Below, in pieces: positions 1 through 54,358 of a stretch of DNA of 54,358 nucleotides. The position numbers and the translations under genes were made by a program. Position 1 is the stretch's first letter. Every line of letters begins with the position of its first letter. The stretch spans positions 1 to 54,358 of the forward strand of contig SGZV01000009.1 of NCBI GenBank assembly GCA_004321805.1, in the 5' to 3' direction. The notes below the pieces were generated by a model. That model searched no databases, was not told the origin of the DNA, and saw nothing but the letters and a program-made list of their open reading frames with translations. This DNA comes from an alpha proteobacterium HIMB59 (GTDB taxonomy: Bacteria > Pseudomonadota > Alphaproteobacteria > HIMB59).

Positions 1-66
1 GATCTTTTGAAAAAAAATTAGATAATCTCATAATCATTGACTAGTCTAGTAACGTGAAAGTTTGAA
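1..66 (+). other. Left edge, possible 3' end of a truncated gene
   Basis: Two plus-strand frames enter from the left edge and stop early: one ends with TAG at 19-21, the other with TAG at 42-44 after a short hydrophilic-to-hydrophobic tail (ending DNLIIID). Either could be the last residues of a gene lying outside the window. The remaining bases lead directly into the next gene with no clear promoter. Nothing more can be said from so little sequence. Confidence 0.2.
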
Positions 67-1077
67 ATGATGATTCTCTCAATTACTATTTTATTAATTT
101 TACAGTTGTTAATTTATTTTTACCTAAAAAATAAACAATTTCATTCTTATATTGCTGTTCAAAAAATTCATGATGGAGATATTCCTCGCATAGGAGGTTT
201 AATATTTTTTATTGGTTTTATATTTTTAATATTTTTTAATTTTAATCAGATTAATTTAATAATTCCCTTAATTTTAAGTAGTACAATAATTTTATTTTTT
301 TCACTCTATGAGGATATTAAGCAATCTCTTTCACCATTAATTAGATTAATATTATTATTTTTAGGCTCTTCTATATTTATTATTTTTACCGAATTACCTG
401 AGATTAATGTTCGATATTTAAATTTTGTTAATCAATATTCATTAATTTCTTTTTTGGTGTTTACTTTGAGTCTAATGCTACTCATGAATGGATTTAATTT
501 TATTGATGGACTAAATGGTTTGAGCTCCTTTAACTTCTATTCAATATTATTTAGTACATATTACTTAGCGACTATTTTAGGTGATGTTTTTCTTGTTGAT
601 TTAATAATTATTTTTTTATTATCTTCTGTTTTGATTTTTATATTAAATTTTCCTTTAGGGAGGATTTTTATAGGTGATAGCGGTTCTTACTTATATGCTT
701 TTTTTTCGGGAGCACTGGTAATTTATTTATTTAGTAGACATCCGAATCTTCCAACTCTTTTAGCATTAGTAATTTTGGCCTACCCAATTACTGAAATGTT
801 ATTTTCTATAATAAGAAAATCTATTAAAAGGAAATCACCTATGCAGCCAGATACCCTACACCTGCACCACTTAGTTTTTCTTCAGTTTTCAAAAACAAAT
901 ATAACGGCTAATAATTTATCAAGTTTATTAATGTTGCCATTTAGCATATCGCCATTTATTCTTTGTTATCTATCAATTAACAACCCTCACATTAATGAAG
1001 AAGTTATATTCTTAATTTATTTTTTAACTTACTCATTTGTTTATTTATTATTGAGGAAAAAAAGGTTTAATTTTTAA
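67..1077 (+). CDS. WecA/MraY-family undecaprenyl-phosphate glycosyl-1-phosphate transferase
   Basis: Integral membrane protein of 336 aa that should transfer a sugar-1-phosphate from a UDP-sugar to undecaprenyl phosphate, the first step of a surface-glycan or O-antigen pathway. It shows the family's landmarks: HDGDIPRIGG near residue 36, NGFNFIDGLNGL near residue 139, GRIFIGDSGS near residue 200 and the HLHH motif near residue 266 that typifies WecA/TagO rather than MraY. About ten hydrophobic segments cover the protein. The start is the first of two consecutive ATG codons. The 3' end overlaps the convergent TVP38 gene by 11 bases. The sugar cannot be told from sequence, and no other glycan genes follow inside the window. 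Confidence 0.88.
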   Translation: MMILSITILLILQLLIYFYLKNKQFHSYIAVQKIHDGDIPRIGGLIFFIGFIFLIFFNFNQINLIIPLILSSTIILFFSLYEDIKQSLSPLIRLILLFLGSSIFIIFTELPEINVRYLNFVNQYSLISFLVFTLSLMLLMNGFNFIDGLNGLSSFNFYSILFSTYYLATILGDVFLVDLIIIFLLSSVLIFILNFPLGRIFIGDSGSYLYAFFSGALVIYLFSRHPNLPTLLALVILAYPITEMLFSIIRKSIKRKSPMQPDTLHLHHLVFLQFSKTNITANNLSSLLMLPFSISPFILCYLSINNPHINEEVIFLIYFLTYSFVYLLLRKKRFNF

Positions 1078-1762
1078 ATCTTTTTTTAAAAAAAATAACC
1101 AAAACTACAAGAAAAGCTATAGTACCAATTGGAATTAAATATTCAGGCTGAGCAATAAGAGAAAAGCTTATATCTGTTTGATTAACAAAAATTTCTTCTA
1201 AGCCCTGTCCAACACTACAAAAAATAAAAGACCATGGAGCAAGACCTATGAGCGTAGTATAAAAGAATTTTTTATTATCTGCTCCAAGTCCAGCCAAAAT
1301 TAAATTTTGAGCAAAAAATGGAACTGCAGGAATAATACGTATTAGAAACATTAATTCGAGGTCGTTTCTTTTAAAATAATTTTCTATAAATGAGTATTTA
1401 TTCAAAATATTTTTTTTAACAAAATCAGAGAAAAAATATTTAGCTATGACAAATATTCCAAAAGCCCCTAATGTTCCGCCTACTATAGCAATCAAACCTC
1501 CTACCCAAGTACCAAATAGAAAACCACTAGTCATTGATAGTAAAGATGCCATTGGAAAATTACATAAAATTAAAAATCCATACAATGTAATAAATATGGA
1601 TATTGAAAAAATATAATTTAAAGAAATATAATTTTGTATATTTTCTAAATTAGAAAAAAGGGTATCTAGTTGAAAAAAATCTCTATTTAGAAAATATGTC
1701 GTCCATAAAGCTATAAATAAAATTAAGGTAATCCAAATAGCTTTTTTTTTTGATTTTTTCAT
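1067..1762 (-). CDS. TVP38/TMEM64 (DedA-like, VTT domain) membrane protein
   Basis: A 231-aa polytopic membrane protein of the TVP38/TMEM64 family. The VTT core is visible as NFPMASLLSMTSGFLFG (around residue 68) followed by a glycine-rich stretch and FLIRIIPAVPFF (around residue 139), the re-entrant signature shared with DedA proteins. Members are linked to lipid scrambling or envelope homeostasis, but their substrate is rarely known. Its ATG overlaps the stop of ccdA in a TAATG arrangement, so the two are translationally coupled and may act together at the membrane. The C-terminus ends in a basic KKRFKN tail. Confidence 0.85.
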   Translation of the reverse strand: MKKSKKKAIWITLILFIALWTTYFLNRDFFQLDTLFSNLENIQNYISLNYIFSISIFITLYGFLILCNFPMASLLSMTSGFLFGTWVGGLIAIVGGTLGAFGIFVIAKYFFSDFVKKNILNKYSFIENYFKRNDLELMFLIRIIPAVPFFAQNLILAGLGADNKKFFYTTLIGLAPWSFIFCSVGQGLEEIFVNQTDISFSLIAQPEYLIPIGTIAFLVVLVIFFKKRFKN

Positions 1763-2490
1763 TAGATTAAAAGCATTTCTAATGAAGGTAGAATTGAATT
1801 TAGTTGAAAACCTAACGACTGGATTGAACCATTAAGAATTAAAATACCTGTTAAAAATAAAATCGATCCTGTAAAAATTTGAAAATATCTCAAATATTTA
1901 TTTAAATGAATTATCATTTTCACCAAATGTCCCATTAAAAACCCTACTAAAATAAATGGAACACCCAAGCCTAAAGAGTAAGCAGTAAGTAATACTGCGC
2001 CATTAACCGAATTATTTATAGCTATAGCAAGAACAGAACCCAGTATGGGGCCTATACAAGGACTCCAACCAAATGCAAAGGCAACACCTACGAGAAATGG
2101 GAAAAAGGAATTATTTTGAAATTTTTGAATTTCAAATTTTCTTTCAAGATTCAAAAAAGGTAATTTTAAAATACCAATAAAGAAAAGTCCCAAAATAATG
2201 ATCAAAAGACCAGATAAAAAATTTAACTGTTTTTTATAATCAAAAAAAATACCACTAATCAAGTCTATTGATGCCCCCATGATTATAAAAACTAGAGAAA
2301 ATCCTGTGATAAATAATAGAATTAATGGAAATAATTTTAATTTATTTAGATTTGAAGTACCTTGAATATCTGTAAAAGATTTACCTAATATATATGACAT
2401 AAAGCCTGGAACAATTGGAAGAACGCAAGGAGATAAGAAACTAAAAATACCAGCTAAAAAGGCAATAGTTAAAGGAATATCTTGGGACAT
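1762..2490 (-). CDS. ccdA: CcdA-type thiol:disulfide transmembrane electron carrier
   Basis: A 242-aa, six-helix membrane protein of the DsbD/CcdA family that passes reducing equivalents from cytoplasmic thioredoxin to periplasmic thiol proteins, typically for cytochrome c maturation. Both family cysteine-proline motifs are present: SPCVLPIVPGF near residue 20 and GWSPCIGPILGS near residue 140, containing the redox pair. Length fits the short CcdA form rather than full DsbD. It is the first gene of a two-gene unit with the TVP38 protein and is divergent from the CDP-alcohol transferase, with only about 40 bases between the start codons. No cytochrome c maturation genes are seen nearby. Confidence 0.9.
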   Translation of the reverse strand: MSQDIPLTIAFLAGIFSFLSPCVLPIVPGFMSYILGKSFTDIQGTSNLNKLKLFPLILLFITGFSLVFIIMGASIDLISGIFFDYKKQLNFLSGLLIIILGLFFIGILKLPFLNLERKFEIQKFQNNSFFPFLVGVAFAFGWSPCIGPILGSVLAIAINNSVNGAVLLTAYSLGLGVPFILVGFLMGHLVKMIIHLNKYLRYFQIFTGSILFLTGILILNGSIQSLGFQLNSILPSLEMLLI

Positions 2491-2502
2491 GAATTTTTAT
2501 AC

Positions 2503-2508
2503 TATAAT
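2503..2508 (+). promoter_or_regulatory. Consensus -10 box for the CDP-alcohol transferase gene
   Basis: A perfect TATAAT lies 21 bases before ATG 2530. It decides the start of the downstream gene: an in-frame ATG at 2482 would lie upstream of the promoter, so translation should begin at 2530. No clear -35 box is visible. Confidence 0.55.
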
Positions 2509-2529
2509 ACTTTGATTAAACAATTACAG

Positions 2530-3150
2530 ATGTTTGATAGATCAATTCAACAACTAACTCAAAAACCTTTATCTTTTATAGGTAAATTTTTATTGAAAGT
2601 ATTTAATCCCAATCAAATCACATTTATAGGGTTTTTTTTTGGAATTATGATGTGTTTTTTTATTTTTATACAAAGTTATTTTTTAGCTATTTTGTTTTTG
2701 CTTCTAAACAGATTTTGCGATGGACTAGATGGAGTCATGGCAAGGCAAACATCTCCTACTCCTCTTGGAGCCTATTTAGATATCATCTTTGATTTTGTAA
2801 TTTATGCTGCTTTTATTTTAGTTTTCAGTTTACAAAATGAAGGTAATTTGCTCACTGGAGCATTCTTACTTTTTACTTATATATGTACAGGCACAACTTT
2901 TTTAACTCAGGCTATTATTCAACCACAATTAGATTTCTCCCAACAACAAGATGAGAATCAAAAAGATATACCTAAAAGTTTTATTTATGCCTCTGGTCTA
3001 ATAGAGGGAAGTGAAACTATTTTATTTATGGTTTTATGCCTTCTTTTACCAAAAGCATTTCCAATGATAGGTTTTCTATTTGGAATTTTATGTCTGATAA
3101 CAGCTATAGCAAGAGTGATAATATTTTATCAAAAGTATAAATTTAAATAA
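2530..3150 (+). CDS. CDP-alcohol phosphatidyltransferase family protein
   Basis: A 206-aa membrane enzyme of the family that joins a CDP-activated diacylglycerol (or related CDP-alcohol) to a second alcohol to make phospholipids. The diagnostic metal-binding signature is complete: DGLDGVMAR followed eight residues later by G, then LDIIFD, giving the D-G-x2-A-R-x8-G-x3-D-x3-D pattern. Six hydrophobic stretches fit the family. The acceptor alcohol (glycerol-3-phosphate, inositol, serine or other) cannot be fixed. The ATG at 2530 is chosen because a TATAAT box lies between it and the longer in-frame start at 2482. The 3' end overlaps the convergent small membrane protein by 8 bases. Confidence 0.85.
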   Translation: MFDRSIQQLTQKPLSFIGKFLLKVFNPNQITFIGFFFGIMMCFFIFIQSYFLAILFLLLNRFCDGLDGVMARQTSPTPLGAYLDIIFDFVIYAAFILVFSLQNEGNLLTGAFLLFTYICTGTTFLTQAIIQPQLDFSQQQDENQKDIPKSFIYASGLIEGSETILFMVLCLLLPKAFPMIGFLFGILCLITAIARVIIFYQKYKFK

Positions 3151-3496
3151 AAGCTAAATAGCCCTCCATTAATATCTTAGCTATTATCAAAGTAGAAAAA
3201 AAGAATATGAGTTTTAATGATATTCTCACTACTCTTCCAGGTTCAAAACCAGCGTAATATGCATTAAAAATATCAAAACCATTAAAAAAATTATTAATAA
3301 TTAATTTTTTTGATTTGCGTAATAAAAATGCCAAGGGCTTACATATTAAGTGGTAACCTACAATAGAAAAAATTATGACAATAATTAAACTAATATTCAT
3401 CATAAAAGACCAAATGACCAACGAAATAACCCAGTAGCCTAGAAAAGTCATTCGCTCTGCCTGGTCTGGCCTTCCAAACATTTGAAAATAATTCAT
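3143..3496 (-). CDS. Hypothetical small membrane protein (117 aa)
   Basis: Not recognised. The protein begins with a polar MFGRPDQAERMTF segment, then has two long hydrophobic stretches (roughly residues 20-55), a basic loop (RKSKK), an amphipathic middle with FDIFNAYYAGFEPGR, and a final hydrophobic helix. Its ATG overlaps the stop of the leucine dehydrogenase gene in an ATGA arrangement, so it is probably co-translated with it. No catalytic motif is visible. It may be a lineage-specific membrane protein; the coupling alone does not prove a role in amino-acid metabolism. Confidence 0.65.
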   Translation of the reverse strand: MNYFQMFGRPDQAERMTFLGYWVISLVIWSFMMNISLIIVIIFSIVGYHLICKPLAFLLRKSKKLIINNFFNGFDIFNAYYAGFEPGRVVRISLKLIFFFSTLIIAKILMEGYLAFI

Positions 3497-4530
3497 TGAC
3501 GAAATCCTTCTTCAGCTAATTCATTGGAAGAAATTGTTGATAATTGGTTTTTATCTTTAGATAGTTGTAGAATTTTTTTTAATTGATCTTTAATGCCAGT
3601 TAACTGTGCATCTGCCTGAGGATCATGATATTCCAGATCTTCTTTTATACTTGATCTCAGCGCTAAAATAATAACACCACCTGCATTAACACAATAATCT
3701 GGGCAATAATCAATCCCTAAATCAAATAACTGTTTTTCGATATCAGAATTAGCTAATTGATTATTAGCTGCCCCAAGGACACAATTAATTTTTTTAGATT
3801 TGTGAAAATTAATAAATTCAGTATTCAAGTCTCCTCCAGTAGCGCAAGGTGAAAAAATATTGATTTCATTAAACGACGTGTCTTTATAATTTTTTAAAAA
3901 TTTATATCCATCTTTTTCAACTAAAGGTTTGTTTTGTTCAAAATCGATAACTTCTATTAAGGCACCTTCCTCTCTACAAAAATTTGCTAAGCGCGAACCT
4001 ACTTTACCATAACCCTTAATAAGAATTTTTTTTTCATTTAGAGAGGGTGAATTATTTTTAAATTCAAAATATCCTTTCATAGCCTGATAAATTCCATAAG
4101 CAGTACTTTGACCTGAGTCTTTTCCTTTTGTACTACAGACATGAGGGGAATATTTTTTTAATTGAACTAAATCAGAGTCAATCATACCAATATCTCCAGC
4201 AGTGATATAAGTCCCATCAAGATGGTTCAAAACTTGACCAAATAATTCATAAAGTTGATTTTTGGGTATCTTTGAGTTAATCGTGGCTTTACCACCACCG
4301 TAATTTAAACCTGCTAAAGAGTTTTTATAGGTCATTGCTTTAGATAATTTTAATACATCCTCTAACTGGTCATCATGAGAAACATACTCATAATATCTAC
4401 ACCCCCCAAGTGCCGGTCCACGTCTTGTATTATGGATAGCTACAATTGAATTAAAACCAGATAACTCTTCATGAGCTACCAAAACTCTTTCGTAGTCAGT
4501 TTGAATTAAATCAGTAAATTGTAATGTCAT
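3493..4530 (-). CDS. Leucine (Glu/Leu/Phe/Val) dehydrogenase
   Basis: A 345-aa NAD-dependent amino-acid dehydrogenase that oxidatively deaminates branched-chain amino acids, or runs in reverse. The N-terminal dimerisation domain has GPALGGCR near residue 38 and the glycine-rich KNSLAGLNYGGGK near residue 69, whose lysines are the catalytic and substrate lysines of the family. The Rossmann part has GYGKVGSR near residue 174, and a further conserved block CVNAGGVI lies near residue 281. The size matches leucine dehydrogenase rather than hexameric glutamate dehydrogenase. It sits between the Nudix gene (20-base overlap) and the small membrane protein in a tight minus-strand run. Exact substrate preference among Leu, Val and Phe is uncertain. 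Confidence 0.88.
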   Translation of the reverse strand: MTLQFTDLIQTDYERVLVAHEELSGFNSIVAIHNTRRGPALGGCRYYEYVSHDDQLEDVLKLSKAMTYKNSLAGLNYGGGKATINSKIPKNQLYELFGQVLNHLDGTYITAGDIGMIDSDLVQLKKYSPHVCSTKGKDSGQSTAYGIYQAMKGYFEFKNNSPSLNEKKILIKGYGKVGSRLANFCREEGALIEVIDFEQNKPLVEKDGYKFLKNYKDTSFNEINIFSPCATGGDLNTEFINFHKSKKINCVLGAANNQLANSDIEKQLFDLGIDYCPDYCVNAGGVIILALRSSIKEDLEYHDPQADAQLTGIKDQLKKILQLSKDKNQLSTISSNELAEEGFRQ

Positions 4531-4924
4531 TGTTTATAATTTTTTGGATAATTTCATAATCACCCTCAAGAAAATCATAATTAGATAATTCTTGAATTTC
4601 AATCCATTTTAATTTTTCATGTATTGTGTTAATTATATCATTATCGAATTTAGTAATGAGATAAAAATATAAATGAATTTTTTTATTCAAAGTTTTATAT
4701 TCAAAAATATAATCGTATAAAAATTTGAATTCCAGAATATTAATTTTTAACTCTTCTTTTATTTCTCTTATGAGTGCATTTTCTGTGCTTTCATCAACAA
4801 AAGTTTTTCCACCAGGGAACTCCCACTTGAGGGGGTGGTCACAGTCTTGCGTCCTTTGACAAATCAAAATTTTATTTTTATGTAAAATTAAACCTCCAAC
4901 AACATTTATTGCCTTACTTCTCAT
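4511..4924 (-). CDS. mutT: MutT-like Nudix hydrolase
   Basis: A 137-aa Nudix hydrolase, probably cleaning 8-oxo-dGTP from the nucleotide pool. The Nudix box is intact: GGKTFVDES then ALIREIKEEL, satisfying G-x5-E-x7-R-E-U-x-E-E. The opening AINVVGGLILHKNKILICQR resembles MutT, and the C-terminal LKWIEIQEL fits it too. The start at 4924 (MRSKAIN) is preferred; a longer in-frame start at 4951 would lengthen the overlap with the EamA gene from 11 to 38 bases and add residues not typical of MutT. Part of the minus-strand run MFS - EamA - mutT - leucine dehydrogenase - membrane protein. Confidence 0.82.
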   Translation of the reverse strand: MRSKAINVVGGLILHKNKILICQRTQDCDHPLKWEFPGGKTFVDESTENALIREIKEELKINILEFKFLYDYIFEYKTLNKKIHLYFYLITKFDNDIINTIHEKLKWIEIQELSNYDFLEGDYEIIQKIINNDITIY

Positions 4925-5792
4925 TTGTTCTTTGAGCAAGATAAATACCAATTAATATTAAAATACTCCCTAAAAACTGAATAAAATTTAATGTTTCTTG
5001 AAAGAATAAATATCCCAGAATCGTTGCAGCTATGGGTTGAATCAACAACGTTAAAGATGAGGAAGACGCAGGAAGAAAAGCTAATGAATGAGTGATAAAA
5101 GACTGTCCCAAAAACTGACATATAAATCCTAAAAGAAATAATGCCAAAATAGAAATGATTGTTTGAGGGATAAGATGCTCTTCAAAAATTAGTGATGCTA
5201 TTAATAAAATAAAAGCAGTAATTATGCCTGAAATGAACATTACAGATGTTGAATTATATTTTTTTCTTAATTGACTAATTGATACAATATAACATCCGTA
5301 CCAAATAGCTGTTAAGACTCCTAAAATATCTCCTAAAAATTGAGTTTTATTAAATTGAAAACTTTCACCTAATAAAAGAGTCATGCCTCCCATAGAAAAA
5401 GCCAAAGCTACTAAAAAAAATTTAGAAAATTTTTCTTTTAAAATGAAAAAAGCAAAAATGATAACAATAACAGGTGCTAAATTTGATAAGAAAGTAGCTT
5501 TTGAAACTGTAGTGAGAGTTATTGACCAATGCCAGCATATTAAATCAAGCGAAAAAAAGGTTCCTGCTAATATAAAGACTAAATATTCGTTTTTAAAAAC
5601 TGGAAAATTTATTTTTTCTATTACTTTGAATGAAGAAAAAAGAAGAAAGAAGGGAAAGCTTAAAAATATTCTATAAAATGCAGTCATAATTGGATCTACA
5701 TCTGAAAGCCTCACAAAAATTGGAGAAAAAGCAATCATCAATGCACCCATAATTAGGATGAATAATGGATTTATTTTTAATTTTTTAAGCAA
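4914..5792 (-). CDS. EamA/DMT-family transporter
   Basis: A 292-aa protein with ten hydrophobic helices arranged as two EamA repeats, the drug/metabolite transporter fold used to export or exchange metabolites. Family features include ALMIAFSPIFVRLS at the first helix, FYRIFLSFPFF after it, and the second-repeat signature SLTLLIQPIAATILGYLFF followed by GSILILIGIYL. Its start overlaps the stop of the upstream MFS gene by 8 bases and its end overlaps mutT, so it belongs to one transcript. Substrate is unknown. A second EamA protein is encoded at 41900-42790 but is not a close copy. Confidence 0.85.
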   Translation of the reverse strand: MLKKLKINPLFILIMGALMIAFSPIFVRLSDVDPIMTAFYRIFLSFPFFLLFSSFKVIEKINFPVFKNEYLVFILAGTFFSLDLICWHWSITLTTVSKATFLSNLAPVIVIIFAFFILKEKFSKFFLVALAFSMGGMTLLLGESFQFNKTQFLGDILGVLTAIWYGCYIVSISQLRKKYNSTSVMFISGIITAFILLIASLIFEEHLIPQTIISILALFLLGFICQFLGQSFITHSLAFLPASSSSLTLLIQPIAATILGYLFFQETLNFIQFLGSILILIGIYLAQRTNEK

Positions 5793-6981
5793 AGACTTCT
5801 TCTGATTTTTCTTTTTCTATTATTGGAAAATGAATTATTGCAGAAAATAGGGATATAATAATTGCCATTATCCAAGCAATATCTAATGAGCCGTATAAAT
5901 CTATTACTAAACCTCCAACTAATGAACCGACAAAAGCTCCTGCCTGATGGGAAACCATGACAATACCAAATAAAGTTGAAAGATACCTCGTCCCAAATCG
6001 ATTAGCCACAATGCCTGAGGTCGGAGGAACTGTAGAGAGCCATAAAAGTCCAATTACACAACTAAAGGCTATGATTACAAAGTTGGTAGTGGGAAAAATT
6101 AATAGTAGAAAAATTGCTATACTTCTTGAGAAATAGATAAAAGATAATACGAATTTTTTCTTAATAATGCCTGATACACGACCGGATATTAAAGTTCCAA
6201 TCATATTAAAAATCCCCACAAGTGTTAAACCTGTAGCTGCAATTGTCGTGTCAAGGCCATTCAACTTTGCAAAAGTTGGAAGATAATTAGATATTAAAGC
6301 TACATGAAGACCGCAAACAAAAAATCCTAAAATTAAGTACCTGTAACTTTTATCTTTAAAGGCTTGTTTGATGACATCACTAATTTTTCTTTGAGTAAAT
6401 TCTTTTTTGATCTTTTTGTCTGATTTCGGTATCAAAAAAATAAATGAAAGTGGTATTAAAAATAAAAAAAATACTGCCGTAATTTGAAAAGATAGACTCC
6501 ATTGAAATGTTGTAACTAAAAATTGATTAATAGGAGTAAATATAAACATTCCTGAAGCAGCTAAAGACATCAAAATACCTGTTACTGTAGTTCTAGTTTT
6601 GTCATCATCAAAATATTTTGAAACTCCTCCAATGATAACTGGAACTGAGATAATTCCTGCTGAGAGCCCACCAATTACACCTAAGCCTAATAAAAAATGA
6701 TTTGGGCTTATAGCAGAGGATGTAACGTAAAAGCTTAATGCAATTCCTATAAAGCCCACTGATAAAGTTTTGACATATCCTTTTTGTTCTGCAAATGCCC
6801 CAGCAATAGGTGACATGGCGCCCCATAAAAAATTAAAAATTCCATATGTTAGACCTATTAAAGAAGCGCTAAATACAGTACTAGCAAGAAGATCAGGGAC
6901 GTATATTCCTAGAGACATCCTGAAGCCATTTCCAACAGACAAAATAACTCCTGCGATAAGTATGAGAAAAAAAGACTTCAT
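5785..6981 (-). CDS. MFS transporter
   Basis: A 398-aa major facilitator protein with twelve predicted helices and a basic central loop (KSDKKIKKEF, about residues 187-196). The early glycine-rich region with YVPDLLAS resembles the monocarboxylate-porter-like group of bacterial MFS proteins, but the substrate is open. First gene of a five-gene minus-strand run ending with the small membrane protein. A perfect TATAAT (minus strand, 6990-6995) sits only 8 bases before the ATG with no Shine-Dalgarno sequence, so transcription probably begins at or next to the start codon. Confidence 0.82.
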   Translation of the reverse strand: MKSFFLILIAGVILSVGNGFRMSLGIYVPDLLASTVFSASLIGLTYGIFNFLWGAMSPIAGAFAEQKGYVKTLSVGFIGIALSFYVTSSAISPNHFLLGLGVIGGLSAGIISVPVIIGGVSKYFDDDKTRTTVTGILMSLAASGMFIFTPINQFLVTTFQWSLSFQITAVFFLFLIPLSFIFLIPKSDKKIKKEFTQRKISDVIKQAFKDKSYRYLILGFFVCGLHVALISNYLPTFAKLNGLDTTIAATGLTLVGIFNMIGTLISGRVSGIIKKKFVLSFIYFSRSIAIFLLLIFPTTNFVIIAFSCVIGLLWLSTVPPTSGIVANRFGTRYLSTLFGIVMVSHQAGAFVGSLVGGLVIDLYGSLDIAWIMAIIISLFSAIIHFPIIEKEKSEEVFA

Positions 6982-7054
6982 CTGCTTAAATTATATGAAA
7001 GTTATAAAAAAAATATGTTTATTTTTTTTAACAAAATCAATATAGTGCACGCCT

Positions 7055-7138
7055 ATGGGTTACCCAAAAAAACACCGCGGAAGAAGAAAAATTGGCTCAA
7101 GCAAACGTCGTGCCAAAAGAAGAGCTAAAAAGAAATAA
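7055..7138 (+). CDS. 27-aa highly basic peptide, possibly ribosome-associated
   Basis: An unusually basic small open frame: after MGYP come 15 Arg or Lys and one His among the 23 remaining residues (KKHRGRRKIGSSKRRAKRR, then AKKK). Composition and length are those of small ribosomal or RNA-binding peptides such as bTHX or the bacterial AURKAIP1/COX24-like peptides, but the sequence does not allow a firm assignment. Codons include CGC, CGT and GCC, uncommon in this AT-rich region, which argues for a real and well-expressed gene. A TATAGT box at 7041-7046 lies 8 bases before the ATG, suggesting a leaderless message. It stands alone between the MFS promoter region and msrB. Confidence 0.6.
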   Translation: MGYPKKHRGRRKIGSSKRRAKRRAKKK

Positions 7139-7190
7139 TTTCTCTCATTTTAATTTAATTTATTAAAAAGCTCTTTATACTTGATCTACA

Positions 7191-7658
7191 ATGTTTGAAT
7201 ATTCTAGAAGAGCATTTATTGGATTTACAATAGGAGCTATTCTTTTTAAAATAAAACCCTTAATGGCAATCGAAAAGTTAATTTTATCAGACTCAGAATG
7301 GCAATCCCGTCTTAGTGATGAGGAGTATCATATTCTTCGAAAGGAAGGAACCGAGAGGCCTGGTAGCAGTGTTCTAAATGATGAAAAAAGAAAAGGCGTA
7401 TACCAGTGTGCTGGTTGCGACTTACCATTATTTAGTTCTGATATGAAGTTCGATAGTGGAACTGGATGGCCATCCTTTTTTGATTATTTACCTAATGCAT
7501 TAGAATTTAAAACAGATTTTAAATTAGTCATTCCCCGTAAAGAATATCACTGTGCTAGATGCAATGGTCACCATGGCCATGTTTTTAAAGATGGGCCCGA
7601 GCCCACAGGTTTACGCTATTGTAATAATGGTATCGCTTTAAACTTTATAGCAATTTAA
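7191..7658 (+). CDS. msrB: Peptide-methionine (R)-S-oxide reductase MsrB, exported
   Basis: A 155-aa MsrB that reduces methionine-R-sulfoxide in oxidised proteins. The zinc site is complete (Cys73, Cys76, Cys121, Cys124 in CAGC and CARC), and the catalytic cysteine is Cys144 in LRYCNN. The substrate loop GTGWPSFFDYL is conserved. The N-terminus SRRAFIGFTIGAILF is a twin-arginine-type signal or anchor, so the enzyme probably works in the periplasm. A TATACT box at 7176-7181 lies 9 bases before the ATG and no Shine-Dalgarno is present. The gene is convergent with bioY; their stop codons abut. Periplasmic protein repair fits the CcdA electron carrier encoded nearby. Confidence 0.93.
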   Translation: MFEYSRRAFIGFTIGAILFKIKPLMAIEKLILSDSEWQSRLSDEEYHILRKEGTERPGSSVLNDEKRKGVYQCAGCDLPLFSSDMKFDSGTGWPSFFDYLPNALEFKTDFKLVIPRKEYHCARCNGHHGHVFKDGPEPTGLRYCNNGIALNFIAI

Positions 7659-7677
7659 TTAATTTTTTTTAATTAAA
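7654..7677. terminator. AT-only inverted repeat between convergent msrB and bioY
   Basis: TTTAATTAA and TTAATTAAA form a 9-bp inverted repeat around six T residues and cover both stop codons. It could act as a weak bidirectional terminator, but it has no GC in the stem, so this is tentative. Confidence 0.25.
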
Positions 7678-8207
7678 AGATAAGAAGTTAAAATAGCCAA
7701 AGCTATTTTTAAAAACTCACTATACATAAAGGGAAGAAAGCCAGCTGCAAATGCTTTTTCTAAACCTATAAAACTAGCAAGGTGAGTCACACCACATACA
7801 AAAGTAATAACAGCGCCAATAACAATAGCTAAAGTCAGCTTGATAATATTTTTGTTAAACAGATGTTTTGAGAAGTAAGCAATGAATAGAGATGATAAAA
7901 CCATTCCATATAAAAAACCAAAAGTTGGAGACATTATATAGCCCAAACCACCTCCAGCGGCAAAAATTGGTAAACCCATCAAACCTAGCAATACATATGA
8001 AACTGTAGAATAAAAACCAACCATACCCATCGATGCAGCAATAAAATAAACGACAAACGTCTGAAGTGTCATTGGGACAGGATAAAAAGGAATTGAAATC
8101 TTACTTGAAATAGAAAGTAAAATAATTCCTAAGAAAAAGAATAATGACTTGGGTAATATGCCAGTAGCATATTGATCTAGAATTGAGAGTTCTGTTTTAA
8201 ATTTCAT
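7659..8207 (-). CDS. bioY: BioY, substrate-binding component of a biotin transporter
   Basis: A 182-aa membrane protein of the BioY family that captures biotin for uptake. Hallmarks are IPFYPVPMTLQTFVVY near residue 40, the glycine run AAGGGLGYIMSPTFGFLYG near residue 83 and six hydrophobic helices. No BioM/BioN or other ECF energising genes occur in the window, so it either uses a shared energy module elsewhere or works alone. Presence of BioY suggests biotin uptake, common in streamlined marine bacteria. A TATAAA box on the minus strand (8216-8221) lies 8 bases before the ATG. Confidence 0.92.
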   Translation of the reverse strand: MKFKTELSILDQYATGILPKSLFFFLGIILLSISSKISIPFYPVPMTLQTFVVYFIAASMGMVGFYSTVSYVLLGLMGLPIFAAGGGLGYIMSPTFGFLYGMVLSSLFIAYFSKHLFNKNIIKLTLAIVIGAVITFVCGVTHLASFIGLEKAFAAGFLPFMYSEFLKIALAILTSYLLIKKN

Positions 8208-8244
8208 AGGATATTTTTATAATTTTGATTGATATTTGCAATAT

Positions 8245-9204
8245 TTATAATTGCTTTTGAATTAAGTTTTTCAATTTCAACATATCTTTATTAAATAATC
8301 GAATACCTTCAGCTAATTTAAAAGAAGCCATTTGATTTTCATTCAAATGCCATCTAAATGAACTTTCATTAACATTAATTCTTTCTAAATCTAATTTACT
8401 AGCCTCAGAGGCATTTAATTTAACGTCAATCTTACCTGTCATTTGATCTAATTCCTCTAAAAGAGCTGGGCTGATAGTCAGCTTATCACAGCCAGCTAAA
8501 TTTAATATTTCATCTTTATTTCGAAATGATGCAGCCATCACGACAGTTTTATAATTATATTTTTTAAAATAATTAAAGATTTTAACTACACTTTCAACGC
8601 CCGGGTCGTTAGCGCTATTATATTCATTAGAAGTATTGGCTTTGAACCAATCAAGAATTCTTCCAACGAAGGGAGATATTAAAAAAGCCCCTGCTTCTGC
8701 ACAAGCTACTGCTTGGGTCAAAGAAAAAATTAACGTGCAATTACAAGAGATGCCTTCTGACTCTAATTTTTTAACAGCCTGTATACCCTCCCAAGTGCCT
8801 GCTATTTTTATTAAAATTCGACTCTTAGGCACACCTGATTGTTCATATGTATTAATTATCTGTTTTGCTTTCTCGACAGTTGCTTCAGTGTTAAATGATA
8901 AATCTGCATCAACTTCAGTAGAAATATAACCTGGTACAATTTTGCTGAGCTCAATACCAAAAGCAATCGCAAGTTGATCAGATATATAATCAACTTGATC
9001 GATGATACTAGGAAATTTTCTACTTTTTGAATGAGCAATAACGTCATTAACTAAATCATTGTATTTTTCAGATTGTACAGCTTTGAATATTAAAGATGGA
9101 TTAGTGGTACAATCATCTGGATTAAATTTTTGAATGCTGTCTATATCGCCAGTATCAGCAACAACAGATGAATATTTTTTTAAATTTTCTAATATTGTTG
9201 TCAT
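8245..9204 (-). CDS. tal: Transaldolase
   Basis: A 319-aa class I transaldolase of the non-oxidative pentose phosphate pathway, moving a dihydroxyacetone unit between sugar phosphates. DDCTTNPSLI is near residue 29, the Schiff-base lysine lies in RILIKIAGTWEGI near residue 133, and CNCTLIFSLTQAVACAEAGA follows near residue 155. Length matches the TalB class. The short region to the divergent phosphatase gene (55 bases) must hold both promoters; it is almost pure A/T. No other pentose phosphate genes are adjacent. Confidence 0.95.
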   Translation of the reverse strand: MTTILENLKKYSSVVADTGDIDSIQKFNPDDCTTNPSLIFKAVQSEKYNDLVNDVIAHSKSRKFPSIIDQVDYISDQLAIAFGIELSKIVPGYISTEVDADLSFNTEATVEKAKQIINTYEQSGVPKSRILIKIAGTWEGIQAVKKLESEGISCNCTLIFSLTQAVACAEAGAFLISPFVGRILDWFKANTSNEYNSANDPGVESVVKIFNYFKKYNYKTVVMAASFRNKDEILNLAGCDKLTISPALLEELDQMTGKIDVKLNASEASKLDLERINVNESSFRWHLNENQMASFKLAEGIRLFNKDMLKLKNLIQKQL

Positions 9205-9259
9205 GAAGATAAATAATCTTTCTTAATAATATAATTATCTATATATTAAAAACCATTAC

Positions 9260-9766
9260 ATGCAAAAAAAAATTATTATTTGTGGACTAGCTGATATTCA
9301 AAATTGTGTTGACAAGTACAATCCTGATAAAATGTTAACAATTATTAATAAAAATTTCTCTCCTGATACGCCTCAAGGAATGGATAAAAGTCGCCATATA
9401 AAAATGTTAATTGATGATATATCAGAGCCTAGAGATGGTTTTATATTACCAGAAAAACACCATGCTCAAGCTCTTTTAGACTTCACAAATGATTGGGATA
9501 CATCAAAGCCATTATTAGTCCATTGTCATATGGGCATCAGTCGATCCACTGCAACATCATTAGGTGTTGCCGCTAAATTTGACCCAGAAAATATTGAGTT
9601 AACTATTGAAAAACTTAAAGAGATAGCACCCCATGCAAGTCCAAATAAAATAATGACTCAATATTATGATGAAATATTAGGGCTTAATAACCGTTTATAC
9701 TCTTCACTTGCTTTTTTTGACCCGGAACCTATTGAGGAAAGCAGAGTCGTCGAACTAAAATTTTAA
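9260..9766 (+). CDS. Protein tyrosine / dual-specificity phosphatase family protein
   Basis: A 168-aa cytoplasmic phosphatase-fold protein. The catalytic P-loop HCHMGISRS is complete: Cys89 as nucleophile, Arg95 as phosphate binder and Ser96 following, matching H-C-x5-R-S. The preceding LLVHC strand and upstream SRHIKMLIDDI helix fit the tyrosine-phosphatase-like family common in alphaproteobacteria. Substrate (phosphoprotein or small phosphate ester) is unknown. A TATATT box ends 12 bases before the ATG. A 53-aa zinc-ribbon gene follows after 6 bases and is probably co-transcribed. Confidence 0.85.
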   Translation: MQKKIIICGLADIQNCVDKYNPDKMLTIINKNFSPDTPQGMDKSRHIKMLIDDISEPRDGFILPEKHHAQALLDFTNDWDTSKPLLVHCHMGISRSTATSLGVAAKFDPENIELTIEKLKEIAPHASPNKIMTQYYDEILGLNNRLYSSLAFFDPEPIEESRVVELKF

Positions 9767-9772
9767 TTTGAA

Positions 9773-9934
9773 ATGAGTAATTTTGATTGTGAAGTTTGTA
9801 ATAAAAAGATTAAAGATCCTTTGTATTGGGCTGATCCCAAATTTTATGACATTCCAAAAAAAATTTATTTTTGTGATGCAAAATGCTCCCTAAAATATTA
9901 CGAAAAAATTAAAAAATTATACAAAAATCCCTAA
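9773..9934 (+). CDS. 53-aa zinc-ribbon protein
   Basis: A short frame with four cysteines placed as a metal site: Cys6 and Cys9 (CEVC) and Cys34 and Cys38 (CDAKC). The central YWADPKFYDIPKKIYFCD resembles TRASH/YHS-like or other short treble-clef zinc fingers, and the C-terminus is basic (KYYEKIKKLYKNP). It follows the phosphatase stop by 6 bases, so it is probably expressed with it. Function unknown: it could be a small regulator or a metal chaperone. The clean cysteine spacing makes a chance frame unlikely. Confidence 0.65.
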   Translation: MSNFDCEVCNKKIKDPLYWADPKFYDIPKKIYFCDAKCSLKYYEKIKKLYKNP

Positions 9935-9989
9935 TTTACTTGATTTAAGCTATGTCGAAATTGCACAGCTGATGGAGATTAATGGCAAT

Positions 9990-10017
9990 TTGACTATCTA
10001 GAAAATATTAGTATAAA
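9990..10017 (+). promoter_or_regulatory. Near-consensus sigma-70 promoter ahead of a small-RNA candidate
   Basis: TTGACT (9990-9995) and TATAAA (10012-10017) are separated by 16 bases, predicting transcription start near 10024. This is the best -35/-10 pair I noticed in the window. The start falls just before the stem-loop at 10030-10084, and no protein start follows for more than 110 bases. Confidence 0.65.
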
Positions 10018-10023
10018 TCCTTA

Positions 10024-10086
10024 ATTCTTAAAACTAGCTCCACCTTATTCCTATCCTTACTTATATTCCTCCGGGGCTAGTTTTTT
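10024..10086 (+). ncRNA. Candidate small RNA: 12-bp stem, G-free loop with CCUCC, U-tract
   Basis: The predicted transcript is about 63 nt. AAAACTAGCTCC (10030-10041) pairs with GGGGCTAGTTTT (10073-10084), 12 bp with one G-U, and the T-run to 10086 completes an intrinsic terminator. The 31-nt loop (10042-10072) contains only A, C and T and ends in TTCCTCC, complementary to Shine-Dalgarno sequences. Alphaproteobacterial anti-Shine-Dalgarno small RNAs (the cuckoo/CcsR type) also expose CU-rich CCUCC loops; that comparison is by architecture only. Alternative: simply a large-loop terminator for the phosphatase transcript, though the promoter just upstream argues otherwise. Confidence 0.5.
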
Positions 10087-10139
10087 GATATTTTTCTTTC
10101 GTTTGTTTTTCATTTATGTAGTTTTAAATAATCTTGTCT

Positions 10140-11567
10140 ATGGGTGATCAATATATTTTTTGGGATTTAGAAACAACAGGTCGAAATGACAAATTTGATC
10201 AAATTACTCAAGTTGGTGCAGTATTAACTGATCATAATTTTGAGGTTAAAGATAAGCTTGAAATACACAGCAAGCTTCGAGACGGAAAATGGTTTGAGCC
10301 TGGAGCTCTTTTAACTACTGGAGTTAACCCCTTAAATCTTTTTAAAAATAATTATCCAAATTATTATGAAGCTAGTGCTCAACTTTATGAGACATTTCAA
10401 CAATGGTCCTCTCCTTCAGCGATTTTTATTGGATTTAATAATATTAATTTCGATGAACCTTTTCTTCGTCAAGCCCTTTATCAAAATCTTATGCCTGAAA
10501 TTTATATGACTGTCACGAATAATAATGTTCGAATGGATGTATTTGAAATATTACGATTAGTATCTGTTTATAGCCCTGAGCATATCAAATTTAATACTGA
10601 TGATCAGGGTTACCCCATTCTTAAGTTGGAAGAGATTTTTAAAAAAAATGATATATCTATTAGCTACGAAGCTGGTCCTCATGATGCTGTATTTGATAGT
10701 TTGGTCACATTAGAACTTAATAAAATACTATCTATTCGCTGTCCTCAAATTTGGAAATCTGCTTATGATTTTCGTCTTCGAGAGACACCTAAAAAATTTT
10801 TGCTCGACCATTTAGTATTTACTAATACAACGTTCTGGGGAAGAAGACCTACAATTAAGGCTCAAACTTTGATTGCGGGAATCCCTGGAAAAAATCATCA
10901 CTATCTTGTGTATAATCTTCTTTTTGATCCAAAAAAATTACAAGATTTAGATGACAAAGAATTAATTAAAAAAATGAATGATGGTGTAAAAAGAATTTGT
11001 GAAGTATTTGATGGCTCAAAGTCAAAAACACTTTTGAATGAGAGCTATTGTTTTAAAGATAGTAAGTTTGCAGAAATTGGAGTTGATGAACTTCGATCAA
11101 GAGCTAATTTTATCAAAAACAATGAAGAATTTTGTTCACGTTTAATACAATTATATATAGATAATCAAAAAAAATGGCCAGAGCCTTATAATGTAGAGGA
11201 AAGGATTTTCGAAAACTTTCCATCACCTCAAGATAAAAAGGTTATGTTAGATTTTCATACATCGCCAAATAACAAAAAATTTGAAATATCCCAACAATTT
11301 AAAGATGATCGCTATAAGGAATTGGCTATTCGAATTATTTATGAGGTAGCACCTCATACGTTGCCTGAACAAGAAAAAAGAAATTACGAATTAGAGATCC
11401 AAGAAAAATTCAATGATGATGATAAGGCCAAATGGAATTCAAAAAATAGAATTTTAGCTAGTCTTGAAACAGATCTTATAAAAATGATAGATGATGAGAA
11501 TGATCGTATACAGTTTAAACAGCATGTAATTACTTTTTTGAATAATGAATCTGCAAAGTGGAACTAG
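10140..11567 (+). CDS. sbcB: Exodeoxyribonuclease I
   Basis: A 475-aa homologue of ExoI, the 3'-5' single-strand DNA exonuclease used in recombination and mismatch repair. The DEDDh nuclease residues are visible: IFWDLETTG at the N-terminus, IGFNNINFDEPFLRQ near residue 98 and GPHDAVFDSLVTLEL near residue 180. The long C-terminal part matches the ExoI SH3-like and helical extensions. ATG 10140 is preferred over an in-frame TTG six bases upstream. Its last 23 bases overlap the glycerate kinase gene, making it the first gene of the glucosylglycerate operon, an unusual partnership. Confidence 0.9.
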   Translation: MGDQYIFWDLETTGRNDKFDQITQVGAVLTDHNFEVKDKLEIHSKLRDGKWFEPGALLTTGVNPLNLFKNNYPNYYEASAQLYETFQQWSSPSAIFIGFNNINFDEPFLRQALYQNLMPEIYMTVTNNNVRMDVFEILRLVSVYSPEHIKFNTDDQGYPILKLEEIFKKNDISISYEAGPHDAVFDSLVTLELNKILSIRCPQIWKSAYDFRLRETPKKFLLDHLVFTNTTFWGRRPTIKAQTLIAGIPGKNHHYLVYNLLFDPKKLQDLDDKELIKKMNDGVKRICEVFDGSKSKTLLNESYCFKDSKFAEIGVDELRSRANFIKNNEEFCSRLIQLYIDNQKKWPEPYNVEERIFENFPSPQDKKVMLDFHTSPNNKKFEISQQFKDDRYKELAIRIIYEVAPHTLPEQEKRNYELEIQEKFNDDDKAKWNSKNRILASLETDLIKMIDDENDRIQFKQHVITFLNNESAKWN

Positions 11568-12405
11568 ATTAAATGATGAAATAATATTCATCCAAGAAAA
11601 ATTAAAATTAATAACTCACGAGTCTTTTGATAAAAAATATATAAAGAAATTTTACCTTCCTTTACTTCATTCAATCAAAAACAAAAAAAAAATAATGATT
11701 GCAGGTTCGCAAGGATCTGGGAAATCATCTTTAGCGCTATTGATTAGCGAGTATTTAAAAAAATATTATTTAAAAAGCTCTGTTATAATTAGCCTTGATG
11801 ATTTTTATATATCCAAGAATAAAAGATTAAAACTCGCGAGAAAAATTCATCCTTTGTTTGCAACTAGAGGGGTGCCGGGGACTCATGATATAGAATTATT
11901 ACAAAAAAAATTGCAAAAACTTAATAATAAAGATTTTCCTGTTTATCTTCCTATTTTTGATAAAACTACTGACTCTCGTAAAAAATCTTTTAAAAAAATT
12001 ACTAAAGCAGATATTATAATTTTAGAGGGATGGTGTGTTGGAGCTAAGCCAATTACAGATACATTTCTATGTAAAAATATTAATAATTTAGAAAAGTTTA
12101 AAGATCCACAGTTCATATGGCGAAAAAACTATAATGACTATCTTTACCTATATCAGAAAATTTTTTCGAAATTTAATTATTTTATTTATCTTCAATTCAA
12201 TAATTGGAAAAATGTTATTGAGTGGAAATATAAGCAAGAGTTAAGATTAAGAAATAAAACTAAAGATCCGTTGTTAAAAAAATATTTATCTGAATTTATC
12301 CAATATTATGAAAAGATATCGCGCTGGATGTTTAAAAAAAGTCCTAACGATTGTAATCTTTTAATCAAGATTGATAGTAAACAAAAAATTAAACAAATCA
12401 GATGA
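11545..12405 (+). CDS. D-glycerate 3-kinase-like P-loop kinase
   Basis: A 286-aa ATP-dependent kinase of the GLYK/YGR205w-like family (known as D-glycerate 3-kinase in plants and cyanobacteria). Walker A is IAGSQGSGKSS near residue 52; SLDDFYISKNKR near residue 88 and HPLFATRGVPGTHD near residue 103 are family signatures, and IIILEGWCVG near residue 149 is the Walker B region. It should make 3-phosphoglycerate from glycerate, which is the acceptor used by GpgS two genes downstream. It overlaps ExoI by 23 bases and the phosphatase gene by 4 (ATGA), so expression is coupled. Confidence 0.8.
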   Translation: MNLQSGTRLNDEIIFIQEKLKLITHESFDKKYIKKFYLPLLHSIKNKKKIMIAGSQGSGKSSLALLISEYLKKYYLKSSVIISLDDFYISKNKRLKLARKIHPLFATRGVPGTHDIELLQKKLQKLNNKDFPVYLPIFDKTTDSRKKSFKKITKADIIILEGWCVGAKPITDTFLCKNINNLEKFKDPQFIWRKNYNDYLYLYQKIFSKFNYFIYLQFNNWKNVIEWKYKQELRLRNKTKDPLLKKYLSEFIQYYEKISRWMFKKSPNDCNLLIKIDSKQKIKQIR

Positions 12406-13241
12406 CTACTAAGAGTTATTTAATATTTACTGACCTAGATGGTACACTAATTGACCATAAAAATTATTCGTTAGGAACAAATGATAAGCTCATAAAAAAA
12501 CTTATTAAAAATAAACACCAAGTAATTATTAATTCTAGTAAAACTTATATAGAGATACATAAACTCATTAAGAAATTAGATTTAAAAGATATGCCCTTTT
12601 CATCAGAAAATGGTGCATTTATTTTTTTTCCAAAAAAGATATTTCGTAAAACCTCTGAATCTTTAAGTCATGAAAAGTATTGGAAAATACAATTAGCAAA
12701 ATTCTCTTCAAAACAATGGTATCAATTCTTGAAATACCAACAAAAAAATTTTCAATTTGAGATAGTTGCTGACCTACCAAGATCAACAATAAAAAAAATA
12801 ACTAATTTGAAAAATGTAACTGGCATGCTTGATCGCATGGCAAGTCAATTAATTATTTGGAAAGACTCAAAGATTAAATTTAAGATTTTTCAAAAAACAC
12901 TTAAAACACAAATGAATGGAACAATTAATGAAGGTGGGAGGTTCATGCAAATTTCATCACCATGCAATAAAAGAATAGCTTCAAGAATGATTATTCATAA
13001 ATATAAGCTACTATGTAATGATAAATTAGAAAGTAAGATTATTGCTTTAGGCGATAGTAGAAATGATAAATCAATGTTGAATTTTAGTAACTACCCTTGT
13101 GTTATTAAAAACCCTCATGCTGTAGCACCAAAGATTATCTCAACTAAAAAAAATATTTATAAATCCACAAAAAAATCTCCTCAAGGATGGAGAGAGGCTA
13201 TCAATTATCTAAATCAAGTTCTTCCAAGAAAAATATTATAA
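12402..13241 (+). CDS. Glucosyl-/mannosyl-3-phosphoglycerate phosphatase (HAD-IIB)
   Basis: A 279-aa HAD phosphatase predicted to remove phosphate from glucosyl-3-phosphoglycerate, giving the osmolyte glucosylglycerate. HAD motif I is FTDLDGTLID near residue 9; motif IV is ALGDSRNDKSML near residue 213. The layout with SSENGAFIFF matches the MpgP/YedP-type phosphatases, which often accept both mannosyl and glucosyl substrates. The neighbouring GpgS makes the glucosyl substrate the better guess. Its stop and the gpgS start share a base (TAATG). Confidence 0.85.
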   Translation: MTTKSYLIFTDLDGTLIDHKNYSLGTNDKLIKKLIKNKHQVIINSSKTYIEIHKLIKKLDLKDMPFSSENGAFIFFPKKIFRKTSESLSHEKYWKIQLAKFSSKQWYQFLKYQQKNFQFEIVADLPRSTIKKITNLKNVTGMLDRMASQLIIWKDSKIKFKIFQKTLKTQMNGTINEGGRFMQISSPCNKRIASRMIIHKYKLLCNDKLESKIIALGDSRNDKSMLNFSNYPCVIKNPHAVAPKIISTKKNIYKSTKKSPQGWREAINYLNQVLPRKIL

Positions 13242-14458
13242 TGAGTGATTTTCATCAAAACGGCATTATTGCAACCCTTCATAACTTTAATGAAAAGAAT
13301 ATAGACGATATTGAAAAAGATCTTTTAAAGTTTTCTGAAAATACTCCTATGACACTTATTTTACCATCACTTTACTCTGAATTAGAAAGGCCAGCACTTA
13401 CATACATAGTAAATACATTAAAAAAGATTAAGTACATAAAAAATTTGATTATTGGACTTGATCAAGCGTCAAAACAAGAATTTCTAAAAGCAAAGAAATT
13501 TTTTTATGACCTACCTCAAAATGTTTATATTTTATGGAATGATGGCCCTCGATTAAAAAAAATCGATCTTCAACTTAAAAAACTAAATCTCTCTCCTCAA
13601 GAAAAAGGCAAAGGTAGAAATATTTGGTACTGTATGGGATTTGCAATTTCTCTTAAAGAATCAGGTTCAGTTGCAATGCACGATTGTGATATCGTAACTT
13701 ATAACAAAAATTTACCAGCTAAATTATTTTATCCAGTCGCTAATCCTAATTTTCATTTTGATTTTTGTAAAGGATACTATCCTAGAGTTGCTCAACAAAA
13801 AATGAATGGAAGAGTTACAAGACTTCTTGTTACCCCTCTCCTTAAGTCACTTCAGAAAATAGTAGGCCATAGTGAGTATTTAACTTTTTTAGATTGTTTT
13901 AAATATCCTTTGGCTGGAGAATTTTCTTTTAAATATGATTTGTTAAATGACATAAGAATTCCCCACGACTGGGGTTTAGAAATAGGAATACTTTCGGAGA
14001 TGTACAGAAATTTTGCTAGTAATAGAATATGCCAAGTCGACATAGCTGACACCTACGAGCATAAGCACCAAGAGGTTTCAAAAAATAATAAACAAAAGGG
14101 TTTATCTAAAATGACTATTGATATATCGAAAGCACTCTTTCGAAAATTGGCAACCCAAGGTCATGTCTTTTCAAACGAAACATTTCGATCATTAAAAGCA
14201 ACCTACTATCGAATGGCTTTGGATATGGTGCAAATTTATAAAAGCGATGCTGAAATGAACGGTCTTGAATTTGATGTTCATCAAGAAGAGGAAATGGTTG
14301 AGCTTTTTGCTCAAAATATCATTGAGTCAGGTAAAATTTACTTAGACTCACCAACCAACACCCCAAATATGCCAACTTGGAGAAGAGTTGATAGTGCAGC
14401 TCCTCATATATTAGAAGAAATTAAAACTGCTGTTTTATTAGACCAAAAAGATAAATAA
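13241..14458 (+). CDS. gpgS: Glucosyl-3-phosphoglycerate synthase (GT81 type)
   Basis: A 405-aa glycosyltransferase that joins glucose from an NDP-glucose to 3-phosphoglycerate. Motifs: KGKGRNIWYCMGFAIS near residue 120, the metal-binding D-x-D in MHDCDIVTY near residue 142, and DWGLEIGILSEMYRN near residue 239. The start at 13241 overlaps the phosphatase stop and gives the expected N-terminus (MSDFHQNGIIATLHNF); a longer in-frame ATG at 13187 lies inside the previous gene. Product glucosylglycerate is a nitrogen-free compatible solute, useful to nitrogen-limited marine cells. It is convergent with the sugar nucleotidyltransferase gene, one base away. Confidence 0.9.
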   Translation: MSDFHQNGIIATLHNFNEKNIDDIEKDLLKFSENTPMTLILPSLYSELERPALTYIVNTLKKIKYIKNLIIGLDQASKQEFLKAKKFFYDLPQNVYILWNDGPRLKKIDLQLKKLNLSPQEKGKGRNIWYCMGFAISLKESGSVAMHDCDIVTYNKNLPAKLFYPVANPNFHFDFCKGYYPRVAQQKMNGRVTRLLVTPLLKSLQKIVGHSEYLTFLDCFKYPLAGEFSFKYDLLNDIRIPHDWGLEIGILSEMYRNFASNRICQVDIADTYEHKHQEVSKNNKQKGLSKMTIDISKALFRKLATQGHVFSNETFRSLKATYYRMALDMVQIYKSDAEMNGLEFDVHQEEEMVELFAQNIIESGKIYLDSPTNTPNMPTWRRVDSAAPHILEEIKTAVLLDQKDK

Positions 14459-14459
14459 T

Positions 14460-15347
14460 TTATAGATGTTTTAAGTATTTTTTAATGGATTGACCGTAAT
14501 CTGATTTATCAAATTTATTGGCTATTTTCTCTAAATCATCAATCCCGATAAACTTATTTTCATACGCTGCAATTTCATAAGACCCTAATTTAAGATTATT
14601 ATCAATTTCATATTGCTTTACTTTCAAAGACGCACTTAATAATGCCTCAGCATTACCTGTATCATGCCAAATAATAGAAGCATCTAATTTTTGTAAATCT
14701 AATTTATTATTTTGAAGATAAATTTGAATCAAATCTGTGATTTCTAATTCGCCTCTTGGAGAAGGTTTTAATGTCTTTGCGTGCAATGGTGCTTCAGAGT
14801 CGAGAAAATACATTCCGGGTATGATGAGATTGCTTTTAGGATTTTTAGGTTTTTCTTCTATTCCTATAATTTTGTCATTTGAGTCAAATTCAATCACTCC
14901 AAATTTTTCAGGATCCGGTACAGGAAGTCCAAAAACACTACCTCCGACATTTTTCATTTTATCCATAGCTTGATTAGCATATTCAAAATAATTTTTTCCT
15001 AAAAAAACATTATCGCTTAATGCTAGGACTGACGGGCTTTTTTGAAGAAAGTTTTCTGCAATAAAATAAGCATCTGCTATGCCTCTTTGAATTTTTTGAA
15101 TTTCATAAGAAAAATTTAATCCTACATGTTCTCCTGAGCCAAAAGTATTTTGAAAAGTAGATAGGTCATCTTGTTGAACAATAAATAAAATATCCTTGAT
15201 GCCCATTCTAATAAGAGCCTCTAGAGGATAATAAATCATAGGTTTATCGTATAAAGGAAGCAATGGCTTAGGTGCCGGCAATGTTGCAGGCATTAATCTT
15301 GTTCCTTTGCCTGCTGCAAGAATTATTCCTTTAGTAGTAGATGACAT
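14460..15347 (-). CDS. Glucose-1-phosphate nucleotidyltransferase (RmlA-like)
   Basis: A 295-aa nucleotidyltransferase. The N-terminal GIILAAGKGTRLMP with KPLLPLYDKPMIYYPL is the activated-sugar signature, and the middle (RGIADAYFIAENFL, then IIGIEEKPKNPKSN, then SPRGELEITDLIQIYL) follows the RmlA/RfbA pattern. It should activate glucose-1-phosphate as dTDP- or UDP-glucose. No dTDP-rhamnose genes follow, so a role in feeding NDP-glucose to GpgS, encoded next door in convergent orientation, is plausible but inferred. It forms a minus-strand pair with the CBS-domain gene upstream. Confidence 0.82.
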   Translation of the reverse strand: MSSTTKGIILAAGKGTRLMPATLPAPKPLLPLYDKPMIYYPLEALIRMGIKDILFIVQQDDLSTFQNTFGSGEHVGLNFSYEIQKIQRGIADAYFIAENFLQKSPSVLALSDNVFLGKNYFEYANQAMDKMKNVGGSVFGLPVPDPEKFGVIEFDSNDKIIGIEEKPKNPKSNLIIPGMYFLDSEAPLHAKTLKPSPRGELEITDLIQIYLQNNKLDLQKLDASIIWHDTGNAEALLSASLKVKQYEIDNNLKLGSYEIAAYENKFIGIDDLEKIANKFDKSDYGQSIKKYLKHL

Positions 15348-15354
15348 ATTTATT

Positions 15355-15852
15355 TTATTTAATAAAAATTATAGCTGGCAGTAGAATTAGAGCAAACGCT
15401 AATAAAAAATAATTTATTTTTTTATTGGAGTAGGAATTACTCATGATATCTCGATGAGAAATAAAATTTACTATTTTTTTATCTTCATCAATTATTGGTA
15501 AATGTCTTATATTATTAACTTTCATCAATTTAACTGCCTCACCTAAGGTTGTATCTTTTTTTACAGTAATAATATTTTTAGTCATAATATCTTTGGCAGT
15601 AACTAAATCTGAGTCTCTTCCATTTTTTACAAGTTTTCTGACTATATCCCTCTCTGAAACAATTCCTAAAAGAAGATATGAATCATCTAATATAGGTACT
15701 GCGCCTATGTCTTCTAAATCCATTAGATCAGCAATTTCACTAACTGTTGAGTCTGGGCCAAAAAATTTAAATAAAGAATTTAGTTTTACTTTCTCAATAG
15801 ATCCAATTGTAGACATAGTTCTTATTATAGTAGGAATATTGTCTAAGCGCAT
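15355..15852 (-). CDS. CBS-domain pair with C-terminal membrane anchor
   Basis: A 165-aa protein with two CBS domains (about residues 25-75 and 85-135), seen as EIADLMDLEDIGAVPILDD, GIVSERDIVRKL, then DIMTKNIITVKK and NIRHLPIIDED. CBS pairs bind adenosine nucleotides and regulate partner proteins. A single C-terminal hydrophobic helix (FLLAFALILLPAIIFI) would tether the domains to the membrane, which is less usual. It lies 7 bases upstream of the nucleotidyltransferase gene on the same strand. A short inverted repeat (GAAGC/GCTTC, 15864-15880) sits just upstream of its start. Confidence 0.82.
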   Translation of the reverse strand: MRLDNIPTIIRTMSTIGSIEKVKLNSLFKFFGPDSTVSEIADLMDLEDIGAVPILDDSYLLLGIVSERDIVRKLVKNGRDSDLVTAKDIMTKNIITVKKDTTLGEAVKLMKVNNIRHLPIIDEDKKIVNFISHRDIMSNSYSNKKINYFLLAFALILLPAIIFIK

Positions 15853-15905
15853 GACTACTTTTGAAGCATGTTTTAGCTTCTAAAGTTGTTATTTTTTGCG
15901 TATTC

Positions 15906-15911
15906 TATAAA
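15906..15911 (+). promoter_or_regulatory. -10 box 8 bases before the sbmA start
   Basis: TATAAA followed by eight A/T bases and ATG 15920, with no Shine-Dalgarno. It is one of several close -10/ATG spacings in the window that predict a leaderless message. No good -35 box is seen. Confidence 0.4.
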
Positions 15912-15919
15912 TAATTATT

Positions 15920-16915
15920 ATGTTTAAGTTTTTTAACTCGAAAAAATGGTTCTTATGGGCCTGGGCAGGATCTGCTGCAATTTTGATTAGTCTGTGGGTT
16001 CAAGTTCAAATAGACGTCAAAATAAATGAGTGGTTTGGAACTTTCTATGACATGATCCAAAAAGCACTAGCAGAACCTAACTCCATTACAATTGAAGAGT
16101 ATTGGGGTAATTTACTGTCCTTTATCACTTTAGCTGCCATTTATGTTGGGATAGCAGTTTTAGTAAGTTATTTTACTGCACATTTTTTATTTCGATGGAG
16201 AACGTCAATGGTTGAATGGTACCATAGCGTCTATAGCCATGCTCGTACCATAGAAGGAGCCTCTCAACGTGTGCAAGAAGATACAATAAAGTTTAGTCGT
16301 ATTATGGAAGGACTCGGTACAAGCTTAATTGAGTCAGTGATGGTTATTGTAGAATTTCTTCCCATTTTGTTAGGATTGAGCGTAGGTATTCCAATTTTTT
16401 TCTTCGGTGATTGGGAGTATGGTCTTGTTGTCGGGGCGCTCATTTGGTCAGTCGGTGGAACATTTTTTTTAATTTTACTAGGTATAATTTTACGATTAGT
16501 AGGAGTTGAATACGATCTTCAAAAACAAGAAGCTGCGTATAGAAAAATGTTAGTCATTGCTGAGGATGATGAAACAGTGCGCCCTAAATCAATTGAAGAA
16601 TTATTTGATGACGTTCGAAAAATTCATTTTTTATCTTATATTAGGTATTTGTATTTTAATATTGGAAGGATTGCTTACCTCCAAGCTAATGTATTAAGTG
16701 CCTATGTCTTTCTTGCACCTGCTATAGTAGCTGGTGTTGTCACACTTGGTGTGATGCAACAAATTATTCGAGCTTTTGGTAGGGTAGAGGGTTCAATGCA
16801 ATATTTATTAAAATCTTGGCCCACTATCATAGAGCTTGCCAGTGTTTATAAAAGATTAAGAGAATTTGAAAGACAGCTTAAAACTAAGATAGATATTGCC
16901 ACGGAGCCTGAATAA
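15920..16915 (+). CDS. sbmA: SbmA/BacA-family peptide transporter
   Basis: A 331-aa inner-membrane protein of the SbmA/BacA family, proton-driven importers of peptides and peptide-like antibiotics. The opening WAWAGSAAILISLWVQVQID and KINEWFGTFYDMIQKAL are characteristic, as are FRWRTSMVEWY near residue 93 and RIMEGLGTSLIESVMVIVEF near residue 132. It lacks an ATPase domain, unlike the related ABC-D proteins. It is shorter than the enterobacterial protein (about 400 aa), mainly at the C-terminus. A single-gene unit; the end overlaps a possible small antisense-strand gene. Confidence 0.88.
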   Translation: MFKFFNSKKWFLWAWAGSAAILISLWVQVQIDVKINEWFGTFYDMIQKALAEPNSITIEEYWGNLLSFITLAAIYVGIAVLVSYFTAHFLFRWRTSMVEWYHSVYSHARTIEGASQRVQEDTIKFSRIMEGLGTSLIESVMVIVEFLPILLGLSVGIPIFFFGDWEYGLVVGALIWSVGGTFFLILLGIILRLVGVEYDLQKQEAAYRKMLVIAEDDETVRPKSIEELFDDVRKIHFLSYIRYLYFNIGRIAYLQANVLSAYVFLAPAIVAGVVTLGVMQQIIRAFGRVEGSMQYLLKSWPTIIELASVYKRLREFERQLKTKIDIATEPE

Positions 16916-17024
16916 AGATTTTTGTCATTACAAAAATAGAGCTTACTGCAATCACAATAATTAGAACCCAAACCCAGCGATTTTTACTCTCATAATTTTC
17001 GCCATTATTATTTGAATCTGCCAT
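16884..17024 (-). CDS. Possible 46-aa single-helix membrane protein
   Basis: Minus-strand frame with a polar Asn-rich start (MADSNNNGENYESKN) and one clear transmembrane helix (WVWVLIIVIAVSSIFVM), ending QAPWQYLS. The shape is that of a real small membrane protein, and it fills an otherwise empty 146-base gap. It overlaps the last 32 bases of sbmA on the other strand and has no Shine-Dalgarno sequence. The call is tentative. Confidence 0.4.
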   Translation of the reverse strand: MADSNNNGENYESKNRWVWVLIIVIAVSSIFVMTKIFIQAPWQYLS

Positions 17025-17061
17025 GTAGAATTATTAATACAAAAAAAAAAGATAAAATCAA

Positions 17062-17487
17062 TTATGCTTTTTTGACAAAGCGTGATCGATTAATTTCTAA
17101 ATAATTTTTAAAAAGCTTTTGAGCAATTAAATTACTTTTTTCAACACCACGTATAACTAAATCTAAATTTTGTTCTTTTGCAATTGTTTCAACTTTATTG
17201 ATAAGTGCCCTTGCAACGCCAATTTTTCTAAAATCAGGAAGCACATAAAGAATGTCCAATTCCATAATTCTTTGAAAATATGTTTCATTAACTCTTGAAA
17301 TAATAATTCCCATAAATTTATTTTCATTTTTAGCACTAAACGCATGGTAATTATCTTGAAAGACACCGGTCCATAATCGATCAAAATTAAATTTAGTATC
17401 TGTAAAATTATGAGAGGAGAGACTCTCTAAAACCATATTTTTCCAGCTTTGAAGGTGAATTTCTTTAGGTTTTTCTATGCTAAACAC
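17062..17487 (-). CDS. GNAT-family N-acetyltransferase
   Basis: A 141-aa acetyltransferase of the Gcn5-related fold. The acetyl-CoA-binding motif A is visible as LDILYVLPDFRKIGVARALI (about residues 72-91), followed by a helix and NLDLVIRGVEKSNLIAQKLF. Substrate is unknown; the family acylates amines in small molecules, peptides or tRNA. It sits alone on the minus strand, divergent from cysE by 90 bases. Confidence 0.82.
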   Translation of the reverse strand: MFSIEKPKEIHLQSWKNMVLESLSSHNFTDTKFNFDRLWTGVFQDNYHAFSAKNENKFMGIIISRVNETYFQRIMELDILYVLPDFRKIGVARALINKVETIAKEQNLDLVIRGVEKSNLIAQKLFKNYLEINRSRFVKKA

Positions 17488-17577
17488 GCATACAGATTAA
17501 CAACAATTACTACCCTTGAAAACACTAAATAATGATACTTGATCTTCACAATAAACTAACTACCTATATCTAAGAAC

Positions 17578-18162
17578 ATGTTTGAAAATTTAAAAAAATA
17601 TTTTGAGTCCATTAAGTCCAGAGATCCTGCGGCTACTTCTCTTTTGCTAGTGATATTAACGTATCCAGGCGTAAAGGCAGTTTTCTTTCATAGAATTGCA
17701 AATTTTCTTTGGGAATTAAATTTAAAAATCCCAGCTAGAATGATTTCACAAATTAATCGATTTTTGACAGGCATCGAAATCCACCCAGCTGCAAAAATCG
17801 GAAAAAATTTATTCATAGATCATGGCATGGGTGTGGTCATTGGAGAAACTGCAGAAATTGGAGACAACGTAACTCTTTATCATGGTGTTACATTAGGTGG
17901 AGTATCTCCAGCTATTAAATCAAAAGAACAAGTGGGTATTAAAAGACATCCCTCAATAGAAGATGATGTTATTATTGGATCTGGTGCACAAATACTTGGA
18001 CCAGTCATTGTCAAAAACTGTGCAAGAATTGGAGCGAATGCAGTTGTCACTAAAGATGTACCTAAGGGCGGAGTAATGGTGGGCATTCCAGCGAAAAATA
18101 TTAAACCCTCTTCAAAAAAAACTGATAGTTCTTTTGCTCCTTACGCAGTTACAAAAAAGTGA
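17578..18162 (+). CDS. cysE: Serine O-acetyltransferase
   Basis: A 194-aa enzyme that acetylates serine for cysteine synthesis. The short N-terminal helical domain ([19 protein letters not shown]) leads into the left-handed beta-helix hexapeptide repeats from about residue 60: [38 protein letters not shown], then [11 protein letters not shown] and [14 protein letters not shown]. The His/Asp region at DHGMG is the catalytic area. It is the short EpsC/SAT form. A YeeE pair follows after 9 bases, linking it to uptake of a reduced sulfur compound. A TATATC box ends 7 bases before the ATG. Confidence 0.93.
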
Positions 18163-18171
18163 TTTTAAAGA

Positions 18172-18612
18172 ATGAATATTGTCAATTTTACTCCCATCGA
18201 GTCATTAACTGGTGGCCTTGTTATAGGCCTTGCGGTATCTATGCTTTATTTACTTCGAGGAAATTACTCCGGTATAAGTGGAATATACTTTAATGTTATA
18301 TCTGCCAATGGAAGAGGTTTTGTTTGGAGATCATTTTTTATAATTGGACTTATTGTAGGACCAGTTATTTTAAGTTTTTTCCAATATAAAAGTTTAGGCT
18401 TTGAAATGCCCGTAACTAATCCTTTATTCATCATATTAGGTGGGTTATTTGTTGGTTATGGAACACAATTAGGCTCTGGATGTACTTCAGGTCATGGTGT
18501 ATGTGGTATAGGAAGGCTATCAATCCGCTCGATTGTAGGAACTTTTGTTTTCATAACATCAGGAATTATTACTGTTACGTTTATGAGATTTATGGGATGG
18601 GTAACTTTGTAA
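18172..18612 (+). CDS. YeeE/YedE-family sulfur transporter, first half
   Basis: A 146-aa membrane protein with four helices and the family motif GYGTQLGSGCTSGHGVCGIG; Cys104 and Cys111 are the conserved cysteines proposed to relay the sulfur substrate. In the characterised single-chain transporter (YeeE/TsuA) two such halves are fused and import thiosulfate. Here the second half is a separate gene whose start overlaps this stop (TAATG). Placement after cysE suggests sulfur for cysteine synthesis; thiosulfate is the most likely substrate but is inferred. Confidence 0.85.
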   Translation: MNIVNFTPIESLTGGLVIGLAVSMLYLLRGNYSGISGIYFNVISANGRGFVWRSFFIIGLIVGPVILSFFQYKSLGFEMPVTNPLFIILGGLFVGYGTQLGSGCTSGHGVCGIGRLSIRSIVGTFVFITSGIITVTFMRFMGWVTL

Positions 18613-19028
18613 TGATGAGAAACTATTTAATACCCTTGATTTGCGGCATCATCTTTAGCATAGGTCTTGTATTAGCTGGAATGACTAACCCAGCTAAAGT
18701 TATGGGTTTTTTAAATATCTTTGGAAATTGGGATCCTTCATTAATATTAGTTATTGGAGGCGCTATCATAATAAGTATGCCTACTTTTTTACTAATAGCT
18801 AAAAAAATGGAAGGGCCAATATATAATAAAAAAGAAGGGTTTAGTTTACTAGCCAATAAAGATATTGATCGTTCACTTGTTATTGGATCAACAATCTTTG
18901 GTATGGGATGGGCCATGGTGGGGTTTTGTCCAGGTCCAGCGATAGCTGCATTAACTTTAATTGATGGAAATGTATTTATGTTTTTTATAGCAATGTCAAT
19001 TGGGATGCTTTTAAGAAAAGTTTTTTAA
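18612..19028 (+). CDS. YeeE/YedE-family sulfur transporter, second half
   Basis: A 138-aa membrane protein, partner of the preceding gene. It starts at the overlapping TAATG (or the next ATG, 18615). Motifs are LAGMTNPAKVMGFLNIFGNWD near residue 21, typical of the second YeeE/YedE half, and GMGWAMVGFCPGPAIAAL with conserved Cys106. Four hydrophobic helices. The two halves probably assemble into one channel-like importer for thiosulfate or another reduced sulfur species. The gene ends 4 bases inside the convergent dehydrogenase gene. Confidence 0.85.
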   Translation: MMRNYLIPLICGIIFSIGLVLAGMTNPAKVMGFLNIFGNWDPSLILVIGGAIIISMPTFLLIAKKMEGPIYNKKEGFSLLANKDIDRSLVIGSTIFGMGWAMVGFCPGPAIAALTLIDGNVFMFFIAMSIGMLLRKVF

Positions 19029-20014
19029 ATTTGATTCATTCGCTCTAAAAGAGCATCCGCTATCTCTATTTCAGAATTTTTATTTAAAAAATATGCACCC
19101 TGGCGTTTAGCCCCTGGTAGCCTGGCTCCTTCTTGGTCAGTAATTGAATTAATCAAAGTTGATAAAGAAGACTGAAAATTAGAGTTAAATTTTTGAGGAT
19201 TAATGGCAATGAAAAATTGTCCAGTTGCGGGGGGTCCACCATCATCTCCTGCAAAAGAAGAAGCCTCTGTTCCTAAGTTTCCTCCTGCCAGACAAGCTGT
19301 GAGAATTTCTACTAAAAGACCTGTACCAAAACCTTTATATCCACCACTAGGAGCCATAGTGCCTTTCAAAGCCTCTTGAGCATTTGTTGTAGTCTTTCCT
19401 TCACTATCAAACGCCCAACCTTCTGGAATTGACTCACCAGTCTTTGCTCTCACTGATATTTCACTTTTTGCAACAACGCTAGCTGACTGATCGATAATAA
19501 TAGCAGCTTGACCTTCTAATGGTACTGCAAGGGAGAAAGGATTTGTTCCAACAACAGCTTTTATTCCTCCAACAGGTGCAATAGAGGCAGGTGCATTAGT
19601 AAAACCTAATCCTATTAGCCCTTTCTCAGCAATTCTTTTTGTATGATAGCCCAAAACTCCACAGTTATATGAATTATAAACTGACATACAACTGATGCCA
19701 TGATCGATAGCATTTTGAAATAAATTGATTAGACCTAGATTAATTGCACTATGAGCAAATCCATTATCGGCATTTACTTTGATTGCAGACTCAGAGATTT
19801 TAGATAAAACAGGCTTGGAGTTTCCATTGATTTTACCAATTTTCAAATGTTGACAATAAATGGGTAAATAATGAAATCCATGACTTTTAATGCCACTAAT
19901 TTCAGCATCAATTATACCATCAATAATGCCTTGTAGATTTTTTTCACTGCATCCCGATTTTATTAGCTTTTCATGAGCTAACTCTCTTGCTTTTTCTTGA
20001 GTAAATTGAGCCAT
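19025..20014 (-). CDS. Ldh2-family (malate/L-lactate-type) dehydrogenase
   Basis: A 329-aa NAD(P)-dependent oxidoreductase of the malate/lactate/ureidoglycolate dehydrogenase family. Family marks: EISGIKSHGFHYLP near residue 53 with the catalytic-region histidine, NSYNCGVLGYHTKRIAEKG near residue 123, the ALKGTMAPSGGYKGFGTGLL glycine loop near residue 214, and PGAKRQG near residue 305. Some members reduce cyclic imines (delta-1-piperideine- or pyrroline-2-carboxylate reductase), others oxidise sulfolactate or malate. Divergence from the proX operon across 142 bases makes an imino-acid role tied to betaine breakdown possible, but this is only a guess. Confidence 0.85.
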   Translation of the reverse strand: MAQFTQEKARELAHEKLIKSGCSEKNLQGIIDGIIDAEISGIKSHGFHYLPIYCQHLKIGKINGNSKPVLSKISESAIKVNADNGFAHSAINLGLINLFQNAIDHGISCMSVYNSYNCGVLGYHTKRIAEKGLIGLGFTNAPASIAPVGGIKAVVGTNPFSLAVPLEGQAAIIIDQSASVVAKSEISVRAKTGESIPEGWAFDSEGKTTTNAQEALKGTMAPSGGYKGFGTGLLVEILTACLAGGNLGTEASSFAGDDGGPPATGQFFIAINPQKFNSNFQSSLSTLINSITDQEGARLPGAKRQGAYFLNKNSEIEIADALLERMNQI

Positions 20015-20107
20015 AAGGAATTAGAGTAATTAAAAATGAAAGATCAAGGAAATTATTAATTTTTTTATGACTAAATTGTTTGCATCCTGATTATTGAAAT
20101 GTTTAAA

Positions 20108-20149
20108 TTGGTACAGATATATATCGTTATTTATACTTATATAAGGAGG
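20108..20149 (+). promoter_or_regulatory. Promoter and strong ribosome-binding site of proX
   Basis: TTGGTA (20108-20113) and TATACT (20132-20137) are 18 bases apart, and a strong AAGGAGG (20143-20149) precedes ATG 20157 by seven bases. The start of transcription would fall close to 20144, so the message would have a very short leader that is mostly Shine-Dalgarno. No riboswitch-like fold fits in the remaining space. Confidence 0.5.
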
Positions 20150-20156
20150 AGAAATA

Positions 20157-21194
20157 ATGAAATTAATAAAAACTTTATTTGTCTCAGCTATTCTTTCTTT
20201 AAGTTTAGGCTCATTTTCTGCTAAAGCTAGTGAGTGTGGAAAGGTTCAAGTTGCTGAAATGACTTGGACATCTGCAGCTGTTTTAGCATATTTTGATGCT
20301 TTAGTCTTAAAAGAAGCATTTGGTTGTGATACTGAGGTGGTACCGGGTGATACAATGCCAACATCTACTTCTATGGCAGAAAAACAACAGCCTGATATTG
20401 CATCTGAGCTATGGACAAATGGTCTTGGCGCAGCTTGGAAAGAAGCTCTTGATAGAGGTGTTGTCAAAACTGGTGGTCTTTCATTTACTGGTGGTGGTGA
20501 AGGATTTTGGATACCAAAATCTCTTGTAGATGCAAATCCTGAGCTAGCAACTATTGATGGTGTTCTTGCTAACCCACAACTATTTCCTCACCCTGAGGGA
20601 ATTGACAAGGGTGCATTTTATGGATGTCCTGCAGGTTGGAACTGTCAGATTACAACCACTAACCTTTTCCAAGCCTATGACATGGAAGGTGCTGGATTTG
20701 AATACGTAGATCCAGGCTCAGGAGCTGCACTTGGTGCTGCTGCTGCAGGTGCTCATGATAAAGGTGAAGGATTCTTCGGTTACTACTGGGGTCCAACAGC
20801 GCTTCTTGGTACAAGAGATTTCGTAAGAGTTTCTGTTGGTGCTGAGAACGAGCAAACTGCTGATAACTGGGCTTGTATAACTGATGCTTCATATCCTGGT
20901 GATTGTGAAAAGTCATATTACGCAAATGCTGTTATTGAAGTAGCATATACTACTGAGTTTGAAGCGAGAGCTCCAAAAGCTGTTATGAACTATTTAAATA
21001 ATAGAACTTTCACTGATAAAGACGTCGGTATCATTCTAGATGTAGTTGCTACTGAAGCCTACTCACCTGAAGAAGCTGCTGAATACATGGTCAAAGAGCG
21101 TCAAGATCTTTGGGTACCAATAGTTTGTGGTGCTGTAGGGAGAAAAGGCGCTGATTGTGCTGAGTCACAAGCACTGATTGCGGCTGTTAAATAA
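20157..21194 (+). CDS. proX: Glycine betaine/proline betaine ABC transporter, substrate-binding protein
   Basis: A 345-aa periplasmic binding protein of the OpuAC/ProX family with a signal peptide (LFVSAILSLSLGSFSAKA). The mature part opens with KVQVAEMTWTSAAVLAYFD and has DTMPTSTSMAEKQQPDIASE and ELWTNG, with many aromatic residues that could form the cation-pi cage for quaternary ammonium or sulfonium ligands. A ligand among glycine betaine, proline betaine, carnitine or DMSP cannot be chosen by eye. The Shine-Dalgarno is strong, codon use is less AT-biased than the neighbours, and a hairpin follows; all suggest high expression. Confidence 0.9.
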   Translation: MKLIKTLFVSAILSLSLGSFSAKASECGKVQVAEMTWTSAAVLAYFDALVLKEAFGCDTEVVPGDTMPTSTSMAEKQQPDIASELWTNGLGAAWKEALDRGVVKTGGLSFTGGGEGFWIPKSLVDANPELATIDGVLANPQLFPHPEGIDKGAFYGCPAGWNCQITTTNLFQAYDMEGAGFEYVDPGSGAALGAAAAGAHDKGEGFFGYYWGPTALLGTRDFVRVSVGAENEQTADNWACITDASYPGDCEKSYYANAVIEVAYTTEFEARAPKAVMNYLNNRTFTDKDVGIILDVVATEAYSPEEAAEYMVKERQDLWVPIVCGAVGRKGADCAESQALIAAVK

Positions 21195-21207
21195 TTAATA
21201 TTTAGTA

Positions 21208-21248
21208 AAAGCCCTGTGGAATTAAAATTTCATAGGGCTTTATCTTTT
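21208..21248 (+). terminator. Attenuating hairpin inside the proXWV operon
   Basis: AAAGCCCTGTGGAATT pairs with AATTTCATAGGGCTTT (about 14-16 bp, two G-U pairs), followed by a T-rich run to 21248. It lies between proX and proW, so it probably ends or stabilises part of the transcript and keeps binding-protein mRNA in excess over the membrane parts. It works best on the plus strand because of the T-run. Confidence 0.7.
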
Positions 21249-21258
21249 AGCATTCTCC

Positions 21259-22149
21259 ATGATAGATCTTCTTACAGAATTCCCAGCACTGCCAAGAACC
21301 TTCCTTAGAGATTTCAAACGAGGAATTGATAATGGCTTTAAGGAATTTTCTCGTTCTTATGGAGACGCTATAGAGACTTTTTTCTACCCTCTTCTTAAAT
21401 TTTTAGTTTTCATAGAACAATTACTTTTAGCAACACCTTGGCCCATATTTATAGGTTTTGTTGCTTTTTTGGGATATTGGGCAACTCGAAGTTATAAATT
21501 AGTTTTAGGTGTCATTATTGCTCTTTTTGTTGTTGGACTTTTTGGCATGTGGGAAGACACAATGGAAACAACAGGTATCATAGTAGTTTCAACTCTTGTG
21601 GCTATACTAGTGGGTATTCCTCTAGGAATATTGATGTCAAAATCAAATAAAGCTCAGGCAATCTTAACTCCTATCCTAGATTTCATGCAAACACTTCCGC
21701 CTTTTGTTTATTTAATACCTGTTGTGATGTTATTGGGTATAGGTAAAGTACCTGGACTTATAGCCGTTGTTATCTATGCCGTTCCACCAGTTGTTCGTCT
21801 GACCAACCTTGGTATAAGAGAAGTTGATAAAGAAATAATTGAGGCAGCTGAATCTTTTGGCGCCACTCCAAGACAAAAACTTTATAAAGTTCAAATACCT
21901 TTGGCAATGCCGACAATATTCGCTGGAATTAACCAAACGATTATGATGGCATTAGCGATGGTTATTATTGCATCAATGATAGGTGTCAAAGGACTTGGTT
22001 TAGAAGTTTTAAGGTCAATTACCAATCAATACTTAGCAATTGGCTTATTAAATGGAACTGCCATTGTTGTTATTGCTATTATTTTTGACCGTATTTCTCA
22101 AGCCTATGGTAAGCGCGTTCAAGAACATCGAAAAGGTGGACATCACTAA
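21259..22149 (+). CDS. proW: Glycine betaine/proline betaine ABC transporter, permease
   Basis: A 296-aa inner-membrane permease of the ProW/OpuAB type. After an amphipathic N-terminus come hydrophobic helices, including LVFIEQLLLATPWPIFIGFV, and the EAA loop recognised by the ATPase is seen as EIIEAAESFGATPRQKLYKVQIPLA-type sequence near residue 193, followed by AMPTIFAGINQTIMMALAM. It should form a homodimeric channel with ProV. It lies between the internal hairpin and proV, whose start directly follows its stop. Confidence 0.92.
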   Translation: MIDLLTEFPALPRTFLRDFKRGIDNGFKEFSRSYGDAIETFFYPLLKFLVFIEQLLLATPWPIFIGFVAFLGYWATRSYKLVLGVIIALFVVGLFGMWEDTMETTGIIVVSTLVAILVGIPLGILMSKSNKAQAILTPILDFMQTLPPFVYLIPVVMLLGIGKVPGLIAVVIYAVPPVVRLTNLGIREVDKEIIEAAESFGATPRQKLYKVQIPLAMPTIFAGINQTIMMALAMVIIASMIGVKGLGLEVLRSITNQYLAIGLLNGTAIVVIAIIFDRISQAYGKRVQEHRKGGHH

Positions 22150-23181
22150 ATGCCAAATACAAAAATTAAAATTGAAAATTTATATAAAATTTTTGGGCGT
22201 AACTCTTTTGACTCTATTCAATTAGTAGAAAATGGCATGAGCAAGGATGAACTGTTAGAAAAAAAGGGTCATGTTCTAGGATTAAATAACATTAATATGT
22301 CAATTGAAGAAAGCAGTGTTCATGTTGTCATGGGTTTATCTGGCTCTGGTAAATCAACACTTATTAGACATATAAATCGTTTAATTGATCCCACTGGTGG
22401 TAAAGTTGAAGTTGATGGCCAAGACATTACTCAACTAAATGTCCTTGATCTGAATGAATTTAGAAAAAATAAAACTGGAATGGTTTTTCAAAGATTTGGA
22501 CTCCTTCCCCACTTAAACATTTTAGATAATGTCACTTTTGGTTTAGATATTAAAAAAGTTGAAAAATCTATAGCTCAAGGAAAAGCAATGGAATGGCTTA
22601 AAAAAGTCGGACTTGATGGCTATGAAAAAAGATATCCCCAAGAGCTATCAGGCGGTATGCAGCAAAGAGTTGGTCTAGCTAGAGCTCTTACAAATAATCC
22701 AGAAATTTTACTTATGGATGAAGCGTTCAGTGCTCTTGACCCACTAATTAAAAAAGATATGCAAGATATACTTATTGACCTTCAAAAAGAGTTAAAGAAA
22801 ACAATTGTTTTTATCACTCATGATTTAGATGAGGCTCTTAAGCTTGGTGACAAAATTGCAATTCTAAAAGATGGTTTCATGGACCAAGAAGGAACAGCAA
22901 TTGATATTCTTTTAGATCCTAAAACAGACTATGTGAAAAGATTTGTAGAGGATGTTAATCGTTCAAGAGTCCTCAAGGCTAAAAATATTATGGAAGATCA
23001 ATCCAAAGTTCCATCTGATTTATTGAGCGGTCAAAAAATGACTCTCGCTCAAGAGACAGTAATTGAAAAATTTATTGATAAGGTTATCACTGAAAAACCA
23101 AATCTGATCGAGGTTACAGAACAAGAAAAAATTGTTGGATATATAACGCCTCAAAGACTTTCATTCATTTTACAAAAATAA
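22150..23181 (+). CDS. proV: Glycine betaine/proline betaine ABC transporter, ATPase
   Basis: A 343-aa ATP-binding subunit. The typical ProV N-terminal extension ([11 protein letters not shown], then [19 protein letters not shown]) precedes Walker [10 protein letters not shown] near residue 58. The Q-loop, signature [16 protein letters not shown] near residue 164 and Walker [15 protein letters not shown] near residue 185 are intact, as is the H-loop ([14 protein letters not shown]). The C-terminal part is shorter than in the enterobacterial protein but still resembles a CBS-like regulatory tail. It starts with no gap after proW. An aldehyde dehydrogenase gene follows after 10 bases, joining transport to catabolism. 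Confidence 0.94.
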
Positions 23182-23191
23182 TTATAAATAA

Positions 23192-24637
23192 ATGATAAAT
23201 AATAAAAGTTACATTAATGGTGAGTGGGTCAGTGGTCTAGGAAAAAGTTTTGCCAATATAAATCCCTCAGATACTAAAGATATAATCTCGGAATATAACG
23301 AATGTAATTTTGAACAATTTAATCAAGCTGTTGAATCAGCAAAAAAAGCTCAATTAGAGTGGGCTTCTGTTGGTATTGAAAAAAAATCTAATATTTTGAT
23401 TAATATAGGTAATGAATTAATTAGCAAATCCAAAGAAATTGGAGAACTTCTATCAAGAGAAGAAGGGAAAACTCTTCCTGAAGGGATAGGCGAAGTTGCA
23501 AGAGCCGGTCAACAGTTTCAATATTATGGAGCGGAATGCTTAAGAATGGCCGGTGAAAAAATTCCATCTACTAGACCTGGTTTTCAAGTAGAAATAACAA
23601 GAGAGCCAATCGGAATAATTGGTATTATTTCACCATGGAATTTTCCTATAGCCATACCTGCTTGGAAAGCCGCACCTGCATTAATGTGCGGTAACGCTGT
23701 CATTTTAAAACCTGCTTCATTAACTCCTGCAAGTGCGATAGCTTTAACTGAAATAATTGATAAGCAAGATTTGCCAGCAGGCTTATTCAATCTTGTCATT
23801 GGTTCTGGAAGTGGTATTGGCAATCAGATAGCAACCAACCCAGATATTCCTGCAATAACTTTCACGGGCTCTGTCGAAGTAGGAAAGTCATTGTATGCTG
23901 ATGCGTCTCCTCTTCTAAAAAAGATGCAAATGGAAATGGGATCTAAAAATCCTCTAGTTGTCCTCGATGATGCTGACTTATCGACGGCTATTAGTTGTGC
24001 TGCAAATGGTGCTTATGGTGGAACGGGGCAGAAATGTACTGCATCATCAAGAATAATTGTACAAGAGGGTATATATAAAAAATTTATTGAAGGACTTACA
24101 GACCATATCAGCAACATAAAGGTTGGACATGCCTTAGAAGAGGGCTCTCAAATGGGACCAGCTTCAAATCAATCTCAGTTTGAGAGTAATTTAAATTATA
24201 TAGAAATTGGGAAAAAAGAAGCAAAGCTTGCTTATGGTGGAAATCCAATGAATATGAGAACACCTGGTTTTTACTTAGAACCAACACTTTTTATCGATGG
24301 TGATAATAAATCCCAAATTAATCAAGAAGAAATGTTCGGCCCCATAGCTTGTGTTATACCCTGTAAGGATTTAGAGCATGGTTTGGAAATTGCTAATGAT
24401 ACTGAATTTGGGCTATCTAGTGCAGTTATTACGACATCACTAGCGAAAGCTGAATACTTTAAACAAAACATTAAAACTGGTGTTGCCGCAGTAAACTTAC
24501 CTACAGCTGGTCTAGATTATCATGTCCCCTTTGGTGGCAGAAAAGCATCAAGTTTTGGTTTACGCGAACAAGGCACTTACGCTAAAGAGTTTTATACACA
24601 AATAAAAACTTCCTACATTAATTCTGGTTCCATATAA
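23192..24637 (+). CDS. NAD(P)-dependent aldehyde dehydrogenase
   Basis: A 481-aa aldehyde dehydrogenase. The nucleophile sits in GGTGQKCTASSR near residue 279, the general-base glutamate in MEMGSKNP near residue 250, and the cofactor motif in ITFTGSVEVGKSL near residue 226. The N-terminal YINGEWVSG and C-terminal VPFGGRKASSFGLREQG resemble alpha-ketoglutaric semialdehyde (2,5-dioxovalerate) dehydrogenases, enzymes that finish hydroxyproline and sugar-acid routes. That is compatible with breakdown of hydroxyproline betaine, but trimethylaminobutyraldehyde or other aldehydes remain possible. It sits between the importer and the M19 protein, 7-10 bases from each. Confidence 0.9.
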   Translation: MINNKSYINGEWVSGLGKSFANINPSDTKDIISEYNECNFEQFNQAVESAKKAQLEWASVGIEKKSNILINIGNELISKSKEIGELLSREEGKTLPEGIGEVARAGQQFQYYGAECLRMAGEKIPSTRPGFQVEITREPIGIIGIISPWNFPIAIPAWKAAPALMCGNAVILKPASLTPASAIALTEIIDKQDLPAGLFNLVIGSGSGIGNQIATNPDIPAITFTGSVEVGKSLYADASPLLKKMQMEMGSKNPLVVLDDADLSTAISCAANGAYGGTGQKCTASSRIIVQEGIYKKFIEGLTDHISNIKVGHALEEGSQMGPASNQSQFESNLNYIEIGKKEAKLAYGGNPMNMRTPGFYLEPTLFIDGDNKSQINQEEMFGPIACVIPCKDLEHGLEIANDTEFGLSSAVITTSLAKAEYFKQNIKTGVAAVNLPTAGLDYHVPFGGRKASSFGLREQGTYAKEFYTQIKTSYINSGSI

Positions 24638-24644
24638 TTCTTGA

Positions 24645-25613
24645 ATGAATTATCGCATTGATAATCTCCAGTATTGTAACTGGTCTAGAGAAATATTTGA
24701 AATTAATCATCAAGCAAAGTTGGATGCTGTACATGCAACTATTTGCTATCATGAAGACTTTGATGAATTACAAAAAAATATAAATACTTGGAATGATTAT
24801 TTTCGAAAAAATGATGATTTAATTTTTTTAGGAAAAACGTCAAAGGATATTGAACAAGCACAATTAAAAAATAAAACTGCAATTTTTTATGGTCTGCAAA
24901 ATTGCTCTCCTATTGAGGATAATATTGACTATGTTGAAACTTTAAAAAACCAAGGAGTTATGTTTATGCAACTCACATACAACAATCAGTCTCTTCTGGC
25001 TACAGGTTGCTACGAAGAAAGAGATAGTGGTATCACCAGAATGGGAAAAGAAGTTATTAAAGAAATGAATAGGGTAAAAATGATCATAGATATGTCTCAC
25101 TCAGCTGAATTTTCTACATTAGAGGCAATTGAGATTTCTGAAGAACCTATTGTTGTTAGTCATGCTAATCCCTTGTTTTGGCATAAGGGACTTCGTAATA
25201 AATCTGATGATATACTTAAAGCACTAAATGACAGTGGTGGAATGATTGGTTTTTCTTTATATCCTCATCACTTAAAAGATGCTTCAAATTGTAGTCTTCA
25301 GTCTTTCTGTCAAATGATTGCCGAAACTACTAAAAGGATATCTATTAAGCAAATCGGAATAGGATCAGATCTGTGTATTCGTCACCCTGATAGCATTGTT
25401 GAATGGATGAGAAATGGAACCTGGACTAAAACTAAAGATTTTGGTGAAGGAAGCGCTTCAAATGCAGGATTTCCTCCACAACCCAGTTGGTTTGAGGATG
25501 CTCGTGGTTTTGATAATTTAGAGAAAGGTCTTCAAGAGGTAGGCTTTAGTGTTGATGAGACGCACGACATTCTTGGAAATAATTGGTACAATTTTTATAG
25601 AAAGTTTGATTAA
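24645..25613 (+). CDS. M19 (renal dipeptidase) family protein with altered metal site
   Basis: A 322-aa TIM-barrel hydrolase-fold protein of the membrane dipeptidase family. His152 (IDMSHS), His173 (VVSHANP), Arg184 (RNKSDD) and Asp242 (GIGSDLC) match metal and substrate positions of the family. Two expected ligands differ: the first H-x-D motif reads H30-A-T, and the bridging glutamate is replaced in GLQN (Gln85). A classical two-zinc dipeptidase is therefore unlikely. Related M19 genes sit in dimethylglycine-demethylation loci of pseudomonads (from memory). No signal peptide. Its stop overlaps the next start (TAATG). Confidence 0.85.
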   Translation: MNYRIDNLQYCNWSREIFEINHQAKLDAVHATICYHEDFDELQKNINTWNDYFRKNDDLIFLGKTSKDIEQAQLKNKTAIFYGLQNCSPIEDNIDYVETLKNQGVMFMQLTYNNQSLLATGCYEERDSGITRMGKEVIKEMNRVKMIIDMSHSAEFSTLEAIEISEEPIVVSHANPLFWHKGLRNKSDDILKALNDSGGMIGFSLYPHHLKDASNCSLQSFCQMIAETTKRISIKQIGIGSDLCIRHPDSIVEWMRNGTWTKTKDFGEGSASNAGFPPQPSWFEDARGFDNLEKGLQEVGFSVDETHDILGNNWYNFYRKFD

Positions 25614-27268
25614 TGCAAGTTGATTTAAGAAAGCCAGAATTTGTCATGAAATTAGGACGTTTAGGTTCTTTTCATCAATCCAAGTTGTCTTTTTTAAGAA
25701 GCTTTATCAGAGAATTCAAAGATTGGGATTTTCAAACACATATTCTTGAACTTGATAATTTTGGATTTGGTCATGGAGTATATGTAGTTCAAAAAGGAGA
25801 CAAACAATATTCATTAGTTTGTTTTTCAAATCATCTAAATGAGAACGAAAGATCTGATCGTGTTATTGCAACTAAATGGGATGCATCATTTGTCTTATAT
25901 GATGGAATTCCAAGCTCAGAAGATATTCAAAGACTTAAAGATAATGTCCCCCTACAAGAACAAGGAAGAGTGACTGAAAAAGAGTTATGTCTTTCTAGGG
26001 CAAATAAATCAGTTCGGGTCTTTGAACATGTCGTAGATAGGCTTTCTCAAGGCCATCAACCTGATACATCATTACTTTATAGTGTGGGTTATTTATATAG
26101 AACAACAGCAGTGTATGGTTCAGGAAAATTTGGATTAGCCGATCGAATTAAAATTCAAGATAGAGGAGAATTAAAAGGGCCTTTTCGATTAGAAATGATG
26201 CTAGTGTATCTAGCCAGACAATTTACTTTTGATGTAGTCAATCATGTTGCACACCACCGATCTCCTTCCACTGCTGTAAAATTAAGTGATGATATAGCAC
26301 GTAACTTAGGAATTGGTAATTCCACAGGGTTGGGAATGGCACCATTTATAGTCAATCATCCAGCATTACTCAATCAATGGATCATGGCAAAAGAAAAAGC
26401 TTTGCAAGCTATTCGCTCTTTGTCTTCGGTAAAGGAAAAAGAGATAGAAACGTTTCAATCTTACTTATCAACAATTCAAGATAATATTAAATACTGGAAA
26501 ACTGATAGTGATTATCAAGTCCAAAAAAATGATCAGTTAATTCATGATCTTAAAGATTTTCAAAAATACTTTGATAGCAAAAAAATTGAAAATTTTTTTT
26601 GGAACGATGTATACGAATGGGCAGAAAAACAAACTGAGGCAGAATGTTGTGAATTTATTGTTTCCTTAATGATGGAAGTTTACCCACATATAGTTGAGCC
26701 CCTTAGTTATGAAATGTCAATTGATGAAGAAGACTACTTTGACATTGATACTTCACGTAATATCAATGAAATTTGTCAACTAATTGAAAAACAATATACA
26801 TGGCTACTTGAAGTTGATTTCAAAGAAAAAGAAAATATTTATAACTTTTGGTATTACTCAAAAAATAAACAAGAGCCAAGATTATCTGATAGATTTAGTG
26901 AGGAAGGTGCTGAATTAGAGCTTCCCTTAGCTATCGCTAGAGATATTCAAAATCTTTATAAAAGCTTGAAAAAAACGGATCCAAAAAAAGATCTCAGTTT
27001 TTACTTATCACAAGATCAACAATATAGGCATGTTTTAAGACGGGTGTTTATTTGTGAGCAACTTCCATATTCTGAAATTCAAGATAATACTATATCCAAA
27101 GCACTCATACCCGTAGATATGCTTCGACTCAAACTATCTTTTTTTGGAGCTACACGATTTGATCCGCGCTCAGATAGGTGGGTAAGAATTACAATGTATC
27201 AAGGCGCTCCTCTCATGAAAGAGATTTCACTATCAAATGATAGTTGGTCTTATAAGAAAATTGCCTAA
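25613..27268 (+). CDS. Conserved protein of unknown function (551 aa), betaine-island type
   Basis: I do not recognise a named domain. The protein is soluble, with no signal peptide or membrane helix. It opens with LRKPEFVMKLGRLGSFHQSK, then a beta-rich region (HGVYVVQKGDKQYSLVCFSN, residues about 50-69), a basic-acidic helical middle including YLYRTTAVYGSGKFGLADR near residue 158, and a conserved-looking NSTGLGMAPFIVNHPALL near residue 237. The second half is strongly charged and probably helical. Codon use is like the neighbours. It is coupled by TAATG overlaps to both the M19 gene and the next unknown, so the three proteins are made together and probably work on one pathway. Confidence 0.8.
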   Translation: MQVDLRKPEFVMKLGRLGSFHQSKLSFLRSFIREFKDWDFQTHILELDNFGFGHGVYVVQKGDKQYSLVCFSNHLNENERSDRVIATKWDASFVLYDGIPSSEDIQRLKDNVPLQEQGRVTEKELCLSRANKSVRVFEHVVDRLSQGHQPDTSLLYSVGYLYRTTAVYGSGKFGLADRIKIQDRGELKGPFRLEMMLVYLARQFTFDVVNHVAHHRSPSTAVKLSDDIARNLGIGNSTGLGMAPFIVNHPALLNQWIMAKEKALQAIRSLSSVKEKEIETFQSYLSTIQDNIKYWKTDSDYQVQKNDQLIHDLKDFQKYFDSKKIENFFWNDVYEWAEKQTEAECCEFIVSLMMEVYPHIVEPLSYEMSIDEEDYFDIDTSRNINEICQLIEKQYTWLLEVDFKEKENIYNFWYYSKNKQEPRLSDRFSEEGAELELPLAIARDIQNLYKSLKKTDPKKDLSFYLSQDQQYRHVLRRVFICEQLPYSEIQDNTISKALIPVDMLRLKLSFFGATRFDPRSDRWVRITMYQGAPLMKEISLSNDSWSYKKIA

Positions 27269-27864
27269 TGCACTCCCTCTATGAAATAGAGACAACAGTC
27301 AAACGATCAGCTAAATCTCAAGGCCTAAGTTGGGGAGTGTCAGAGGAAATAGGCAAAGCTATAAGAGTATTAGAACAATCGGGATTGCAAGGACTTGAGT
27401 CATTTAAAAATATTATAGATTATGGGTTTGATAATTTAATAAAACTTATAGATATAAATCAAAAGGAAACTTCTAACCTTTGCCCGATTCACTTTGGAAT
27501 TTTTTTTCAAGATCAATCACATCTTAAAGAAATGCATCAAACCTTTGAGTTTAAAAGCCTACAAGAGCCTTTGATCTCTATTCCTTTTTTAATCAAAGCA
27601 GCTAAAAAAAATCTAATCTATTTTCATATTCATAGTGATAATTTAAAGATATCTATTACTCCTAGTGAAATGACATCTATTGATCAAAACAAGATACCAA
27701 ATTTAGTAAGTAATTTTTCCATGAACGTAACCCCTCAAAGACAAAGTCAATATTCAGATAAAACATGGGAAGATTTGTATCAATTATCTCTTGAGACATT
27801 TGTTGAGGAAACTGAAGAGAAAAAACTATCTGGCGCAGGTGCAGGACTTTCTGATAACGATTAA
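27268..27864 (+). CDS. DUF3726-like protein (198 aa)
   Basis: A soluble protein resembling the uncharacterised DUF3726 family: SLYEIETTVKRSAKSQGLSWG at the N-terminus, a central variable region, and the striking C-terminal tail LSGAGAGLSDND. The tail is glycine- and aspartate-rich and looks like a conserved functional element. Family assignment is from memory of these two ends and is moderately sure. Translation is coupled to the 551-aa protein through a TAATG overlap. The two may form a complex or act in sequence; no catalytic motif can be named. Confidence 0.75.
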   Translation: MHSLYEIETTVKRSAKSQGLSWGVSEEIGKAIRVLEQSGLQGLESFKNIIDYGFDNLIKLIDINQKETSNLCPIHFGIFFQDQSHLKEMHQTFEFKSLQEPLISIPFLIKAAKKNLIYFHIHSDNLKISITPSEMTSIDQNKIPNLVSNFSMNVTPQRQSQYSDKTWEDLYQLSLETFVEETEEKKLSGAGAGLSDND

Positions 27865-27952
27865 AAATCATATAAAAACAATATTTTTTACATCTAAGAA
27901 AAATAGCGTTTGATTTATATTAAGATTCCCTATTATATGGCTTCAAAATTTG

Positions 27953-29059
27953 ATGAGTTCATATATTGCCAAAAGTACTAGAGTAAGATCAACTCCTTTT
28001 ACGAATCGTATTGAGGAGTATGGTGTTCAATCGTACACTGTCTACAATCACATGCTGCTGCCCGCTTCTTTTAAAGGATTAGAGGAGGATTATTATCATT
28101 TAAAAAAAAATGTCCAATTATGGGATGTATCAGTTGAGCGCCAAGTACAAATAAAGGGTCCTGATGCTTCACTGCTAACTCAATTGATGACATGTCGTGA
28201 CCTCTCTCAAGCTAAGGATCATGTGTGCTATTACGCACCTATTACTGATGATCAAGGTAAAATTCTAAATGACCCTCTTATTATGAAAGTTTCCTCTGAT
28301 ACATGGTGGATATCCATATCTGATACAGATGTTATTTTATATGCAAAAGGATTAGCAATTGGACAAAATCTTGATGTAGAAATCACAGAGCCGAATGTTA
28401 ACCCTTTAGCAGTTCAAGGTCCAAAATCTTTTGAATTAATGAAAAGAATATTTGGAGAGGAAATACTTAATTTAAAATTTTTCCACTTTAAAAAATTTAA
28501 CTTTGAAGATCATAATTTTTTAATTGCTAGATCAGGTTGGTCCAAACAGGGTGGTTTTGAAATTTATGTTGATGATGATCAAAAAGGACTGGAACTTTAT
28601 GACGCTCTTTATGCAAAAGGAAAGGATTTAGACGTTCGACCTGGCTGTCCAAATTTGATTGAGAGAATTGAAGGAGGGTTGCTTTCTTATGGCAATGACA
28701 TGAATATGAATGATACTCCGCTAGAGTGCGGTCTTGACTCATTTGTATCTTTTAATGATGAAATTAATTATTTAGGCAAAAGTGTTCTTCAAAAACAAAA
28801 AGAAAAAGGTGTAACCAGATCATTGGTGGGTTTAAAGCTCCAAATAAATGAAATATCACTTACAAAAACTTTACCAGTATTTTATAAAGGAGAGCTTATT
28901 GGGGACTTACGATCTGCTTGTTACAGCCCCCAGTTTCAGTGCTGTTTGGGTATCGCAATGATAAATGTCTCTCATCATAACTTCACAGAACCCTTAAATC
29001 TCAATATAAATGAACAAGAAATCACTACTGAAATAACAAGCATCCCTTTTACAAAATAG
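27953..29059 (+). CDS. dmdA: DMSP demethylase DmdA (GcvT/aminomethyltransferase family)
   Basis: A 368-aa folate-dependent demethylase-fold protein. The block VYNHMLLPASF near residue 32, VQLWDVSVERQVQIKGPDA near residue 54, PNVNPLAVQGPKSFELM near residue 145 and IARSGWSKQGGFEIYV near residue 190 match the DmdA subgroup of the GcvT family, and the length is close to that of SAR11 DmdA. It would move a methyl group from dimethylsulfoniopropionate to tetrahydrofolate, giving methylmercaptopropionate. A sister substrate such as dimethylglycine cannot be excluded by eye. ATG 27953 is preferred to a preceding TTG; a TATTAT box ends 16 bases upstream. Confidence 0.75.
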   Translation: MSSYIAKSTRVRSTPFTNRIEEYGVQSYTVYNHMLLPASFKGLEEDYYHLKKNVQLWDVSVERQVQIKGPDASLLTQLMTCRDLSQAKDHVCYYAPITDDQGKILNDPLIMKVSSDTWWISISDTDVILYAKGLAIGQNLDVEITEPNVNPLAVQGPKSFELMKRIFGEEILNLKFFHFKKFNFEDHNFLIARSGWSKQGGFEIYVDDDQKGLELYDALYAKGKDLDVRPGCPNLIERIEGGLLSYGNDMNMNDTPLECGLDSFVSFNDEINYLGKSVLQKQKEKGVTRSLVGLKLQINEISLTKTLPVFYKGELIGDLRSACYSPQFQCCLGIAMINVSHHNFTEPLNLNINEQEITTEITSIPFTK

Positions 29060-29097
29060 ATATTGCTTTCCAAAATTAAAGGTCTAGAAATGCTCCG

Positions 29098-30363
29098 ATG
29101 TTCGGAACTATAATAAATTCATGGGCTCTATTTACTGGCTTTGGCCTGATTATGCTCGCACATGCATTGCAAGGGACCTTATTAAACATTAATGCGGTAT
29201 TATTTAATTTTACTGACTTTGAAATAGGTTATGTTTTTTCTGGATATTTTTTAGGTTATTTATTTAGTTCAATTCAATGTCCTAAACTCATAAAAAATGT
29301 TGGGCATATAAGAGTGTTTGCGGCTTTTGCATCTCTGGGCTCTATTGCAATTTTACTTCATTGGATAATTGTGCATCCCGTGGCATGGCTCATCTTTAGA
29401 ATGATTACAGGTTTTTCTTTTGCAGCAATATACATAGTTTGTGAGAGTTGGTTAAACGACCGCGCTGATAATAACTCTAGGGGACAGCTTATTGCTTTTT
29501 ATATGATTGTTTTATACTTTTCCCATTGTGGAGGAGTTTTATTGATAAATTTAAGTCCAACTAGTGAAGCTTATCTCTACATCTTGATTTCACTTTTAAT
29601 TTCTGTTGCCTTAGTTCCAATTTTACTTACCAAAAAACCAGCACCAGATTTTGATACGCCAAAGTTCATATCATTAAAAGAATTATTTCAAAAATCCCCA
29701 ATGGCATTTGTTGGATCATTTGCAATTGGATTAGTGTATAGCGCTTTGTTTGGATTAATGGGTGTGTTTGGTGCTAAAATAGGATTAAGTGTATTTCAAA
29801 TATCAATAATGTTTTTTGTAAATACTTTTATTGGAGCTGTCTTTCAGTATCCTATTGGAAAGATTTCAGATAAATTTGACAGAAGAATTATTTTATTAGT
29901 ATTAAACCTTATTGCTATTGCCTCTTTAATATTTGCCTATTTGTTGGGATCTTCTTCTTTTTACATACTTCTAATTTTTATTGGTATTCACTCAGCTGTA
30001 TCTCTACCCTACTACGCAGTAGTAATTTCACATATGAATGACTTTTTAGAAAAAGAAGAAATTATCTCTGGAAGCTCTACTCTTACTCTAGTTAATGCTT
30101 TGGGAATGGTTATGGGGCCTTTATTGGCATCTCTTTTTATGGCTTATTTTGGAGCCTATGGGTATTTTGTATATATGATTGTGATTTATTGTTTAGTTGC
30201 TCCATATAATTTTGCCCGAATTAAAGTAGGACGTACAAGTGATATTTATGAGGACAACACACCTTCAATGATTATACCTCGAACAACATCTTCTATTGGA
30301 ATGCAATTGGCAACTGATCAAATTATTAATAAGATAGAAGAAGAGGAAGAAAACCAATCGTGA
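29098..30363 (+). CDS. MFS transporter, YcaD-like
   Basis: A 421-aa major facilitator protein with twelve helices. The layout (GYVFSGYFLGYLFSSIQCPK near residue 46, then RMITGFSFAAIYIVCESWLN and the polar RGQLIAFYMIVLYF) resembles the YcaD-like MFS group, which often lies in catabolic clusters. The acidic C-terminal tail (IEEEEENQS) is cytoplasmic. It overlaps the RidA gene (GTGA), so it is part of the island. It might import a substrate or export a product such as methylmercaptopropionate; which one is open. Confidence 0.82.
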   Translation: MFGTIINSWALFTGFGLIMLAHALQGTLLNINAVLFNFTDFEIGYVFSGYFLGYLFSSIQCPKLIKNVGHIRVFAAFASLGSIAILLHWIIVHPVAWLIFRMITGFSFAAIYIVCESWLNDRADNNSRGQLIAFYMIVLYFSHCGGVLLINLSPTSEAYLYILISLLISVALVPILLTKKPAPDFDTPKFISLKELFQKSPMAFVGSFAIGLVYSALFGLMGVFGAKIGLSVFQISIMFFVNTFIGAVFQYPIGKISDKFDRRIILLVLNLIAIASLIFAYLLGSSSFYILLIFIGIHSAVSLPYYAVVISHMNDFLEKEEIISGSSTLTLVNALGMVMGPLLASLFMAYFGAYGYFVYMIVIYCLVAPYNFARIKVGRTSDIYEDNTPSMIIPRTTSSIGMQLATDQIINKIEEEEENQS

Positions 30364-30818
30364 GCATTGAAAAAGAATTAAATAGACTTGGTCTAACATT
30401 GCCGACACCAGCCAAACCAGCTGGTAGTTATAAACCATGTATTATTGTTGAAAATACTGCTTATATATCAGGTCAAGGGCCCTTACTTGAGGATGGCACA
30501 TTTGCCAAAGGTGTTGTTGGAAAAGATTTAGACCTTGAAACAGCACAGTTTCATGCCCAAAGATGTGGTCTTGCTATATTATCAGCTCTTAAAGCAGAAA
30601 TTGGCGATCTAAATAAAGTTCACCAACTTATTAAAATCACTGGGTTTGTGAACTGTACAAATGATTTTACAAAACAGCCTTTAGTTATTAACGGATGCTC
30701 TGATCTTATGAAAGAGGTATTTGGTAATAAGGGTGTGCATGCCCGAGCAGCAGTTGGCGTTAATTCGCTACCTCTAGGCTTTTCTGTGGAGATCGAGGCT
30801 ATCTTTAAAATTAATTAA
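30360..30818 (+). CDS. RidA-family (YjgF/YER057c) protein
   Basis: A 152-aa protein of the RidA superfamily, which hydrolyses reactive enamine/imine intermediates. The final block KGVHARAAVGVNSLPLGFSV holds the substrate-binding arginine region, and TAYISGQGPLLEDG near residue 34 is the typical beta-hairpin. The size (about 150 aa rather than 130) fits a longer Rid subgroup common in catabolic clusters. The start is GTG, overlapping the MFS stop in GTGA. A role in clearing imines formed while demethylated amino acids are oxidised fits the neighbours. Confidence 0.88.
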   Translation: MSIEKELNRLGLTLPTPAKPAGSYKPCIIVENTAYISGQGPLLEDGTFAKGVVGKDLDLETAQFHAQRCGLAILSALKAEIGDLNKVHQLIKITGFVNCTNDFTKQPLVINGCSDLMKEVFGNKGVHARAAVGVNSLPLGFSVEIEAIFKIN

Positions 30819-30889
30819 ATTTTCTTGATTGACAAATTATTAATTTTAGAAAAATATCTTTCTAGGAATATATTTTTGGGGGTAGTGCC

Positions 30890-31996
30890 ATGCAGGTACA
30901 ATTTCAAAACAACTCACTCAATGTGAGTCATCACGATAAAATATTTCAATTACATCCAGTATGGTTAAGAGAACGTCTTCCGGGTGAGGAGTATTTTGAC
31001 ATTGATACGCATCAACGTCTATACGAACCATCCTCCATAGACTTAGAATTACAAATTACAAATGCTGAGTTGATTGAGTCTCAACTCAATATCGAGTTTA
31101 ATGATGGTATTAAAGGTTCATACAATATTGAAGACCTCCTCAAAGAGATGGATGATAATCAAAATAAAAGAGGGCCACTTCCTGAACGTATACTTTGGGA
31201 CGCATCATTGAAAAATTTTCCTGAAATACAATTTGAAGTTGATATGGCTGATAAAAAATCAATGTATGACCTACTTATGAATTTTTATAAATATGGATTT
31301 GTAATTATTAAAAATGCTCCAATAGAAAATAAATTTTTATTAAAGTTTGTTAATTCTATCGGACCTGTGAAGATTACAAATTTTGGAGAATATTTTGATG
31401 TCATGTCAAAACCTAACCCAAATGATCTTGCTTACAAACCTATTGCTCTCCCACCTCACACAGACAATCCATACCGCAAACCAGCTGCTCCAGGTATTCA
31501 ATTTTTGCATTGTCTTCAAAATGAAGTATCAGGAGGCTTTTCAACTTTAGTTGATGGTTTTGCAGTTGCTGAATATATAAAAAAGAATAACTTTCAAGCC
31601 TTTGAGTCATTGACAACTACAAATCTTCGATACCAATTTCAAGACAAAGATATAGTCCTTGAAAACTGGGGAGAATTAATTGAATTAGATAAAGATGGTG
31701 ATTATAAGCAAGTACGCTATAGCACAAGGGTAGACTATGTACCTCCTTTAGAAACTGAAAAGTTAAAAATATTCTATCAATCGAGAAAACTTCTTAGTGA
31801 ATTATATTGCTCTTCAGAATTTGAATTAAGATTTAAATTACAACCTGGGGACATAATGATGTTTGATAATCATCGACTTTTGCACGGTAGAACTGCCTAT
31901 GATGCAAATGAAGGAATGCGGCACCTTCAAGGCTGTTATCTCGAATTTGATGCCACTGATGGAAAGCTTCGTCATTTAGCTCGAAAGTTTAAATAA
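30890..31996 (+). CDS. Gamma-butyrobetaine-hydroxylase-like Fe(II)/2-oxoglutarate dioxygenase
   Basis: A 368-aa enzyme with an N-terminal DUF971-like domain (HPVWLRERL) and a C-terminal TauD-type double-stranded beta-helix. Iron ligands are His190 and Asp192 (PPHTDNPYRKP) and His332 (LHGRTAY); Arg344 should bind 2-oxoglutarate. Carnitine-pathway relatives place zinc-binding cysteines after WLRD/ER; here LPGEEYFDIDTHQR has none, so that zinc site is absent. A hydroxylase or demethylase acting on a betaine is likely. A GGGGG ribosome site precedes ATG 30890, and a TTGACA at 30829 may be the -35 of its own promoter. Confidence 0.82.
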   Translation: MQVQFQNNSLNVSHHDKIFQLHPVWLRERLPGEEYFDIDTHQRLYEPSSIDLELQITNAELIESQLNIEFNDGIKGSYNIEDLLKEMDDNQNKRGPLPERILWDASLKNFPEIQFEVDMADKKSMYDLLMNFYKYGFVIIKNAPIENKFLLKFVNSIGPVKITNFGEYFDVMSKPNPNDLAYKPIALPPHTDNPYRKPAAPGIQFLHCLQNEVSGGFSTLVDGFAVAEYIKKNNFQAFESLTTTNLRYQFQDKDIVLENWGELIELDKDGDYKQVRYSTRVDYVPPLETEKLKIFYQSRKLLSELYCSSEFELRFKLQPGDIMMFDNHRLLHGRTAYDANEGMRHLQGCYLEFDATDGKLRHLARKFK

Positions 31997-32004
31997 TAAA
32001 ATTT

Positions 32005-33153
32005 ATGGCCGAGTTAGATATTATCTCGGCAGAGATATTTGCATGCAAGTCTGATGCTCCACAAATCATATGGGCTAAAGATATGTCTCCCATGTTTGAG
32101 GCAAATATTATTGTTAAACTCAAAACAGAGTCAGGTATTGAATGTGTAGGTGGCGTGCTCATTCCCACAGAACATCACTATGATCATTCAATTGTAGAAG
32201 CCTGTCGAAATTTATTTCCTGAAATTTTGGGAAAAAACTTAGAACAACGATCTCAACTAACTTCATTTATGCTTTCACGTTGTGTTCCTTTAAACCCTTT
32301 GGCTGTTTCCTCTATAGACATTGCTATGTGGGATGGGTATTCAAAATATATTGGCAAGCCTCTTTGTGATATACTGGGTAGACGAAGAAATAGTATTGAC
32401 TCCTATGCCTCTACTCCCCTGTTCCATAGTATTAATGATTATGTTGATTTTGTAAAAAAACTAGAAGCTCAAAATTTTCGTTCGGTGAAGTTTCATACAT
32501 GGTGCAATATTGACTTTGATCTAAAAATGGTCTCTGAGGTCTGTCCTCAATTTCCAAGTATGAAATTTATGATTGATTGCGAGCAACGATATAATCGACA
32601 AGATGCCCTCAGGCTAGGAAATAAACTAGATGAATTAAATTTTGTGTGGTTTGAAGCCCCATTTGATGATTTTGATTGGGATAGTTATCAATGGCTTCGC
32701 ACTCAAATTAAAACACCTGTTATAGGAGCTGGAAATTCTATTCTTGATCCACATCAAATTGAACAATCCCTTAAACTAGATATTTTTCATCACGCTAGAG
32801 TTGATACAACTTATGTCGGAGGCATTACGCAAGCCTTAAAAATCATGAATATAGCTAATAAATATAATAAAAATACTGAGCTTCAATCATGGTCTTATCC
32901 CTTAGGCCAAGCAGCTAATCTACATATTATGCTTAGCCACGAAAATTGTGAATATTTTGAGCAGGTTGTCCCCTTTGAAGACCATGAACATGGTGCTAAA
33001 ACTTTTATCAGAACTGATCAAAAAGGAGAGGTTACTGTTAACTCTAATCCTGGCCTAGGGATAGAGGTAGACTGGGAAGTTATCAATCGTGATTGGTATT
33101 CTTATTTAAAATTAGACCAAAATGGTCTTAAATCAGAAACCAGATCAATCTAG
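32005..33153 (+). CDS. Enolase-superfamily (mandelate racemase/muconate cycloisomerase-like) protein
   Basis: A 382-aa protein with the capping domain and TIM barrel of the enolase superfamily. SSIDIAMWDGYSKYIGKPL near residue 102 is the family signature. Barrel positions: Lys162 with His164 (VKFHTW) where many have K-x-K, metal ligands Asp191 (MIDCEQ) and Glu217 (WFEAP), and Asn244 (GAGN) where a third acidic ligand usually sits; Asp267 follows in RVDTTY. Enolase-superfamily epimerases act on hydroxyproline betaine and proline betaine, so a betaine epimerase is a reasonable guess, but the altered residues leave the reaction open. It follows the dioxygenase by 8 bases. Confidence 0.82.
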   Translation: MAELDIISAEIFACKSDAPQIIWAKDMSPMFEANIIVKLKTESGIECVGGVLIPTEHHYDHSIVEACRNLFPEILGKNLEQRSQLTSFMLSRCVPLNPLAVSSIDIAMWDGYSKYIGKPLCDILGRRRNSIDSYASTPLFHSINDYVDFVKKLEAQNFRSVKFHTWCNIDFDLKMVSEVCPQFPSMKFMIDCEQRYNRQDALRLGNKLDELNFVWFEAPFDDFDWDSYQWLRTQIKTPVIGAGNSILDPHQIEQSLKLDIFHHARVDTTYVGGITQALKIMNIANKYNKNTELQSWSYPLGQAANLHIMLSHENCEYFEQVVPFEDHEHGAKTFIRTDQKGEVTVNSNPGLGIEVDWEVINRDWYSYLKLDQNGLKSETRSI

Positions 33154-33179
33154 TTTTCACTTCGATAGTATAAAAGATC

Positions 33180-33704
33180 ATGAAGCGGCTGATTACAATT
33201 ATATGTTTCATAGTAATGATGACAGGGACTAGTGTGGCACAAAATTTTTACAATTTTTCAATCAATGATATAGATGGAAATACGATCGATTTAAAACAAT
33301 TTGAAGGTCGACCAGTTCTGTTAGTAAACACTGCAAGTCGATGTGGTTTTACCAAACAGTATTCAAATCTTTCTAATCTTCATCAAATGTACCTAGATAA
33401 AAATTTAGTCATCATCAGCACTCCGTCAAATTCCTTTCGTCAAGAACTGAGCTCTGAAGAAGAAGTAAAAGAATTTTGTCTTATAAACTACCAAACTAAA
33501 TTTATTTTGACTGAGATTATAGATGTAAAGGGAGCTAATGCTCATCCTTTGTATAAATGGATATCAGATGATTATGGTAAAACCCCTAAATGGAATTTTA
33601 ATAAATTTCTATTTGATGGTCAGGGTCAACTTGTTGAAAATTGGTCTTCTATGACAAAGCCGGATAGTTCAAAGATTACATCAATTATTGACCAATTAAT
33701 TTAA
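33180..33704 (+). CDS. Glutathione peroxidase family protein, exported
   Basis: A 174-aa thiol peroxidase with an N-terminal signal peptide (LITIICFIVMMTGTSVAQ). The peroxidatic cysteine is in NTASRCGFTKQY, a cysteine in place of selenocysteine, and the tryptophan/asparagine block WNFNKFLFDGQG is conserved. The usual glutamine region reads STPSNSFRQE, a variant of the common PCNQFG loop. It should reduce peroxides in the periplasm with thioredoxin-like donors. A TATAAA box ends only 5 bases before the ATG. It is the last plus-strand gene before a strong terminator. Confidence 0.9.
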   Translation: MKRLITIICFIVMMTGTSVAQNFYNFSINDIDGNTIDLKQFEGRPVLLVNTASRCGFTKQYSNLSNLHQMYLDKNLVIISTPSNSFRQELSSEEEVKEFCLINYQTKFILTEIIDVKGANAHPLYKWISDDYGKTPKWNFNKFLFDGQGQLVENWSSMTKPDSSKITSIIDQLI

Positions 33705-33739
33705 AGAATAAGTTTTCATTTTATAAGTATGAAGAAATA

Positions 33740-33765
33740 AAAAAGGCGCCTTAAGGCGCCTTTTT
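33740..33765. terminator. Bidirectional terminator, perfect 26-base palindrome
   Basis: AAAAAGGCGCC and GGCGCCTTTTT flank a TTAA loop, giving a perfect palindrome with A-runs on one side and T-runs on the other. It can end both the glutathione peroxidase transcript and the amtB transcript that converges on it. Confidence 0.9.
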
Positions 33766-33788
33766 GAAGTAGTACTTGTGTTTAAATT

Positions 33789-35096
33789 TTAGTTAAATTC
33801 TGGGTATGCTACAGTTGTTAACTCAGCTTTATCTAAACCAACAGCTTCAGTTTCTTCATCAACACGAAGACCTATTGTAGCTTTTAGAATATAGAAGCCG
33901 ATAGCACTTAAAGGCACTACGAGAACAGCTGCTGCAACAATACCAATAACCTGAACGATGAAATCTCCTCCACCGAATATAGCTACTGCTAATGTTCCCC
34001 ATATACCCGCTACTAAGTGAGCAGAAATCGCACCAACTACATCATCAATTTTCATTTTATCAAGCATTGGTATGGCAATCGTACACACGATGCCTCCGAT
34101 AGCACCAATGATCATTGACGTAAAGTGATTGGTTAAATCAGGACCTGCTGTAATAGCAACTAGACCAGCGATAGCACCGTTAAGAGCAATGGATAAATCA
34201 ATTTTCTTATACATAATTTGAGATAAGATAATTGCTGCCACAACTCCTCCACATGCTGCAATATTCGTATTAACAACAACAATAGAAATTGCTACTGCAT
34301 CTAATGCGCTTCCTAGAGCTAATTGTGATCCGCCATTAAATCCGAACCAACCAAACCATAGAATAAAGGTACCTAAAGCAGCAAGAGGCATATTTGCTCC
34401 AGCGATTGGAGAAATCTTCCCATCTTTGCTATATTTTCCAGCTCTTGGGCCTAAAATGAGACAACCAACTACAGCTGCCCATCCACCTACAGAGTGAACA
34501 ATTGTTGAACCAGCGAAGTCAGAGAAACCCATTTCTGCTAACCAACCGCCGCCCCATGTCCATGAACCATAAATTGGATAAATTATTCCAGTCATAATGG
34601 CTGCAAAGATCATAAATGGCCATACTTTAATTCTTTCAGCACATGCGCCTGATACGATTGAAATTGCTGTTGCACAGAAGACCATCTGGAAGAACCAGTC
34701 AGAAGCAACAGAATAGCCGGTATCAGCAATAGCAGCAACATTTTCGGCACCGTCTAGGAGGGCAAGTTCGTCAGCGGAAGGATTATAGAAGGCTCCTCCT
34801 AGCGATCCGATCCAACCTGAAACGTCTACATACATTAAGCTGTAACCGACCAGATAAAACATGATGCCTGCGATTGAGTAAAGGGCAATATTTTTTAATA
34901 AAATAGCAGATGTGTTTTTCTTACGCACAAAACCTGCTTCCAACATGGCAAAGCCAAGTGCCATAAACATGACAAGTATTCCACCAAAAATAAACAGGAA
35001 TGTATTAAAAACAAATGCTGTCTCTGCGGATACTTCCGCACTAGCTATTCCTGAAACTAACAATGATGGAATTAGAAATGATAATATTTTTTTCAT
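33789..35096 (-). CDS. amtB: Ammonium transporter AmtB
   Basis: A 435-aa ammonium channel with an apparent signal peptide (ILSFLIPSLLVSGIASA) and eleven helices. The twin pore histidines are in STIVHSVGGWAAVVG and GAISAHLVAGIWGT, and the gate region with FWFGWFGFNGGS is present. It lets the cell take up ammonium at low concentration and is gated by GlnK, encoded 9 bases upstream. The Shine-Dalgarno AAGGAGA is strong. Base use is clearly less AT-biased than its surroundings, as expected for a highly expressed gene. Confidence 0.96.
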   Translation of the reverse strand: MKKILSFLIPSLLVSGIASAEVSAETAFVFNTFLFIFGGILVMFMALGFAMLEAGFVRKKNTSAILLKNIALYSIAGIMFYLVGYSLMYVDVSGWIGSLGGAFYNPSADELALLDGAENVAAIADTGYSVASDWFFQMVFCATAISIVSGACAERIKVWPFMIFAAIMTGIIYPIYGSWTWGGGWLAEMGFSDFAGSTIVHSVGGWAAVVGCLILGPRAGKYSKDGKISPIAGANMPLAALGTFILWFGWFGFNGGSQLALGSALDAVAISIVVVNTNIAACGGVVAAIILSQIMYKKIDLSIALNGAIAGLVAITAGPDLTNHFTSMIIGAIGGIVCTIAIPMLDKMKIDDVVGAISAHLVAGIWGTLAVAIFGGGDFIVQVIGIVAAAVLVVPLSAIGFYILKATIGLRVDEETEAVGLDKAELTTVAYPEFN

Positions 35097-35105
35097 AATG
35101 TCTCC

Positions 35106-35447
35106 TTATTTAATTGCCTCAGCGCCACGCTCGCCTGTACGAATACGTACGACCTCTGACACTTCAGTTACGAAAATTTTACCGTCACCAATTTTTCCTG
35201 ACTTCACTGCATCGGAAATCGTAGTGATAACTTTTTCTACATCTGCGGAGTCCACTAATACTTCCGCTCTTGATTTAGGAAGAAAGTGTACCTCATATTC
35301 TGCGCCTCGGTACAATTCAGTGTGGCCTTTCTGGCGCCCATATCCTTTGGCCTCAACAATAGTTAGTCCCTGAATATCCACGCTTGTCAGTGCCTGTCTC
35401 AGAGCTTCAACTTTGTCGGGCTTGATAATTGCTGTTACTAATTTCAT
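35106..35447 (-). CDS. glnK: PII signal protein GlnK
   Basis: A 113-aa PII protein that senses 2-oxoglutarate and ATP/ADP and blocks AmtB when nitrogen is plentiful. The T-loop is intact with the uridylylation tyrosine at residue 51 (LYRGAEYEVHF), and the C-terminal VRIRTGERGAEAI signature is present. It leads the glnK-amtB operon, with a GAGG ribosome site. In the 144-base leader I looked for a sigma-54 or NtrC pattern and found only a TTGGCAT half-site, so the control of transcription is not visible. Confidence 0.96.
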   Translation of the reverse strand: MKLVTAIIKPDKVEALRQALTSVDIQGLTIVEAKGYGRQKGHTELYRGAEYEVHFLPKSRAEVLVDSADVEKVITTISDAVKSGKIGDGKIFVTEVSEVVRIRTGERGAEAIK

Positions 35448-35591
35448 ATTTACCTCACTAATTTTTTTAGTAATGAGTGGGTTATAAGGAGAGAATCGAA
35501 AAAAAAATAATGCTAAGAAAGAAGAGAAAGTATGCGTTATTTGAATAATGCCAATTTATCTATATTTTTCAATAGTTCTAGAGCTATGAAA

Positions 35592-36731
35592 TTAAGCCGA
35601 GGTGATATTTTTTTTTGGATCAAAAAACGGCTTCTCTACAATAATACTTTTAAGTATTCCAAAATCCGTGCAAACTTCCAATTCAGTACCTAATGATGAG
35701 TGGTTGATATCTATCATCGCTAAAGCAATATTTTTTTTAAGACGTGGTGAATAAACAGCAGAGGTAACTTTTCCTAAATCCTTACCGTCTATTCTGATAG
35801 GCCAAAAAATTGTATTTGGGCCTTGCAAAGGTTCTCCAGATATCTCAAGGCCAACTTGTTTTCTAAGTATTCCTTTTTTATGTATTTTTTGTAATGCCTC
35901 TTTACCTATGTAATTAATATCACTATCTAATGCAACGAGACGATCGAGTCCTACTTCAAATGGGTTTGTGTGAATATCTGCATCAGCGTGATATGAAAGC
36001 ATCCCTCCTTCAATTCTTCGAATACTAGATGTATGTCCAGGCTGAAGTCCATATTCTTTGCCAGCATCCATAATCATTTCCCATAATTTATCTCCCTGGC
36101 TCCCATCTCTTAAATAAATTTCATATCCTAGCTCACTCGACCATCCTGTTCTGGAAACAATTAATGGGATACCCTCTAAATCAAACTCTTTTAACCAATA
36201 ATATTTTAATTCTCGAATGCTTTCTCCAAATAATTTTGCTGCAATTTCTCCTGACTTTGGTCCTTGAAGCTGAAGAGGTGAAACATCAGGTTCTTGAATG
36301 ACCACATCTAAGCCTGAATTAACAGCTACTCCTTGTGCCCATAAAAGTATATCGCTGTCTGATAACGATAACCAAAAATGATTTTCTGCAAGACGAAGAA
36401 GAACAGGATCATTTAGGATGCCACCTTTTTCGTTTGTGATTAAAACATACTTACATTGACCTATTGATAGCTTTGATAAGTCTCTTGGAGTTAAAAGTTG
36501 AATAAACTTATATGCGTCAGGACCAGTTATCTCAACTTGTCTCTCTACAGCAACATCACACAAAATGGCATCATTTACTAAATACCAAAAGTTTTGCTCA
36601 GGGCTGCCAAAATCTCGAGGAATATACATGTGATTATATACTGAAAAGCCCGTAGCTCCCCATCTAACTGTTGCATCAAAATATGGAGATTTTCGAATTT
36701 GCGTACCAAAACCAAAGTTTTTATTAGACAT
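35592..36731 (-). CDS. DmdA-like GcvT-family demethylase, second paralogue
   Basis: A 379-aa folate-dependent methyltransferase-fold protein related to the DmdA at 27953 but clearly diverged: GFSVYNHMYIPRDFGSPEQ near residue 28, VAVERQVEITGPDA near residue 60, LQLQGPKSGEIAAKLFGE near residue 152 and VSRTGWSSELGYEIYL near residue 193. These are hallmarks of non-DmdA GcvT-like proteins often mis-named aminomethyltransferase. Its methyl donor may be dimethylglycine, sarcosine-like compounds or another sulfonium. It stands alone with a good AGAGGAG ribosome site, outside the main island but near it. Confidence 0.82.
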   Translation of the reverse strand: MSNKNFGFGTQIRKSPYFDATVRWGATGFSVYNHMYIPRDFGSPEQNFWYLVNDAILCDVAVERQVEITGPDAYKFIQLLTPRDLSKLSIGQCKYVLITNEKGGILNDPVLLRLAENHFWLSLSDSDILLWAQGVAVNSGLDVVIQEPDVSPLQLQGPKSGEIAAKLFGESIRELKYYWLKEFDLEGIPLIVSRTGWSSELGYEIYLRDGSQGDKLWEMIMDAGKEYGLQPGHTSSIRRIEGGMLSYHADADIHTNPFEVGLDRLVALDSDINYIGKEALQKIHKKGILRKQVGLEISGEPLQGPNTIFWPIRIDGKDLGKVTSAVYSPRLKKNIALAMIDINHSSLGTELEVCTDFGILKSIIVEKPFFDPKKNITSA

Positions 36732-36751
36732 GTATGCTCCTCTAATGAAAC

Positions 36752-36816
36752 AAAAAACTCTAGACTAATTTAAAATTTGAACAAGTCCTGAAAAGTATAA
36801 GTTTTTAGAGTTTTTT
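36752..36816. terminator. Large-loop inverted repeat between the ion channel and dmdA-like genes
   Basis: AAAAAACTCTA (36752-36762) and TAGAGTTTTTT (36806-36816) are perfect 11-bp complements around a 43-base loop, with T-runs readable from either strand. On the minus strand it would end the channel transcript. The -10-like TATACT of the dmdA-like gene (minus strand, about 36793-36798) lies inside the loop, so terminator and promoter overlap. Confidence 0.45.
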
Positions 36817-37494
36817 TTGATTTATAACGACATCGACTAAAACAGCTATAAGTAAATTTAACATGGTAATTCCACAAATAATAATAAAGCTAAAGATATA
36901 TATCCATGCCCACCAATAAAGTTCTTGAAGAGGTAGCATCACCTGCTCCCAAGAAGATAAAGTCAAAACTTGAAATAAAGTAATCATAGCAGTACCTACA
37001 TTTCCCCACCTTGATGGGATGACTTCACTAAATAGAATTGAACCGATAGTTGCGTAGATATACAAAATTATGAATAGAAGTAAACTTACATAAAATACTC
37101 GTTTTACAGATTGCAATAAAGCTTCAATAATCATTTTCAACTCAGGGATAACAGAAATAATACGAAGAACTCTAAACACACGTAGTAATCTTAACAGTAA
37201 GAAGCTTGAGTTATTTGGGATAGGTATAAGTGAAATACAAACAATTAGTGTATCAAAAATATTCCATCCATTTTTAAAAAAATCAGATTTTTTTGGCTCA
37301 CCAATAAATCGAATAATAATCTCTATGACAAAAAATATAGTAATTGAATAATCTAATAAATTAATGATTTGATTAGTGATATCAGATAGTTCATAGGTAT
37401 TAACGCCAATAGTAAATGCATTAAAGATAATTATCGATATGACTAAAAACTGAAAAAACTTACTTTCCTTAAGTTGGTAAAAAATTTTATTCAT
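36805..37494 (-). CDS. One-domain voltage-gated cation channel (BacNav-like)
   Basis: A 229-aa six-helix channel subunit of the NaChBac/NavAb family, expected to assemble as a tetramer. The voltage sensor S4 has four arginines at three-residue spacing (Arg102, 105, 108, 111), and S1-S3 carry the usual acidic countercharges. The pore filter reads TLSSWEQ (residues 178-184), whereas characterised sodium channels have TLESWS: the acidic residue is moved by three positions. The C-terminus stops at NQKKL soon after S6, so the long coiled coil of NaChBac is missing. Ion selectivity cannot be assumed to be sodium. Confidence 0.85.
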   Translation of the reverse strand: MNKIFYQLKESKFFQFLVISIIIFNAFTIGVNTYELSDITNQIINLLDYSITIFFVIEIIIRFIGEPKKSDFFKNGWNIFDTLIVCISLIPIPNNSSFLLLRLLRVFRVLRIISVIPELKMIIEALLQSVKRVFYVSLLLFIILYIYATIGSILFSEVIPSRWGNVGTAMITLFQVLTLSSWEQVMLPLQELYWWAWIYIFSFIIICGITMLNLLIAVLVDVVINQKKL

Positions 37495-37547
37495 CAGGTT
37501 TAAAAGTAATTTAACGTTATCTTAATTAGATAATCTTTGAAAATGAA

Positions 37548-38099
37548 TTAATTTTTACTCCAGTTGACTAAAAACATCGCTTCATTTCTTCGAAGATTTG
37601 GCAGGGTAAAAGGACCGTTATAAGTTGCTTTTATCGCTGGACCTTTGGTTTCTATTTGAGCCTGATCTAAAGAGTTTTTTAAAATAGCTACATGTTTTAA
37701 AAAGTTTTTATCTGATGCAAAACCAGAATATTGAATTACCGCAAAATAACCCTCTTCAATACTAGCTATTTCAACAGAGTCATCGGCTGGTAAAGGGGCT
37801 GATGAAAGATCAAAACGTTCAGGTAGGAAAAATTGCATAACCATTTGCCCTTGATCTGGCAACATAGTAACAGGAGTAGTCATTTCGATTTTAGTAGAGC
37901 TTTGATTATTACCTGAAATATATTTAAATAATTTTTGAAACCCACTATTTGATCCTTGAAAGCTTGTTTGAATAACTATTCGTTCATCATAAAATCGAAT
38001 TTCAAAATTATCATTCTCCTGCATAATTTGATAAGGAGCTTCATCATAAGCCATAATATTTTTTATCATAAATAAGAAAATTAATATGTATTTAATCAT
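37548..38099 (-). CDS. SOUL heme-binding family protein, exported
   Basis: A 183-aa protein with a signal peptide (IKYILIFLFMIKNIMA) and the SOUL/HBP fold: YQIMQENDNFEIRFYDER near residue 23, then the strand GFQKLFKYISGNN and the central EMTTPVTML motif near residue 72. The family binds heme or tetrapyrroles in some organisms. Likely periplasmic. It lies 19 bases downstream of the SH3-domain gene on the same strand. No heme-pathway genes are adjacent, so its role is uncertain. Confidence 0.88.
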   Translation of the reverse strand: MIKYILIFLFMIKNIMAYDEAPYQIMQENDNFEIRFYDERIVIQTSFQGSNSGFQKLFKYISGNNQSSTKIEMTTPVTMLPDQGQMVMQFFLPERFDLSSAPLPADDSVEIASIEEGYFAVIQYSGFASDKNFLKHVAILKNSLDQAQIETKGPAIKATYNGPFTLPNLRRNEAMFLVNWSKN

Positions 38100-38118
38100 A
38101 ATTCACTTCTAAGCTCAT

Positions 38119-38622
38119 TTATTCATCTCCCCAAACACGACCATCTCTTGGTATCCAACCATTGATCTCTTCTCGTTTACTCTTTAATATGCTGATTTTA
38201 TACATTGTTGGAGTAACCTCTAAAAGATTAACTGTCTTGGGGGATTTAATTTTTCCTTTTTGGATTGTCAACCATGAGTCAGGGTCATAAGAATTAGTTG
38301 CATACAACTCAATATCTTCCAAAATTAGCAAAGTTCTTTTACGTGTTAATTGATTGTGGTAAATCCACCCCTGAATTCCATTAAAAAGTTCAATACGATA
38401 CCAATCTATATAAGTACTTCCTGTGCTCTGATGTTCTTCAATTACTTTGACTGGCATTCCCTTATGAGTTAAGAAAAATTTTTCTGTTTGCTCTTTGAAA
38501 TCTTTTAAATCTGGATAGTGTCGTAACCATGACTCATTTTTAGAAAGTGATTTGTAATACGGAATGTGATTATTCGCTAAGCTAGATAAAGGAATAAGTA
38601 GTATAAGTAAAAACTTTATCAT
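38119..38622 (-). CDS. Exported SH3-domain protein
   Basis: A 167-aa protein with a signal peptide (IKFLLILLIPLSSLA) and two bacterial SH3-like units: the first around residues 45-95 (MPVKVIEEH, DWYRIELFNGIQGWIYHNQL) and a second ending GWIPRDGRVWGDE. The opening YYKSLSKNESWLRHYPD is typical of alphaproteobacterial SH3_4 proteins that contact peptidoglycan. Function is unproven. It is probably co-transcribed with the SOUL gene. Confidence 0.82.
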   Translation of the reverse strand: MIKFLLILLIPLSSLANNHIPYYKSLSKNESWLRHYPDLKDFKEQTEKFFLTHKGMPVKVIEEHQSTGSTYIDWYRIELFNGIQGWIYHNQLTRKRTLLILEDIELYATNSYDPDSWLTIQKGKIKSPKTVNLLEVTPTMYKISILKSKREEINGWIPRDGRVWGDE

Positions 38623-38721
38623 TAATAATTAAGATATATTTTAGCTTAAATAATCATAGATTTTAAAAAAATATTTAATCTTAAGTTCACTATAGGGATT
38701 TAAATATTTGATCTTACTTAT

Positions 38722-40158
38722 TTACTTTCTACTTCCATGTTTAATATAGACAGACTTTGCTAAAATTTTGTGATTTGTCATTTTTCTCAAACTAAAAATT
38801 CTATCTTTTGCAAATTTACTTGTTTGATTCACATTAACCATAGGTTTAATCCAATTGTTTGGGAGTAGTTGTTCTTCAAATGGTGTGATGTTCTCAGGAT
38901 AATGTAATAAATTTAGAGGAACCTCCTGGAATTTAGGAATATTTTTTCTAATAAAAAATCCTTTAGGGTCTTGATCTTCTGATTGTTTGTAAGGATTATA
39001 TACACGAATAGCATTAATTCCTGTGGTTCCTGACTGCATTTGAACTTGGCTATAGTGTATCCCTGGCTCGAAATCAGTAAAGAGTGCAGCAAGATGAGGT
39101 GCATAAAACCTCCAATCAAGCCATAGGTTGTAAGCTGCAAAAGATGCCAACATTGCACGCATCCTAAAATTTATCCAACCATGATTTCTAAGATAAATCA
39201 TGCATGCATCAATGAAAGGTATGCCTGTTCGTCCTTCAATCCATGCCTTTAATTTTATTTCATCCTCATCTCGCAAATTGTCATATATTGAAATGAAATT
39301 TTTATCTTGTATTGAGGGTTCATCTTCTAATTTTTGTATAAAATGTGAACGCCAATGTAATCTTGAGAGAAAAGAATTGATTGATCTGACAAAGTTTTTA
39401 TTTGTTCCTTGAAGTTCTTTTTGACGGTGGGAAGCCTCATGAAAGGCTACACGAGTTGACATTGTTCCAAAAGCAAAATGAGTAGAGAGACGCGAACAAC
39501 TCTGCTCTGCAGAAATTGGACTAGACATTTCTATTTGATAGTTTTCTCCTCGAAAATCTAAAAATGTTTTTAATAGTTTTGTTGCATTCTCATTTCCGCC
39601 TTTTTGGCGTTCAGGGCAAGGAGTAGAATCATAAAATTGTTGAGGATGCTGGAAATTTGGGATCTCTAAAATTTTTGAGCTTTTGAAATAATCATTAGTT
39701 GTAAGAATCGGTTTATTAATTTCTTTATGGAAATTCTTTGCCCAATTATCACGATTATGCTTACCTCGAATAACACCAATGTGAGGAATTTCTTGCCATG
39801 CAATTTTTTCAGATTTAAAAAATTGACCTATCCGATTATCTCTTTGATAAGTCCAATTAATTCCTGTTTCTTGCTCGCTAGTTACTTTCTTAATTCCATA
39901 CTTTAAGTGGATATCCTTAAAAATCTCCAAAGCATCTCCGCTTAAAATATTTAAATGGAGATTTATAGATGAAAGTTGATTTCGTAAATCTTTTAGGCTT
40001 TCTAAAGTAAATTCCCACTGCCGAAGAGACATGTCTTTTTGTAACCATAGCTGAGGTTCAATAATGTAAATTAAAATTTTTGGATATTTTGAGTCTAAAA
40101 GTGTAGCATTATCAACCACACGAAGATTTTTTTTAAACCAAATAACGTGGTTTAACAT
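38722..40158 (-). CDS. Cryptochrome/DNA photolyase family protein
   Basis: A 478-aa flavoprotein of the photolyase/cryptochrome family. The N-terminal photolyase domain opens HVIWFKKNLRVVDNATL; the FAD-binding C-terminal domain shows SRLSTHFAFGTMSTR near residue 222, LHWRSHFIQKLEDEPS near residue 266, then GRTGIPFIDACMIYLRNHGW and FEPGIHYSQVQMQSG. The wording SQVQMQSGTTG is that of a less-studied bacterial photolyase subgroup, not classical class I PhrB. Light-driven repair of pyrimidine dimers is likely and suits a sunlit surface-ocean organism. An ABC exporter pair lies just upstream, 3 bases away. Confidence 0.88.
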   Translation of the reverse strand: MLNHVIWFKKNLRVVDNATLLDSKYPKILIYIIEPQLWLQKDMSLRQWEFTLESLKDLRNQLSSINLHLNILSGDALEIFKDIHLKYGIKKVTSEQETGINWTYQRDNRIGQFFKSEKIAWQEIPHIGVIRGKHNRDNWAKNFHKEINKPILTTNDYFKSSKILEIPNFQHPQQFYDSTPCPERQKGGNENATKLLKTFLDFRGENYQIEMSSPISAEQSCSRLSTHFAFGTMSTRVAFHEASHRQKELQGTNKNFVRSINSFLSRLHWRSHFIQKLEDEPSIQDKNFISIYDNLRDEDEIKLKAWIEGRTGIPFIDACMIYLRNHGWINFRMRAMLASFAAYNLWLDWRFYAPHLAALFTDFEPGIHYSQVQMQSGTTGINAIRVYNPYKQSEDQDPKGFFIRKNIPKFQEVPLNLLHYPENITPFEEQLLPNNWIKPMVNVNQTSKFAKDRIFSLRKMTNHKILAKSVYIKHGSRK

Positions 40159-40161
40159 GTC

Positions 40162-40923
40162 TTAAAATTTAATTTTATATCCTTTAGAAAAAATATATGC
40201 AATTGCTGCCAAATTCATTGCGCAAAAAATACTAATCATAGCTAAACTAATTGTAATACTGACATCTGCCATATTGTAAAAACTCCATCGAAATCCACTT
40301 ACTAAGTACAAAACAGGATTAGCCAATGATACTTTTTGCCAAAATTCTGGCAGCCAAGCAATGGAATAAAGAGAGCCTCCCAAAAAAACCATAGGAGTTA
40401 TTATAATTGTAGGTATTAGAGAAAGTTGCTCCCAATTAGTTGATACAACGCCAATTAAAAAACCTAATAGACTAAAAGTTAAGGCAGTAAGAACTAACAT
40501 TAAAATCATTACTAAGGGATGAGCAATGGATATTTCTACAAATAAACTAGCTGTGCCTAAAATAAGCGCACCTAAGATAATCGATTTTGAAGTAGCAGCT
40601 CCTACAAATCCCATTACTATTTCCCAAGAGGATAAAGGAGCTGCATAAATTTCATTAATTGTTCCTAAAAATTTTGGAAAAAAAATACCCGAGGCAGCAT
40701 TCGATAAACTTTGAGTTAGAAGAACTAACATCATTAATCCTGGAACAATAAAAGATCCGTAACTCACATCTTCAATCAAGGGAATTCTTGAACCAATAGC
40801 AGATCCAAAAACCACAAAGTATAGAGATGTTGAAATTACGGGGGAGAGGATACTTTGAATTATAGTTCTTCTCATTCGATCCATTTCATGGAGATAAATT
40901 GCTTTTACGCCAATCCAGTTCAT
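40162..40923 (-). CDS. ABC-2 type exporter permease
   Basis: A 253-aa, six-helix permease of the ABC-2 (YadH/NodJ-like) type. It opens with GVKAIYLHEMDRMRRTIIQ and shows SPVISTSLYFVVFG and FLGTINEIYAAPLSSWEIV near residue 83, then PMVFLGGSLYSIAWLPEFWQ near residue 177. It partners the ATPase gene upstream, whose stop overlaps its start by 4 bases (ATGA). Substrate is unknown; related systems export lipids, glycans or drugs. Confidence 0.88.
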   Translation of the reverse strand: MNWIGVKAIYLHEMDRMRRTIIQSILSPVISTSLYFVVFGSAIGSRIPLIEDVSYGSFIVPGLMMLVLLTQSLSNAASGIFFPKFLGTINEIYAAPLSSWEIVMGFVGAATSKSIILGALILGTASLFVEISIAHPLVMILMLVLTALTFSLLGFLIGVVSTNWEQLSLIPTIIITPMVFLGGSLYSIAWLPEFWQKVSLANPVLYLVSGFRWSFYNMADVSITISLAMISIFCAMNLAAIAYIFSKGYKIKF

Positions 40924-41852
40924 GCACTCTCCTTTAATAACTGTTCAAAGATATTTTCTAGTGACGTTTGAGCAGATTTTAAGTCTTTTAGTTTCAGGCC
41001 TGCAAGTTTTACATCCTGTAAAAGTTTAGTAATACCTGTAGTTTCGGCTTGTGAATTATAGCTAAAACATAAAGCATGACCATTTTCTGTAATCGACAAA
41101 TTATAATTTTTCAAAGACTCTGGGATTACAGAAATTTTATCTTGTAATTCAATAGTTAATAATTTTTGACCCATTTTTTGCATCAAGTCCCTTTTATTTT
41201 CTGTAATAACAATTTCACCGTTATTGATGACGGAAACCCGATCAGCAATTGCCTCTGCCTCTTCAATATAATGGGTTGTTAATATAATAGTAACGCCACT
41301 ATCTTGTAAATTTTTCACCACTCGCCACATATCACGGCGAAGAGATATGTCTACACCCGCTGTCGGTTCATCTAAAAACAAAATTTGAGGCTCATGGCTC
41401 AGTGCTTTTGCTATAAGAGCCCTTCTTTTCATACCTCCTGAAAGTTCACGAAGGCGATTATCTTTTTTATCCCAGAGACTTAGATCTTTTAAGATTTGCT
41501 CTATTAAGGCAGGATTTTTTTTCTTACCGTACAACCCTCTCGTATACGATACGTTTTGAAATACTTGTTCAAATGCCTCTAATTGTAACTCTTGAGGAAC
41601 CAAACCTATGAGGGATCGTGTGTGACGAAAATCTTTTACAACGTCATGACCATCAACAGAAATATTCCCGGAAGAAGGTATGACTACACCGCAAATTGCA
41701 TTAATTAATGTGGTCTTACCCGCTCCATTAGGACCAAGCAGAGCCAATATCTCACCTCGTTTAATTTCTAAATTGACACCCTTTAAGGCTTCAAAGCCAC
41801 CAGAATAGGATTTGTAAACATTGTTAATTTTTATGAGAGTTTCAGAGGTCAT
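40920..41852 (-). CDS. ABC-2 type exporter ATPase
   Basis: A 310-aa ATP-binding protein. Walker A LLGPNGAGKTTLINAI near residue 37, signature RELSGGMKRRALIAKAL near residue 135, Walker B ILFLDEPTAGVDISLRRD near residue 157 and the H-loop ILTTHYIEEAEAI are all intact. The extra C-terminal region (about residues 230-310) is typical of ABC-2 exporter ATPases. With the overlapping permease it makes a two-gene exporter. No dedicated promoter is obvious in the 47 bases before it. Confidence 0.92.
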   Translation of the reverse strand: MTSETLIKINNVYKSYSGGFEALKGVNLEIKRGEILALLGPNGAGKTTLINAICGVVIPSSGNISVDGHDVVKDFRHTRSLIGLVPQELQLEAFEQVFQNVSYTRGLYGKKKNPALIEQILKDLSLWDKKDNRLRELSGGMKRRALIAKALSHEPQILFLDEPTAGVDISLRRDMWRVVKNLQDSGVTIILTTHYIEEAEAIADRVSVINNGEIVITENKRDLMQKMGQKLLTIELQDKISVIPESLKNYNLSITENGHALCFSYNSQAETTGITKLLQDVKLAGLKLKDLKSAQTSLENIFEQLLKESA

Positions 41853-41899
41853 GTGTAAGAAAATGTACCTTATATTATAGGCTTAATCTTTAAAGTAGA

Positions 41900-42790
41900 T
41901 TATGTGGATGTTTTCGATTTTTTACTTTTCTCAATTAAATAAGTACTGATGAGGACAGCTATCAAAGCAACAATTATTTTATAGGTAATTTTTTCTTGAA
42001 GAAAAATATATCCAAAAATAAGACCAAATATGGGAATAATATAGGCAACTTGGCTTTGGAAAACTAAGCCATTTTTTTGAAGAATATAAAATCTCATCAA
42101 CCAGGCTATTGCTGTTGCAACGACACCTAGATAGAACAATGAAATAGTAGGCCCTAAAGAAGGCTTTAAATCTAGCGGATTTTCAAAAATAAACATGATC
42201 GGAAGAAGGATCATTACAGCCCAAACTAAAATACTAGAGGTAACAACCTCATTTTTGACATGTTTCAGTCTCAGTGAAAATAAACCACCCAGTGTGTAGA
42301 AAGCGGGTCCTAAAATAACCATAAATGCATAAAAAATATTAGAGCTGTTGATTAAAAGATCATCAGAGAAAAGAAATATTATCCCTAAAAACCCAACTAA
42401 AATTCCTAAAAACTTTAAAAAATTAATCTTTTCATCTGGGATAAAAAGATGACTCAAGATTGCTGCAAAAATTGGAGCTGTTGACATTAATATGGCGGCC
42501 ATATTGCTTTGAACTTTAACAATGCCAAACGAGATAAAGAAAAAAGGAAGCACTAAGTTGACTAATCCAATAGTTGCATACCAATGCCAATTTTCTCCGA
42601 AAGCTTCTATGTGAATACCTCGGATAAAACAGTAAATAATCATCACAAGTGCTGCAAAGAAAATTCGCCCAAAAGCGAGTGCCATAGGCGTATAATCAGC
42701 TGAGGCAATTTTAATATTAAAAAAAGCACTACCCCAAATAGCTGCAAGGGTAATGAGGAGGATAAAATCTTTAAGAGAGGCTTTGTGCAT
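41900..42790 (-). CDS. EamA/DMT-family transporter
   Basis: A 296-aa transporter with ten helices and two EamA repeats: LITLAAIWGSAFFNIKIA near residue 12, FGRIFFAALVMIIYCF, then AAILMSTAPIFAAILSHLF near residue 98 and AYIIPIFGLIFGYIFLQE near residue 250. These wordings fit the metabolite-exporter RhaT/EamA group. Its ATG overlaps the AlaX stop (TAATG), so it is the last gene of the operon beginning with pncC. Substrate is unknown. Confidence 0.87.
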   Translation of the reverse strand: MHKASLKDFILLITLAAIWGSAFFNIKIASADYTPMALAFGRIFFAALVMIIYCFIRGIHIEAFGENWHWYATIGLVNLVLPFFFISFGIVKVQSNMAAILMSTAPIFAAILSHLFIPDEKINFLKFLGILVGFLGIIFLFSDDLLINSSNIFYAFMVILGPAFYTLGGLFSLRLKHVKNEVVTSSILVWAVMILLPIMFIFENPLDLKPSLGPTISLFYLGVVATAIAWLMRFYILQKNGLVFQSQVAYIIPIFGLIFGYIFLQEKITYKIIVALIAVLISTYLIEKSKKSKTST

Positions 42791-43473
42791 TAACTTAAGG
42801 TAAATTGAACACGCTTATTCATTTTTCCTTTGCTTTCATATTTGATAAATTGAAATTCACCAATCTCTTTTGTATTAGCTACATGAGTGCCACCACAGGG
42901 CTGTAGATCAATGGTGCCAATTTTTACTAATCGAATTTTTCCGTTTGTCCGTGGAGGCTTTACCGATAAAGTCCTAACCAATTCAGGCTGCTGGTCGAGC
43001 TCTTCATTGGTAATCCACTGATACGAGATGGGATGGGCTTGTTTGATAAAGTCATTAATGATGGAATTGAGTGTTTCAAACTCAAAAGTCTCTTCGCCCA
43101 AATCAAAATCAATACGGCTTTTCTCTATGCCAATAGACCCCCCTGTTACGTAATAAGGCAGAGCAGCACATAAAAGGTGCATCGAAGTATGCATTCGCAT
43201 TAATCGATATCTGTGATCCCAATCAACCATACCCGTTACATCTCCATTACTGATTTCACAGGGTTGATCAAGGACATGGGCAATGCCTTTTTCATGTTTT
43301 AAAGTGTTGATAACATTGAATTTTTGACCATTAATCTCGAGTGTTCCCTTATCGCCAGGTTGACCTCCGCTTTGAGCATAAAAGCAGCTGTCTGAAGTGA
43401 TGACTTTGTCATCTTCTACGAGCTCAATTGGTGATTGAAATTCTTTGATGTAACTATCATTTAAAAAAATCAT
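42790..43473 (-). CDS. alaX: AlaX-type alanyl-tRNA editing protein
   Basis: A 227-aa free-standing editing domain that hydrolyses mischarged Ser- or Gly-tRNA(Ala). The zinc and catalytic sites are visible as MHTSMHLLCA (H-x3-H) near residue 94 and CGGTHVANTKEIGEF near residue 193. Length matches the longer AlaX forms without the synthetase. It overlaps the 57-aa peptide gene (ATGA) and the EamA gene (TAATG), making a tightly coupled unit. Confidence 0.92.
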   Translation of the reverse strand: MIFLNDSYIKEFQSPIELVEDDKVITSDSCFYAQSGGQPGDKGTLEINGQKFNVINTLKHEKGIAHVLDQPCEISNGDVTGMVDWDHRYRLMRMHTSMHLLCAALPYYVTGGSIGIEKSRIDFDLGEETFEFETLNSIINDFIKQAHPISYQWITNEELDQQPELVRTLSVKPPRTNGKIRLVKIGTIDLQPCGGTHVANTKEIGEFQFIKYESKGKMNKRVQFTLS

Positions 43474-43643
43474 TTTTTTCCTTCCTTAGCTTTATATTCA
43501 ATGCAGGCCTCAATACCTCCTTGTGAGGTACTTTCTAATTCACACTCTTGTCGATAGCCGTAGTACTCAAACGTTGAGGCTAGGTAGAGTCCAAAACCCA
43601 CAATGCCAAAAACAACAACAGCGTATAAAATTTTTTTAGCCAT
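43470..43643 (-). CDS. 57-aa single-helix membrane protein with two cysteines
   Basis: The frame begins directly after the Pif1 stop codon and ends in ATGA overlap with alaX, so both boundaries are fixed by the operon. The N-terminus is one transmembrane helix (ILYAVVVFGIVGFGLYLA) after MAKK. The tail, probably periplasmic, has two cysteines (Cys34 and Cys47) that could form a disulfide, then a charged end (KAKEGKK). I recognise no family. It could be a small membrane regulator or a stress peptide. Confidence 0.7.
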   Translation of the reverse strand: MAKKILYAVVVFGIVGFGLYLASTFEYYGYRQECELESTSQGGIEACIEYKAKEGKK

Positions 43644-44945
43644 TTATATTAACCGATCTTGAAACCCTATCAGTTGATTATTGACAATGATATCAGATTT
43701 TTTCAAGGGTCGTAGCAGCTCAATACCCTCTAAACTGATACATCGACTCAGAGCAACATAAAGCTGACCTGGTGCAAAAGAGCCCTGACTCATATCAATG
43801 ATAACTTTTTCAAAAGTTTGACCTTGGCTTTTATGGATGGTAATTGCCCAGGCAAGTCGCATGGGATATTGTTTGAAAGAACCAGTGATATCTTCTTGGA
43901 CTTCTTGTTGGTCATCATCATAGGTATATTGGATACGGTCCCATTTTTCTTTTTTAACCTCATAAATCTTATGATTAATTTTAACTTTGATTTTTTTCTG
44001 TGCAATTTCGTGAATGATACCAATGGAGCCATTAACCCATCGTTTCTCTGGATCATTTTTAATCATGATCACTTGTGCTCCTTTTTTCAGTTTAAGAATT
44101 TCATCGGTAGGAAATAACTCTTTATAGAATTGCCCTGTAGCTTGTCCCCGAAAAGAGAATTCTTCCTCACCTAATTGGCTTAAATATTTTTGATTGATGC
44201 CACTTGCACGTGCATTGGTTGTTGTAAGAATGATTTTTCCTTCATCCATCTCAAAATGGTCTACGAGTGAGTCATTGAGATTATCTAACTGATTATGGGT
44301 AATTGACCCATCTCTAACAGAATTGAGAATATGGATAAAATGGTCATCTGTTTGACGATAAATGCTTTGTAATTCAAGGGTTTTAAATTGCGCATCTTGA
44401 AAAATATTTGAGTGAAAAAAGAAATGCCCCTTAGGATATATGCGTTGTAATAATCCTGACTCATCCATATTAACCACTGGAGGCAATTGAAACAGATCGC
44501 CAAAGACTATTACTTGAACGCCGCCAAAGGGCTGAGTGAGTTTTTTGCGGTGTACCCTGAGGCTATAGTCGATAGCATCAAAGACATCTGCGCGAACCAT
44601 GGAAATTTCATCGATGATAAGAGTTTCGAGATTTTGTAAGACTTCTACTTGGCGAACTTTTTTGATATGTCGCGTTTGAATAACCTTAGGGGGAAAGCCG
44701 AAAAAGGAATGAATAGTTTGACCCTTCACTCGAATTGCTGCAACTCCTGTTGGTGCCAATACTGCAGTATTTTTTTGAGTGATAGAACGAAAGTATGCAA
44801 GTAGGGTAGACTTGCCACTTCCTGCCTTACCGGTTATATAAAAATGATCGTTGGTATTTTCAAGCTGTTCAACAATGGATTCAAATTCTTCACTTAATAT
44901 AAAATCATCAGGAAGAAGACTATTGTAATTTTTTTTATAGCCCAT
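43644..44945 (-). CDS. Pif1-family DNA helicase
   Basis: A 433-aa superfamily 1B helicase. Motif I is ITGKAGSGKSTLLAYF near residue 37, Ia GVAAIRVKGQTIHSFFGFPP near residue 66, II LIIDEISMVRADVF near residue 109, and the late motifs AWAITIHKSQGQTFEKVII near residue 367 and GQLYVALSRC near residue 393. Pif1 enzymes unwind forked and G-quadruplex DNA. The stop adjoins the 57-aa peptide start and the 5' end overlaps pncC by 11 bases, an unusual grouping with nucleotide salvage and tRNA editing. Confidence 0.92.
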   Translation of the reverse strand: MGYKKNYNSLLPDDFILSEEFESIVEQLENTNDHFYITGKAGSGKSTLLAYFRSITQKNTAVLAPTGVAAIRVKGQTIHSFFGFPPKVIQTRHIKKVRQVEVLQNLETLIIDEISMVRADVFDAIDYSLRVHRKKLTQPFGGVQVIVFGDLFQLPPVVNMDESGLLQRIYPKGHFFFHSNIFQDAQFKTLELQSIYRQTDDHFIHILNSVRDGSITHNQLDNLNDSLVDHFEMDEGKIILTTTNARASGINQKYLSQLGEEEFSFRGQATGQFYKELFPTDEILKLKKGAQVIMIKNDPEKRWVNGSIGIIHEIAQKKIKVKINHKIYEVKKEKWDRIQYTYDDDQQEVQEDITGSFKQYPMRLAWAITIHKSQGQTFEKVIIDMSQGSFAPGQLYVALSRCISLEGIELLRPLKKSDIIVNNQLIGFQDRLI

Positions 44946-45414
44946 GAATTATATCACTAGCCATCTGAAAGCACTCTTTCACAGTTCCTTTTTGAATTTG
45001 CAGACGAGACATTCTTGGAGAGAAACTTAATCTCTCCACATAAATATTTTTTTGATAAAATATTCCGATAAAAACTAATCCGACAGGCTTCGTCTTAGTG
45101 CCCCCACCTGGACCGGCTACACCAGTGGTAGCAAAGGTCATCTGACTCTTTGTTATTTTATGGAGGTGATAACACATCTGTGAACAGACCTGCCTACTAA
45201 CTGCACCATGGTTTTTAAGCGTCATGGCTTTGACTTTTAAATGTTTCATTTTAGCCTCGTTAGAGTAAGTGATTAAACCTGTTTGATAGATTTGAGAGAT
45301 ACCCGCTATAGATATAAACTGAGAAGCTAATAGACCACCAGTACACGACTCAGCTGTGGAGACTGATATTTGGTTCTCTAATAAAATTTGAATTGTCTTG
45401 GATTCTATACCCAT
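44935..45414 (-). CDS. pncC: PncC/CinA C-terminal amidase (NMN deamidase)
   Basis: A 159-aa stand-alone CinA_C domain that converts nicotinamide mononucleotide to nicotinate mononucleotide for NAD recycling. Marks are VSTAESCTGGLLASQ near residue 17 with the nucleophilic serine, GAVSRQVCSQM, and the strand TTGVAGPGGGTKTKPVGLV near residue 95. First gene of the minus-strand operon pncC - pif1 - 57-aa peptide - alaX - eamA. A perfect TATAAT lies 15 bases before the ATG (minus strand, 45430-45435). Confidence 0.9.
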   Translation of the reverse strand: MGIESKTIQILLENQISVSTAESCTGGLLASQFISIAGISQIYQTGLITYSNEAKMKHLKVKAMTLKNHGAVSRQVCSQMCYHLHKITKSQMTFATTGVAGPGGGTKTKPVGLVFIGIFYQKNIYVERLSFSPRMSRLQIQKGTVKECFQMASDIIHGL

Positions 45415-45538
45415 AAGTTAGATATACTTATTATATAGAATGAGGAATAACAATGGTCGTTTCAATATCCATAAATTGCATAACATATCCACAAAAATCT
45501 TAATAATTTATTAAAATGTATTGAATTTTAATATTATG

Positions 45539-45557
45539 ATATGCATTTATTGCATAT
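45539..45557. promoter_or_regulatory. ATATGCA-N5-TGCATAT inverted repeat, possible operator
   Basis: A perfect 7-bp inverted repeat with a five-base spacer (TTTAT) sits about 50 bases upstream of the 27-aa membrane peptide gene, in an A/T-rich region that should hold its promoter (TATTAT/TATATA boxes just downstream). The geometry fits a dimeric helix-turn-helix regulator. No matching regulator is identified. Confidence 0.4.
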
Positions 45558-45604
45558 TATATAGAAGTAATTAGGATTAAATAAGCGAATCATGGAGGTT
45601 TGAA

Positions 45605-45688
45605 ATGGCAGATATGTTCTCAGGATATTACCCCTTCTTAATAATGATTATTTGGTTAGTTGTAGGCATCATAGGTGCCAGAATGTAA
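45605..45688 (+). CDS. 27-aa membrane peptide with its own transcription unit
   Basis: A short frame (MADMFSGYYPFLIM, then a helix IIWLVVGIIGARM) forming a single membrane segment. It has a strong GGAGG ribosome site six bases before the ATG, an inverted repeat upstream and an intrinsic terminator downstream at 45735, so it looks like a complete one-gene transcript. Such an arrangement is rare for chance frames. Small membrane peptides can regulate transporters or respond to stress; the partner is unknown. It is divergent from the pncC operon. Confidence 0.65.
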   Translation: MADMFSGYYPFLIMIIWLVVGIIGARM

Positions 45689-45734
45689 TAAATTTTTGTG
45701 CGAGTATCTTAGTCAAAGATCTCAATCAAATATA

Positions 45735-45773
45735 TGAGGGTGGTGAATCTCCTTACAGGCCACCCTCATTCTT
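45735..45773. terminator. Terminator hairpin after the 27-aa peptide and acyl-CoA ligase
   Basis: TGAGGGTGG (45735-45743) and CCACCCTCA (45760-45768) form a 9-bp GC-rich stem with a 16-base loop, followed by TTCTTT. It lies between two convergent genes and can serve both. Confidence 0.8.
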
Positions 45774-47407
45774 TAAATAAGTTTTTTAGCCTTTTCCCGT
45801 AACACATACTTTTGAATTTTTCCTGTCGATGTTCTAGGTATATCTTCAAAGAAATAATATTTTGGAACTTTAAAGGATGCTAAGTTACTTTTACACCACT
45901 GTAGGGCCTCATCACTATTCCATTGATGCTGTACTTTAAGCTCGATAAAGGCACAAGGCACCTCTCCCCATTTTTCATTAGCAACTGCGATTACTGCCGC
46001 TGCGGCTACACACTCATTTTTTAAGAGAGCTTCCTCAATTTCAATAGATGAAATATTTTCCCCTCCTGAAATAATTATATCCTTAGATCGATCTTTGAGT
46101 TGAAGATATCCATCAGGATGCATCACTGCTAGATCACCAGAATGAAACCATCCTCCCGCAAACGCTTTATCATTTGCAGTTTTGTTTTTTAGATATCCTT
46201 TCATCACGATGTTTCCTTGAAACATGACCTCACCTATAGTCTTCCCATCAGCTGGTACGGGCTTCATAGTTTCAGGATTTAATACACTTAGATGCTCTAA
46301 TGGTAAATAGCGAACTCCTTGGCGAGCTTTGAGTGATGCCTGCTCTGTCATATTCAAACTATCCCATTCTTGATGCCACTCGTTAATTACGGCAGGACCA
46401 TAAGTTTCTGTTAGACCATAAAGATGGGTTACCAAAAATCCTGCTTGCTGCATTTGTTTTAATACATTCTCTGGTGGTGGAGCGGCAGCAGTAAAAAATT
46501 GAACCTGATGATCGGGTCTGTAGTCTTGTTGCTTGTCAAAGGACAGGATAACAGACATTACAATAGGAGCGCCACATAAGTGGCTAATTTTATGGGTTTT
46601 TATACTTTGCCAAATAGGTTCGGCTCTGACTTGGCGAAGACAAACGTGTATTCCTATGATTGCTGACATCGTCCAAGGAAAGCACCATCCATTACAATGA
46701 AACATGGGTAGCGTCCACAGATAAACGGAATGCTTGGGCATGGAGGCTACCATGGCATTTCCCTGGGCTAACAAATAAGCACCTCGATGATGAGAAACAA
46801 CACCCTTAGGATCTCCAGTTGTCCCTGAAGTATACCCTACAGAAATAGCATCCCATTCATTTTCTGGCATCAGCCACTGGTAGTTACTATCGCCCTTATT
46901 TAAAAATAACTCATAGTCATCAGCACCCAAATCAACAGGGGCATCCTTATATTCATATTCACTATCCACAAATTCAATTAAATGAGGTTTAACTTGGCAG
47001 TGAGATAATACCTCTTTTACAATACTCCCTAGTTCTCGATCATAAAAAAGAATTTCAGATTTGGCATGGTCTAGTTGAAAAGCAATGGTAGCTGGATCAA
47101 GTCTGGTATTGATCGCATGGATAACAGCGCCACACATAGGAATGCCGTAATGAACCTCTAGCATAGGTGGTGTATTTAAAAGCAAAGTAGAAACGGTACT
47201 CCCTCGTGTCATGCCAAGTTGAGCAAGAGAGAAGGCAAGCTGTTTGGAGCGAGTATAAAATTCTCGATACGTTGTTTTGGTATTGCCATGGATGATAGCA
47301 ATGTGATCAGGAAAGACATCAGAGGCGCGCTCTAGAAAAGATAATGGTGTCAGAGGCTGATAGTTAGCAGGATTTTGGTCGAGATCTTGGTTGTAGGGGT
47401 TTACCAT
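45773..47407 (-). CDS. Acyl-CoA ligase (AMP-forming), DmdB-like group
   Basis: A 544-aa AMP-dependent acyl-CoA synthetase. The P-loop is ISVGYTSGTTGDPKGVV near residue 187, the A5 region is VTHLYGLTETYGP, and the C-terminal motif reads PRTSTGKIQKYVLREKAK. The opening SFLERASDVFPDHIAIIHG is shared by medium-chain ligases that include methylmercaptopropionate-CoA ligase (DmdB). With DmdA in the window, a role in the DMSP demethylation route is attractive, but general fatty or aromatic acids remain possible. It is the third gene of the OsmC - hydratase - ligase unit. Confidence 0.88.
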   Translation of the reverse strand: MVNPYNQDLDQNPANYQPLTPLSFLERASDVFPDHIAIIHGNTKTTYREFYTRSKQLAFSLAQLGMTRGSTVSTLLLNTPPMLEVHYGIPMCGAVIHAINTRLDPATIAFQLDHAKSEILFYDRELGSIVKEVLSHCQVKPHLIEFVDSEYEYKDAPVDLGADDYELFLNKGDSNYQWLMPENEWDAISVGYTSGTTGDPKGVVSHHRGAYLLAQGNAMVASMPKHSVYLWTLPMFHCNGWCFPWTMSAIIGIHVCLRQVRAEPIWQSIKTHKISHLCGAPIVMSVILSFDKQQDYRPDHQVQFFTAAAPPPENVLKQMQQAGFLVTHLYGLTETYGPAVINEWHQEWDSLNMTEQASLKARQGVRYLPLEHLSVLNPETMKPVPADGKTIGEVMFQGNIVMKGYLKNKTANDKAFAGGWFHSGDLAVMHPDGYLQLKDRSKDIIISGGENISSIEIEEALLKNECVAAAAVIAVANEKWGEVPCAFIELKVQHQWNSDEALQWCKSNLASFKVPKYYFFEDIPRTSTGKIQKYVLREKAKKLI

Positions 47408-47416
47408 AAATGAGCT

Positions 47417-48217
47417 TTACTCTTTCCAAGAAGGAGGGCGCTTATCAAGGAAAGCTTCGATACCCTCTTTGGCATCGTATTCGAGCATGTTTTCTACCAT
47501 GACCTGTGAGGCGTATTCATAGGCCTTAGATAGTGGCATTTCAATTTGCTCGTAGAATGCTTTTTTCCCAATTTTTAGGGTGGTCTTAGATTTAGCAGCT
47601 ATTTTCTTAGCTTTTTCTAGGACATAGGACTCTAAATCTGCTTGCTCTAAGCTCTTATTAATAAGACCTATATCAGCTGCTTCCCCCGTTGAGATAAGAT
47701 CTCCTGTCAGCAACATCTCCATAGCGTGTTTCACAGATGCATTGCGCGAGAGAGCCACCATCGGTGTTGAACAAAATAAACCGATATTCACCCCGGGAGT
47801 AGCAAATCGAGAAGATGAGCTAGCGTAGACTAAATCACAACTCAAAGCCAACTGACACCCCGCTGCGGTCGCAACGCCATCTACTTGAGCGATGACAGGC
47901 TTAGGGTGATGAACAATGCTTTGCATGAGCGTGGAACATTTTTTCAAAATAAATTGAAAGTACTCTTTGCCCTGATCGGCATTAGACCTAGCTGCTTTAA
48001 GTTCTTTGAGATCATGGCCAGCAGAGAATACTTTACCAGAAGCTGCCAATACTAAAACACGACTAGTGCTGGAGGTATGGGTATCAAAGACACTTTGAAG
48101 TTCATCAATCATTTTTTCTGAAAGGGTGTTTTGATGACCAGGGTCGTTAAGAGTAATTTTAACAACACCTGAACCAAGATCTTTAATTTCTAATAGCGAA
48201 GATGACTGCTCACTCAT
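47417..48217 (-). CDS. Enoyl-CoA hydratase/isomerase family protein (ECHDC3-like)
   Basis: A 266-aa crotonase-fold protein. The oxyanion-hole segments are FSAGHDLKELKAARS near residue 68 and GVATAAGCQLALSCDLVYAS near residue 113. The spacing and the end (IEAFLDKRPPSWKE) resemble the ECHDC3-like subgroup. Two glutamates that act in classical hydratases are not placed clearly (GVNIGLFCSTPMV replaces the usual glutamate-containing loop), so another CoA-ester reaction is possible. It overlaps the OsmC gene by 4 bases and is followed by the acyl-CoA ligase after 9. Confidence 0.85.
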   Translation of the reverse strand: MSEQSSSLLEIKDLGSGVVKITLNDPGHQNTLSEKMIDELQSVFDTHTSSTSRVLVLAASGKVFSAGHDLKELKAARSNADQGKEYFQFILKKCSTLMQSIVHHPKPVIAQVDGVATAAGCQLALSCDLVYASSSSRFATPGVNIGLFCSTPMVALSRNASVKHAMEMLLTGDLISTGEAADIGLINKSLEQADLESYVLEKAKKIAAKSKTTLKIGKKAFYEQIEMPLSKAYEYASQVMVENMLEYDAKEGIEAFLDKRPPSWKE

Positions 48218-48669
48218 AAGATTACTTCAAACCCCACATCTGCAGATAGCGAATTAGCAATAAAGCAGTAGCGATGAGAGCGGTCATGCATCTCTTCTAA
48301 CTCTTGGGCGCTCACAGTAAAGTCTCCCTCAAATTGTACGACAGGATGTAAGACTATTTTTGTGACTGCCATTTGACCTTTGGGATTTTTTCCCAAAGTA
48401 GCGTCTGCTTTATCAGTATAGGAAATAACGGGCCACTTAGCTTTTACTGCCAAAGCTAGAAATGTCATCATATGACAACTGCTCACCGAAGCGGCCAGGG
48501 CCTGTTCGGGATTTGTGTTGGCAAGATCCCCACCCCAGTCCGGGGCGGCGTCAGCCATCAGCTTGAAACTGTCATTATAAGAAATCTCATGGGAGTTCGA
48601 ATATTTTCCTTGAGCCATCTCGCCCTCACCCAAGCTCCATTTCAATGTAATTGATAATTCAGACATCAC
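48214..48669 (-). CDS. OsmC-family protein
   Basis: A 151-aa protein of the OsmC/Ohr family. GDLANTNPEQALAASVSSCH near residue 47 holds the first redox cysteine, and the second is in HDRSHRYCFIANSLS near residue 128. Family members reduce organic hydroperoxides; this subgroup (LKWSLGEGEMAQGKYSNSHE) is common in marine bacteria and may be a general thiol peroxidase. Translation may start at either of two adjacent ATGs. It heads a three-gene unit with a CoA hydratase and a CoA ligase, through an ATGA overlap. Confidence 0.87.
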   Translation of the reverse strand: MMSELSITLKWSLGEGEMAQGKYSNSHEISYNDSFKLMADAAPDWGGDLANTNPEQALAASVSSCHMMTFLALAVKAKWPVISYTDKADATLGKNPKGQMAVTKIVLHPVVQFEGDFTVSAQELEEMHDRSHRYCFIANSLSADVGFEVIL

Positions 48670-48764
48670 TCAAATTAATACGGATCCGAAAAAAACACCA
48701 TGTTAAATTCGAAGAAAAATGTTGATAATCAATAGAATTCATAGTTTTTAGAAGGTTTTCTTTC

Positions 48765-48851
48765 TTATTTTCCTTTAAATATTAACAAAAAAAAAGTAGC
48801 TAAAATGATTAGAGATATCGTCATATCAACCCATAGGGTGCCAGTAAACAT
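48765..48851 (-). CDS. Possible 28-aa membrane peptide
   Basis: Minus-strand frame (MFTGTLWVDMTISLIILA then FFLLIFKGK) with one hydrophobic helix and a basic end. It lies in the 268-base gap between the OsmC gene and the methyltransferase, the longest such gap in the window. There is no ribosome site, so the case is weak. Confidence 0.22.
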   Translation of the reverse strand: MFTGTLWVDMTISLIILATFFLLIFKGK

Positions 48852-48858
48852 TTTAAAA

Positions 48859-48918
48859 TTATGAATCTACCCAACTCGAACTTGGGATTAATAATAATAG
48901 GACTAAAAGGTTTTTCAT
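48859..48918 (-). pseudogene. Signal-peptide remnant, copy A
   Basis: Nineteen codons reading MKNLLVLLLLIPSSSWVDS then stop. It is the signal-peptide part of the same sequence found intact at 49783-49908: about 41 of 51 bases agree over 48871-48921. Here the mature part is lost after a few codons. It looks like a decayed copy of a small secreted-protein gene. Confidence 0.45.
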
Positions 48919-48921
48919 TTA
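48871..48921. repeat. Imperfect 51-base direct repeat, copy A
   Basis: Copy A of a repeat whose partner is at 49861-49911, exactly 990 bases away, flanking the methyltransferase gene. I count 41 identical bases out of 51, including an unbroken TTTTTCATTTA. It encodes a signal peptide on the minus strand. Confidence 0.6.
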
Positions 48922-48937
48922 CTCAAAGCTAAAATAA

Positions 48938-49786
48938 TTATTTGGTTGCTGACACATAATTTAAGCAGGCTTTATAAGTAATTTTGCCATTTTGTTGTCT
49001 GTTTTGAGACACTTCAACCAATTCATCTCTTATTGCTGAAAGACTTTTCTCAGATAAATTTGCTTCTGCCAATAATCTTCCACCGAGACCAATCTTTAAA
49101 AGTAAATCTCCCTCTTTTTGAGCAGAGTCATTAGTTGAAATGGATGAGTATACCTTTTCTACTTTCACGTTTTTAAATTCGGAGGACTCTAAAATGTCTT
49201 TCACATAATCTTCCTCACTGAATGCTAATGGGCCAGGTGCTCTGGTGATTTCTGGAAAGTCTTTATTTAGATGTCTAATTATTATATTTGTTGCTACAGT
49301 AAAAAATTCATTTTCCATTACGTTTGTCCAACAAACAAAGTTTAGTGAGCCACCTTCTTGGAGGGAATTATATATATTTTTAAAAGCCTCAACGGGGTTC
49401 TCAAAAAACATCACCCCAAATCTAGATATAACTTTATTAAAACTATTTTCTCTAAATTCATAATTTTGAACATCACATAATTTAAATTCTAAATTTTTTG
49501 TCTTTGCATATTTACTCTTTGCTAAATCTAATAAAATTTTAGATATATCAGCTCCTACCACATACCCATTTTCCCCAACTATTTCAGATGCCTCAAAGGA
49601 GGTCTGCCCCCCTCCACATCCAATGTCTAATATTTTATCACCTCGGCTTATATTTAATCTTAAAAATAACTCTTTTGTCAAAATGGATAATCTCTCGTTC
49701 ATAGAGTCATCTTCTTCAACCCATTTTTTACCTATACCCTCATTCCATAACTCAAATTGCTCTTCATTAGCCATTTTATGGGTCAT
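48938..49786 (-). CDS. SAM-dependent class I methyltransferase
   Basis: A 282-aa methyltransferase of the UbiE/Methyltransf_11 type. Motif I is KILDIGCGGGQTSFEASEI near residue 50, the adenosine-binding acidic strand GYVVGADISKILLDLA near residue 73, and VISRFGVMFFENPVEAFKNI near residue 118. The substrate cannot be read from sequence: a small molecule, quinone or sterol-like compound is possible. The start at 49786 is supported by ATGA overlap with the small secreted-protein gene upstream. A repeat encoding a signal peptide lies on either side. Confidence 0.82.
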   Translation of the reverse strand: MTHKMANEEQFELWNEGIGKKWVEEDDSMNERLSILTKELFLRLNISRGDKILDIGCGGGQTSFEASEIVGENGYVVGADISKILLDLAKSKYAKTKNLEFKLCDVQNYEFRENSFNKVISRFGVMFFENPVEAFKNIYNSLQEGGSLNFVCWTNVMENEFFTVATNIIIRHLNKDFPEITRAPGPLAFSEEDYVKDILESSEFKNVKVEKVYSSISTNDSAQKEGDLLLKIGLGGRLLAEANLSEKSLSAIRDELVEVSQNRQQNGKITYKACLNYVSATK

Positions 49787-49908
49787 TTATTAGTTACCTC
49801 TTTTTTAACAAATATGAACTCAAGTTTTTCACAAAAGCAGACGATATCAATCGTTTTACCCCAAGCCAAACTAGGGATTAATACCAATAGGGTTAGAAAG
49901 TTTTTCAT
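49783..49908 (-). CDS. 41-aa exported peptide (signal-peptide repeat copy B)
   Basis: A short frame with a clear signal peptide, MKNFLTLLVLIPSLAWG, followed by 24 residues with two cysteines (DIVCFCEKL) and a basic end. Its stop overlaps the methyltransferase start (ATGA), and GAGG just before that point may serve as the methyltransferase ribosome site. It is the intact relative of the remnant at 48859-48918. It may itself be a truncated form of a longer exported protein, because very little remains after the signal peptide. Confidence 0.5.
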   Translation of the reverse strand: MKNFLTLLVLIPSLAWGKTIDIVCFCEKLEFIFVKKEVTNK

Positions 49909-49911
49909 TTA
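49861..49911. repeat. Imperfect 51-base direct repeat, copy B
   Basis: Copy B, upstream of the methyltransferase gene. See copy A at 48871-48921. The same orientation and a constant 990-base offset suggest a duplication that left one copy on each side of the gene. Confidence 0.6.
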
Positions 49912-49920
49912 ATAAGCAAC

Positions 49921-50808
49921 CTATAATTGTTTTTGCCAGTCATAGACTGGTGAAAAACCCAACATATTCTTGATCTTTTTATTTGAATAAAGGCATTCTT
50001 GGCTACCCAGTTCATATTTTAAAGGAACATTGGGATAATAATTTTTGATAATTTCTTGGGTATTTAGATCAACGGAATTTTGGTCATTGGAAACATTAAA
50101 TATCTCAAAACCCAATCCGTCCTTATTAATACATAGCTCAACAGCTTGTCCTAGATCCCTAGCATCAATATAATTAAATGCGTTAGGTATACGAACAGTT
50201 GGGTCTTTGCAAAAATCTTTAAAAATATGATATTCATCAGGCTCAATGACATTCCCAATTCGCAGTCCATAAATATCAATCCCTGATCTACGTTGAAAGG
50301 CTCTTGCTGTTTCTTCATTGACAACCTTGGACATGGCATAACTATCCATAGGTCGGACTAAATCATCTTCTGTAACAGGTAAAGAAAGGGGGTCTGGTTT
50401 ATTATGAGCAAAACATAAACCGTAAACAGTTTCTGAGGAAGCAAATATAATCTTCTTTACTCCTAATTTAATGGCAGCCTCTAAAACGTGATAGGTGCCC
50501 ATCACATTCACCTTATATGTTTCAATATCGCTGGCCATTAAAATTCTTGGAATGGCAGCAAAGTGAACAACAGTATCATATTTTAAGGGCTCTGCATTTT
50601 CTCTTAGTTCATCTACGTTCATATGGGCAGACATCGACGAAAAAACTTGTGCAGCATCCGTAATATCAATATTTAAATAATCAATATTTGGTTGTTTGTA
50701 GTTATACAAATCAGCATTCAAAACTTTCATACCTTTCGTAGCTAGGTGCGATGCAACATGTTTTCCAGCTTTACCGCTCGCACCAGTAAAAAATATTCGA
50801 TTGTTCAT
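49921..50808 (-). CDS. NAD(P)-dependent epimerase/dehydratase (extended SDR)
   Basis: A 295-aa extended short-chain dehydrogenase. The Rossmann motif is TGASGKAGKH (glycines 9, 12 and 15), the catalytic pair is Tyr157 and Lys161 (SYAMSK), with Ser124/125 ahead (FASSETVYG). Family members epimerise or dehydrate nucleotide sugars, or oxidise uronates and related sugars. No glycan gene cluster is present here, so the substrate is open. It lies just upstream of the small exported peptide, 12 bases from its start, and may share its transcript. Confidence 0.85.
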   Translation of the reverse strand: MNNRIFFTGASGKAGKHVASHLATKGMKVLNADLYNYKQPNIDYLNIDITDAAQVFSSMSAHMNVDELRENAEPLKYDTVVHFAAIPRILMASDIETYKVNVMGTYHVLEAAIKLGVKKIIFASSETVYGLCFAHNKPDPLSLPVTEDDLVRPMDSYAMSKVVNEETARAFQRRSGIDIYGLRIGNVIEPDEYHIFKDFCKDPTVRIPNAFNYIDARDLGQAVELCINKDGLGFEIFNVSNDQNSVDLNTQEIIKNYYPNVPLKYELGSQECLYSNKKIKNMLGFSPVYDWQKQL

Positions 50809-50857
50809 AATGAATTATTACACAGACCTCTTGAATTAAGAAATATTAATTTTTTAT

Positions 50858-51082
50858 TTAATACCATCGAAACATTCCAATCACCCCTGCACTAGCGTAA
50901 AAGAATTGTAACAATAATATTCCTTTATGTTTGCCCAAATAGGCCCACATACCAATCGCAATGGCAGAAATCAGTAGTAATGTAAAACCCATAAATTCGG
51001 CGCCAATATTAAATGCTACTAACAATGAATAGATGATGGCCGTTATAACACCAAACCACTCCAGTGACTTTTGTAAATTCAT
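50858..51082 (-). CDS. Small membrane protein (74 aa)
   Basis: A 74-aa protein with three hydrophobic helices (ITAIIYSLLVAFNIGAE, FTLLLISAIAIGMWAYLG, then LLLQFFYASAGVIGMFRWY). The shape resembles a fragment of PnuC- or YgjV-like membrane proteins common in marine bacteria, but I cannot assign a family. It lies 49 bases upstream of the epimerase gene on the same strand. Confidence 0.7.
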   Translation of the reverse strand: MNLQKSLEWFGVITAIIYSLLVAFNIGAEFMGFTLLLISAIAIGMWAYLGKHKGILLLQFFYASAGVIGMFRWY

Positions 51083-51204
51083 GATAATACCTTACTGCCT
51101 CTCGATGATTTATCTATTGATATTGAAATAATTTTCTTGCAGGGGGCATGAGGAAACCAAACATCCTGGAACCCCTGATAACTAGTAGTATTCATCAGTA
51201 TTTT

Positions 51205-51696
51205 TTAATCTTTCCCCTGCTCTCCTAAGAGTTGATCTCGTAATTTGGGTTGGGAAGAATTTTCTCCAAGCCAAATATTTAAAAAGGCACGAGCAAATTT
51301 TTCATCTAGAACAACGGTAGGTTGGCTGCCTTCATAATGAAATGTTATTTGGCCTTTTGGGTTCCAAGCCACTTCGGCCCGAGTTCCCTCTTGTACAGGT
51401 TCTATAGATTGTGATAAGTGTGTCCTCCAAGCGTCGATGTCTTTTTCAGAGATGGTAGGCTGAAGATGTAACTCTTTTATAGTCGACTCAATGACGTTTT
51501 CTTTTTTAATGGTTCGTCTGTATTCAAATTCTAATTGAAATTTATTCTCCCATGAAAAGGGCTTGGAGTCAGCTAAGAGGCGAACATCATAGACTTTGAA
51601 GAATAAAACAGTCAGTGTTCCCTCGCCAATTAGTTTCATGTCACTGGCCTCCGATACATGGCAAAGAAGCAAAAGGATGAGGAGTAATTTTTTCAT
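51205..51696 (-). CDS. Chalcone isomerase-like exported protein
   Basis: A 163-aa protein with a signal peptide (LLLILLLLCHVSEA) and a bacterial chalcone-isomerase-like fold: GEGTLTVLFFKVYDVRLLAD near residue 24, ELEFEYRRTIKK-type strand near residue 52, then VVLDEKFARAFLNIWLGENS near residue 128. The bacterial members are not flavonoid enzymes; they bind small hydrophobic ligands or are of unknown role. Likely periplasmic. It lies 6 bases downstream of the antiporter gene. Confidence 0.85.
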   Translation of the reverse strand: MKKLLLILLLLCHVSEASDMKLIGEGTLTVLFFKVYDVRLLADSKPFSWENKFQLEFEYRRTIKKENVIESTIKELHLQPTISEKDIDAWRTHLSQSIEPVQEGTRAEVAWNPKGQITFHYEGSQPTVVLDEKFARAFLNIWLGENSSQPKLRDQLLGEQGKD

Positions 51697-51702
51697 GGAA
51701 AA

Positions 51703-53535
51703 TCAAGTCTTAGGTGCCGGCACTTTGGCTTTGGGTCTTCTCTTTTTTTTCATTTGGTTTTCTTCTTTGGAGAGAAGATTTTTTAAATCTTCTTGGCGCT
51801 GCCGGAAAGTTAAACTGTAATTTTCATTATCATCAAACTGGCGCTTCATAATTTTTAGGGTGCTGTTGTCGTGGTCGGTAAACAGTTTGATTTTCTTTTT
51901 AATGGAGTTTTTAGTCACCCCCATGTGCGTGAGAATATCCTCGCCCATAGCAAGCGAGGAAAGGAAAGTCTCTCGTTGAAGGGAGTAGACTTTGCGATCC
52001 ATTAAATCATAAACGTGGCGGCGATCGATAGCGCGCGCTAAGACTTTGAGCCTTGGGTGTTTTTTATTCAACAAATCAATTATCTCTAAGCTGGCCTTAT
52101 GATCATCCACCGCCACAATAAAATACTTTGCTTTATTGGCTTTGATGGTCTCTAAAATTCGCTCATCGCTGGCTCTGCCGTAGTAGACTTGATAGCCAAA
52201 CTCCCGCAGCAGTCGCACCTGATCAGGATCCTCCTCTAGAATGGTTAGTCTGTATCCTTGCGATAAAAGAAATCGACCCACAATCTGTCCAAATCGTCCA
52301 AAACCCGCGATAATGATTTCGCTCTCTTGCACTTCTCCTGGATCTAAATCCTCAGCGTCATTAAGAATTTTTCCCTGGCGCTTTAAAAATACGCGCATTA
52401 AAAATGGAGTGGAGATCATGGACAGCGTGGCAATCACATTGACGAGGGTGTAAAAATTATAATCAAATAACTGCGCCTGATAGGCGAAACCCCCGAGCAC
52501 AAAAGCAAACTCGCCGGCCTGACATAAGGCAACCGCAAAAAACATTCGCTGCTGGGGCTCAATATCTCCTTGGTAGGCGATGCCCCACAGAATTCCTCCC
52601 TTAATAATAAGTAAGGCCGCAAAGGCCGCCAATGCCAGCGTATAATGATCGAGGGCATAGGTGACATTCAAAGACGTTCCTACCGTGATAAAAAAGAGTC
52701 CGAGCAGAATGTCTTTAAACGGAGCGATATCCACTTCAATACTATGGCGGTATTCATTATCGGATAACAGCATACCCACCAAAAAAGCACCGAGGGCAGG
52801 CGATAATCCAATTAACTGCATAATATAAGACACCGCGATCACAATCAGTAAAATGCTGGCAATAAAAATCTCTCGCTGATTGGTTTTGGCGATATAGTGA
52901 AAGAAGCGGAACCCGACGATGCGAACCACAAAAATAATCAGCCCGACCGTTGCGGCGATAACAACAAACCGCTCAACATTATTAAACTGCTGGATCAGCT
53001 CGCCGTTTTGATATTCCATGCCGCTGGGTGAAAGTAAAGCAATCAAGGCGATAATAGGAATAACCATGACATCTTGCAGTAACAGCACCGATAGTGCCGA
53101 GCGTCCGGTATTATTGGCATCCTGACTCATCTCGCTAAGCGTGGGAATGACAATCGCTGTCGAGGACAACGCCAATACGAAACCGGAGATAATCGATAAA
53201 TTAATTTGCTCGGTGAAATAATAAACCACCAGGCCAATGACGAGGGTGGTTAGTAAAATCTGCGAGAAGCCGTAGCGTAAAAATTTGCGTCGCATCGACC
53301 ACAACTCAGAGGGACGGATTTCCAGTCCAATTAAAAAAAGCATCATGATAATGCCAAACTCCGCGAAGGTGTGGACTTCTTTTTGATCACTAATTAACCC
53401 TAAAACAAACGGGCCAATTATAATGCCGGCCAAAATGTATCCGACAATCGATCCCAGCTTGAAATGTTTGGCTATAGGAACCACCACCACCGCGGCAAGT
53501 AAATAGATGATAGCATTGATGATCAATGAATTCAT
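51703..53535 (-). CDS. Kef-type monovalent cation:proton antiporter (CPA2)
   Basis: A 610-aa transporter with about twelve helices followed by a cytoplasmic RCK_N domain. The transport part shows KLGSIVGYILAGIIIGPFVLG near residue 27 and FLIGLEIRPSELWSMRRKFL near residue 67, and the ion-binding GLSPALGAFLVGMLLSDNEY near residue 242. The nucleotide-binding domain has IIIAGFGRFGQIVGRFL near residue 397. The tail is strongly basic (MKKKRRPKAKV). It is close to KefB/KefC. Base composition is conspicuously richer in G and C than the rest of the window, a possible sign of transfer or of selection. Confidence 0.9.
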   Translation of the reverse strand: MNSLIINAIIYLLAAVVVVPIAKHFKLGSIVGYILAGIIIGPFVLGLISDQKEVHTFAEFGIIMMLFLIGLEIRPSELWSMRRKFLRYGFSQILLTTLVIGLVVYYFTEQINLSIISGFVLALSSTAIVIPTLSEMSQDANNTGRSALSVLLLQDVMVIPIIALIALLSPSGMEYQNGELIQQFNNVERFVVIAATVGLIIFVVRIVGFRFFHYIAKTNQREIFIASILLIVIAVSYIMQLIGLSPALGAFLVGMLLSDNEYRHSIEVDIAPFKDILLGLFFITVGTSLNVTYALDHYTLALAAFAALLIIKGGILWGIAYQGDIEPQQRMFFAVALCQAGEFAFVLGGFAYQAQLFDYNFYTLVNVIATLSMISTPFLMRVFLKRQGKILNDAEDLDPGEVQESEIIIAGFGRFGQIVGRFLLSQGYRLTILEEDPDQVRLLREFGYQVYYGRASDERILETIKANKAKYFIVAVDDHKASLEIIDLLNKKHPRLKVLARAIDRRHVYDLMDRKVYSLQRETFLSSLAMGEDILTHMGVTKNSIKKKIKLFTDHDNSTLKIMKRQFDDNENYSLTFRQRQEDLKNLLSKEENQMKKKRRPKAKVPAPKT

Positions 53536-53630
53536 GGGCTAAAAAGAAGTATAGTTCATTTTAAAAATATTTCACCTCAAAGCGATCATTAACGTCACAG
53601 AGCGAATTTATCGAGTATCAATTTTTATCA

Positions 53631-54053
53631 ATGGGTGTGAAAATTTATCCAATGGTGAAACAACAATGGAACAAAAAAATTCTTTGGGTACTAGCTTTCG
53701 CTATTCTTTTTTTTATTGGGGCGGTGGCGTTCTATTGGTTTTCCAGTAATGCTCATCACAGCATGAAATCCCCAAACAAAAACCAATATCACGCTCAACA
53801 CTTAAAACCCCATAAACACGGTGAGGTGAATATGCCGGGTCTTCAAGGTGAGGGTATTACCGAAAAAGAAATCAATGATCTTAAAACTCTTTTTACCCAG
53901 CACGAGAAGATTACTCACACCGTAGAAATTCTTCCTAATGGCGTCAAAACCCTCACTGAGACCGCCAATGAGCAATTACGGGAAAACCTTGTTGATGATG
54001 TCGCCATGATGGTTACCCACCTGCAAGAAGAAAAAAGCATTAATTATCAATAA
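53631..54053 (+). CDS. Hypothetical membrane-anchored protein (140 aa)
   Basis: Not assigned to a named family. After a short basic lead (ATG 53631; another possible start at 53652) there is one membrane helix (ILWVLAFAILFFIGAVAFYW), a histidine-rich linker (AHHSMK, HLKPHKHGE), and a soluble end with VNMPGLQGEG and TVEILPNGVKTLTE near residue 97. The phrase MPGLQG plus LPNGV resembles the N-terminal half of an uncharacterised alphaproteobacterial protein. The histidines might bind metal. It lies divergent to the antiporter, 95 bases away. Confidence 0.65.
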   Translation: MGVKIYPMVKQQWNKKILWVLAFAILFFIGAVAFYWFSSNAHHSMKSPNKNQYHAQHLKPHKHGEVNMPGLQGEGITEKEINDLKTLFTQHEKITHTVEILPNGVKTLTETANEQLRENLVDDVAMMVTHLQEEKSINYQ

Positions 54054-54144
54054 AATTTTACCTCTTTCTAATGACATAATTGCGCTTGCTGAACCTTTAT
54101 TCTAAGAATATGGTTTTCTTATTATAAAAGTTTCTGGAGGAACT

Positions 54145-54358
54145 ATGAGTAAACCGAATAATTTGGAATCCTTATGGATGCCATTTACACCTAATAAGAC
54201 TTTTAAAAAAGATCCTCGCATTATTGTTGGCGCCAAAGATATGCACTTTATCAGCGATGATAATCGTGAGATTTTAGATGGTACTGCTGGCTTATGGTGT
54301 GTGAATGCTGGTCATGGCAGAAAAAAAATTCAAGAAGCAGTCTCTGAACAACTTGAAA
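54145..54358 (+). CDS. Omega-amino acid:pyruvate aminotransferase, 5' part
   Basis: The first 71 codons of a class III PLP-dependent aminotransferase; the rest lies beyond the right edge. The visible part (ESLWMPFTPNKTFKKDPR, then VGAKDMHFISDDNR, then ILDGTAGLWCVNAGHG) is that of beta-alanine/taurine:pyruvate aminotransferases. It fits catabolism of amino-sulfonates or beta-alanine. The GGAGG ribosome site ends four bases before the ATG. Confidence 0.87.
   Translation, partial: MSKPNNLESLWMPFTPNKTFKKDPRIIVGAKDMHFISDDNREILDGTAGLWCVNAGHGRKKIQEAVSEQLE

Follow-up and report, generated by a model that had tools for sequence, protein, structure and literature searches.

A Single-Hairpin Element with a Constrained Pyrimidine Loop in HIMB59-Type Bacteria Is Very Probably a Regulatory RNA of an Undescribed Family

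Introduction

Does a hairpin with a long pyrimidine-rich loop, lying behind the gene of a small protein in an alphaproteobacterial genome, end a transcript, or is it an RNA in its own right, and what would its loop bind? In the surface ocean, HIMB59-type (AEGEAN-169) bacteria are common; their genomes are small, and to our knowledge their RNA regulation is almost undescribed. The window analysed here is the whole stretch of 54,358 nucleotides on which the hairpin was noticed, and its genus is taken to be HIMB59 (AEGEAN-169). A first-pass annotation read the hairpin as a candidate small RNA with its own promoter that could silence genes led by a Shine-Dalgarno (SD) sequence. It is very probable that the hairpin locus encodes a real regulatory RNA, one whose family is so far undescribed. 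What the loop does is graded more cautiously below.

The Hairpin in the Window

Direct reading of the sequence gives a stem of 12 pairs, one of them G-U, between a 5' arm at 10030-10041 (AAAACTAGCTCC) and a 3' arm at 10073-10084 (GGGGCTAGTTTT). The arms enclose a 31-nt loop at 10042-10072 (ACCTTATTCCTATCCTTACTTATATTCCTCC), which contains no G and ends in TTCCTCC. A T-rich tail at 10081-10095 forms a weak end of the intrinsic-terminator type. Upstream, TTGACT (9990-9995) is followed by a 16-nt spacer and TATAAA (10012-10017), which predicts a start near 10024. The promoter hexamers, stem, G-free loop and T-run of the first-pass annotation are thus all where it placed them. The predicted small RNA covers 10024-10093 of the + strand, about 70 nt, with its ends predicted from the promoter position and the T-rich tail.

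The fold has an energy of -16.9 kcal/mol, and none of 200 dinucleotide shuffles is as stable (z -4.3). A scan for stems of 12 pairs with at most one G-U, a loop of 3-40 nt and at least five G/C returned the hairpin at 10030-10084 as its sole example in the 54-kb window, and the same scan on six shuffled windows gave 0, 0, 0, 2, 0 and 1 stems. In DNA so rich in A+T, promoter hexamers do not stand out on their own; a scan of the window for sigma-70-like sites found fewer than in shuffles, so that the hexamers alone are not beyond chance. It is conservation that sets the feature apart from chance.

Distribution among Genomes

The first-pass annotation had proposed a covariance search. A model derived from an alignment of 28 copies, together with BLASTn, places the hairpin in 43 of the 52 genomes of the genus. 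The nine genomes with no convincing match are each at most 78% complete. In one of them (G007) the contig jumps to transaldolase-like sequence just past the small-protein gene. At this locus (L135, G007:C27) the stop codon of the small protein runs straight into the transaldolase-like coding sequence, which is likely to be an assembly chimera.

The sister family has no hairpin; model matches there (f2 family) are weak, lie within coding genes and are attributed to chance. Among 385 genomes spread over the class, no match was found outside the genus. Viral and non-HIMB59 pattern matches (L125, L126, L086, L102, L106 and L113) have flanks that form no matching stem and are also put down to chance. 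The hairpin RNA is confined to one genus.

Conservation, Covariation and Strand

The hairpin has a mean pairwise identity of 92.4%, compared with 81.7% for the coding block, 70.4% for the 95 nt upstream and 58.3% for the 70 nt downstream. Parsimony on a tree built from the upstream coding block gives 0.93 changes per site in the hairpin, 2.1 in the coding block, 3.68 in the upstream 95 nt and 3.35 in the downstream 70 nt.

All 262 stem cells of the 28-sequence alignment pair, and three pairs have changed on both sides. The addition of the divergent G013 and G024 copies reveals Watson-Crick replacements at stem pairs 1, 4, 9 and 12, and the replacements include A-U to G-C and C-G to U-A. Pairing on the + strand survives 22 of 23 inferred stem events, and the compensatory changes whose absence the first-pass annotation would have counted against an RNA are therefore present.

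The same alignment bears on the strand. Read as the - strand it leaves 31 stem cells unpaired, and as the + strand only one; since the - strand reading breaks so many cells, the RNA element is assigned to the + strand. The first-pass annotation had also considered the other strand, on account of repeated GGA motifs; an RNA read there would be a sponge of the CsrB/RsmZ kind. Several GGA do occur on the reverse strand of the loop, but the broken stem cells make such an RNA highly improbable.

The loop is 27-33 nt long among relatives and is unevenly conserved. UAUUCCUAU, YCYUUA and UUCCUCC are blocks that hardly change across the genomes: the core UAUUCCUAUYCYUUA, with its UUCCUAU, is near-invariant, and UUCCUCC is invariant or nearly so. 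The first three or four bases vary, as does the stretch between UUA and UUCCUCC.

These features can be set against the dull alternative of the first-pass annotation, a plain large-loop terminator, which would here end the small-protein operon that lies upstream. The position after a gene, the strong stem and the T-rich tail all fit such a terminator. However, termination would not need a fixed loop, and this one is conserved above coding DNA; a loop of 27-33 nt, a U run that varies and is weak in many relatives, and a promoter-like architecture between gene and hairpin also speak against it. This reading is disfavoured and appears improbable. The locus is a single-hairpin element of the + strand with an unusually constrained pyrimidine loop and a conserved upstream architecture.

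The Promoter-like Region

The upstream architecture consists of an inverted repeat, a GCAAT box and a -10-like element. The inverted repeat (AGCTATG..GCACAGCT, 9948-9970, no strand assigned) is a probable operator or activator site centred near -65. Its arms have undergone 1.4-1.5 changes per site, the spacer next to them 3.9, and in G015 its pairing is retained despite a changed sequence. A genome-wide search for the repeat matched essentially the RNA locus alone in each genome, and no regulon was found by it. A larger structured RNA that includes the repeat was rejected, as consensus folding backs only a few pairs.

The GCAAT box (9985-9989, + strand) lies a constant 14 nt after the repeat and is the best-conserved promoter element, with 0.4 changes per site. 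The -35-like TTGACT (+ strand) is unconserved, with 3.2 changes per site and TTTAAT, TTTGCT or TATAAG in relatives. The -10-like TATAAA (+ strand) has 2.7 changes per site, and it is A/T-rich and at a fixed distance in most relatives. Between the -10 and the hairpin the rate rises to 7.5. Only five sequences have an indel between the repeat and the -10, whereas 24 have one in the stretch from the -10 to the hairpin. Because the spacing of repeat, GCAAT and -10 is constant in nearly all sequences while the sequence changes fast, the arrangement suggests a DNA-level architecture in which a regulator would bind about 65 bp ahead of the predicted start. The earlier proposal of an own promoter was thus right in kind, but the strict TTGACT/TATAAA pair is not kept in all clades.

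Neighbouring Genes and the 53-aa Protein

The locus is flanked by a phosphatase-like gene, the gene of a four-cysteine protein, and sbcB or an ABC transporter gene. The four-cysteine gene (9773-9934, + strand) encodes an orphan protein of 53 aa, L24e/treble-clef-like, which is found in the same genus only, as is the RNA, and lies directly upstream of the RNA in 43 of 43 RNA-bearing genomes. The downstream gene is sbcB in most genomes and an ABC transporter gene in G013, G015 and G024, and the linkage of RNA and small protein persists across this switch. The RNA is therefore not a leader of sbcB. In clade-A genomes, sbcB starts (e.g., L004 and L005) have TATAAT a few bases ahead of the ATG (GATATAATTTTTTAATATG), which fits a leaderless transcript.

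No family reaches the cut-off for the 53-aa protein; a treble clef (DUF2116, E 0.005) is the best of its weak matches, and a comparison with the sequences of solved structures gave no match. Its AlphaFold model has a pLDDT of 89 and a pTM of 0.66. L24e/RLP24 ribosomal proteins rank highest for this model, weakly, with Foldseek E values of at least 0.3 and VIA-align Z scores of 4-6. An RNA-binding role of the protein is a lead from this modelled fold and no more.

Pairing with Shine-Dalgarno Sequences

The loop core is complementary to AGGAA, AAGGA and GGAGGAA, and an anti-SD role of the RNA is plausible from this complementarity. An SD-like 4-mer occurs at about 22% of gene starts, compared with 7% in a control interval, and the target class of an anti-SD RNA would be limited for this reason. 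At 420 gene starts, the loop forms duplexes no more stable than those of 40 shuffled loops. For the 218 starts that have orthologues in three lineages, the number of conserved strong duplexes likewise stays within the shuffled-loop range. The anti-SD silencing first proposed thus gains from the near-invariance of UUCCUCC, but not from complementarity at gene starts.

The first-pass annotation had singled out GGAGGAA ahead of an aminotransferase gene as a perfect 7-base match. This SD sequence is present at 54136-54142 of the + strand, before the ATG at 54145, and gives one of the best duplexes both in the window and in G029. It is kept in G000, G029 and G038 but gone in G023 and G028, so that it is a lineage-limited candidate and is rejected as a universal target. 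Long loop complements such as GGAGGAATAGGTAAAG in clade-A genomes were also set aside, as they lie within a reading frame and not at a start. Hfq (PF17209) was found in none of 70 genomes of the order; the control genomes, Caulobacter included, were positive.

One gene leader is described separately. About 40 nt before an hslV-like gene (L294, - strand, with its start at reverse-strand index ~10037, in G029) are near-identical in three lineages. They can fold as CCUAUA-UU-UAUAGG over the SD sequence, which suggests an RNA thermometer, and their AUAGGAAUA matches the invariant loop core by complementarity over 9 bases.

The target tests also bear on a hairpin that binds protein. The loop would then be recognised by an RNA-binding protein, for which S1 of the ribosome, Rho and the L24e-like neighbour are examples; the RNA would sequester the protein or mark a 3' end, and SD complementarity would be incidental. 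About 30 near-invariant loop nucleotides exceed what seed pairing with an mRNA usually needs, target enrichment over shuffled loops was not seen, and the adjacent orphan protein combines an L24e-like predicted fold with a matching distribution. However, the match to that fold is weak, and the two best-kept loop blocks are those complementary to SD-like purines. Protein binding is possible, although it is considered less likely than pairing. Antisense pairing and protein binding are both in play for the loop, and a protein-bound loop would be conserved for other reasons.

A Second RNA-like Locus

A search for complements of the loop led to a second conserved intergenic locus (G000:C24:17183-17266, L183 and L230; G029:C1:978726-978809, L179 and L227). 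It is present in 33 of the 52 genomes, in varied neighbourhoods near a pcm-like gene, and has no Rfam match. Its G/A strand reads ACCUA-GAGGA-UAGGU-UUAAGGAUGGAGGUUAAAAAGAUGAAGCCACCAAAG, with an SD-like GGAGG ahead of a possible mini-ORF (MKPPK) and with flanking hairpins. Synonymous variation, which would have pointed to coding, is lacking in the mini-ORF. Weak signs favour the G/A strand as the RNA strand; read on the other strand, the locus carries a C/U motif similar to that of the loop and would be a sibling.

In most genomes the loop and the second locus pair at -27 to -32.5 kcal/mol; in G031 and G021 the values are -20.0 to -23.8 kcal/mol. In four representatives the pairing beats composition-matched controls, as only 1-15 of 1000 shuffled loops and 0-2 of 1000 shuffled partners do as well. 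The second locus is a moderate lead as a partner of the loop.

A stronger claim is that the second locus (GAGGAUAGGUUUAAGGAUGGAGG) is the main partner, as sponge or target, or, if its other strand is the RNA, a sibling that shares the C/U motif. In several lineages about 18-20 of 20 nt are paired, a U-A pair has changed to A-U on both sides between clades, few shuffled loops reach this pairing, and the sponge CrfA of SisA-D is a precedent (PMC12559287). This claim is doubtful, as the second locus is missing from G028, G002 and other genomes in which the loop has changed little or not at all, and the complementarity decays in G021 and G031. Moreover, 8 of 17768 unrelated windows of the G029 genome (self matches excluded) pair with the loop equally well, and in most genomes the second locus leaves UUCCUCC uncovered.

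Comparison with Known RNA Families

At the gathering threshold, Rfam 15 has no match in the window, and permissive thresholds yield only chance-level matches at the RNA locus. Cuckoo/CcsR RNAs, whose members include SmelA075, SmelA099 and CcsR1-4, have several hairpins with the loop motif CCUCCUCCC and are associated with a DUF1127 protein gene (PMC3927594, PMC10253847). The present RNA resembles them in a hairpin loop that exposes CCUCC and in a small protein gene directly upstream, which recalls ccaF1 upstream of the CcsR RNAs. In contrast, it has one hairpin and not three or four, its loop is three times longer and carries UUCCUCC only, without CCUCCUCCC, and its neighbour is a treble-clef-like protein with four cysteines and no DUF1127 match. 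Membership of the cuckoo/CcsR type, which the first-pass annotation had cited as a parallel, is not supported by these features.

The alphaR8 small RNAs, SisA-D of Caulobacter, have the sponge CrfA (PMC12559287). They share with the present RNA an alphaproteobacterial origin and an anti-SD stretch, UUCCUCC, that is left unpaired. CrfA has a parallel, in part of the genus, in the G/A-rich, conserved, RNA-like locus complementary to the loop. However, the alphaR8 10-mer UUUCCUCCCU is absent, and the loop reads AUUCCUCCGG, with seven contiguous positions in common. The 10-mer of alphaR8 lies between a weak hairpin and the terminator, whereas the motif here lies inside the loop of the terminator-like hairpin. 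The usual linkage of alphaR8 to N-formylglutamate amidohydrolase is also lacking, as no FGase gene is beside the RNA, and the HIMB59-order genomes are those in which Hfq was not found. By the features tested, the RNA belongs to neither cuckoo/CcsR nor alphaR8.

RepG of Helicobacter pylori, an organism that lacks Hfq, binds mRNA through the C/U-rich loop of its terminator hairpin and targets a homopolymeric G repeat. The present RNA is like it in the C/U-rich loop of a terminator-like hairpin and in an organism without detected Hfq, and differs in its unrelated lineage and sequence. By analogy, it perhaps works like the alphaR8/Sis or RepG RNAs.

Proposed Function and Significance

A short stand-alone regulatory RNA with its own promoter, whose loop pairs with purine-rich sites without Hfq, is held to be the best explanation, with a little better than an even chance. 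A promoter of its own, probably controlled by a DNA-binding regulator, would drive an RNA of about 70 nt, whose terminator-like stem would present 27-33 unpaired nt of C, U and A. The loop could then pair with purine-rich sequences, for example in the SD region of an mRNA or in a different small RNA, and so repress or titrate the RNAs that it binds. The adjacent L24e-like zinc-finger protein is a possible helper. A fuller version, in which the invariant 30-nt pyrimidine loop, an L24e-like zinc-finger chaperone and, in part of the genus, a near-perfect antisense second RNA form a genus-specific riboregulatory module that does without Hfq, is rather unlikely as a whole.

A conserved riboregulator in a lineage without detected Hfq would be a clean case for Hfq-free action of small RNAs. 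The hairpin also gives a precise sequence to seek in marine metatranscriptomes.
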